Shown one piece after another: positions 1 through 36,487 of a stretch of 36,487 nucleotides of DNA (within the stretch, counting starts at the first letter, position 1; each line of letters opens with the position of its first letter). Location of the stretch: positions 164,723 through 201,209 of the forward strand of contig NZ_JAHMIN010000009.1 in NCBI RefSeq assembly GCF_018986435.1, given 5' to 3'. The notes beneath the pieces are model-generated. The model worked only from the letters and a program-made list of their open reading frames with translations, ran no database searches and had not been told where the DNA came from. Source of the DNA: Hahella sp. HN01. Lineage in GTDB: Bacteria; Pseudomonadota; Gammaproteobacteria; Pseudomonadales; Oleiphilaceae. The translations under genes were made by a program, and so were the position numbers.

Positions 1-122
1 TGAGGGGCGTCGCGGTCGGCGTCGCTGTAGACGGCGACGGTGCGAAAGCCGAGATCGCGGGCGGTGCGGATCACCCGGCAGGCGATCTCGCCCCGGTTGG
101 CGACCAGAATTTTGGTGATCAT
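1..122 (-). CDS. atuF: Geranyl-CoA carboxylase alpha (biotin-containing) subunit AtuF, N-terminus only
   Basis: This is the first 40 or so codons of a minus-strand gene that leaves the window at base 1. The translation begins [20 protein letters not shown], the typical start of a biotin carboxylase domain ([13 protein letters not shown] motif of acyl-CoA carboxylase alpha subunits). The ATG at 122-120 overlaps the stop of the upstream enoyl-CoA hydratase gene by 4 bases (ATGA), so the two are translationally coupled. Following atuA-E in the canonical order, the expected product is the ATP- and biotin-dependent subunit of geranyl-CoA carboxylase, partner of the AtuC carboxyltransferase. The N-terminus alone cannot separate AtuF from methylcrotonyl-CoA or propionyl-CoA carboxylase alpha subunits; the AtuF call rests on gene order. 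Confidence 0.85.
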
Positions 123-925
123 TGCGCCCACTCCGGGTTACGTTTTTGCATGAACGCCAGGGCGCCCTCTCTGCCTTCCGGGCCCTGAATGGCGCGGGAG
201 AAGTCGGCGGCGGCGCGATCCAGCAACGTTTCCAGATCGGCGCCTTCAACGTCCAGCAACAACCGTTTGGTGACGGCGTTGGCCTGGGGCGCGCAACGTT
301 TGATCTGCGCCAGGATCGTCGCCAGTTTGTCCGCCAGCTCATCGGCGTTTGTCACGCACTCATGAGCGATGCCGAGTCGTGTCGCTTCTTCTCCGTCGCA
401 ACGCATGCCCAGCAGCGCCAGGCGGCGGGCTTGCGTGAGTCCAATGCGGCGCGCCACGAAAGGCGCGATTTGCGCCGGAGGAATGCCCAGCCCTGTCTCC
501 GGTAAGCCAAAGCGGGTGCTGTTCAGGGTGATGGCGACGTCGCTGACGCAGGCCAGTCCAAAGCCGCCGCCCAGCACGGCCCCTTCCAGTATGGCGACGA
601 CGGTTTGTGGGGCCTGATTGACGCGAGTGATCATCCGCCCGAATTCCCGGTTCAACGCCTGAAACGGATCGGCGTCTCCTGACTCCGCCGCCGCGCGGGC
701 GTTGGCCATGTCGGCGATATCGCCCCCGGCGCAGAAATGACCGTCGGCGCCGCGCAGGACGATTGCGCGGAGGCGTGCATCTGTGTCGGCATAGTCGAAC
801 AGCGCCATAATCTCACGCACCATTGGCAGGCTCATGGCGTTACGTACTTGCGGCCGATTCAGAGTGATGTGCAGCGCGTGATCACGGCATTCAGCCAGCA
901 GGGTTTCAGTGACGGGCGGACTCAT
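119..925 (-). CDS. atuE: Enoyl-CoA hydratase/isomerase family protein, probable isohexenylglutaconyl-CoA hydratase AtuE
   Basis: The product is 268 residues, normal for a crotonase-fold enzyme. The oxyanion-hole segments are visible: HFCAGGDI at residues 63-70 and [10 protein letters not shown] near 115-124. The second catalytic glutamate is present in [10 protein letters not shown] (E143). The first catalytic glutamate of rat-type hydratases, usually GGGCE, is replaced by glycine (GGGFG). In the atu pathway AtuE hydrates isohexenylglutaconyl-CoA after the carboxylation step. A good ribosome site (AGGAG, about 9 bases upstream) lies inside the end of atuD, only 3 bases separate the two genes, and the stop overlaps the atuF start. 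The family call is firm; the substrate is inferred from operon context. Confidence 0.88.
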
Positions 926-928
926 GAT

Positions 929-2104
929 TTATTCTCCTGTGGAATTGGCGCTGCGCTTGCCCGGCAGCGTCCCCATCAGCTTGCAGATGATGCCAAGCAT
1001 GATTTCATCAGCGCCGCCGCCAATGGAGACCAGACGCACGTCGCGGAACGCCCGCGACACCGGGTTGTCCCACATGTAGCCCATGCCGCCCCAGTATTGC
1101 AGGCAGCTGTCAGTGACTTCGCGACCGAGTCTGCCGGCCTTGAGTTTCGCCATAGAAGCCAGTTGGGTGACGTCTTTGCCCTGGATATACAGCTCGCAGG
1201 CTTGATAGGTCAGGGCGCGCAGGGCTTCGATTTCCGTCTGCAGCTCCGCCATGCGGAAATGAATGTATTGATTGTCGATCAACGGCTGACCGAAGGTCTT
1301 GCGCTCCCGGCAGTAAGCAATGGTTTGAGTGACGCAGGCTTCCAGCGCCTTGATGGTGTTGGCGGCGCCCCACATGCGCTCTTCCTGGAATTGCACCATC
1401 TGCATCATGAATCCCATGCCTTCGGCGCCGATGCGGTAACGCTGGGGAATGCGCACATCATCGAAAAACACCTGAGCGGTTTCTGAGGAGCGCATACCGA
1501 GCTTGTCCAGATGCGGCGCCACCTCAATGCCCGGCAGGTTCATGGGGACGACCATCAGGGTCTTGTTCTTGTGCGGCTTGTCGTCACTGGTATTGGCCAG
1601 TAAGCACATGAAATCCGCCTGCGGCGAGTTGGTGATCCACATTTTGGAGCCGTTGATCACATAGTCGTCGCCGTCTTTGCGGGCGTTGGTTTTTAGCCCT
1701 GCGACGTCAGAGCCGGCGGAGGTTTCGCTCACGCCGATACAGCCGATCATCTCGCCGCGGATGGCGGGAGTAAGAAACTCGCTTTTGAGTTCATGGGAAC
1801 CGAAGCGGGCGATGGCGGGGGTGCACATGTCGGTTTGTACGCCGATGGAGAGGGGCACGCCGCCGGCGCCGCAGGCCCCGAGCTCCTCCGCCGCCGCGAG
1901 ATTGTAGCTATAGTCGAGGCCCAGGCCGCCGTATTCCTCCGGCTTGTGGATGCCAAGCAGGCCAAGCTCGCCAAGCTTTTTGAAGATTTCCCGCATGGGA
2001 TAGGCGCCGGCTTTTTCCCATTCATCAATATGCGGATTGATTTCGTTCTGCACGAAATTGCGCACGGTGCGTCGAAGTTCGCTGTGTTCCTGAGTGAATA
2101 TCAT
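929..2104 (-). CDS. atuD: Acyl-CoA dehydrogenase, probable citronellyl-CoA dehydrogenase AtuD
   Basis: This 391-residue protein has the full acyl-CoA dehydrogenase architecture: an N-terminal helical domain, the FAD/substrate motif CIGVSETSAGSD (122-133), KMWITNS (154-160), and a C-terminal helical domain with YCRERKTFGQPL and QYWGGMGYM. The likely catalytic base is E367 in GGADEIM. In the atu pathway it oxidises citronellyl-CoA to geranyl-CoA using FAD and passes electrons to ETF. The start ATG at 2104 follows an AGAGGAA ribosome site. It sits 42 bases after atuC and 3 before atuE. Isovaleryl-CoA dehydrogenase (LiuA) is the nearest alternative by family, but the neighbours are atu rather than liu genes. 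Confidence 0.88.
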   Translation of the reverse strand: MIFTQEHSELRRTVRNFVQNEINPHIDEWEKAGAYPMREIFKKLGELGLLGIHKPEEYGGLGLDYSYNLAAAEELGACGAGGVPLSIGVQTDMCTPAIARFGSHELKSEFLTPAIRGEMIGCIGVSETSAGSDVAGLKTNARKDGDDYVINGSKMWITNSPQADFMCLLANTSDDKPHKNKTLMVVPMNLPGIEVAPHLDKLGMRSSETAQVFFDDVRIPQRYRIGAEGMGFMMQMVQFQEERMWGAANTIKALEACVTQTIAYCRERKTFGQPLIDNQYIHFRMAELQTEIEALRALTYQACELYIQGKDVTQLASMAKLKAGRLGREVTDSCLQYWGGMGYMWDNPVSRAFRDVRLVSIGGGADEIMLGIICKLMGTLPGKRSANSTGE

Positions 2105-2146
2105 TGTTATTTTTCCTCTGTGTAAACCTGCCTCGCCGCGCCTGCG

Positions 2147-3763
2147 TCAGAAGCGCGCTACGCCGAAAGTGTTGGGGCGCAAAGGCCTGCGCTCCGCTTC
2201 GTAACAAACGTCCAGCAACAGGGCCAGTACGTGTCGGGTGTCGCGGGGATCTATCAGTCCGTCGTCCCACAAACGTGCGGTTCCGTAGAGTGCACTGGAG
2301 CCTTGTTCAATTTTTTCCGCCGCGGTTTTCTCAATAGCGTCGAGCATCTTTGGGTCCGGCGTCAGGCCCAGTTTGGCCTGCTTTTCTTCAGTGACGATAC
2401 GCAATACCTTGCCCGCCTGGGCGCCGCCCATGACGGCGGTGCGACTGTTGGGCCAGGAAAAGATGAATCTGGGGTCCAGTCCGCGGCCGCACATGGCGTA
2501 GTTGCCGGCGCCGTAAGAACCGCCGACCACCATGGTCAGTCGTGGGACCTTGGCGTTGGCCACCGCTTGCAACATCTTGGAGCCGTGTTTGATGACGCCG
2601 TTCTGTTCCGCATCGGTGCCGACCATAAATCCGGTGGTGTTATGGAAGAACAGGATCGCCGTATTGCTTTGCTCGCAGAGCTGGATGAACTGAGCGGCTT
2701 TGGCGGCGCCTTTGGGCGTGATTGGGCCGTTGTTGCCGATGACGCCGCAGGCCATGCCCTGGATGTGGAGGAAGCCGCATACGGTCTGATTGTCGTAGAG
2801 CGACTTGAAGTCCAGATATTCCGAGCCGTCCGCGATGCGGGCGACGATTTCGCGCACGTCATAGGGCTTGCGGACGTCGGCGGGAACCACGCCCAGCAGT
2901 TCTTCCGCCGGATACAGCGGTTCCTTCCAGGTGCGCGCAGGCGCGGGAGCGAGCTGTTCGTTCCAGGGAATGCGTTTCAGGATATCCCGCGCCAGGCGTA
3001 CGCCGTCAGCGTCGTCTTCCGCCAGAAACTCCGCGGTTCCGGCGATGGATGCGTGCATTTCCGCGCCGCCCAATGTTTCGTCGTCGGCGATCTCACCGGT
3101 GGCGGCCTTCAACAGGGGCGGACCGGCGAGAAACATTTTGGCTTTGTTCTTTACTGCGATCACATAATCGGAAAGGCCCGGCTGATAGGCTCCACCCGCG
3201 GTGGCGTTGCCGTGCACCACGGTGACCTGGGGCAGACCTGCGGCGGACAGGCGGCACTGGTTGGCGAAGCCCCGCGCGCCCTGCACGAAAATATCCGTCG
3301 CGTAGTTGAGGTTGGCGCCGGCGGATTCCGCCAGGGTGATCACCGGCAACTTGTTCTCCATGGCGATCTGCTGCACGCGCAGCGTTTTCTCCAGACCGGC
3401 GGGGGAGATCGCGCCGCCTTTGACGGCACTGTTGCTGACGATGATCAAGCAGCGCACGCTCTGCACGTAACCAATGCCGACGATGGAGCCGCCGCCGGCG
3501 TAGGAGCCGTCTTTGTCGTCATGCATTTTGTAGCCGGCGAGGGAGCACAGTTCCAAAAAAGGCGCGCCGCGATCCAGTAACAGGTTCAGGCGCTCTCCGG
3601 GCAGCAATTTACCTTTTTTGTGAAACTTCTCGCGGGCCTCCAGGGCTTTCTCGCGCACTTTGTTTTCAATACTGCGGAAGGATTCGATCGCCGTCATCAT
3701 GGCGCGACGGTTAGCGGCGAATTCTTCGGAATGAACGTCAATCTGAGAGGTGAGTTTCGGCAT
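2147..3763 (-). CDS. atuC: Geranyl-CoA carboxylase beta (carboxyltransferase) subunit AtuC
   Basis: This is a 538-residue biotin-dependent carboxyltransferase, full length for the family. N- and C-terminal crotonase-like halves are visible, with AESAGANL and NATAGGAYQPGLSD in the first half and VVGGSYGAGNYAMCGRGLDP with SWPNSRTAVMGGAQAGKV in the second. It transfers carboxyl from biotin (on AtuF) to the gamma-methyl of geranyl-CoA, giving isohexenylglutaconyl-CoA. Its closest paralogue is methylcrotonyl-CoA carboxylase beta (LiuB). Position in atuABCDEF decides for AtuC, but a phylogenetic test would be needed to exclude a liu-type enzyme. It is 16 bases downstream of atuB on the same transcript. 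Confidence 0.87.
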   Translation of the reverse strand: MPKLTSQIDVHSEEFAANRRAMMTAIESFRSIENKVREKALEAREKFHKKGKLLPGERLNLLLDRGAPFLELCSLAGYKMHDDKDGSYAGGGSIVGIGYVQSVRCLIIVSNSAVKGGAISPAGLEKTLRVQQIAMENKLPVITLAESAGANLNYATDIFVQGARGFANQCRLSAAGLPQVTVVHGNATAGGAYQPGLSDYVIAVKNKAKMFLAGPPLLKAATGEIADDETLGGAEMHASIAGTAEFLAEDDADGVRLARDILKRIPWNEQLAPAPARTWKEPLYPAEELLGVVPADVRKPYDVREIVARIADGSEYLDFKSLYDNQTVCGFLHIQGMACGVIGNNGPITPKGAAKAAQFIQLCEQSNTAILFFHNTTGFMVGTDAEQNGVIKHGSKMLQAVANAKVPRLTMVVGGSYGAGNYAMCGRGLDPRFIFSWPNSRTAVMGGAQAGKVLRIVTEEKQAKLGLTPDPKMLDAIEKTAAEKIEQGSSALYGTARLWDDGLIDPRDTRHVLALLLDVCYEAERRPLRPNTFGVARF

Positions 3764-3779
3764 GGCGCGTTTCCGGCTG

Positions 3780-4643
3780 TTAATCGTCGAGGACTTTGGG
3801 TCGGACGGCGCGATGGAAGCCGTTGTAGACCGGTACGTTTTTCGCTTTCGGCAGCGGCCATACGCGGCCGCCCAGGGAGGCTGCGCCGTCCACTCTCAAG
3901 GTGGCTCCGCTGATAAAAGCCGCCGCCTCGCTAAGTAAAAAGCAGATGGCGGCGGAAACTTCGGCCTCCGTTCCCAAACGTTTCAATGGCACGCCATTGG
4001 CCAGCGACAGCAGCATGGGTTTCATGCTGGCGTCGTAATGGTCCAGTCCGCTGGAGGCGATCCAGCCCGGCGCTACGGCGTTGACGCGCACCCCCGCCGC
4101 CGCCCATTCAACGGCGGCGGTTTTGGTGAAGTTGTCCATGCCGGCGCGGGCGGCGCCGGAGTGACCCATGCCGGGCATGCCGCCCCACATGTCGGCGATA
4201 ATGTTGACGATGGCGCCGCCCTGTTTATTGAAACATTGGTTATACAGCTCGCGGGCCATTAGAAATCCGCCCACCAGATTGGTGCGCACGACGGTTTCAA
4301 ATCCTTTTTGATTAATGGCGGAGAGAGGCGCAGGGTACTGACCGCCGGCGTTGTTCACCAAGCCATGGACCGGGCCCAGCTCCGCAAGGATTTCTGCGAT
4401 GACTGCTTTGACTTTATCCTCTTCGCGAATATCGCATACGTATGCGCTGGCGCGGCCGCCATCCTCCTGGATCTCCGCCAGCACTCGGTCCAGCTTTTCC
4501 TGCTTGCGTCCGATGATGGCGACGCGTGCGCCCAGCGCCGCGAGTTCGTGAGCGACGCAGCGCCCGATGCCGCTGCCGCCGCCAGTGACGATGATGGTGC
4601 GGTCGGCGAATGCGTTTTCCCGGAATACCGATTGATAAGACAT
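3780..4643 (-). CDS. atuB: SDR-family oxidoreductase AtuB
   Basis: A short-chain dehydrogenase of 287 residues. The chosen ATG (4643-4641, MSYQSVFRENAF) lies one base after the atuA stop; a longer frame reaches 4730 but only by reading into atuA. The Rossmann motif TGGGSGIG and the NNAGG motif are clear. The active-site region is unusual: where classical SDRs have YxxxK, this protein reads GHSGAARAGMDN, so the tyrosine is absent and the lysine position is arginine. This layout resembles the 2,4-dienoyl-CoA reductase branch more than classical alcohol dehydrogenases. AtuB is required for acyclic terpene use in Pseudomonas, but its exact reaction is not settled. Operon membership is clear. Confidence 0.85.
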   Translation of the reverse strand: MSYQSVFRENAFADRTIIVTGGGSGIGRCVAHELAALGARVAIIGRKQEKLDRVLAEIQEDGGRASAYVCDIREEDKVKAVIAEILAELGPVHGLVNNAGGQYPAPLSAINQKGFETVVRTNLVGGFLMARELYNQCFNKQGGAIVNIIADMWGGMPGMGHSGAARAGMDNFTKTAAVEWAAAGVRVNAVAPGWIASSGLDHYDASMKPMLLSLANGVPLKRLGTEAEVSAAICFLLSEAAAFISGATLRVDGAASLGGRVWPLPKAKNVPVYNGFHRAVRPKVLDD

Positions 4644-4644
4644 A

Positions 4645-6444
4645 TCAGGCCAGCTCCTCTGCAATGGCGCTCGGAATGGGGATCGGGAATTCCAGCAACT
4701 GCTGGGCGAAGGCTTTCCCCTGAGGATCAATGCGCAGACTGGCGACGCCTCCCCCTCCCAGGCTGTTCTCCAGCAGGAAGTTCAGGGCGGATATACCCGG
4801 CAAGTCCCAGCGGGTGACGCGGCCATTCTCCGGGTGCAATACATGATGCATATAGTCGCCCACCGCGGCCTCGGTGAGGGCGGCGCGAATATAGGGAAGA
4901 TATTCCGGCCGGCGCGCAATGACGCCGATATTGGCGTGATCGCCTTTGTCTCCCGAGCGGGCCCAGGCCAATTTGACCAGCGGCGCCTGTGTGGTGGTCG
5001 CTTCCAGTTGCGCTGACTCAACTTCCGTTGTGTCCGCCGGGGAGGGCGTTGCCTCGTAGTCCCACTCGACCTTCACTGGTTTGCCCACTCCGTCCATATT
5101 GGCGGTGATGGTGATGCCGTTCTTTGGGGTGAGGAAGGAAAACAGACGAATCTTGGGCCACACGGTCGGCCTGCCGCCTACAATGCCTGTAATGCCTGGA
5201 GCCATGCCTGTGGCGGCCTGGGCGATCTCCCGGGAAAACAGCGCGAGGGCTTCCTTCTGGGGGTGCGCGCAGGCGATTTTCACCACGACTTCCCGACTGC
5301 CGGCGATGCGGGAATGGGGGCCATAAGTGGCTTCTGTTCCCAACAGTTCGATATCGACATCGGTGAAGGCTGGCCAGCCGCGCTCTTCGAACTGTCTCTG
5401 GGTTTTACCAATAATGGCGTCGGCGGTGACTTTGGCTTTAGCGGCGGCGTCGATGCCGGCCATGAGAAACGTGGCGACGCATTTATGGCCGTCAGGATAG
5501 GTGGCGCATACCTTATATAGACGGGTGGGCGCGCGTCCGCGGGCGCCGGTGACGCGCACGCGATCCGGACCGGTTTGCTGCAGTTTTACCTGGGTGAAAT
5601 CGCAAGTGACGTCCGGCAGCAGATAGGCGCCGGGATCGCCGATTTCATAGACCAACTGTTCCGAGACCGTTCCAATGCTGACCAGACCGCCAGTGGCTTC
5701 AGGCTTGGTGACGGTAAAGTCTCCGTTGGCGTCGACTTCCACGATGGGAAATCCCATGTTGTCGAAGCCTTCCACCGCGCGCCAGTCCGTGAAGTTGCCG
5801 CCCGTGCATTGTGCGCCGCATTCGATAATGTGGCCTGCGAGGCTGCCCTGAGCCAGTTTGTCGTAGTCCTTCATAGTCCAGCCAAACTCATGAATCAGCG
5901 GCGCCAGGACCAGCGCGCTGTCCACAACCCGCCCGGTAATCACTATGTCCGCGCCGTAAGCCAGGGCGGCGGCGATACCCGGGGCTCCCAGATAAGCGTT
6001 CATGCTGACGCTGACCGGGGGAAGAGGCGCGCCGGAGAACATATCGGTGAGATTCTGGCGCTCAAACTCCGCGCGTCGATGCAGAATGTTGTCTCCCATG
6101 ACGGCGGCGATTTTCAGATCGAGGCCCAGTTTGTCGATGATTTCCTGTAGGGCGTCGCGGCAGGCCTGGGGATTTACGCCGCCAGCGTTGCTGATCACCT
6201 TCACGCCTTTTTCTTTCAGCTTCGGCAGGAGCGGCTTCATCACATGGTCAACGAAGTCTGTGGCGTAGCCTTTGTTCGGGTCTTGCAGCTTCTGGCCGGT
6301 GAGAATGGACATGGTGATTTCCGCCAGATAGTCGAACACCATGTAATCGAGATCGCCTTTTTCCAGCAATTGCGCCGCGGCGGTGTTGGTGTCGCCCCAA
6401 AATGCGGCTGCGCAGCCAATGCGCAGAGTAGACTTGGTGGTCAT
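4645..6444 (-). CDS. atuA: Acyclic terpene utilisation protein AtuA (DUF1446 family)
   Basis: A 599-residue protein beginning [20 protein letters not shown], recognisable as the AtuA/DUF1446 family. The long N-terminal part (about 1-450) carries conserved glycine-rich stretches such as [23 protein letters not shown] and [22 protein letters not shown]. The C-terminal part (about 490-590), with [17 protein letters not shown] and [13 protein letters not shown], matches the AtuA-like ferredoxin-fold domain often found as a separate protein. It is the first gene of the operon and essential for citronellol/geraniol growth in Pseudomonas, but its catalytic role is unknown. The region from 6445 to the divergent regulator holds its promoter and operator. 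Confidence 0.92.
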
Positions 6445-6515
6445 GATCGTCGCCCGTTCCTTTCTGGTCGATAACGCGGATATGCGCGTATCGTCCAGGT
6501 ATGTCGTTTTGAATG

Positions 6516-6544
6516 GTTATTGTCGATGATGCGAGCCCGGTCAA
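6516..6544 (-). promoter_or_regulatory. Candidate promoter of the atuABCDEF operon
   Basis: On the minus strand, TTGACC (6544-6539) and AATAAC (6521-6516) are separated by 17 bases, a reasonable sigma-70 pair. The -35 box lies only 3 bases from the palindromic operator, so a repressor bound there would block RNA polymerase. No transcript data; strength and exact start are inferred. Confidence 0.5.
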
Positions 6545-6547
6545 CGA

Positions 6548-6571
6548 TACCAAGCAAGCGCTTGGTTTGTA
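6548..6571. promoter_or_regulatory. Palindromic TetR-type operator between atuA and atuR
   Basis: A 24-base near-perfect palindrome centred on the perfect core CAAGCGCTTG (6555-6564). Matching flanks are TAC..AA on the left and TT..GTA on the right, with only two mismatched pairs. This is a typical TetR-family operator. It sits next to the putative -35 of atuA and overlaps a possible -35 (TTGTAA, 6567-6572) for the divergent regulator. AtuR of Pseudomonas aeruginosa is known to repress atu genes by binding inverted repeats in the equivalent intergenic region, so this is the expected AtuR site. Confidence 0.75.
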
Positions 6572-6731
6572 AAGGGGCCGAATTGAGATAGACTTAGGGG
6601 CGACCTAAATCTTCGGCTAAGCGCCATAAGGGAGTTTTTTTCGACGTTTGCCGTTAGAATGTGCGGCCCCGCACGGCGCCCCGGATTCCGCCGTGGGTCT
6701 CCCATCAGTCAGCTCAGGAATGTGATTGCTT

Positions 6732-7334
6732 ATGAAACAACTTGCGCAACTTATCGAAGAGGGACGCATCACTGACCCTCAGAGCGCCAGGGGCAGGTTA
6801 CTGGCCAAGGCTGCGCACCTGTTCAAGGAAAAAGGTTACGAACGCACCACGGTCAGAGATCTGGCTGCTTCCGTGGGCATTCAAAGCGGCAGTATTTTTC
6901 ATCATTTCCGCAGTAAGGAAGACATCCTGTTTGCGGTGATGGAAGAAACCATTCTCTACATCACCGCTAAAATGCGCGAAGCCCTGGAGCGGGCGCCGAC
7001 GGCTCGCGATCGACTGCTGGCGCTATTGCGCTGCGAACTGGAGTCCGTACTCGGCGGCACCGGCGAGGCGATGACCGTGCTGGTGTATGAATGGCGAAGC
7101 CTGTCGGACGCGCGACAGGAAGAAATCCTCAAATTGCGCGATCAATATGAAGGCCTGTGGCTGGACACGCTGAGCGAAGCCCGCGACGCCGGACTGGTTA
7201 AAGGCGATGTGGCGGTGTTGCGACGCTTTCTCACCGGCGCCTTGAGCTGGACCATCACCTGGTACAAATCGGAAGGCAGCATGACGGTGGAAGATCTGGC
7301 GCAGCAGGCGCTCTATCTGGTGGTCAAAGATTAG
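6732..7334 (+). CDS. atuR: TetR-family transcriptional regulator, probable AtuR
   Basis: A roughly 200-residue TetR-type repressor. The N-terminal helix-turn-helix is clear (TTVRDLAASVGIQSGSIFHH, then FRSKEDILFAVMEE) and is followed by an all-helical ligand domain. It is transcribed away from atuA across 287 bases that contain a strong palindromic operator, the arrangement of the Pseudomonas atuR-atuA pair. The ATG at 6732 is chosen. An in-frame TTG at 6726 would add two residues and has closer spacing to the AGGAA at 6716-6720, so the start is uncertain by two codons. Predicted role: represses the atu operon and itself until a terpenoyl-CoA intermediate binds. Confidence 0.85.
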   Translation: MKQLAQLIEEGRITDPQSARGRLLAKAAHLFKEKGYERTTVRDLAASVGIQSGSIFHHFRSKEDILFAVMEETILYITAKMREALERAPTARDRLLALLRCELESVLGGTGEAMTVLVYEWRSLSDARQEEILKLRDQYEGLWLDTLSEARDAGLVKGDVAVLRRFLTGALSWTITWYKSEGSMTVEDLAQQALYLVVKD

Positions 7335-7474
7335 GTTGTTTTCTGCCGCGTTCAACGACGCGTTCTCCGCCAACATGGTCTATAGTTTTCCTTGAAATTC
7401 GTTGTCTGGAAAATTTGCTGACGGGGATGGCGCGCTGATTCCAGGCGTTCGCTTCCCCAGCTGGGAAAACCGCC

Positions 7475-8260
7475 ATGGCCTCTATCCGCAGCAGCGCTCT
7501 GTGCTGCGCGCTTCTCTGGCTACAGACCCTGCCATCCGCCGCTGAATCTCAACTCAAGCTTCATGCGGTTTCTGAAGAGTGGGCGCCTTATTCCAACGCC
7601 GACTGCACTGGTCTCTACTGGGATGTCCTCGCCGCAATTTACGAGCCGGGCGGTGTCTCAGTTATCTGTGAGATCGTACCCTGGAAGCGCGCTTTGTATT
7701 GGGTCTCCAACAAGGAGAGAGACGCGCTGGTCGGCGTCTATGGCAGCCGCAAGGAAGTCATGCTGATACCTGACTTACATTTCTGTGTGGATGATCCAGT
7801 GGTGGCGCTGTTTCTGCGAGGATTGCAACAGGAGTGGCGTGGCGTCGGGCGTGTGCGCAGTGGAGAGGCGGCCTGGATACGCGGCTACGATTTCAAACAG
7901 TGGTTCAACCCGGATATAGAGCCTGTGGAGCTGGAAAGCATCGAGCAGGGCATTGGCTTGCTGGTGCGGCGCAGAGTTAAATATGTGATTGATTATTCGG
8001 TCAATATTCGGCGCGCCATGCAAGAACTGAAGCTGGATGAGCAGAACTACAAATCAGTGACGGTCAAAAGCGGCGAGAAGCTTTATGTGGGGTTTGCGGA
8101 TAACGAGCGCGGGCGCTTGTTTGAGGCAATTCTCGCCCGCAAACTGCCGCAATTGTATGAGTCTGGAGAACTGGAGCGCATATACAAAAAGTGGGGCATG
8201 AGGCCGCAGTGGCGACATCTACGGGAATCCTGGCCGCAGTCCGCGGAGGAATTGGATTAA
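7475..8260 (+). CDS. Periplasmic solute-binding protein family 3-like protein
   Basis: A 261-residue secreted protein with a signal peptide of about 23 residues (hydrophobic ALCCALLWLQ, then PSAAES). The mature part resembles the SBP_bac_3 fold found in amino-acid ABC transporters and in solitary periplasmic proteins: an early WAPYSNADCTGLYWDVLAAI segment, central VPWKRALYWV, and a C-terminal GELERIYKKWGM ending typical of the family. No permease or ATPase gene is adjacent, so a transport role is unlikely from context. The next genes are receiver and c-di-GMP proteins on the same strand, and a sensory role is possible but not shown. The ligand is unknown. Confidence 0.7.
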   Translation: MASIRSSALCCALLWLQTLPSAAESQLKLHAVSEEWAPYSNADCTGLYWDVLAAIYEPGGVSVICEIVPWKRALYWVSNKERDALVGVYGSRKEVMLIPDLHFCVDDPVVALFLRGLQQEWRGVGRVRSGEAAWIRGYDFKQWFNPDIEPVELESIEQGIGLLVRRRVKYVIDYSVNIRRAMQELKLDEQNYKSVTVKSGEKLYVGFADNERGRLFEAILARKLPQLYESGELERIYKKWGMRPQWRHLRESWPQSAEELD

Positions 8261-8282
8261 CACCTTTAAAACAAACAAAAAA

Positions 8283-8312
8283 TTGTCCCGCATCGCAAAC
8301 GGGGTCTATGCT
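8283..8312 (+). promoter_or_regulatory. Candidate promoter for the receiver/c-di-GMP gene cluster
   Basis: TTGTCC at 8283-8288 and TATGCT at 8307-8312 are spaced by 18 bases, in the gap between the solute-binding gene and the receiver gene. It is a moderate sigma-70 match and the only plausible one I saw in this gap. Confidence 0.3.
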
Positions 8313-8401
8313 TTTAGCTAAGGTTCAAAGAAAAATGTCGACGTGCGTCCGGTCTTCGTCCCTGTTGGCTGTGGCGCGCGTGAATGAGCAAGGAGATACC
8401 T

Positions 8402-8794
8402 GTGGCTCCGCCTATTCGGAAAATTGTCTACGTGGAAGATGAACCTGATATTCAGGCTATAGCGCAGATGGCCTTGGAGGCGATCGGCGGTTTCGAGGTC
8501 ATATTGTGCAGTTCAGGCAGAGAAGCCCTGGAGGTGATTCCTCAGGAAATGCCGGACTTGGTGCTGATGGATGTGATGATGCCCGAGCTGGATGGACCCT
8601 CCACATTGCAGGCCTTACGGGAAGTGACGGAATGCAAGCATCTGCCCGTTGCGTTTATGACCGCCAAAGTGCAGAAGTCGGAAATTGACGAATTTATCAG
8701 TCTGGGGGCGGTCGGCGTGATCCCCAAGCCCTTTGACCCGATGAAGCTTTCCGATGAGGTTAAGCGGCTTTGGGAGAAGGTGCATGCGGGATGA
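8402..8794 (+). CDS. Single-domain CheY-like response regulator
   Basis: A stand-alone receiver domain of 130 residues. The GTG at 8402 is preferred because a strong AAGGAG (8390-8395) lies 6 bases ahead. An in-frame ATG at 8384 would place that ribosome site inside the gene. All receiver hallmarks are present: acidic pocket E12-D13-E14 (YVEDEPD), phospho-acceptor D57 (LVLMDVMMPELDG), T87 (FMTAK) and K109 (IPKPFD). There is no output domain, so it presumably acts by protein contact or as a phosphate shuttle or sink for the HPt domains encoded immediately downstream. The next gene begins before this one ends. Confidence 0.87.
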   Translation: MAPPIRKIVYVEDEPDIQAIAQMALEAIGGFEVILCSSGREALEVIPQEMPDLVLMDVMMPELDGPSTLQALREVTECKHLPVAFMTAKVQKSEIDEFISLGAVGVIPKPFDPMKLSDEVKRLWEKVHAG

Positions 8795-10445
8795 GCGGGA
8801 GAATGCGAAGGAGGATTCACGCTCGCCGATGGAAAAAATGCAGGCTCTGCGCACGGCGTATGCCAGTGCGTTGCCGCAAAAGCTGACCAATGTGCGCGAT
8901 AGTTGGAGCTCCGTCAGAACGCTGCAAAATTTCAACCGGGAAATTCTGATGCCCTTTCGGCATCTGGTGCATCGTTTGGCTGGCTCCGGCGCCTCCTACG
9001 GGTTCGCCCGACTCTCCGCGCTGATGCAGAAGATCGAACAAAAAATCGATCAGCTCTCGGACTTTCCCGAGAACGCCAAGCGTTTGGTGCTGGAAATCGA
9101 TAACCTGCTGACTCAGGTTGATTCCTCCGCGCAACCAGACGAACAAAGCAACGAAGAGCTTTCTCTGATTTCCTCCCAACGCATTCAACGGCCGGCGGCG
9201 CCTAAAGCGTTATTGGCTTTGTCGAAACAGAGCGCCTGCAATTCGCTGCCGGAACAATTGAAACATTACGGTTATGAGGTGCGCGCCTGTTCTGCGGAGG
9301 AAGTGATCGAGAGCGCGCTGCGGTTTGAGCCGGATATCGTCGTCTATGAAGAGCTGGGCGCATCCCAGCTTTGTCCGGCTCCCATTGAAATGGGTAAAAC
9401 CAAAGTACCTTTTGTGTTCGTCTTACATCAAACGCCAAACCTGTTTTTGCGCGTGCAGGCGTATCGGGCGGGCATACGCGAAGTGTTGCAGTCGCCGCCG
9501 GATATTTCCCAGTTACTGAGCAAATTCGATCAATGCTTCATTTCTGAGGGAGATGTGCCTTACAGAGTGCTGTTGATCGACGACGACAGTGAACTCGCCA
9601 TGTATCACGCACAGCTGCTGGAACAGGCGCAGATGAATGCGAGGGTGGTGTCCCAGCCTGAGGATATTCCTGAAGTATTGCTGGAATTTTTTCCTGATGT
9701 GATTCTGATGGATTTGTATTTGCCTGGGTATAACGGCATCGAGCTGGCTGTGGCCATACGCCAGGACGCCACGCTCTATGGCGTGCCGATCATCTTTGTT
9801 TCGGTGGAGCAGGATATCGCCCGCCACTTGGGCGCCATTCGCGCTGGCGGCGACGATTTTCTTATCAAACCGGTGCCGGCGCCCTTTCTGCTTGCGTCGG
9901 TGGAGAGTCGGGCGCGACGGGGCAGGGAACTGCGGGGCATGCTGAGCCGGGATGGCCTGACTGGGTTGCTCAACCACGTCAGTGCGGAAGAGTATTTATC
10001 GCAGCAATTGTCCCGGGCTCGCCGTATGGATAGCAGTCTGGCGTATGTCATGGTCGACCTGGATCACTTTAAAAAGGTGAATGATAATTACGGCCACTTG
10101 ATGGGCGATCGTGTATTGGTGAATTTCGCGCGTTATCTGCAGGGGCGTTTGCGGCGTAGCGATGTGATCGGGCGTTACGGCGGCGAAGAGTTTGTCGTCA
10201 TATTGCCGGACACCACCAAAGAGCACGCCCGTTTTGTCATCGAGTCCATGCGCATGAGCTTCGCCTCCATCAATCACAATACTGCGGAAGACCCTCTACG
10301 GGTGACCTTCAGCGCGGGCATCGCCGCCTTTCCCGATATCGACGACATGACGATGCTCACCAAGGCGGCGGACGACGCTCTGTATGACGCCAAGCAGCAG
10401 GGGCGTAACAAAGTCTGCATATATAAACCTAAGACCTCGGATTGA
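8784..10445 (+). CDS. HPt - pseudo-receiver - receiver - GGDEF diguanylate cyclase
   Basis: With the ATG at 8784 the product has 553 residues. Domains in order: an HPt domain (about 20-115) with H63 in HRLAGSG; a degenerate receiver (about 140-250) in which the acid pocket is lost and glutamate (E189) replaces the phospho-aspartate; an intact receiver (about 259-378) with LLIDDDSE, D310 (VILMDLYLPG) and K362; and a GGDEF domain with GGEEF (466-470). An RxxD inhibitory site (457-460) lies five residues earlier. It should make c-di-GMP under control of phosphotransfer and product inhibition. The start is uncertain: ATG 8784 overlaps the previous gene by 11 bases, while ATG 8829 has a distant AAGGAGG. 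No histidine kinase is encoded nearby. Confidence 0.85.
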   Translation: MRDERENAKEDSRSPMEKMQALRTAYASALPQKLTNVRDSWSSVRTLQNFNREILMPFRHLVHRLAGSGASYGFARLSALMQKIEQKIDQLSDFPENAKRLVLEIDNLLTQVDSSAQPDEQSNEELSLISSQRIQRPAAPKALLALSKQSACNSLPEQLKHYGYEVRACSAEEVIESALRFEPDIVVYEELGASQLCPAPIEMGKTKVPFVFVLHQTPNLFLRVQAYRAGIREVLQSPPDISQLLSKFDQCFISEGDVPYRVLLIDDDSELAMYHAQLLEQAQMNARVVSQPEDIPEVLLEFFPDVILMDLYLPGYNGIELAVAIRQDATLYGVPIIFVSVEQDIARHLGAIRAGGDDFLIKPVPAPFLLASVESRARRGRELRGMLSRDGLTGLLNHVSAEEYLSQQLSRARRMDSSLAYVMVDLDHFKKVNDNYGHLMGDRVLVNFARYLQGRLRRSDVIGRYGGEEFVVILPDTTKEHARFVIESMRMSFASINHNTAEDPLRVTFSAGIAAFPDIDDMTMLTKAADDALYDAKQQGRNKVCIYKPKTSD

Positions 10446-12943
10446 TGGACAGGAGCAGTGATAAAGGCATGGACGGTGCACTGATAAACAAGCTGGCGCA
10501 GATCCAGCGACATTATCGGCAGTCGTTGGGCGCCAGGGCGGATGCGCTGGAAAAATGGTGGGACGAATTGCTGAAAAAGAGCGATCGTCAACGCCTGAAC
10601 GATATTTGTATGACGCTGCACAGCCTGGCGGGATCGGGAAAAACCTTTGGGCTTCCCGAACTCAGCGCGGCGGCGGCGGAGTTGAATGCTTATTTGCAGG
10701 ACTTAATCAGAGAAGGCTCGACTGCGTTTGACAAGCACAACGAACGCATGGGGCTGCTTTTACAACTGATGCGCCGCCCACACACCGGCGACGCCGCGCC
10801 TGGAGCTAGCGAGATGGAGAGTAACCCTCGTCCGGGACGCTTGGTCTACATCGTCGAAGACGATCAGATGCTGGCGCAGTGGATGAAAACCCATATCGAA
10901 CAGCATGGTTACAGCGCGCGTATCTTCAACAGCCTTACGGCGCTGGGGCAGCGCCCGCAAGACGAAACGCCGCCGGCGATTCTGATGGACGTTATTCTGC
11001 CGGAAGGGGAAAACGCCGGGCTGGATTTCGCCATCAATCAGAACTCATCGGAGATGTGCGGCGTGCCTTTGGTGGTTATTTCCAAGCGCACTGACTTTGA
11101 TGCGCGTCTGCAGGCGGTGCGGGCCGGAGTGCGTCACTATCTCACCAAACCTCTGGATTCAGAGAGTCTGCTGGCCAGTATTGAAGACATGGTGGAAGAG
11201 ACGCCGGCGGAGCCGTATCGCATTCTGCTGGTGGATGACGATGAAGACATTACCGCCTTGTATCGGGCGCATCTGGAAGCGGCTGGCGTGGAGGCCCGCA
11301 CGCTGAGTGAACCGAGAAAAGTGCTGCAGGTAATCACGGAGTTCAAACCGGAACTCATCGTTCTTGATCTGCATATGCCGGAATGCACAGGGTTAGAAGT
11401 GGGGCAGATCATCCGCCAGCATGTGCAATTCGCCAACGTGCCGTTGGTGTTTCTCTCCGCGGAGTCCGATTCCAGCGCGCAACTGACCGCCATCGAACTG
11501 GCTGGCGATGATTTTCTGATGAAGCCCATCGACCCTGAAGTGCTGCGTATCAATCTGATAGCGCGCGCGCGTCGGGCCCGCATGGTGAGCATGTATGTGC
11601 GCAGCCTGATCAAGGAAATGTCCTTTAAAGAGCAGCACGATGCGCTCACCGGGCTGCCCAATCGATTGCATCTGGAGCGCCGCCTGGAGCTGGCGATTCG
11701 CAACGTGCGTTATGGCGTGCGGGATCAGTTTTCACTGTTTCTGATCGACGTGGACAACTTCCAGCATATCAACGACGCCTACGGGCATGAGCTGGGCGAT
11801 CAACTGATCGTCGATTTGTCCAAACGACTCGAATCCCTGATTCCTCACAGCGCGGTCTTGTGTCGCCCGGGAGGGGATGAATTCGCCATTCTGTTCAAAG
11901 GCGTGCGGGATAAGAAACAGGTGATTCAATATGCCGAGCGGCTGCTGGAGGCCTGTGAGACGCCGTTCAATATCGGCATGGATGAAATCAGCATTGGCCT
12001 CAGTATTGGCGTCGCCACCTACAGTCGCGAACACAAATCCAACTTCGGCATTGAGCTGTACAAAGAAGCCGACATGGCGTTGTTCACCGCCAAGAAAATG
12101 GGCAAGAACGACTTTGTGATCTTTGAAGAGCACATGGCGTCAGAGCTGAAAGCCCAGGTGAGCATGACCAGCGATCTGCGCAAGGCCCTGGTCAACCGGG
12201 AGTTTCATCTGGTGTATCAACCCCAGGTTAATTTGTACAACCATCGCATATTCGGCGCGGAGGTGCTGTTGCGCTGGAACCATCCAGTGCGCGGACCGGT
12301 GTCGCCAGCGGAGTTTATTCCTGTGGCGGAAGCCCATGGCCTGATCGATCAACTGGGCGAATATGTGCTGCGCTGCGCCATCAAACAGATTGCCGACTGG
12401 AAGCGTCAATATGGCCGCGCGGTGCGTTTGGCGGTGAACGTGTCGCCGCGTCAGTTCGGACGATTTGATTTTGTATCCCAGGTTGGCTTGCTGTTGGAGG
12501 AGTTCCATGTGGACGGGCGTCTGCTGGAGCTGGAAATCACAGAAAGCGCCCTGGCCAAGGATATAGAGACGGCCGTGTCCAAACTGATGGAGCTGCGTTG
12601 TCTCGGAGTGGGCGTAGCGGTGGACGACTTTGGCACCGGCTTTTCCAATCTGGCCTCATTGAAGCGTTATCCGGTGGATTTACTGAAAATCGACCGGTCC
12701 TTTATTCGCGATATCCCACATGATCAGGATAATCTGGCGATCGTTACTGCGATTGTGCAAATGGCGAAAACCCTGGGTTTGAAGATTCTGGCGGAAGGGG
12801 TGGAGACCATCGATCAGATCCGCGTCATGCGGCAACAGGGTTGCGATCTCATCCAGGGCTTTTATGTTGCTCGTCCCATGCCGGTGGAGCAGTTTGAGGG
12901 AGACTACCTGAGCGGCGCAGGTCAAGAGAGCGGGGCCTTATAA
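10445..12943 (+). CDS. HPt - receiver - receiver - GGDEF - EAL c-di-GMP turnover protein
   Basis: This 832-residue protein starts at the ATG that overlaps the previous stop by one base (TGATG). It contains an HPt domain with H59 (LHSLAGSG), receiver 1 (about 132-250; D182, TKP), and receiver 2 (about 258-375; LLVDDDED, D308, MKP). A GGDEF domain follows (GGDEF at 476-480, without an RxxD I-site), then an EAL domain. The EAL signature reads EVLLRW (E606), keeping the ExLxR residues, and NVSPRQF, ELEITES, DDFGTG, LLKIDRSFI, ILAEGVE and IQGFY are all present. It therefore looks competent for both synthesis and hydrolysis of c-di-GMP. It shares layout with its upstream neighbour, suggesting duplication followed by gain of EAL, and its first receiver is intact. 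Confidence 0.87.
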   Translation: MDRSSDKGMDGALINKLAQIQRHYRQSLGARADALEKWWDELLKKSDRQRLNDICMTLHSLAGSGKTFGLPELSAAAAELNAYLQDLIREGSTAFDKHNERMGLLLQLMRRPHTGDAAPGASEMESNPRPGRLVYIVEDDQMLAQWMKTHIEQHGYSARIFNSLTALGQRPQDETPPAILMDVILPEGENAGLDFAINQNSSEMCGVPLVVISKRTDFDARLQAVRAGVRHYLTKPLDSESLLASIEDMVEETPAEPYRILLVDDDEDITALYRAHLEAAGVEARTLSEPRKVLQVITEFKPELIVLDLHMPECTGLEVGQIIRQHVQFANVPLVFLSAESDSSAQLTAIELAGDDFLMKPIDPEVLRINLIARARRARMVSMYVRSLIKEMSFKEQHDALTGLPNRLHLERRLELAIRNVRYGVRDQFSLFLIDVDNFQHINDAYGHELGDQLIVDLSKRLESLIPHSAVLCRPGGDEFAILFKGVRDKKQVIQYAERLLEACETPFNIGMDEISIGLSIGVATYSREHKSNFGIELYKEADMALFTAKKMGKNDFVIFEEHMASELKAQVSMTSDLRKALVNREFHLVYQPQVNLYNHRIFGAEVLLRWNHPVRGPVSPAEFIPVAEAHGLIDQLGEYVLRCAIKQIADWKRQYGRAVRLAVNVSPRQFGRFDFVSQVGLLLEEFHVDGRLLELEITESALAKDIETAVSKLMELRCLGVGVAVDDFGTGFSNLASLKRYPVDLLKIDRSFIRDIPHDQDNLAIVTAIVQMAKTLGLKILAEGVETIDQIRVMRQQGCDLIQGFYVARPMPVEQFEGDYLSGAGQESGAL

Positions 12944-12952
12944 ATCCAGCGG

Positions 12953-12980
12953 TTGCGTCGGTGTCCCGGTGTAATAGAAT
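12953..12980 (+). promoter_or_regulatory. Candidate promoter of gloC-like gene
   Basis: TTGCGT (12953-12958) and TAGAAT (12975-12980) are separated by 16 bases. They sit just after the GGDEF-EAL gene and about 40 bases before the next start codon, so the metallo-hydrolase is probably transcribed separately. Confidence 0.42.
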
Positions 12981-13021
12981 GGGGCAGCGCCTGTTGTAGG
13001 ACTTGGATTTAGTGAGTAGTC

Positions 13022-13654
13022 ATGAAATACGAAATAGTGCCCGTTACCCCTTTTGTGCAGAACTGCACCGTACTCTGGTGCGAAAAAACGCGTCAGGCCG
13101 CCGTGGTGGACCCAGGCGGAGACCTCGCCAAGATTGAAGCCGTGTTGACGCGTAACGGTCTGACGCTGGAAAAAGTGTTGTTGACCCATGCGCATATCGA
13201 TCATGCCGGCGGCACGGCTGAGTTGGCGGATTCTCATGAAATTCCGATCGAAGGACCGGAGTATGAGGACAAGTTCTGGATCGACGCCTTGCCGCAGCAA
13301 AGCATGATGTTCGGTTTCCCCAACGCCAAGCAATTCACCCCGAGTCGCTGGTTGAACGATGGCGATGAAGTCAGCGTCGGTGAGGAAACCCTGCAGGTGT
13401 TCCACTGCCCGGGGCATACGCCCGGACATGTGATTTTCTACCATCAAGGCGCACGTTTGGCGCTAGTGGGAGACGTCCTGTTCAATGGCTCCATTGGCCG
13501 CACTGACTTTCCCAAAGGCGATCACGCCACGCTGATTCAATCCATCAAAACCAAATTATGGCCACTGGGCGATGATGTTTCTTTCATCCCTGGTCATGGC
13601 CCCATGTCCACCTTTGGCGTGGAACGTAGAACCAATCCTTTCGTGAAAGACTAG
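13022..13654 (+). CDS. gloC: MBL-fold metallo-hydrolase, type II glyoxalase GloC (YcbL-like)
   Basis: A 210-residue metallo-beta-lactamase-fold protein. The zinc motif THAHIDHAGG places H56, H58, D60 and H61. Further ligands follow in CPGHTPGH, LVGDVLF and PGHGP. The N-terminus MKYEIVPVTPFVQNC and overall length fit the YcbL/GloC group, which hydrolyses S-lactoylglutathione in methylglyoxal detoxification. It lacks the extra C-terminal domain of classical GloB. It is cytoplasmic with no signal peptide. The gene converges with the amidase gene, with 36 bases between stops. Confidence 0.85.
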   Translation: MKYEIVPVTPFVQNCTVLWCEKTRQAAVVDPGGDLAKIEAVLTRNGLTLEKVLLTHAHIDHAGGTAELADSHEIPIEGPEYEDKFWIDALPQQSMMFGFPNAKQFTPSRWLNDGDEVSVGEETLQVFHCPGHTPGHVIFYHQGARLALVGDVLFNGSIGRTDFPKGDHATLIQSIKTKLWPLGDDVSFIPGHGPMSTFGVERRTNPFVKD

Positions 13655-13690
13655 TCGCGTCTTTTCTGCGCAACTTTTTTCTTGCGACGC

Positions 13691-15391
13691 TCAGGGCTTT
13701 AACAGATCGAAGTACAGCGCTGGACGTCGCAGCTCCACCTTGCTTTCCAGCGCCCGTCCTACGCGCAGCAATGTATGTTCGCGCCAGGCCCCGCCCATCA
13801 GTTGCAGTCCGATCGGCAGGCCTTTGGCGTCGTAATCCACCGGCAAGGTCAGCGCCGGCAGGCCGGTAAGATTGGCGGAGAAGGCGAAACGCATCAGCTC
13901 CGTCAGCACCTGCAAGTTGGACTCGCCGCTGGGCTCTTTCTGCGGTCGAATGCGCGGAGCGGTCATGGCGGTGGTGGGCGTGACGATAATGTCCACTTTC
14001 TGCAGGAGGTTGTCGAAGTCGCGCATGGCCTGGGTGCGAAAGCGTTGCGCCTTGATGTAGTCCGTACTGGAAAACTGCTGCGCCACGGCCAGATTAAGGC
14101 GCGTGTCCAGGCCGAAGCTTTGAGGATTACGGCGATACTCGGCGTCCACTGCCGCCAGCATTTCCGAACCGATGGTGATGGCGTGACTGACCCGCTGCAG
14201 ATCCAGGCCTTCGAGAGTGATTTCCTGCACCTGAGCGCCCAGACTTTTCAGCTTTTCTACGGCCAATTGACAGGACTGCGCCACTTCCCGGTTGGCGTGC
14301 CCGAACCAGGGAGAATAGATACCGATGCGCAGGTCGGACAGGTCCTGCTTCATATAGTCGGAAAGATGGGGCGGCGGCTGATCGATGGAGAAGGGGTCCA
14401 TTAAGTCTGCGCCGGCGATGGCGCTGTATGCCAGGGCCACATCGTCGACGCAACGTCCCATGGGACCGACATGGGCCACGCTCCAACACAGTGGAAAAGC
14501 GCCATGCTCGCTGACGCGTCCCCAGGTCGGCTTGAGTCCCACTACGCCGCATAACGCAGCGGGAATGCGGACGGAGCCGCCGCCGTCGGCGCCGAGGGAG
14601 ATCGGGCACAGACCCGCCGCTACCGCAGCGGCGCTGCCGCTGGAGGAACCGCCAGCATAGTGGTCGAGATTGTAAGGGTTACGGCAGTGGCCATGGTGCA
14701 CGTTGGCTCCGGTGACGCCAAGGCCGATCTCATGCATGTTGGCCTTGCCGATGATGATGGCGCCGGCGGCGCGCAGCCGCGCTACGGCGGTGGCGTCCTG
14801 GTCGACGGAGCAGTCCTGCCCGTAAATCTGGGTTCCTACGGAGGTGGCGTAGGGCGCTGCGTCGAGTTCGTCTTTGATCGCCACCGGCACGCCGTCCAAC
14901 AAACTCAGGGGACGTCCTTCCTGATAACGTTGCGCGCTGGCTTTCGCCTGCATCAGGATGTCTTGTTCCGAGCTAAAAATGACGGCGCGCAGCGGCGGCT
15001 GACCAGAGTCGCTTTGCTGTAGCGCTGCGATGACCTGGCGCGCAACATCCAGCGGCGTGGTCTGGCCTTTGCGATAAGCCTGGATAAGGTCTCTGGCTGA
15101 GGTCAGCGGGAAGGCGTCCTGTACGTTTTTAATCGCTTCCTCCGCCATGGCGATGCTGGCTCGGGCGTGGGCCGCTTCCGGCGCGCGTCCGGGAGGATGT
15201 CTGGGAAATAGCGTCGGCGTGGTGTTCAGCTCCGCCTCGCGCAGCTTGTAGGCTCCGCCCTCGCGCAGCAGCGCCAGTCCCAGAATACGACGGGAATAGT
15301 TGCTTTCGAGCAGGCCCACCAGGGTTTTCAGAGGCGTACCGGCAAGGCGGGGAAACTTCAAAGACTTCAAATCGTAAGACATAAAACTCAT
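13691..15391 (-). CDS. Amidase-signature family hydrolase
   Basis: An amidase of about 566 residues from the ATG at 15391; an upstream TTG at 15427 and an ATG at 15382 are alternatives. The Ser-cisSer-Lys triad is visible: lysine in GVPVAIKDEL (K173), cis-serine in the glycine/serine block AGGSSSGSAAA (S249) and nucleophile in GADGGGSVRIP (S273). The first 90 residues form an extension ahead of the signature domain. This extension and the GGGSVRIPAALCGVVGLKPT block recall fatty-acid-amide-hydrolase-like bacterial amidases rather than GatA, since no gatB/gatC is adjacent. Substrate unknown. It is divergent from the subtilase gene, with an AT-rich promoter zone at about 15430-15470 between them. 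Confidence 0.82.
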   Translation of the reverse strand: MSFMSYDLKSLKFPRLAGTPLKTLVGLLESNYSRRILGLALLREGGAYKLREAELNTTPTLFPRHPPGRAPEAAHARASIAMAEEAIKNVQDAFPLTSARDLIQAYRKGQTTPLDVARQVIAALQQSDSGQPPLRAVIFSSEQDILMQAKASAQRYQEGRPLSLLDGVPVAIKDELDAAPYATSVGTQIYGQDCSVDQDATAVARLRAAGAIIIGKANMHEIGLGVTGANVHHGHCRNPYNLDHYAGGSSSGSAAAVAAGLCPISLGADGGGSVRIPAALCGVVGLKPTWGRVSEHGAFPLCWSVAHVGPMGRCVDDVALAYSAIAGADLMDPFSIDQPPPHLSDYMKQDLSDLRIGIYSPWFGHANREVAQSCQLAVEKLKSLGAQVQEITLEGLDLQRVSHAITIGSEMLAAVDAEYRRNPQSFGLDTRLNLAVAQQFSSTDYIKAQRFRTQAMRDFDNLLQKVDIIVTPTTAMTAPRIRPQKEPSGESNLQVLTELMRFAFSANLTGLPALTLPVDYDAKGLPIGLQLMGGAWREHTLLRVGRALESKVELRRPALYFDLLKP

Positions 15392-15558
15392 TCCGGGGTG
15401 AAGCTGCGTTTTTATGCTCTGACGCAATTGGTTATATTTTATATAGAACGCTTTAGTATAAACGCCAAATGATGACGAAGGCGCTGCAATTGGCGCTCAC
15501 GTCCTCCTGTCTCCTGCTAGGATATACATATATGACCCATTTGCGTTGTGGAATTTAT

Positions 15559-18117
15559 ATGCGAAGCCTCTCATTTACCGGCAAAGCTTTCATGCTCACT
15601 CTGGCGACGACGTTAACCGCCTGCGGAGGCGGTGGAGGAGGGGGCGGCGATAGCGGTGATACGCCCGCCGCTTTGACCTATACGTTGTCTGGCTCTATCA
15701 GTATTCCGTCGTTTACGCAGGTGGATTCGGATTCTTCTGACGTTTCAGTGGGCACTACTTCTAACAACAGTGAGAGTGAAGCGCAGATCATTTCGAATCC
15801 GGCAATCGTCGGAGGCTACGTCAGCGATTCATCTGGCGCATACGACGGTGAGCATTCATATCGCCGAGACTTGGTTGATTACTACCGAGTCAAGTTGTTG
15901 GCTAGTCAGACGGTTAAATTAAACGCGGAAGCGTCTGCAAAAGGGATTGCATCCACTCAGCGCTTAACCCTGTCTCGGGTCGACGGCGCTACAGACCCTT
16001 TAGTTGCAACGAATATTGGCGTTAAAACGCTTACAGTACCCGCTGACGGTGATTTTTATATCAAAGTTGAAGGTTTCTCAGGCCCTTCCAGCTACATCCT
16101 GGTAGTTGGCGAGGCAGCTTCAAGCAGTGCGCTCAATAATTATTCTGCGCTATCGATACCGACCCAGGCGGAGTTTGCGCCGGGTGAGGCGATTATCCGC
16201 TACAAGGCTGCGAAAGGATATTCCGCGCAGGCGCTGCCGGGATATTTTCTGGAAAGATTCGGCGACGCTAATACAGGCTTGTTCCGCTTCGATGACGCCC
16301 AGATAGTGCAGGGACCTGCGCTAAAGTCCTTGGCGCAGAAAGTGGATGAAAGACAGCGCACAATTGAGCTGATAGAAGCTTTACGTCAGCGGCCGGATAT
16401 CGAGTTCGCCGAGCCCAATTACATTCGCAAAGCGCTGGAAACGCCATCAGACCCACTTTATGGACTGCAATGGCATTATCCTTTGATCAGTTTACCCAGT
16501 GCGTGGGATGTCACTCATGGTTCTGGAGTTGTTGTGGCGGTTTTAGATACTGGCGTATTACTAACCCATCCTGATTTGTCTGGGCGTTTAGTGAGCGCCA
16601 ACGATGATTTCGACTTTGTCAGTTCCCTGTCCTCGTCTCTAGATGGCGACGGCATTGATAGCGACCCCACAGATCCTGGCGATAGCGTGTTTGGAAGCAG
16701 CAGTTTTCATGGCACGCATGTCGCCGGAACCGTCGCAGCCGCCTCGAATTCCATCGGAGGGGTAGGCGTCGCCTTTGAAGCTAAAATAATGCCGATACGA
16801 GTGCTCGGGCAGGGTGGGAGTGGTTCTGATGCGGATCTGGTGCAGGCGATTCGTTTTGCTGCGGGACTTTCCAATTCTTCGGGGACTATCCCCAGCCGAC
16901 GTGCTGACATCATCAATATGAGCCTTGGCGGCGCTGGGTTTTCTACAGCTTTGGGCGTCGCTGTTCAGGATGCATTAAATGCCGGTGTGATCGTGGTGGC
17001 GGCCGCAGGTAATGAAAACACCTCGTCTCCGTTTTATCCGGCGGCCTACCCTGGCGTGATTTCGGTCAGTGCGGTGGGGTCCGATGGACTGAAAGCGCCT
17101 TATTCAAATTATGGCTCCACGGTTGATGTCGCGGCCCCTGGCGGAAACTTCTTCCTTGATCTGGATGGAGACGGCCAACAAGACGGCGTGCTAAGCACAT
17201 GGGGGAATGACAGCTCAGGCTCTGTCCAGTTCGCTTATTCGCAGATGCAGGGCACGTCCATGGCGTCGCCTCATGTGGCGGGAGTTTTCGCATTAATGGA
17301 GTCCCTCCGTGATGTGACGCCATCGGATATCGACAGTTATCTGACAAATGGCGAGCTGTCGGTTGATATCGGCGCTACAGGGAGAGATGACATCTATGGT
17401 TACGGTTTAATAGATGCAGCCAAAGCCGTGACGGCGGCAGGAGGCTCGCCGCCGCCAGTTGTGAAAGCATCCGCCAACAATTTGAAATTCACCAATACCA
17501 GTTCGACGGTCATCACCCTGAGCATTCCGTCTGGCGTTAGTGGCGTGACCGTATCCACGTCCGCGTCTGGTGACGTCGTATGGCTGAGCGTGGATGACAA
17601 TGGCGACCTTGATGACTCAACTTATCGCATCAGTGCGGACGCCACCGGTTTGGACGTGGGAGTCAGCTATCCAGGCGAAATTACAGTGGATTATGTGATT
17701 GATGAATCGTCTAAGGCGGTCAAACTGTCGATCCCCGCCACGCTGACCCTGGCTGATCCAAATGCTAAGCCGGATGCCGGCAAGCATTATATTTTGTTGG
17801 TTAACCCAGAAGACATATCAGATGTTCCATATCAGATCAGCGCCACTGCTTCGGGCGGCGTTTACAACTTCGCCTTCAGCGGTGTGGAAGCAGGAACCTA
17901 CCTCTTGGTGGCTGGCACAGATTTGGATAATGACGGCAAAATCTGCGATTCGGGCGAAGCCTGCGCCGAGTATCCCGTGCGCAATGCCCTGGAAACGATA
18001 GAGATGAATGAGTCCAAGTCAGGATTTTCATTCGCCACCGGCTTTCAAGGCGACATTGGTAGCGCCGGAGCGGGCGACTCACAGGCGCATAAGGAATATC
18101 ACCTTCTTAACAAGTGA
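15559..18117 (+). CDS. Lipoprotein subtilisin-family (S8) serine protease
   Basis: From the ATG at 15559 the product has 852 residues and starts with a lipoprotein signal ending LTAC (C22), followed by eight glycines, a flexible tether from the outer membrane. Upstream in-frame ATGs (15469, 15532) would bury the signal peptide. After a linker comes a PPC-like beta domain (about 85-190), a propeptide-like segment (PGEAIIRYKAAKGYS to FAEPNYIRK), then the S8 catalytic domain. The triad is D330 (VAVLDTGV), H384 (HGTHVAGT) and S567 (GTSMASPHVAG). The C-terminus (about 640-850) has beta-rich repeats and a DLDNDGKICDSGEAC calcium-type motif. Likely a surface-anchored protease. Confidence 0.88.
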   Translation: MRSLSFTGKAFMLTLATTLTACGGGGGGGGDSGDTPAALTYTLSGSISIPSFTQVDSDSSDVSVGTTSNNSESEAQIISNPAIVGGYVSDSSGAYDGEHSYRRDLVDYYRVKLLASQTVKLNAEASAKGIASTQRLTLSRVDGATDPLVATNIGVKTLTVPADGDFYIKVEGFSGPSSYILVVGEAASSSALNNYSALSIPTQAEFAPGEAIIRYKAAKGYSAQALPGYFLERFGDANTGLFRFDDAQIVQGPALKSLAQKVDERQRTIELIEALRQRPDIEFAEPNYIRKALETPSDPLYGLQWHYPLISLPSAWDVTHGSGVVVAVLDTGVLLTHPDLSGRLVSANDDFDFVSSLSSSLDGDGIDSDPTDPGDSVFGSSSFHGTHVAGTVAAASNSIGGVGVAFEAKIMPIRVLGQGGSGSDADLVQAIRFAAGLSNSSGTIPSRRADIINMSLGGAGFSTALGVAVQDALNAGVIVVAAAGNENTSSPFYPAAYPGVISVSAVGSDGLKAPYSNYGSTVDVAAPGGNFFLDLDGDGQQDGVLSTWGNDSSGSVQFAYSQMQGTSMASPHVAGVFALMESLRDVTPSDIDSYLTNGELSVDIGATGRDDIYGYGLIDAAKAVTAAGGSPPPVVKASANNLKFTNTSSTVITLSIPSGVSGVTVSTSASGDVVWLSVDDNGDLDDSTYRISADATGLDVGVSYPGEITVDYVIDESSKAVKLSIPATLTLADPNAKPDAGKHYILLVNPEDISDVPYQISATASGGVYNFAFSGVEAGTYLLVAGTDLDNDGKICDSGEACAEYPVRNALETIEMNESKSGFSFATGFQGDIGSAGAGDSQAHKEYHLLNK

Positions 18118-18125
18118 GGACGGGC

Positions 18126-18145
18126 GGGTGAAAGGAATTTCACCC
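18126..18145 (+). terminator. Stem-loop after the subtilase gene
   Basis: Perfect 8-bp arms GGGTGAAA and TTTCACCC enclose a GGAA loop, 9 bases after the subtilase stop. The following bases are only moderately T-rich, so it may be an mRNA 3'-end stabiliser rather than a strong intrinsic terminator. Confidence 0.42.
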
Positions 18146-18355
18146 CTTCCCAGTTGATCTTTGGCGGCATTCCTATAAATTAATGCCCAATTCCAATCTC
18201 CGGCGATTGGCCCCTGCGCCCACCGGAGAAAGTCACAAGCGCATGCAGGCGCGTTTCCGGGAAAGGCCGTTGTCCGGCCCAATCAGTCAATAGCGGGCAG
18301 GGAGCGCCGCCCGAAAGCGCGTCGGCAAGTAACGAGTTGTATTCAGGAGAAGCTT

Positions 18356-20248
18356 TTGTCAAACAACTACAACGCCGACTCCATTGAGGTCCTCAATGGC
18401 CTGGACCCGGTTCGCCGCCGTCCGGGTATGTATACGGACACCTCGCGCCCCAACCACCTCGCCCAAGAGGTCATCGACAACAGCGTTGACGAGGCGCTGG
18501 CGGGACACGCGCGACAAGTGGACGTCGTACTGTACAAAGACGGCTCTCTGTCCGTAACCGACGACGGTCGCGGCATGCCGGTGGACATCCACAAAGAAGA
18601 AGGGATGCCCGGCGTTGAGCTGATCCTGACCAAGCTTCACGCAGGCGGTAAGTTCTCCCATAAAAACTACCAGTTCTCCGGTGGTTTGCATGGGGTGGGC
18701 GTATCTGTTGTGAACGCACTGTCCCTGAATCTGGAAGTGTTGATCCGTCGCGACGGCAAAGTGCATCGCATTACCTTCGCCAACGGCGATAAAGCTTCAG
18801 ATCTGGAAGTGATCGACACCTGCGGCAAGCGCAACACCGGCACCACGGTGACTTTCCTGCCTGACCCCAAGTACTTCGATTCTCCCAAGTTTTCCGTTCT
18901 GCGCCTGCGCCATGTGCTGCGCGCCAAAGCGGTATTGTGCTCCGGTCTGAAAGTCACCTTTAAAGACGAAAACACCGGCGAGAAAGACGAGTGGTATTAC
19001 GAAGACGGTCTGAAAGACTATCTGAGCGGCGCCACCAACGAATTCGTCACCTTGCCGCAGCAGCCTTTTATCGGGCAGATGGCGGGCAATACGGAAGCGG
19101 TGGACTGGGCGGTGCAGTGGCTGCCGGAAGGCGGCGAACTGATTGCAGAAAGCTATGTCAACCTAATTCCCACAGCCCAGGGCGGCACCCATGTCAACGG
19201 TCTGCGCACTGGCCTGCTGGAAGCGCTGCGGGAGTTCTGTGAGTTCCGTAACCTGCTGCCGCGCGGCGTTAAGTTGTCCCCGGAAGACGTCTGGGATCGC
19301 TGCGCCTATGTGCTGTCGGTGAAGATTCAGGAGCCCCAGTTCTCCGGTCAGACCAAAGAGCGTCTGTCCTCTCGTGAATGCGCCACCTTCGTTTCCGGTG
19401 TGGTGAAAGACTCTTTCAGCCTGTGGCTGAACAAACATACGGCGGAAGCGGAGCAACTGGCGGAACTGGCCATCAACAACGCCCAAAGCCGTTTGCGCGC
19501 CGCCAAGAAAGTCGCGCGTAAAAAAATCACCAGCGGCCCGGCGCTGCCCGGCAAGCTGGCCGACTGTAGCGGCAGCGATGCGATGCGCGGCGAACTGTTC
19601 CTGGTGGAAGGGGACTCTGCAGGCGGTTCCGCGAAACAGGCTCGCGACAGGGAATTTCAGGCGGTGATGCCCTTGCGCGGAAAAATACTTAATACCTGGG
19701 AAGTGGATTCTGAGCAGATTCTGGCGTCACAGGAAGTACACGATATCGCTGTGGCTATTGGCGTCGACCCGGGCTCCAGCAATCTGGAAGGGCTGCGCTA
19801 CGGCAAGATCTGCATTCTGGCGGACGCCGACTCAGATGGCCTGCATATCGCCACCTTACTGTGCGCGTTATTCGTCAAGCACTTCCGCCCGCTGGTGGAA
19901 GCCGGCCACGTCTTCGTCGCCATGCCCCCGTTATACCGCATCGATGTGGCGAAAGACGTCTACTACGCCCTCGACGACTATGAAAAGCAGGGGATTCTCG
20001 ACCGTATCGCCGCCGAGAAGAAAAAAGGCAAACCCAACGTCCAACGCTTCAAAGGCCTGGGTGAAATGAACCCCCTGCAACTCCGCGAAACCACCATGGC
20101 CCCCGACACCCGTCGTCTGGTGCAACTCACCGTGGAAGCCGCCGACGACACCGAAGAAAAAATGGATATGCTCCTGGCCAAAAAACGCGCCTCCGACAGA
20201 CGCGAATGGCTCGAAAGCAAGGGGAACCTGGCTGAGATTGCAGTTTGA
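18356..20248 (+). CDS. parE: DNA topoisomerase IV subunit B
   Basis: The product is 630 residues, the same length as E. coli ParE, and begins SNNYNADSIEVLNGLDPVRR after the initiator. The GHKL ATPase motifs are present: EVIDNSVDEALAGHA, DDGRGMPVDIH and GGLHGVGVSVVNALS. So are the transducer and TOPRIM motifs LFLVEGDSAGGSAKQARDR, PLRGKILN and DADSDGLHIATLL, and the C-terminal KGLGEMNPLQLRETTM. It relaxes and decatenates DNA with ParC, which is not in this window. The start codon is TTG at 18356, with AGGAGA 5 bases ahead; alignment with other ParE proteins supports it. A strong terminator follows. Identity is firm. Confidence 0.96.
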   Translation: MSNNYNADSIEVLNGLDPVRRRPGMYTDTSRPNHLAQEVIDNSVDEALAGHARQVDVVLYKDGSLSVTDDGRGMPVDIHKEEGMPGVELILTKLHAGGKFSHKNYQFSGGLHGVGVSVVNALSLNLEVLIRRDGKVHRITFANGDKASDLEVIDTCGKRNTGTTVTFLPDPKYFDSPKFSVLRLRHVLRAKAVLCSGLKVTFKDENTGEKDEWYYEDGLKDYLSGATNEFVTLPQQPFIGQMAGNTEAVDWAVQWLPEGGELIAESYVNLIPTAQGGTHVNGLRTGLLEALREFCEFRNLLPRGVKLSPEDVWDRCAYVLSVKIQEPQFSGQTKERLSSRECATFVSGVVKDSFSLWLNKHTAEAEQLAELAINNAQSRLRAAKKVARKKITSGPALPGKLADCSGSDAMRGELFLVEGDSAGGSAKQARDREFQAVMPLRGKILNTWEVDSEQILASQEVHDIAVAIGVDPGSSNLEGLRYGKICILADADSDGLHIATLLCALFVKHFRPLVEAGHVFVAMPPLYRIDVAKDVYYALDDYEKQGILDRIAAEKKKGKPNVQRFKGLGEMNPLQLRETTMAPDTRRLVQLTVEAADDTEEKMDMLLAKKRASDRREWLESKGNLAEIAV

Positions 20249-20267
20249 TTCTTGGCTAGTCACCTCG

Positions 20268-20308
20268 GAGTGGAAAGCGGATTACCCGCTTTCCACTCGA
20301 CACTTTTT
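20268..20308 (+). terminator. Intrinsic terminator of parE
   Basis: A perfect 13-bp stem (GAGTGGAAAGCGG paired with CCGCTTTCCACTC) with a 5-base loop is followed closely by a run of T. It starts 19 bases after the parE stop codon, a textbook rho-independent terminator. Confidence 0.88.
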
Positions 20309-20360
20309 CTGCTTGTTCAAGCATCCAACAGAAAAACGAATAGCTACCCTGTTTTTTTCT

Positions 20361-20714
20361 ATGAAATCAAAGACTAGATTAATAACCGTCAACGACGCTC
20401 GATATGTCTGGTTGGTCGATGAAGTAGAGTGGAACCTGCTCAAGTTAAAAGTCTGGCGGGAAGGGGAAAAGAGCGCCCCTTGGTTTACATTGGATAAAGA
20501 CGTGAATATTCCGTGGCGATTTTCCCCTGAGATTGCCGAGACTACTCCTGACATTGCTTTTTCAGTGGCGCCCAAGCTGGTGGCGGAAGCTATCAGGCAG
20601 ATCGGCTCGCAATTTGGCTTCCCTGGCGAAAATAGCAAAACTTTAAATCTGTGCGTCAGCGCTGACGGCAAGTCCATTTTGCCGTTATCAGCAGAGGCGT
20701 CGCTAAGCTTCTAA
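20361..20714 (+). CDS. Small hypothetical protein
   Basis: A 117-residue protein of unknown family, starting at the ATG after the parE terminator (MKSKTRLITVNDARYVW). The frame stays open upstream to 20238, but that part runs through the terminator and is not expected to be coding. It is probably cytoplasmic with no signal peptide or membrane segment. It has a W- and K-rich first half (ARYVWLVDEVEWNLLKLKVW), a middle APKLVAEAIRQIGSQFGF helix, and a short C-terminal strand region. Its stop overlaps the stop of the convergent ATP-grasp gene by 4 bases. The ribosome site is weak. I do not recognise a domain. Confidence 0.55.
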   Translation: MKSKTRLITVNDARYVWLVDEVEWNLLKLKVWREGEKSAPWFTLDKDVNIPWRFSPEIAETTPDIAFSVAPKLVAEAIRQIGSQFGFPGENSKTLNLCVSADGKSILPLSAEASLSF

Positions 20715-21535
20715 GCACCCTCAACTCTCTCCCTCAAAATCCTCGCCAGCGCTTCCAGAGCGTCTTCTGGAAAGCCGCTTAAGCCGGGGATATCGTTGCT
20801 TTCCAGCAGGATAAATTCGCCGTCTTCGGTTTCCAGAAAGTCCAGGCCGAGTATGTCCGCATTCAGGTGGTCCATTGCGATTTGGGTTTGTTCTCGCAAA
20901 TTGTCTGGGACCGGCATCAGTTGAAAGTCCAAGGTTTCGATGTTGGCTTTCCAGCGGGCGCCGCGGCGGGACATGGCCCACATCCTGTCGCCGATAGCGA
21001 GACAGCGGATGTCGCGGACGTAAGGGATGTAGTCTTCCAGCGTCACGTAGTCATTGGATATGAATGTCAGGTCCTTGATGTCCGACCAGGAGGTTGCGTT
21101 TTCCGCCAGGGCTTTGCCGTAACCGCCGTGGAAATTGCCGACCTTAACCACCGAGGGCAGGGGAGGATCGACTTTATCCAACAGGCTCTCGCCGATGGCG
21201 ATAGTATGCGGCGACACGGTCAGGCCTGCTTCCTGCAGTTCCGCCAGCATGGATAAACGATCATAGCCACGCAGCAAGGTGCGTGCTGGATTTACGCAGG
21301 GAACGCCGGCGAAACGAATCAGTTCAAGGACGCTACGATGGGACTCGTCCGGCTTAACTGCGCCAAGACGCCACAACACCGCGTCCGCCCGCACGACGCC
21401 GGAAGCGTCAAACACCCAAAGCCGGTTGTCGTGATACAGCCATTTGCTGGTTTGCAGGCGCCGGTAATGCACCTCATGACCGGTCAGGTATTTTGGCCAG
21501 TATTGCTCGCCGTTCACCACGATGATGGAAGCCAT
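20711..21535 (-). CDS. ATP-grasp domain protein, synapsin/RimK-like
   Basis: A 274-residue ATP-grasp enzyme. The nucleotide-binding lysine and glycine loop are in VVKVGNFHGGYGKA (129-142), with DYIPYVRDIRC at 168-178. The metal-binding acidic residues are in the final motif LGLDFLETEDGEFILLESND (D232, E245, N247). The order VKVGN-HGGYGK, then DIR, then RWKANIETL looks more like eukaryotic synapsin's ATP-binding domain than like RimK. The start ATG at 21535 follows GAGGA. It lies 50 bases downstream of an RDD membrane protein gene on the same strand, so the two may be co-transcribed. Substrate unknown; a carboxylate-amine ligase or a regulatory ATP-binding role are both possible. Confidence 0.72.
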   Translation of the reverse strand: MASIIVVNGEQYWPKYLTGHEVHYRRLQTSKWLYHDNRLWVFDASGVVRADAVLWRLGAVKPDESHRSVLELIRFAGVPCVNPARTLLRGYDRLSMLAELQEAGLTVSPHTIAIGESLLDKVDPPLPSVVKVGNFHGGYGKALAENATSWSDIKDLTFISNDYVTLEDYIPYVRDIRCLAIGDRMWAMSRRGARWKANIETLDFQLMPVPDNLREQTQIAMDHLNADILGLDFLETEDGEFILLESNDIPGLSGFPEDALEALARILRERVEGA

Positions 21536-21585
21536 AGAGTCCTCGAAACTTAGTCAATAACACTAAATTGGATGGTTGGATTTAT

Positions 21586-22056
21586 TTAGCTGGAACGCAC
21601 AACGACGGTGCCGGCGAGCTTGTCATGGAAGCCTTGCTTTTTCGGGTCCCAGGCGACCCACAGAAAACCCAGGCCCAGAGGCAGTAATGACAGGTAGTAA
21701 GCGAAATAACGCCCGATCATTTGGCCCTTAGATGGCTTGGCGCCTGTTTTTGCGTCGACGATGACGGCGTTAACCAGCATTTTTCCTGGCGTGGCGGAGC
21801 GGTAGATCCAGAATAAAATGACCGCGAGCGCCGGGAAGACATAGTTGAGCAGCACATCAGCCGTGCCCGCGATAAACGTCTCACCATCGAAATAACTGAA
21901 GCCGTATAGAGAGATCAGAATCGGATAGGAGATCGCCATCATAATCAGCGTATCGATAATGCTGGCGCCGGTTCTCGCCCAGAAACCGACATAGTCCATA
22001 TCTTCCTGGTGAATTTCTGGAGTCAATTCCGCCTGAGGAGCTTGGTAGGGATTCAT
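21586..22056 (-). CDS. RDD-family integral membrane protein
   Basis: A 156-residue membrane protein with three to four hydrophobic segments. The RDD motif elements are visible: FWARTGASIIDTLI in the first segment, FWIYRSATPGKMLVNAVIVDAKTGAKPS after the second, and IGRYFAYYLSLLPLGLGFLWVAWDPKKQGFHDKLAGT at the end. RDD proteins are small inner-membrane proteins, some implicated in ion homeostasis, but most have no known role. A good ribosome site (AAGGT) precedes the ATG at 22056. It is probably the first gene of a two-gene unit with the ATP-grasp gene. Confidence 0.85.
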   Translation of the reverse strand: MNPYQAPQAELTPEIHQEDMDYVGFWARTGASIIDTLIMMAISYPILISLYGFSYFDGETFIAGTADVLLNYVFPALAVILFWIYRSATPGKMLVNAVIVDAKTGAKPSKGQMIGRYFAYYLSLLPLGLGFLWVAWDPKKQGFHDKLAGTVVVRSS

Positions 22057-22172
22057 TGAGTTACCTTATACATCCGAGTATCTAAAATTGAAGCTGTTTA
22101 GGATAACAGGTAATGAATCTCGGTGGATGGATTGTAGGAGAGGGGAGAGCGCCTTTATTAAGGTATGAGGAT

Positions 22173-22206
22173 AGAAAAGCCCCCGGCGGACCATGCCGCC
22201 GAAGGC
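22173..22206 (-). terminator. Terminator of the S37-type peptidase gene
   Basis: On the minus strand, CGGCGG and CCGCCG pair around a 6-base loop, flanked by GCC/GGC and followed by TTTTCT. It begins about 10 bases after the stop of the minus-strand peptidase gene. Confidence 0.65.
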
Positions 22207-22216
22207 TGAGGATAGA

Positions 22217-23623
22217 TTACAGAGGACGGCGTTGCAGTCCCTCTTCTTCCGATTCAAGGGCGCTGTCTTTGCTGATCGACAGGCTTCTCAGCATTAGAGG
22301 CGGATCTTGCGGGGTTACGCCGGTCCAGTCCTCCAGCATGGAGTAGGCTCGGCCCTTATCACGCTCGTTCAAAGTGAGGATGTCGGAGCCGTGATTGCCG
22401 CCTTTCACCATAAAGGTGCGAGTGCCGCGACGGTTGGAGTCCGGGATAAAGAAGGCCGCCGCAGACCATGGGTCGATTTCACCGTAGATCATGATCACGT
22501 TTTTGCTTCTCATCGTCGCAAATTCGGCGATATCCCACATGGCTCTGTGATCGAAGCGCTGGGTCGGCCATTCGCTGACATAAGCGCTGTAATCGTTTGG
22601 ATCGTACATCAGCAAGTTACGCATATGGCTGGTGAGCAGACGGGGATACCCCAACTGGGTGATCGCTTGGTAGAAATAGGCTTCATATTGCTCAAGGCCA
22701 GAATCCGTAACGAAGGTCAACGGACCCCAGGCCAGCATGAAATCGAACAGCTCCTGGTCACTGGCGTCTTTAGCGGGAATATCTTTGCAGTATTCCAGAT
22801 CTCCGTACTGATAGAACTGGAAGTACAACTCGCCGATGGTCAGGTCCAGTACGCGATCCAGACCGCCTTCGAGATTGAACTCCAGGCCGTTTTCAGTTGC
22901 ATAGGTCTGGATGTAAGCCTTCATGGTTTCCCGGCGCTTCAACACTTCGCGCTGGTAGCGCTTGAGCGTTTCACGACAGGCGCGTGGGCCGACTTCTTCC
23001 TGGAACGTCACATAGCGGGGGTCCAGACGGCCAAAGCTCTGCGGCGCTACATTGGCCACGGTGCCGTCTACGTCATTGGGGAAAAAGCGGCGGTGATACA
23101 TGGCTGTCATACCGCCTTTACTGGCGCCGCGAGAAATCCACTTACCACTGTAGAACGGACGAATCGCCTGCACGATGCGATGATGATCTGAAGCCGCCTG
23201 CTTGATTGTTAGATACTGCCAATCCAAAGGATCTGGTCTGGATTCCGCAAAGTAGCGGTGCTCAATTTTTAGCTGGCTGGCGTTGAGCACTTTGGTGAGG
23301 TTGTAGCGGTAGGTGCTGACGGAAATGTTATAACCGTTTGTGGCCAACACCATCGGCGCTTCCGCAGATTTATGCAGCAACACCATGCGCTGCTTGAAAG
23401 TTCCCATGGCGGGGTTAGCGTGATCGATGGGCTGCTCGTAACGGATCAGAATGTAGCGGTAGCCTTCCGGTGGGTTGTCCAGCTCTTCCGCTTCCATTCC
23501 AGGCACGCCATTGAGGTATTCCAGAATGTCCTGGTCGGGCGCTTGATTGGCGTAGCCGGCGCTGGATAGAAAAAGGGAGATGAGAAACGCGAAAAATAAC
23601 GAATAAGGTGATTTTCTAAGCAT
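22217..23623 (-). CDS. Secreted S37 (PS-10/tripeptidyl aminopeptidase)-type peptidase
   Basis: A 468-residue exported alpha/beta-hydrolase with an N-terminal signal peptide (hydrophobic LFFAFLISLFLSS, cleavage near AGYA-N). The nucleophile serine is S168 in SRGASKGGMTA. The acid is likely in IYGEIDPWSA and the histidine in KGGNHGSD. Early RYEQPIDHANPAMGTFKQRM and EHRYFAESRP segments match the PS-10/S37 peptidase family known from Streptomyces tripeptidyl aminopeptidases. Expected location is periplasm or outside the cell, removing short N-terminal peptides. The gene is monocistronic, with a 3' terminator and an upstream non-coding region with an AT-rich palindrome. Confidence 0.82.
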   Translation of the reverse strand: MLRKSPYSLFFAFLISLFLSSAGYANQAPDQDILEYLNGVPGMEAEELDNPPEGYRYILIRYEQPIDHANPAMGTFKQRMVLLHKSAEAPMVLATNGYNISVSTYRYNLTKVLNASQLKIEHRYFAESRPDPLDWQYLTIKQAASDHHRIVQAIRPFYSGKWISRGASKGGMTAMYHRRFFPNDVDGTVANVAPQSFGRLDPRYVTFQEEVGPRACRETLKRYQREVLKRRETMKAYIQTYATENGLEFNLEGGLDRVLDLTIGELYFQFYQYGDLEYCKDIPAKDASDQELFDFMLAWGPLTFVTDSGLEQYEAYFYQAITQLGYPRLLTSHMRNLLMYDPNDYSAYVSEWPTQRFDHRAMWDIAEFATMRSKNVIMIYGEIDPWSAAAFFIPDSNRRGTRTFMVKGGNHGSDILTLNERDKGRAYSMLEDWTGVTPQDPPLMLRSLSISKDSALESEEEGLQRRPL

Positions 23624-23926
23624 ATCCTTTGTCGCCTTGAAAAATGAGTTCCTTTTCCAGGCAGGGAGGCGGCTGTTTTAAACCTGCTCCGAGGCGGTCT
23701 AACGCGCTAAGCGCTCGTCATTCCTGCAAGAGTGGTTAGATTATTATTCTTAAGATTAAGAATCCTCAGCTGATCCGTGCCCGGGATTTATTATTGAGAG
23801 TAGGGTCCTTGGTTGTCTGGGTAGCCATGCTCCTTTAGCTGCGCGATAGGAACGCCATTATAGCCATGAAGAACGACGGATTTAAACGAGTAAGTCAGTA
23901 AGCGGCCGCATACCATCGCGGCTGCT
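23624..23926. other. Intergenic region with an AT-rich palindrome
   Basis: 303 bases lie between the 5' end of the S37 peptidase gene and the 3' end of selO. I see no gene. A perfect 8-bp inverted repeat ATTCTTAA-GA-TTAAGAAT sits at 23746-23763, roughly 120 bases upstream of the peptidase start. It could be an operator or a promoter element for that gene. The rest is unremarkable. Confidence 0.5.
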
Positions 23927-25417
23927 TCATGATGAGCAGGTTAGACAAATGCCTCCCGCCCAGTCTGGCGGCGCGTCGGCGTATCGTTCTGCGCCGGGTT
24001 GTGCGTTGAAGGGATTTTTAACGATGCGAAGCAGGTTTTGCACCAGCAGGTAATCGCCCTGATGCGCTTCCCGGATGGCTTCTTCAAGCATGTAATTACG
24101 CAAAATGTACTCAGGATTAACCTGCTGCATGGCCTGTGTTCTGTCCGGAACAGTGGCGGCGGATGTCTCTACCTGTTTTCTATAGTCTCTCTTCCAGTTT
24201 GAAAAAGCGCGGCTATCGCAACTCAGGTCAGACATGAAAGCGAGACTGCTTTCGCTGCCATCGTAGCCACCCAAGGCTCGCATAAAGCGATTCATGTCAG
24301 TGCTGTGAGTAGTGAAGAGAGTAAGCAGTTCGTCTATGAGTCGACGTTGCTCACTATCTTGAGCTCCCAGAGTCGTCGCACTGAAGCCCAGACGCTGCGC
24401 CATTTTTCCGTAAAAGGCGGCGCTGTAGCGCTCGGCGAAACCATCAAGCGCCGACTTTAATTCTTCCAGCGGAATCAACGGCAGTAACGCTTGAGCCAAG
24501 GCGGAGAGGTTCCACAAAGCAATACCGGGTTGTTGCTTGAACGCGTAACGCCCAGCGGTATCGTTTTTATTGCTGATGTAGTTGGGATCGTAGCTATCCA
24601 GAAAGGTGAAAGGGCCGTAATCAAAGGTTTCCCCGATGATAGACATGTTGTCCGTATTCATCACCCCATGTACGAAGCCATAGCTTTGCCATTGCGCGAC
24701 TAAGTCAGCCGTGCGGTTGCGGACTTCATTGAACATGGCGAGGTAGGGATTCTCCGCTTCTTGCAGGCCGGGGAAATAGCGCTCGATACAATAATCCGCC
24801 AACAATTTGAGGTCGTCATGCTGGCCTAGATAATAAAAATGCTCGAAGTGACCAAAGCGAATATGGCAAGGGGTGACGCGCAGCACCATCGCGCAAGGTT
24901 CCATGCCGTTACGCATGGTGTATTCCTCACTGCCTACCAGACATAGCGCGCGGGTGCTGGATATGCCGAGGCCGCTCATCGCGGCGCTGACCAGATACTC
25001 TCTGATACTGGAACGCAGCACGGCGCGACCGTCGCCGAAGCGGGAGTATGCAGTACGCCCGGCGCCTTTCAGATGCAGATCCAGACGTTGGTTATCCGCA
25101 GCCATGACCTCGCCCAGCAGCAGACCGCGCCCATCTCCCAATTCCGGGTTGTAATGCCCAAACTGATGCCCTGCGTATTTCATCGCAATGGATTCACCAG
25201 CCTCAAGCGCGTCGCCGCCACCGCAATAGCGCGCCAGTTCTTCAGGATTAATGTGGCGCCGGTCCAGCCCAAGAGTCTCCGCCACGTCTCCGTTAAAGCT
25301 GATTAAATGCGCGTCTTCCAGCGGCGTCTGCGCTACTTTTTGATAAAAGTGCGAAGGCAGACGGGCGTAGCTGTTATCGAAGGTTAGAGCGTTCAGGGAC
25401 TTGGCGGCGGACGACAT
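23927..25417 (-). CDS. selO: Protein adenylyltransferase SelO (YdiU/UPF0061)
   Basis: A 496-residue pseudokinase-fold enzyme that transfers AMP to protein hydroxyls. Diagnostic motifs: YAGHQFGHYNPELGDGRGLLLGE (81-103), HLKGAGRTAYSRFGDGRA (115-132) and HGVMNTDNMSIIGETFDYGPF (about 250-270). D256 and the DYG at 266-268 are the expected catalytic and metal residues. The C-terminus ends CLTCSS; in selenocysteine-containing homologues the penultimate region carries Sec, whereas here ordinary cysteines form a C..C motif that may be redox active. It is cytoplasmic, linked in other bacteria to oxidative stress and glutathionylation. The ATG at 25417 has no clear Shine-Dalgarno sequence. Confidence 0.93.
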   Translation of the reverse strand: MSSAAKSLNALTFDNSYARLPSHFYQKVAQTPLEDAHLISFNGDVAETLGLDRRHINPEELARYCGGGDALEAGESIAMKYAGHQFGHYNPELGDGRGLLLGEVMAADNQRLDLHLKGAGRTAYSRFGDGRAVLRSSIREYLVSAAMSGLGISSTRALCLVGSEEYTMRNGMEPCAMVLRVTPCHIRFGHFEHFYYLGQHDDLKLLADYCIERYFPGLQEAENPYLAMFNEVRNRTADLVAQWQSYGFVHGVMNTDNMSIIGETFDYGPFTFLDSYDPNYISNKNDTAGRYAFKQQPGIALWNLSALAQALLPLIPLEELKSALDGFAERYSAAFYGKMAQRLGFSATTLGAQDSEQRRLIDELLTLFTTHSTDMNRFMRALGGYDGSESSLAFMSDLSCDSRAFSNWKRDYRKQVETSAATVPDRTQAMQQVNPEYILRNYMLEEAIREAHQGDYLLVQNLLRIVKNPFNAQPGAERYADAPPDWAGGICLTCSS

Positions 25418-25566
25418 ATGCAGACTCAGAATGGGCTTGGGGTGATGGCGCTTACCTTAACATAAGCGCATTTTCCGCGCGCCCTTCCGGGAAAAACAAC
25501 TAAGTAAATTTAACTTGGTAAAATTAACGGAGGCGCCTTTTTACCCTAACGGATTATGCTGGCGTT

Positions 25567-25658
25567 GAAAGTAAACGTAGCGTCAAGCCTCGCAGGGTGC
25601 GCAGGCGAACACTGCGCCTGCGCAACGCCTCCCTGTACGCCTTTCTCTGCGTACTTTC
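25567..25658. repeat. Nested long inverted repeat upstream of the DUF4360 gene
   Basis: A perfect 10-bp inverted repeat, TGCGCAGGCG and CGCCTGCGCA with a 7-base spacer (25598-25624), sits inside further pairing arms. These are CAGGG (25593-25597) with CCCTG (25631-25635), and outer GAAAGTA (25567-25573) with TACTTTC (25652-25658). Together they form a symmetric structure of about 92 bases ending some 35 bases before the next start codon. It could be a leader hairpin, a miniature palindromic repeat or a cruciform-type regulatory element. Confidence 0.6.
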
Positions 25659-25693
25659 AAAACATACCGATATCAAAAAATGGATTACATAAT

Positions 25694-26347
25694 ATGAAAA
25701 AAGGAATCATGGCGGCGCTGACTGCGGCGGCATTTTTTTCTGGCGGCGCAACGGCGGATAATGCTCTCTTAACCACTCACCCCAACCTCATTAATGAGGA
25801 TATTGAAATCTACGACTTCGCCTATGGCGGCTCGGGTTGCCCATCCGGTTCCGCCAGTGCGGTAATGTCCCCCGACTACTCCAAAATCAGTATGTTCTTT
25901 GACCAATATACTGCAGACTCCACCACCGCAGATTCCGGCCGCGTCCGTAAGAGCTGTAACCTGGGCGTCGCCGTTCGCGTCCCCCATGGTCTGACCGTGG
26001 CGCTGGTGGCGCTGGACTATCGTGGATACGTAGACAACGCGCCGGGCGCTTATGCATCGCTACAGGCGAGTTACTTCTTTGCGGGCGAGTCCGTCGGCTC
26101 ACGCCTGAACAAAGAGTGGATGGACCCGGAAAATCCGGTTGTAGAGGACTTCCTGGTCGAAGATAACTTCCGTATTGGCTCGATTTCCTGGTCCCCCTGT
26201 GGGGAAGACGCGATTATTCGCGCGAATACCAGCATCAAAGCCTATAAAGCAGCGGATGGCGGCAAAGCGGAGATCCAGCTGGATACTGTCGACGCCTCTT
26301 CCAAGATTGAGTATCAATTGCAGTGGGATACCTGCCAGCAGCCTTGA
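25694..26347 (+). CDS. Secreted DUF4360-family protein
   Basis: From the ATG at 25694 (MKKGIMAALTAAAFFSGGATA) the product is 217 residues with a clear Sec signal peptide cleaved after ATA. The longer frame upstream crosses a large inverted repeat and is not used. The mature protein has GGSGCPSGSASAVMSPDYSKISMFFDQY, then a conserved cysteine in RKSCNLGV, RVPHGLTVALVALDYRGYV, and late cysteines in SPCGED and DTCQQ. This pattern matches the DUF4360 family of secreted proteins in bacteria and fungi, whose function is unknown. Four cysteines suggest two disulphides. A very strong hairpin follows the stop. Confidence 0.78.
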   Translation: MKKGIMAALTAAAFFSGGATADNALLTTHPNLINEDIEIYDFAYGGSGCPSGSASAVMSPDYSKISMFFDQYTADSTTADSGRVRKSCNLGVAVRVPHGLTVALVALDYRGYVDNAPGAYASLQASYFFAGESVGSRLNKEWMDPENPVVEDFLVEDNFRIGSISWSPCGEDAIIRANTSIKAYKAADGGKAEIQLDTVDASSKIEYQLQWDTCQQP

Positions 26348-26415
26348 GGGCGCTTGCGGGACATAACGCTGAATAAGCGCGGTTTCTGGCATTAGAAGAT
26401 CAGGAACGAATTGAT

Positions 26416-26459
26416 CCGCCCGGGGCGAAACTGCAGGAGCAGTCTTTCGCCCCGGGCGG
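26416..26459 (+). terminator. Large GC-rich hairpin after the DUF4360 gene
   Basis: Perfect 15-bp outer arms, CCGCCCGGGGCGAAA (26416-26430) and TTTCGCCCCGGGCGG (26445-26459), continue into a CTGC/GCAG inner stem with an AGGA tetraloop and a two-base TC bulge. It lies 68 bases after the stop. The downstream T content is modest, so it may act as a bidirectional terminator or as an RNA-protecting structure. Confidence 0.65.
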
Positions 26460-26539
26460 TCTTGCCTTTGGCTCGTCAGTCATGAATGTGACGGCCGTGC
26501 GATGGCTAGTACGGGATTTTATGGGGACAGTAACGGACG

Positions 26540-26758
26540 TTAGGGGAAAAGCTTGTAACCGCTTTTCCTTCTGGCGCGAAATATTTTTCTCAACTCTTCC
26601 TTGAGATGATCTGGATTATTGCAGTAAATGGGTTTACAGCTTCCGTTGCGCGCATCCAGTTTGCCGGACACGCACAGAATCTCCAGGCGGCCGAACAGGT
26701 CCCGTTGAATGCTGGCCCGGTAAAATCGACGTTGTTTCGGGTGTTCCCATCGAATCAT
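26540..26758 (-). CDS. Minimal WGR-domain-like protein
   Basis: A 72-residue protein from the ATG at 26758 (MIRWEHPKQRRFYRASIQRD). It matches the WGR fold pattern: a FYRASIQRDLFGRLEILCVSGKLDARNG strand-rich half followed by the helix DHLKEELRKIFRARRKSGYKL. The signature WGR triplet itself is replaced (VSGKLDARNG). WGR domains occur in PARP proteins and as stand-alone bacterial proteins, where they bind DNA or partner proteins. An alternative start at 26845, with GGAG 8 bases upstream, would add 29 residues of no recognisable type. The gene has no obvious operon partner. Confidence 0.6.
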   Translation of the reverse strand: MIRWEHPKQRRFYRASIQRDLFGRLEILCVSGKLDARNGSCKPIYCNNPDHLKEELRKIFRARRKSGYKLFP

Positions 26759-27082
26759 CTTAAATACTCTAAAGTCGGTTATATTCGGCGGATTTGTATC
26801 GGCGACATTCGCCGGATGTGCATAATCTTTCCCTTTATGCATCATCGGCGCCGCTCCGATATCCGGCTGATCTAAGCCTGACGTCGCTTGCGGACAAGGC
26901 TCATCAACGCAACTGAGGAGCGTTCCCAACAGGGTCCTGTCTATGGACCATGAAAAGGGTTGCGGAGTTTATCTAAACCGGGGCGAAAAAGACACCCTCT
27001 CAACGCTTAAACCGCTTAATTTTTATTTGCTTTGGTTACTCCATAAACAGCCTGCCAGTCACTTCAGCAAAGGGACAATAGC

Positions 27083-28046
27083 TCAATACCAATAGCCATG
27101 CCAATACCGTTTTGGCCGATTGGCGCGACCTCTTAACAAGCCCTGTGGACAGGGCTCTGAGTGGGAAAATACCAAACCTTCCTCAGGACTTTGCTGCATC
27201 AGATCAAGCAGGCGTTGTATTCTCTTTTCAGTCGGTGGATGCGTCCTGAACAGGGAGGGCTGAGACTCCCCACGCCCCGGAGCGAAGATACGCTCCATCC
27301 AGCTTCCCTGCCGCTCCTCAATGGCCCGTAAAGCGGAGGCCAACCCGGCAGGGTCTCCGGTCAATTGAGCCGCCGTAGCGTCAGCCAGGTACTCGCGGGT
27401 GCGCGACAGGCCCAATTGCAGTAGAGAGAAGGAAAGGATAAAAGAGCAGAGTCAAAATGATTGTCCAATCGACGGACATCGCCCCCAGCCAGATCAGAGG
27501 AAGGTTAATCAGCAGTAAAAACTGACCAATATGAGTCAGCAGAAACACCAATCGGCTGATACTGTCGGCAATCATCATGACCCGCACATCGCCATTGCGA
27601 ATATGCGCGATTTCATGCGCCAACACACCAGCCAGCTCCCGCTGAGAAAGAGAGTGCAGCAGGCCCTGTGAAACCACAATCGCAGCGTCGTCCCTACCGC
27701 CTATTGCAAAGGCGTTCAGGACACTGCTGGGCGCAATGTAAAGCTTGGGCGTATTCGATAGCTCCGCGCGTTCGTTCAGAGCCTGAATCAATCGATACAA
27801 CCCCGGAGCCTGGGCGAAAGGCAGATATTGCGCTTTGTAGGCGTGAATCAACATGTCCGGGGCCAGCCTCGGCGTAACCAATAGCGAGACGATGACGACG
27901 CCCGCCAAAGCATAAGCCGCCATCGCCCCAAAAAACCAACTCGCCAGCACCCAGGCCAGAAAACTCATGCCACCAAGAATCAGCACGGAATGAACGGCAT
28001 TAATCATCCGATGCCGTTTAATCCGCCAACTATCCACGGAAAGCAC
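27083..28046 (-). pseudogene. M48-family (HtpX-like) zinc metalloprotease, frameshifted
   Basis: Two overlapping minus-strand frames make up one M48 protease. The upstream frame starts at a GTG (28046) with GGAGG 7 bases ahead. It carries N-terminal membrane segments, NAFAIGG and the zinc motif LAHEIAH (144-148), followed by two more membrane segments. It leaves frame near 27423-27430 and stops at 27381. The next frame holds the remaining family elements, LSRTREYLADATAAQLTGDP with the third zinc ligand (glutamate), and TEKRIQRLLDLM. Restoring one CT dinucleotide in the CTCTCT run rebuilds a continuous 321-residue protein (FLLS-LLQLGLSRTREYLAD). Sequencing error, true inactivation and slippage-based on/off switching remain possible. 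Confidence 0.8.
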
Positions 28047-28199
28047 TGCAACGCCTCCTATTTATAGCGAACCGTTACTTAACTTGAGAGCCTTACCTAT
28101 ATATCAGGCCGACGAAGCGGAATGAAAAGTCCCACGATTGAAAAACAGACGACGAAGACAGAATAAGGCGCAATGCAAATGGGGACTGGAAAAGCGCTC

Positions 28200-28228
28200 T
28201 TGAAATCGGGTAAAGTACGCCCCATATT
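28200..28228 (+). promoter_or_regulatory. Candidate ssrA promoter
   Basis: TTGAAA (28200-28205) and CATATT (28223-28228) are separated by 17 bases, ending 10 bases before the mature tmRNA 5' end. The -10 match is imperfect. Processing of the precursor means the real start may be further upstream. Confidence 0.5.
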
Positions 28229-28237
28229 ACGATCATC

Positions 28238-28591
28238 GGGGACGACTTGGTTTCGACGCCGGTTACAAACCCTGAGGTGCATGTCGAGTGGACAGTAACA
28301 CTCGTACTCCAATTACTGTAAAAAATAGTCGCAAACGACGAAACTTACGCTCTAGCAGCCTAAGGGCTCTAGCACTCATGCCAAGGTGCTTGTACCGCGG
28401 TTTTTATGAGTGTCACCCATAACAAGCTAGCCTGTGCAGCTGCTCCAGTTGTACACGCGAAACTTCAGGAGATCGCCTTTTACACCCTGCCCTTCGGGTC
28501 GTAACGGGTTAACTGAATAGAGGGTCCTAAGCATGTAGAGCCAATGGCAGAGGACTGGCGGACGCGGGTTCAATTCCCGCCGTCTCCACCA
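28238..28591 (+). ncRNA. ssrA: Transfer-messenger RNA (tmRNA)
   Basis: A one-piece tmRNA of 354 bases. The 5' end GGGGACG pairs with the 3' CGTCTCC of the acceptor stem, followed by ACCA. The T-arm GGGTTCAATTCCC lies just before. The resume codon is GCA at 28331 and the tag reads ANDETYALAA followed by TAA (28361-28363). The tag differs from the E. coli ANDENYALAA only by T for N. It rescues stalled ribosomes with SmpB and marks the products for ClpXP-type proteases. A strong terminator follows. The 3' end is a frequent integration site for genomic islands, and a restriction-modification block lies immediately downstream. Confidence 0.97.
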
Positions 28592-28597
28592 AATTTG

Positions 28598-28628
28598 AAA
28601 GGCCAACCTTCTCGGGTTGGCCTTTTTT
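28598..28628 (+). terminator. Intrinsic terminator of ssrA
   Basis: Arms AAGGCCAACC and GGTTGGCCTT enclose a 6-base loop and run into six T residues, beginning 7 bases after the tmRNA CCA end. Confidence 0.92.
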
Positions 28629-29164
28629 ATTGCCTGCTCCTGCGTACTGTCGCGGGCTCCTGCGGGTTCTCGCGGACTTGGCGGCTCATCCCAAAACCGG
28701 GTGTTTGCCCCTGTTTCGCTCTCTCCCTGCCATTTCTCTCTCCACCCTCGCTCTCCGCTAACCTTGAAGTCCGCGACTTCCCCAAACCACTTTTCCTTTG
28801 TAAACAGCTAGTTACGCGGCGGACTAATCGAGCGGTTTGATTGCGGCATTGGGTAAGCGGGTTCAACAGCCGCAAAGTAAGAAAATTGTCCAACTCCATT
28901 CCACTCAGCGCTACCAATATGGACGGCGCGACTAGCATCGATAGTCATCAAGCGATAGCTACGCCGAGTCACACTAGCTCCCCCCATGGTAACGCTGGCG
29001 ATAAAGACCTCCTACTTTGTTGGCGAGCAAGCATAGCATTACAATAGCGATAGAATTCGCACTGATAATGGCAATCTGCTCTCGGCCATAGCCTATTAAA
29101 TGCGTGCCAGATAGACTATTAACGATTATAAGCAACTTTAGACCACCAGCCAGATACGAATCCC
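28629..29164. other. Gene-free stretch between ssrA and the restriction block
   Basis: About 536 bases with no convincing gene. Short frames on both strands have low-complexity or unlikely compositions and no good ribosome sites. The first half is C/T-rich on the plus strand and the second half is more AT-rich, leading into the HTH gene. I did not find a second copy of the ssrA 3' end here, nor an integrase. This is probably the junction between chromosome and island, plus the promoter for the downstream operon. Confidence 0.5.
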
Positions 29165-29368
29165 ATGAACACCGAACCCTGGGTCACCGCCCTCGACGTT
29201 GCCCAACACTTGGGCGTCGCCAAAGATACCGTCTACCGCTGGCGCGAACGCAAAGGTCTTCCCGCCCACAAAATCGGCCGGCTGTGGAAGTTTCAGCTCT
29301 CCGAGGTGGATGAATGGGTGCGGTCCGGAGGCGCTGATGAAGACGGCAACGAGCAAACGAAGGAATGA
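29165..29368 (+). CDS. Small helix-turn-helix DNA-binding protein (excisionase/MerR-like)
   Basis: A 67-residue protein that is essentially one winged helix-turn-helix: VTALDVAQHLGVAKDTVYRW followed by RERKGLPAHKIGRLWKFQLSEVDEWV. This is the HTH_17/excisionase-type pattern. The C-terminal tail is acidic. It is the first gene of the restriction operon, ending 6 bases before hsdR, and the hsdR ribosome site (AAGGA) lies over its stop. Small HTH genes of this type often precede type I restriction operons, where they may set expression timing. A role as a phage-type excisionase is possible given the ssrA location, but no integrase is seen. Confidence 0.8.
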   Translation: MNTEPWVTALDVAQHLGVAKDTVYRWRERKGLPAHKIGRLWKFQLSEVDEWVRSGGADEDGNEQTKE

Positions 29369-29374
29369 GCAGCT

Positions 29375-31840
29375 ATGGATAAACACCAGCTCAGCGAACG
29401 CGATATTTGCACAAAATTCATCACACCAGCCATTTTGCAAGCCGGTTGGCAGCAGAATCAGTTTCGTGAGGAAGTAAACCTGACGGACGGTCGCGTCATG
29501 GTGCGCGGCAAGATGGCGGCGCGAGTGAAAAATCCTGAAGCCAAAGGCGGTCCCAAGCGTGCTGATTACGTGCTTTACGCCATGCCTAATGTGCCGATTG
29601 CAATTATCGAAGCCAAGCAAGCCAAGTTTTCCGTGGGTCATGGTATGCAACAGGCATTAACCTATGCCGAGATGCTCGACGCGCCTTTTGCCATCAGCTG
29701 CAATGGCGAAGGCTTCTTATTGCATGATCGTACAGGCCTTACCCAGCCCGTTGAGCGCGAAGTTGATTTAACCGAGTTTCCATCGCTTGCGGATCTTTGG
29801 CGGCTATACCAGCAGTGGAAGGGGCTAACCGAACCTGAGGCGGTGAAATTGATTGAGCAGCCGTTTCACACTGATGGCAGCGGCAAAGAGCCTCGTTATT
29901 ATCAGCGGGTTGCCATTAACCGCAGCATTGAAACTATTGCCAAGGGCCAACAGCGCATATTGCTCGTCATGGCGACTGGCACCGGCAAAACTTACACGGC
30001 CTTTCAAATTATCTGGCGCTTATGGAAGGCTAAAGCCAAAAAGCGCATTCTGTTTCTGGCTGATCGCAACATTCTGGTCGATCAAACCATGCAGCAAGAT
30101 TTCGCCCCTTTCGGCGAGGTCATGCACAAGGTCACCAACCGCGAAGTCAAAAAGAACTACGAAATATATCTGGCACTATATCAGGCCGTTACTGGTCGCG
30201 AAGAGTGGAAGCAAATCTACCGTCAGTTTCCTTCCGACTTTTTTGATCTGGTTGTCATCGACGAATGTCACCGTGGCAGTGCCGCCGATGATTCTGCCTG
30301 GCGTGATGTATTGGAGTATTTCAACAGTGCCACCCACTTGGGCCTCACGGCCACACCCAAAGAAAAATCTCGACTCGACAAGAACAAAGAAGTTCGCGTA
30401 ATCGACAATCCGGAATACAACTACAAGTACTTTGGCGAACCCATTTACACCTATTCGCTCAAGCAGGGCATTGAAGATGGTTTTCTTGCTCCCTACAAAG
30501 TGATTCGCATCGCCACCGATGTCGACGCCGTGGGCTACACGCCGGAAAAAGGCAAGGTCGATAAGCTGGGCCAATTAGTGGAGCAGCGCCAATACAACAC
30601 CAAAGATTTTGATCGCAACTTGGTACTGGAAAAGCGCACCGAACTAGTGGCCAGTAAAGTCTGGGAATATTTAAAAGCTACCGACCCCATGGCCAAAACC
30701 ATCGTCTTTTGTGACGATCAAGACCATGCCGAACGCATGCGACAAGCACTGGTCAAACTGATTCCAGCCGCCGCCAGCAACCGCCGCTATGTCATGCGCA
30801 TTACCGGCGACGATAACGAAGGCAAAGCGCAGCTCTCGTATTTTATTGATAACGACGAGCCATACCCGGTCATTGCCACCACCTCCAAATTGCTCACGAC
30901 CGGGGTGGATGCCAAAACCTGCAAGCTCATCGTGCTCGACCAGAACATCAACTCCATGACCGAGTTTAAGCAAATCATTGGTCGAGGCACCCGCCTGCGC
31001 GAGGATTATCAAAAGCTCTACTTCACCATCATGGATTTTAAGGGCGCCACCCGCCTGTTTGCCGACCCGGACTTCGATGGCGAACCGGTGGTGATTTACG
31101 AACCCAAGCCCGATGAACCCGTAGTGCCGCCTGAAGATATGCCGCCCGATACCACTCCCGGCATTGGTGAAATAGACCCGCCCCCATACGATCCCTGCAC
31201 AACTGGCGATTTTGACGATGGCAGCGATACGAGAGGTGGAGGCCAAGGCCGTACCAAATACGTTATCGATAATGTGAACGTGCGCGTGGCGGTTAGCCGC
31301 GAACAATACCTGGATGCCGACGGCAAGCTGATCACCGAAGACTACCGCGTACTGTTAAAAGCCGATATTAAAAAAGCTCTACAGGCCGAATTTGGCAGCC
31401 TTACCGATTTCTTGCGCCGTTGGAATGAAGCCGATCGCAAACAGGCTGTATTGGAAGAACTGGCCGACCACGGCGTGCTACTCGATATTCTGCAACAGGC
31501 TGTACCCAACGGTGGAGAGCTGGACGCTTTCGATTTGGTTGCCCATGTTGCCTTTAACCAAAGGCCACTGACCCGCCGAGAGCGCGCCAACAAAGTCAAA
31601 AAGCGCGATGTCTTTGGCAAATACGGCGAGCAAGCCCGCGCCGTGCTCGAAGCCCTATTGGAAAAATTCGCCGACCACGGCGTGCAAGACATTGAAGATG
31701 CCAAAGTGCTTGAGCTGCCGCCGTTTGATCAGTTCGGCAGTAAAACCCAAATTCGCCGAGGCATTTTTGGCGGTGTTGATCAATACACCCAGGCCATCCA
31801 TGAATTAGAACAAGCGCTTTATGACGATCAAAGCGCCTAA
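29375..31840 (+). CDS. hsdR: Type I restriction endonuclease R subunit (EcoEI/EcoAI-like)
   Basis: An 821-residue HsdR, the size of type IB (EcoAI/EcoEI) motor subunits. The N-terminal PD-(D/E)XK nuclease motif is visible as RADYVLY (D64) and IAIIEAK (E79, K81). The translocase follows with Walker A MATGTGKT (199-206), DECH (296-299), GLTATP (323-328) and motif VI QIIGRGTRLRED. The C-terminal part, with RERANKVKKRDVFGKYG, is the EcoEI-type domain that contacts the methyltransferase. The enzyme cuts unmodified DNA after ATP-driven translocation. It is followed by hsdM after 24 bases. Composition differs from the core genes to the left, consistent with island DNA. Confidence 0.95.
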   Translation: MDKHQLSERDICTKFITPAILQAGWQQNQFREEVNLTDGRVMVRGKMAARVKNPEAKGGPKRADYVLYAMPNVPIAIIEAKQAKFSVGHGMQQALTYAEMLDAPFAISCNGEGFLLHDRTGLTQPVEREVDLTEFPSLADLWRLYQQWKGLTEPEAVKLIEQPFHTDGSGKEPRYYQRVAINRSIETIAKGQQRILLVMATGTGKTYTAFQIIWRLWKAKAKKRILFLADRNILVDQTMQQDFAPFGEVMHKVTNREVKKNYEIYLALYQAVTGREEWKQIYRQFPSDFFDLVVIDECHRGSAADDSAWRDVLEYFNSATHLGLTATPKEKSRLDKNKEVRVIDNPEYNYKYFGEPIYTYSLKQGIEDGFLAPYKVIRIATDVDAVGYTPEKGKVDKLGQLVEQRQYNTKDFDRNLVLEKRTELVASKVWEYLKATDPMAKTIVFCDDQDHAERMRQALVKLIPAAASNRRYVMRITGDDNEGKAQLSYFIDNDEPYPVIATTSKLLTTGVDAKTCKLIVLDQNINSMTEFKQIIGRGTRLREDYQKLYFTIMDFKGATRLFADPDFDGEPVVIYEPKPDEPVVPPEDMPPDTTPGIGEIDPPPYDPCTTGDFDDGSDTRGGGQGRTKYVIDNVNVRVAVSREQYLDADGKLITEDYRVLLKADIKKALQAEFGSLTDFLRRWNEADRKQAVLEELADHGVLLDILQQAVPNGGELDAFDLVAHVAFNQRPLTRRERANKVKKRDVFGKYGEQARAVLEALLEKFADHGVQDIEDAKVLELPPFDQFGSKTQIRRGIFGGVDQYTQAIHELEQALYDDQSA

Positions 31841-31864
31841 AAGAACTATTAGATAGGAAACACC

Positions 31865-33646
31865 ATGAACCTCAGCAGCACCATTAAATCCATTCAGGAC
31901 ATCATGCGCAAAGACGACGGCGTCGATGGTGACGCCCAGCGCCTAGGCCAGCTCACCTGGATGTTATTTTTAAAAGTGCTCGACCAGCGCGAAGAAGAAT
32001 GGGAAGACGATAACCCTAAATACACATCTCCACTGCCCAAAGACTTTCGCTGGCGCAACTGGGCCGCTTATGTGCCGGGTGCCAATGGCAAGAAAGCCCC
32101 ACAAAAAGCCGCCAGCGACATCATTGGCTTTGTAAACAACCAGTTATTCCCTGCCTTAAAAGAACTGGATGCTAATGCCAGCGCCCAACACAAAGTCATT
32201 CGCAGCGTGTTTGAAGATGCCAACAACTACATGAAATCCGGCACTCAATTACTGGCTGTAATTGAAAAGCTCGAAGAAGCCATTAACTTTCACGACTTTA
32301 AAACCCGTGCCCAAATTGGCGATGTCTACGAGCAACTACTCAACGACCTGCGCGGCGCCGGTAATGCCGGTGAGTTTTACACCCCACGCGCCATCACCGC
32401 CTTTATGGCCGACCGCGTTAACCCACGCCTGGATAAACGCGAAACAGTCATGGACCCAGCCTGCGGTACCGGCGGCTTCTTAACCGCTGCTATTGACCAC
32501 CTTCGTAACCAGCGAACCACTAAATCTGGTGCTGACGACCAGAAAGCAATTGAAGCAATGATTCGCGGCATCGAGAAAAAACAACTACCGCACCTGCTCT
32601 GCACCACCAATATGCTGCTTCACGGCATTGATGTCCCAAGCCAAATTGAACACAAAAACACATTAGGCAAGGGGTGGAATGAGTGGAGCAACAACGACAA
32701 AGTGGAATGCATTATCACTAATCCACCCTTTGGTGGTTATGAAGATGATACGGTGGGCGGCGACTACCCAGCCGACCTAAAAACCCGCGAAACCGCCGAC
32801 ATGTTTATGGCGCTGATCATCAAAAAACTGTTGAAAGAAAACGGCCGAGCCGCCGTGGTTCTGCCCGATGGCTTCTTATTCGGCGATGGCATTAAAGGCA
32901 CGCTAAAAAAACTGCTGCTGCAAGAGTGCAAGCTGCACACCATTATTCGCCTGCCCAAAGGCGTGTTTGCCCCTTACACCACCATTAAAACCAACCTGCT
33001 GTTTTTTACTAAAGGCGCGCGGGTAGACGATGGTAGCGAACACTTTCACACCGACACCATCTGGTTTTACGAGCACCCCTATCCACCAGGCTATAAAAGC
33101 TACAGCAAAACTAAGCCCATTCGTTTGGAAGAATTTAAACCCGAGCAAGACTGGTGGGGTGATGAAAGTGACGACTTTGCCAGCCGCGAGGAAAACGAAT
33201 TCGCTTGGAAAGTGGATTTCAAAGCCAAACGCGAACAGGCTGAAGCCGCCGCACAGCCACACTGGGCCAATGCTGAAAGCTTAAACAATGAGGCCAGCGC
33301 TCTGGATAACCGCATCCGTTATTTGCGCGATTCCATAAAAGGCGTCAGCGATAAAACTCAGCGCCAAAGCGTGGAAGACGACATCGAAATCTTAAAAGCC
33401 GAAAGCGAAGGCCTTCGCCTGAAAGCCCGTGATGCCCAAGCCGCGGGCGACCGCCTCTATTGGCCGATTTTTAACTTGGATTTAAAAAACCCCAAGGCGC
33501 CGGAAGAAGAAAGTCACGACCCGGACGAGCTGCTGATTAAATACAAAAAATTACTAGGCGAAATTGAAGAAACCGAAAACCAGCTCAAAAGTGAGTTGGC
33601 GGCGGCTTTAGCTCATCACTTTAGTGCGGAGACCGAAGACGCATGA
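31865..33646 (+). CDS. hsdM: Type I restriction-modification DNA methyltransferase M subunit
   Basis: A 593-residue N6-adenine methyltransferase. The HsdM N-terminal helical domain (about 1-140) is followed by GNAGEFYTPR (166-175), the SAM-binding motif DPACGTGGF (197-205) and the catalytic motif NPPFGG (286-291). The last 150 residues form a long charged, probably coiled-coil, extension (LDNRIRYLRDSIKG to IEETENQLKSELAAAL), expected to contact the S subunit. It methylates adenine in the sequence chosen by HsdS. The stop overlaps the start of the next gene by 4 bases (ATGA), so the nuclease gene is translationally coupled. A good AGGAA ribosome site precedes the start. Confidence 0.95.
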   Translation: MNLSSTIKSIQDIMRKDDGVDGDAQRLGQLTWMLFLKVLDQREEEWEDDNPKYTSPLPKDFRWRNWAAYVPGANGKKAPQKAASDIIGFVNNQLFPALKELDANASAQHKVIRSVFEDANNYMKSGTQLLAVIEKLEEAINFHDFKTRAQIGDVYEQLLNDLRGAGNAGEFYTPRAITAFMADRVNPRLDKRETVMDPACGTGGFLTAAIDHLRNQRTTKSGADDQKAIEAMIRGIEKKQLPHLLCTTNMLLHGIDVPSQIEHKNTLGKGWNEWSNNDKVECIITNPPFGGYEDDTVGGDYPADLKTRETADMFMALIIKKLLKENGRAAVVLPDGFLFGDGIKGTLKKLLLQECKLHTIIRLPKGVFAPYTTIKTNLLFFTKGARVDDGSEHFHTDTIWFYEHPYPPGYKSYSKTKPIRLEEFKPEQDWWGDESDDFASREENEFAWKVDFKAKREQAEAAAQPHWANAESLNNEASALDNRIRYLRDSIKGVSDKTQRQSVEDDIEILKAESEGLRLKARDAQAAGDRLYWPIFNLDLKNPKAPEEESHDPDELLIKYKKLLGEIEETENQLKSELAAALAHHFSAETEDA

Positions 33647-34689
33647 TCAAGCAGGTATTACCCGACAATTCGCCGTTGCTGAGTGATATCCGCACGCTGA
33701 TCGAGCAAAGTCGCCAGCAACTCATCAGCACGGCGAACAGCGCCCTCACCAACCTTTATTGGCACATTGGCCAGCGCATTCACAATGAAATACTCAAAGG
33801 CGAGCGCGCTGCCTATGGCGAGCAAATTGTCTCAGCACTGTCGAGACAATTACAAAGCGATTATGGTCGGGGTTTTTCCAGCAAAAACCTGCGCCATATG
33901 CAGCGTTTTGCCGAAGCCTTTCCCGACGCCGAGATTGTCTCGACACTGTCGAGACAATTGTCCTGGAGCCATTTCTTAGAAGTGATCTACCTCGACAACC
34001 CTCTGCAACGGGATTTTTATTGCCAAATGTGCAGCCAGGAACGCTGGAGTGTGCGGCAATTACGCGAGCGTAAAAACTCCCTGTTGTTTGAGCGAACGGC
34101 GCTGTCCAAACAGCCCAAAGCCTTACTGGAACAAGAGCTAGAACAACTGCGTGAAAGCAAACAACTTGCATCTGCATTCGTTTTAAAAGACCCCTACCTG
34201 CTGGATTTTCTCGGCCTGAATGACCGCTATTTAGAAAAAGACCTGGAAGACGCCATTCTGCGCGAGCTGGAGCAATTTTTATTAGAACTGGGGGCAGGCT
34301 TTAGCTTTGTCGCCCGCCAAAAGCGCATCCAACTGGATAATGACGATTTTTATATCGACCTGCTGTTCTACAACCGCCGCCTAAAACGCCTGGTGGCCAT
34401 CGACCTGAAACTGGGCGACTTTAAAGCCGAATACAAAGGCCAGATGGAGCTGTATTTGCGCTGGCTGGCCAAACACGAACAAGAAGAAGGCGAAGCCCCA
34501 CCGCTGGGCATTATTTTATGCAGCGGTAAAAAACAGGAGCAAGTTGAATTGTTGGAACTGGATGCCAGCGGCATTCACGTAGCCGAGTACCTCACCGTGT
34601 TACCACCCAAAGAAGTATTACAAGCCAAACTGCACCAAGCCATAGAACGCTCGCGGGCGCGGTTGGAAAACCGTGGGGAGCAAGACTAA
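33643..34689 (+). CDS. DUF1016 / PD-(D/E)XK nuclease-family protein (YhcG-like)
   Basis: A 348-residue protein with the DUF1016 N-terminal domain (about 10-165; YWHIGQRI, YGRGFSSKNLRHMQRFAEAFPD, LSRQLSWSHF) and a C-terminal PD-(D/E)XK-like nuclease domain (about 205-345). The nuclease domain shows FYIDLLFYNRRLKRLVAIDLKLGDFKAEYKGQMELYL. In the core motif the usual E-x-K reads D-L-K. It sits between hsdM and hsdS, overlapping hsdM by 4 bases and hsdS by 1 base, so it is an integral operon member. Such proteins are common near restriction systems but their function is not established. Two near-identical palindromes lie within its coding sequence. Confidence 0.88.
   Translation: MIKQVLPDNSPLLSDIRTLIEQSRQQLISTANSALTNLYWHIGQRIHNEILKGERAAYGEQIVSALSRQLQSDYGRGFSSKNLRHMQRFAEAFPDAEIVSTLSRQLSWSHFLEVIYLDNPLQRDFYCQMCSQERWSVRQLRERKNSLLFERTALSKQPKALLEQELEQLRESKQLASAFVLKDPYLLDFLGLNDRYLEKDLEDAILRELEQFLLELGAGFSFVARQKRIQLDNDDFYIDLLFYNRRLKRLVAIDLKLGDFKAEYKGQMELYLRWLAKHEQEEGEAPPLGIILCSGKKQEQVELLELDASGIHVAEYLTVLPPKEVLQAKLHQAIERSRARLENRGEQD
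33826..33851. repeat. Palindromic repeat copy 1 in the DUF1016 gene
   Basis: A 26-base segment with outer arms ATTGTCTC and GAGACAAT and centre AGCACTGTC. It matches copy 2, 108 bases downstream, at 24 of 26 positions; only two adjacent bases (AG versus GA) differ. It encodes VSALSRQL. The outer pairing extends one base further with A33825 and T33851. Confidence 0.9.
33934..33959. repeat. Palindromic repeat copy 2 in the DUF1016 gene
   Basis: The first 25 bases form a perfect palindrome: 12-base arms ATTGTCTCGACA and TGTCGAGACAAT around a single central C. It is in the same reading frame as copy 1 (36 codons apart) and encodes VSTLSRQL, including an AGA arginine codon used in both copies. 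Confidence 0.92.
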
Positions 34690-36487
34690 TGGACGCACAA
34701 CAGTTTTTGGCGGAGTTTGGGCATATTGCCAATGCGCTGAACGGGATAGTCAAACTTCGAGAGTTAGTCCTGCAACTAGCGATCTCAGGCCGTTTAGTAG
34801 AGCAAAATAGCAACGACATTTCTTCCGATGAATTAATCAGCGTTAACAAGAGAAATAAGCGAGAGTTAATAGAAAAAAAATTGCTAAAAAGAACGGCGGA
34901 TCCAAGATCTATTCAGAAAAAGGAACAACCTTGGGAGCTTCCTGAAAAATGGACTTGGGTAAGGCTGGGCGCTGTTACAAATTATGGCGATGCACCAAAA
35001 GTTGAATTTAAAGATGTAACGCCAGATACATGGGTATTAGAGCTGGAAGATATTGAAAAAAGCTCGTCAAAACTTTTAAAGAAAGTTTTTGCTCATGAAC
35101 GAAAATTTAAAAGTACGAAGAATGGGTTTCCTATTGGAGCAGTTCTTTACGGAAAACTTCGACCCTATCTCGACAAGGTATTGATCGCTGATACTGAAGG
35201 AGTTTGCTCGACGGAAATCAGCCCAATTTCATTTTATGAAAATATTAATGCGTATTATTTGAGATGGTATTTGAAATCGCCGTTCTTTATCTCTTATGCA
35301 AATGGATCAACCTATGGCATGAACCTTCCGCGTCTTGGTACTGATTCAGCACGTGAGGCTCTATTTCCTTTTCCCCCACTCGAAGAACAATCCCGCATTG
35401 TCGCCAAAGTCGATGAGCTGATGGCCCTATGCGATCAGCTAGAAGCGCAGCAACAAAAACGCCGCACCCTGCAAAACCACCTGCGCCAAGCCACCCTGCA
35501 AGCCGTCGCCGCCAGCCAAAGCCCGCACGAGCTGCAAGAAAGCTGGCAGCGCCTGCAAGCCAACTTCGGCCAACTATTTTCTGCGCCGGAGGATGTCGTT
35601 GCTTTCAAAGGGCTAATTCTCGACTTGGCCGTTTCCGGAAATTTATCCAATATAGAACACCGGCATGACTCAACAGGCGAGCAGCTACTGGAGGCGATTG
35701 CGCAGCGAAGAATTGCTTGGTTACATGAAGCGGAAGATCAGGAGAAAAAAGAAGCGCAGACCATGCTTAAAAAACTGCGCACCCAGCAGGTAAATCTTCC
35801 TGAGATAACTCTACCAGAGCATTGGGCTTGGGCAACCTTTTTGCAGGTTTCACAGGCCGTGGTCGACTGCCACAATAAGACCGCCCCTTATGTTGCAAAC
35901 GGTATTCACTTGGTTCGAACAACCGATATTCGAAACGGGGAGATGAATCTAACGAACACGAAGAAAATTACCGAAGAAACTTTCGACTACTGGGCGAGGA
36001 GAATGCCACCGAAAGCTGGAGACATTTTTTTCACCCGTGAGGCACCAATGGGTGAAGCTGCAATCGTTCCCAAGAACGAAAAAGTATGTCTTGGCCAGCG
36101 CACAATGCTTATCCGCTTGTTTCCAGAGTTTTTTAACAATCGCTTTTTACTTTATGTGATTCGAAGCCCCAGCTTTCAAGCTCGAATGATTGAGGCGGCT
36201 ATCGGAATGACCGTAAAACACCTGCGCGTTGGTGGTGTTGAGGATCTTGTAGTACCAGTTCCTCCTAAGCCTGAGCAGGACGCAATAGTCAGTATCATTG
36301 ATTCACTCTTCAACATGTGTGATTACTTTGAGAAACAGCTATCGAAGAAGCAACGTCTTGCTGAGAACTTGGTAACAAGTTCGGTTTCCACCCTCACCGG
36401 CATCGCTATCGAACAAGAAGAGGAACCTATGAAAGCCCCACAAACTGAACTGGTGGCTCCAGTGCGTTTAGGCACGCCGCCGGATGT
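34689..36487 (+). CDS. hsdS: Type I restriction-modification specificity subunit S (runs off the window)
   Basis: The ATG at 34689 overlaps the nuclease stop by one base, and the frame stays open for 599 codons to the window end. The gene is therefore incomplete here or nearly so. The N-terminal conserved helix (LRELVLQLAISGRLVEQ) is followed by target-recognition domain 1 (about 75-225), which is strikingly AT-rich. The central spacer PPLEEQSRIVAKVDELMALCDQLEAQQQKR and a second copy of the start-type motif (FKGLILDLAVSGNL) come next. Then target domain 2 (about 375-520) and a second spacer PPKPEQDAIVSIIDSLFNMCDYFEKQL. Each domain reads one half of a bipartite DNA site. The last part (EEEPMKAPQTELVAPVRL) is an extra C-terminal tail. 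Confidence 0.93.
   Translation, partial: MDAQQFLAEFGHIANALNGIVKLRELVLQLAISGRLVEQNSNDISSDELISVNKRNKRELIEKKLLKRTADPRSIQKKEQPWELPEKWTWVRLGAVTNYGDAPKVEFKDVTPDTWVLELEDIEKSSSKLLKKVFAHERKFKSTKNGFPIGAVLYGKLRPYLDKVLIADTEGVCSTEISPISFYENINAYYLRWYLKSPFFISYANGSTYGMNLPRLGTDSAREALFPFPPLEEQSRIVAKVDELMALCDQLEAQQQKRRTLQNHLRQATLQAVAASQSPHELQESWQRLQANFGQLFSAPEDVVAFKGLILDLAVSGNLSNIEHRHDSTGEQLLEAIAQRRIAWLHEAEDQEKKEAQTMLKKLRTQQVNLPEITLPEHWAWATFLQVSQAVVDCHNKTAPYVANGIHLVRTTDIRNGEMNLTNTKKITEETFDYWARRMPPKAGDIFFTREAPMGEAAIVPKNEKVCLGQRTMLIRLFPEFFNNRFLLYVIRSPSFQARMIEAAIGMTVKHLRVGGVEDLVVPVPPKPEQDAIVSIIDSLFNMCDYFEKQLSKKQRLAENLVTSSVSTLTGIAIEQEEEPMKAPQTELVAPVRLGTPPD

What the first reader, a model, noticed from the sequence alone, without database searches (positions are those of the whole stretch)
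33825..33959. Two near-identical long palindromes inside the DUF1016 coding sequence
Copies at 33826-33851 and 33934-33959 match at 24 of 26 bases, are exactly 36 codons apart in the same frame, and each is palindromic; copy 2 is perfect over 25 bases. Both encode V-S-x-L-S-R-Q-L, which overlaps family motifs. However, protein constraint does not require identical synonymous codons, such as the shared TCG-AGA, nor palindromic DNA. They could be binding sites for autoregulation, recombination or slippage sites, recognition sites for the nuclease itself, or remnants of a mobile palindrome inserted into coding DNA.
Basis: partly seen in the sequence, partly recalled or inferred. Interest (0 to 1): 0.75.

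Follow-up and report, generated by a model that had tools for sequence, protein, structure and literature searches.

The report
Conserved palindrome inside DUF1016 nuclease genes
Genes for a widespread family of DNA-cutting proteins carry, inside their own coding sequence, a symmetric DNA stretch that appears to be the spot the encoded protein itself recognises, which gives a first testable handle on an uncharacterised family.

Summary
In detail: two palindromes (33826-33851, 33934-33959; 24/26 identical; copy 2 perfect over 25 nt) lie 36 codons apart in a DUF1016/YhcG gene between hsdM and hsdS. It is a family-wide feature. Of 264 DUF1016 ORFs collected without reference to palindromes, 218 have at least 10 of 12 complementary pairs at the copy-2 position; synonymous codons predict 2.5. 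The peptide changes while both arms change together, and G.U pairs are not preferred, so the constraint is on DNA. In the own genome and 10 others searched, close matches lie only in such a gene. The N-terminal domain resembles the ParB/Noc DNA-binding domain. Residues encoded outside the palindrome covary with it in order: 109/137 with pair 3, 112 with pair 4, 85 with pair 6, 81 with pair 7; 85, 109 and 112 align with ParB residues that contact or specify parS. Sister-pair tests reach p=5e-16, and the rule carries over to proteins <35% identical. Best explanation: a parS/operator-like site for the gene's own product, probably for local autoregulation (role inferred). No binding experiment exists, the ParB similarity is weak for the window's own protein, and copies outside the gene do not follow the rule better than chance.

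The parts
33643..34689 (+). DUF1016/YhcG gene, 348 aa
   Evidence: ORF, translation P0001, Pfam DUF1016_N E 1.1e-47 and YhcG_C E 1.7e-48
33825..33851 (.). Palindrome copy 1 (site 1), 10 of 12 pairs, codes part of helix 57-74
   Evidence: site-1 window has >=10/12 pairs in 32 of 264 family ORFs
33934..33958 (.). Palindrome copy 2 (site 2), perfect 25-nt palindrome, codes residues 98-106 (helix 96-103)
   Evidence: 218 of 264 family ORFs have >=10/12 pairs here
33685..34095 (+). DUF1016_N domain, residues 15-151, ParB/Noc-like helical DNA-binding domain (proposed)
33883..33897 (+). Codons 81-85 in the putative recognition helix; residues 81 (pair 7) and 85 (pair 6) covary with the palindrome
33967..33978 (+). 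Codons 109-112; residue 109 (aligned with ParB G201) covaries with pair 3, residue 112 (aligned with ParB R204) with pair 4
34051..34056 (+). Codons 137-138 in WSVRQ; residue 137 covaries with pair 3, residue 138 with pair 2
34180..34632 (+). YhcG_C PD-(D/E)XK nuclease domain, residues 180-330; model closest to EndoMS/NucS
29375..31840 (+). hsdR (context)
   Evidence: Pfam ResIII, EcoEI_R_C, HSDR_N
31865..33646 (+). hsdM, overlaps the DUF1016 start by 4 nt (context)
   Evidence: Pfam N6_Mtase, HsdM_N; ORF
34689..36485 (+). hsdS, starts at the last base of DUF1016 and runs to the window end (context)
   Evidence: Pfam Methylase_S; ORF

Best explanation
The palindrome is the DNA target of the protein encoded by the same gene. 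The DUF1016 N-terminal domain is a ParB/Noc-like helical DNA-binding domain that reads two symmetric half-sites as a dimer; the C-terminal domain is a NucS/EndoMS-like PD-(D/E)XK nuclease. Each lineage has its own half-site (roughly AATT-N6-NCA-S-TGN-N6-AATT) that changes together with the contact residues, so protein and site travel as one gene. Shown by sequence: dyad symmetry kept while the peptide changes, DNA-level pairing, near-uniqueness in the genomes searched, ordered residue-base covariation. Inferred: binding, dimer, and purpose. Most likely purpose: local control, the protein occupying its own gene and limiting its transcription (here also read-through into hsdS), a self-contained operator for a gene that moves between operons, prophages and plasmids.
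For: 218 of 264 ORFs palindromic at one place against 2.45 expected. In 90 cluster representatives pairs 2-9 are 80-98% complementary against 26-63% expected for independent arms. Own genome: 2 places, both here; 10 genomes: 1 place each, all inside a DUF1016_N hit. Domain: HTH_ParB matches 12 of 55 relatives at E<=0.01, best 1.5e-6; eight best Foldseek hits ParB/Noc; hhalign E 0.0055. Covariation: k3-109/137, k4-112, k5/k6-85, k7-81; R81 with G at pair 7 in 33.1 of 33.2 weighted clusters; 116 disjoint sister pairs, k7/81 p=5e-16, k3/109 6e-11, k6/85 3e-10, k4/112 9e-7; open scan of 311 residues ranks these first at pairs 3, 4, 6, 7; prediction with training on proteins <35% identical: 0.64 mean against 0.43 majority, 0.33 nearest relative, 0.35-0.45 for 12 draws of other residues.
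Against: No binding data. The window's own protein has no HTH_ParB hit even at E<=10; Foldseek E about 1; hhalign probability 6.6%. The contact set fixed beforehand from the ParB paper is only modestly enriched (p 0.04); the residues of the rule were picked on the same data that one search then cross-validated. Pair 5 is not significant after correction in the open scan, and residue 84 predicts pairs 8-9 no better than the majority base, yet symmetry is kept there. Copies outside the gene (41 of 76 cells right, majority base 39) and tandem copies (19 of 33, majority 23) do not follow the rule; site-1 copies do (43 of 74, majority 18). 46 of 264 ORFs lack >=10/12 pairs. A looser pattern gave three places in one genome, two of them not examined. 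In E. coli, pairs 7-9 vary between copies of one gene yet stay symmetric. The window's L112 with G at pair 4 is a minority combination.
Confidence: 0.8

Rival explanations
1. Structure-specific target: the palindrome is kept as a cruciform or single-strand DNA hairpin that the nuclease (earlier likened to archaeal Holliday-junction resolvases) recognises by shape, not sequence.
For: Pairing is kept at positions whose base is free, for example pairs 7-9 between copies in E. coli yhcG; pair 1 is the least paired inner position, 173 of 228, as in a three-base loop; the nuclease domain was likened to AHJR/YraN resolvases (PMC1189080, passages).
Against: Bases follow specific residues of the N-terminal domain; pair 1 still covaries.
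Confidence: 0.09
2. Passive upkeep: once formed, the palindrome is kept symmetric by template switching or arm conversion during replication, with no function.
For: Arms can change together while flanks are nearly invariant (E. coli copy after yhcG, 3 of 17 loci); such conversion is discussed for coding palindromes of hairworm mitochondria (PMC6649704, abstract and Discussion).
Against: Fixed position in the family, rarity of such palindromes in flanking DNA (37 in 1.01 Mb against 225 in 0.35 Mb), and covariation with residues elsewhere in the protein.
Confidence: 0.05
3. Mobile or selfish coding palindrome (like Rickettsia palindromic elements or REP) that inserts in frame.
For: Tandem copies and copy-number change in E. 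coli; copies just outside some genes and closer to the internal copy than chance (73 pairs, mean distance 2.58 against 4.12); a strain without yhcG keeps one copy.
Against: No dispersed copies in own genome and 10 others; same position across bacteria and archaea.
Confidence: 0.04
4. mRNA hairpin in the coding sequence that controls translation or decay.
For: Conserved complementarity in a transcribed stretch.
Against: G.U-type cells 31, A.C-type 57, other 155 of 2508; at pair 4 G opposite T 1 against A opposite T 75. Copies also lie outside the gene.
Confidence: 0.02

Closest known systems
ParB/Noc with parS/NBS
   Same: Helical DNA-binding domain with weak but detectable sequence and fold similarity; palindromic site; covarying positions 85, 109, 112 align with N178, G201, R204 that contact or specify parS (PMC7383237, passages). 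A parS inside the B. subtilis parB gene (spo0J) is recalled, not confirmed by a call.
   Different: No ParB CTPase domain in Pfam results; fused to a nuclease; site 25-27 bp, inside the gene's coding sequence in most members; lineage-specific sequences; segregation role not indicated.
Rickettsia palindromic elements and PARCELs
   Same: Palindromic DNA inside protein-coding genes (PMC4316617, passages; PMC2996958, abstract and outline).
   Different: Those are inserted or repeated units found in several or many places; here one gene family, one fixed position, near-unique in the genomes searched.
Coding palindromes of Nematomorpha mitochondria
   Same: Perfect inverted repeats kept within coding sequence (PMC6649704, abstract and Discussion).
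   Different: Long, scattered over genes, gained and lost; no proposed binding protein.
REP sequences with RAYT transposases (recalled, no call)
   Same: A palindrome family tied to one DNA-processing gene.
   Different: REPs are dispersed in many copies between genes; here the site is essentially confined to the gene and its edges.

Membership tests
DUF1016/YhcG | DUF1016_N plus YhcG_C domains over cut-off | tested here: met
   162.1 and 164.9 bits against cut-offs 32.8 and 32.5
ParB/Noc | HTH_ParB domain detectable | tested here: inconclusive
   12 of 55 relatives at E<=0.01, best 1.5e-6, but none for the window protein at E<=10; Foldseek top eight ParB/Noc at E 0.86-1.9
ParB/Noc | N-terminal CTPase (ParB/Srx) domain | tested here: not met
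   only DUF1016_N and YhcG_C found
ParB/Noc | palindromic site read by recognition helix and helices 6 and 8 | tested here: inconclusive
   covariation at aligned positions; no binding test
ParB/Noc | spreading on DNA, ParA partner | not testable with these tools
   -
Dispersed mobile palindromes (REP, RPE) | many copies at other places of the genome | tested here: not met
   2 places in the own genome, both here; 1 place in each of 10 genomes, looser pattern: 6 of 13 genomes match, one with 3 places
Structured RNA element | G.U pairs tolerated more than A.C in the stem | tested here: not met
   31 against 57 of 2508 cells
Holliday-junction or cruciform substrate | recognition by structure | not testable with these tools
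   -

The most novel reading that the evidence does not exclude
DUF1016 proteins are self-addressing nucleases: the one strong site in the genome sits inside the nuclease's own gene, and domain and embedded site evolve as a locked pair across bacteria and archaea. The gene so carries a cis address that could hold the nuclease at home and spare the genome, so that loss of the gene frees it (addiction with a DNA antidote), or could direct cutting and recombination to copies of itself.
Probability: 0.3. Interest if true: 0.95.

Novelty: new variant of a known kind. Interest (0 to 1): 0.85.

Why it matters
DUF1016/YhcG is found in bacteria, archaea, plasmids and viral contigs, at times beside type I restriction genes as here, and its function is unknown. 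The result proposes a DNA-binding fold, a DNA target and a residue-base rule that can be tested in E. coli K-12 with a gel-shift. It is also an unusual case of one DNA stretch being at once coding sequence and the proposed binding site of the protein that it encodes, with many natural variants from which specificity can be read.

Tried and rejected
Chance or peptide constraint: rejected. Whole-gene synonymous shuffles: 26.6 of 340 ORFs against 251 of 340 observed. RNA hairpin: not supported. Dispersed repeat: not supported. Exact 25-mer in viral contigs: 0 matches. Frameshift hotspot at the palindrome: 42 breaks between ORF fragments, 8 with the left part ending at profile position 82-107; suggestive at most, not pursued. 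Similarity of copies within a locus is real but does not separate copying from shared specificity. Flank density of palindromes 0.61/kb upstream, 0.47/kb downstream, 0.25/kb control: a modest excess that includes ordinary inverted repeats. Near-identical copies outside the ORF: 11 against 3.4 in a swapped control, 237 ORFs. PDB by sequence: no relevant match, best E 0.078 and 0.081 to a ribosomal protein. P0001 as single query in viral contigs: no relative. Literature: full-text searches of the PMC library for DUF1016, YhcG with nuclease, coding palindromic elements, yhcG with palindrom, PDDEXK with palindrom, perfect palindromes in coding DNA, Rpn nucleases, ParB/Noc specificity, parS in spo0J, COG4804/PF06250/PF17761 (120) showed no paper on a palindrome in this family in the listings and passages seen; subscription papers are not covered, and Rpn papers were seen as listing only.

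Full report
Observation. The two copies are at 33826-33851 and 33934-33959, 24 of 26 identical and 108 nt apart in one frame. Copy 2 is a perfect 25-nt palindrome; copy 1 has 10 of 12 pairs. They lie in a 348-aa DUF1016/YhcG gene between hsdM and hsdS, after hsdR. In the window's 7.1-Mb genome no further copy was found with up to 3 mismatches.

Collection. Relatives were gathered by protein similarity or family, not by the palindrome: 20 of 145 order-level genomes, 60 of 274 class-level, 59 of 398 phylum-level, the best 80 of 583 relatives in named genomes, itself a capped list, 63 loci in viral contigs, and 80 further places picked from the lists (not all listed places were fetched). Only L001 and L002 came in by pattern; they are the window's own gene. 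From 312 loci, identical proteins counted once, 340 ORFs matched the family profile; 264 of them span both domains.

A family feature. At the copy-2 position 218 of 264 ORFs have at least 10 of 12 pairs, 169 at least 11, 69 all 12; the copy-1 window has 32 of 264 with at least 10; each other 27-residue window has 0-2. Synonymous recoding of the same peptides with each gene's codons would give 2.45, 0.3 and 0.03. In other DNA of the same loci 37 palindromes with at least 11 of 12 pairs occur in 1.01 Mb, against 225 in 0.35 Mb of DUF1016 ORFs; by my count ten of the 37 have the same AATT-type form. Palindromes are present in members from Bacteroidota, Clostridia, Planctomycetes, Chlamydiae, Deinococcales, Treponema and Methanosarcina (names, palindromes). 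The peptide is not kept (IVSTLSRQL, IVQTLSAQL, IRETLSLEL, IVQQAVGQL), while both arms change together.

DNA, not RNA. Across 228 distinct sites, mismatches at pairs 2-12 are 31 G.U-type, 57 A.C-type and 155 other of 2508 cells (summed by hand). In 90 cluster representatives pairs 2-9 are 80-98% complementary against 26-63% expected for independent arms, and 0 of 500 permutations reach the observed mutual information at any of pairs 1-11, where the script stopped.

Uniqueness. In 10 genomes sharing one version of the sequence it occurs at one place each with up to 3 mismatches, always inside a DUF1016_N hit; two of these genomes are under 90% complete. A looser pattern matched 6 of 13 further chosen genomes; one of them, 84% complete, has three places, of which one lies in a recognised DUF1016 ORF and two were not examined.

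The protein. The C-terminal part of the model is closest to EndoMS/NucS. The N-terminal domain (model pLDDT 88) has ParB and Noc as its eight best Foldseek hits, with E 0.86-1.9. Pfam HTH_ParB matches 12 of 55 relatives at E<=0.01, best 1.5e-6, but not the window's protein; four unrelated families match one or two members each at E<=0.01. Profile comparison aligns LSWSH and WSVRQ with the GHARALL and LSVRQ stretches of ParB, E 0.0055, probability 6.6%. ParB binds palindromic parS as a symmetric pair through recognition helix 4 and helices 6 and 8; N178, G201 and R204 are among contact or specificity residues (PMC7383237, passages).

The site follows the protein. With palindrome-coded columns left out (241 proteins, effective number 82), the residues most associated with each base pair are ordered along the half-site: 109 and 137 with pair 3, 112 with pair 4, 85 with pairs 5 and 6, 81 with pair 7. 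R81 goes with G at pair 7 in 33.1 of 33.2 weighted clusters; R85, R112 and R137 go mostly with C, that is G on the other strand. Blocks of nuclease-domain columns used as control never reach the observed set score (0 of 120). The set fixed beforehand from the ParB paper is only modestly enriched (p 0.04); the stronger set was chosen after seeing the scan. Two tests guard against relatedness, both on the same data. Predicting bases with training only on proteins below 35% identity gives 0.71, 0.58, 0.82, 0.63, 0.79 for pairs 3-7, against 0.11, 0.18, 0.65, 0.54, 0.50 for the majority base; residue 84 gives no gain at pairs 8-9. In 116 disjoint sister pairs, when residue 81 is the same the pair-7 base is the same in 55 of 57, and when it differs the base differs in 38 of 50 (p=5e-16); pair 3/109 p=6e-11, pair 6/85 p=3e-10, pair 4/112 p=9e-7. 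An open scan of 311 residues ranks these first at pairs 3, 4, 6 and 7, ranks residue 138 first at pair 2 (9e-7) and residue 20 at pair 8 (3e-8), and finds nothing strong at pairs 1, 5 and 9-12. The window fits in part: K81 with C, S109 and V137 with A are usual; H85 with C is one of two; L112 with G is a minority combination.

E. coli. K-12 yhcG has three copies 39 nt apart, one 27 nt after its stop and one 27 nt after gltD. Of the other alleles read, L318 and L330 have two inside the gene, and L317, L320, L329 and L331 one. Among 17 loci the copy after the stop varies only at the centre (L317, L320, L322), at pair 1 (L323), or by a compensated change at pair 7 with the centre (L321, L326, L330); the flanks vary at one column. 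An ST131 strain without yhcG keeps one palindrome between gltD and nanQ. In E. coli B the match to K-12 yhcG ends at the edge of the third copy. The unit is thus duplicated and lost, and some rearrangement edges fall on it; no mechanism is shown.

Limits. The rule fits site-1 copies (43 of 74 cells right, majority base 18) but not copies outside the gene (41 of 76 against 39) or tandem copies (19 of 33 against 23). Symmetry at pairs 8-9 and the free but symmetric pairs 7-9 of E. coli are not explained by the rule. 46 of 264 ORFs lack a good palindrome at site 2. YhcG has been linked genetically to replication and by network to Hsd, Mcr and integrase proteins (PMC2672614, passages), which does not decide between roles. 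A parS inside spo0J is recalled only.

Verdict. The palindrome is best explained as the cognate site of the encoded ParB-like nuclease, embedded in its own gene: 0.8 for that statement, about 0.4 for autoregulation as the main purpose.

Noticed in passing
L336 2511-2579; L335 3644; L313 7982: An E. coli ST131 strain without yhcG keeps one palindrome between gltD and nanQ; K-12 has one on either side of its gltF-yhcG segment. Looks like a scar or a pre-insertion site.
   Followed up: partly
L319 and L314 3380-3500: In E. coli B and another strain yhcG matches K-12 only up to the end of the third palindrome; unrelated DNA with an ORF annotated transposase follows.
   Followed up: partly
L138 569-1649 and 2928-4017: Two DUF1016 genes of different type lie close together in Sansalvadorimonas, each with its own, different palindrome.
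   Followed up: no
L171 4039; L173 4064; L138 4039 and 4075: Palindromes close to the internal one, or of the same type, lie directly after the DUF1016 stop codon.
   Followed up: partly
L193 3282-3399: Four tandem palindromes 39 nt apart inside one DUF1016 gene, the same unit length as in E. coli yhcG.
   Followed up: no
residue 20 of P0001 (33700-33702): Residue 20 in the first long helix covaries with pair 8 (p 3e-8 in the sister-pair scan), a possible further contact not expected from ParB.
   Followed up: no
window 31865-34689: hsdM, DUF1016 and hsdS overlap by a few bases, so a protein bound at the palindromes would sit in the middle of a restriction operon.
   Followed up: no
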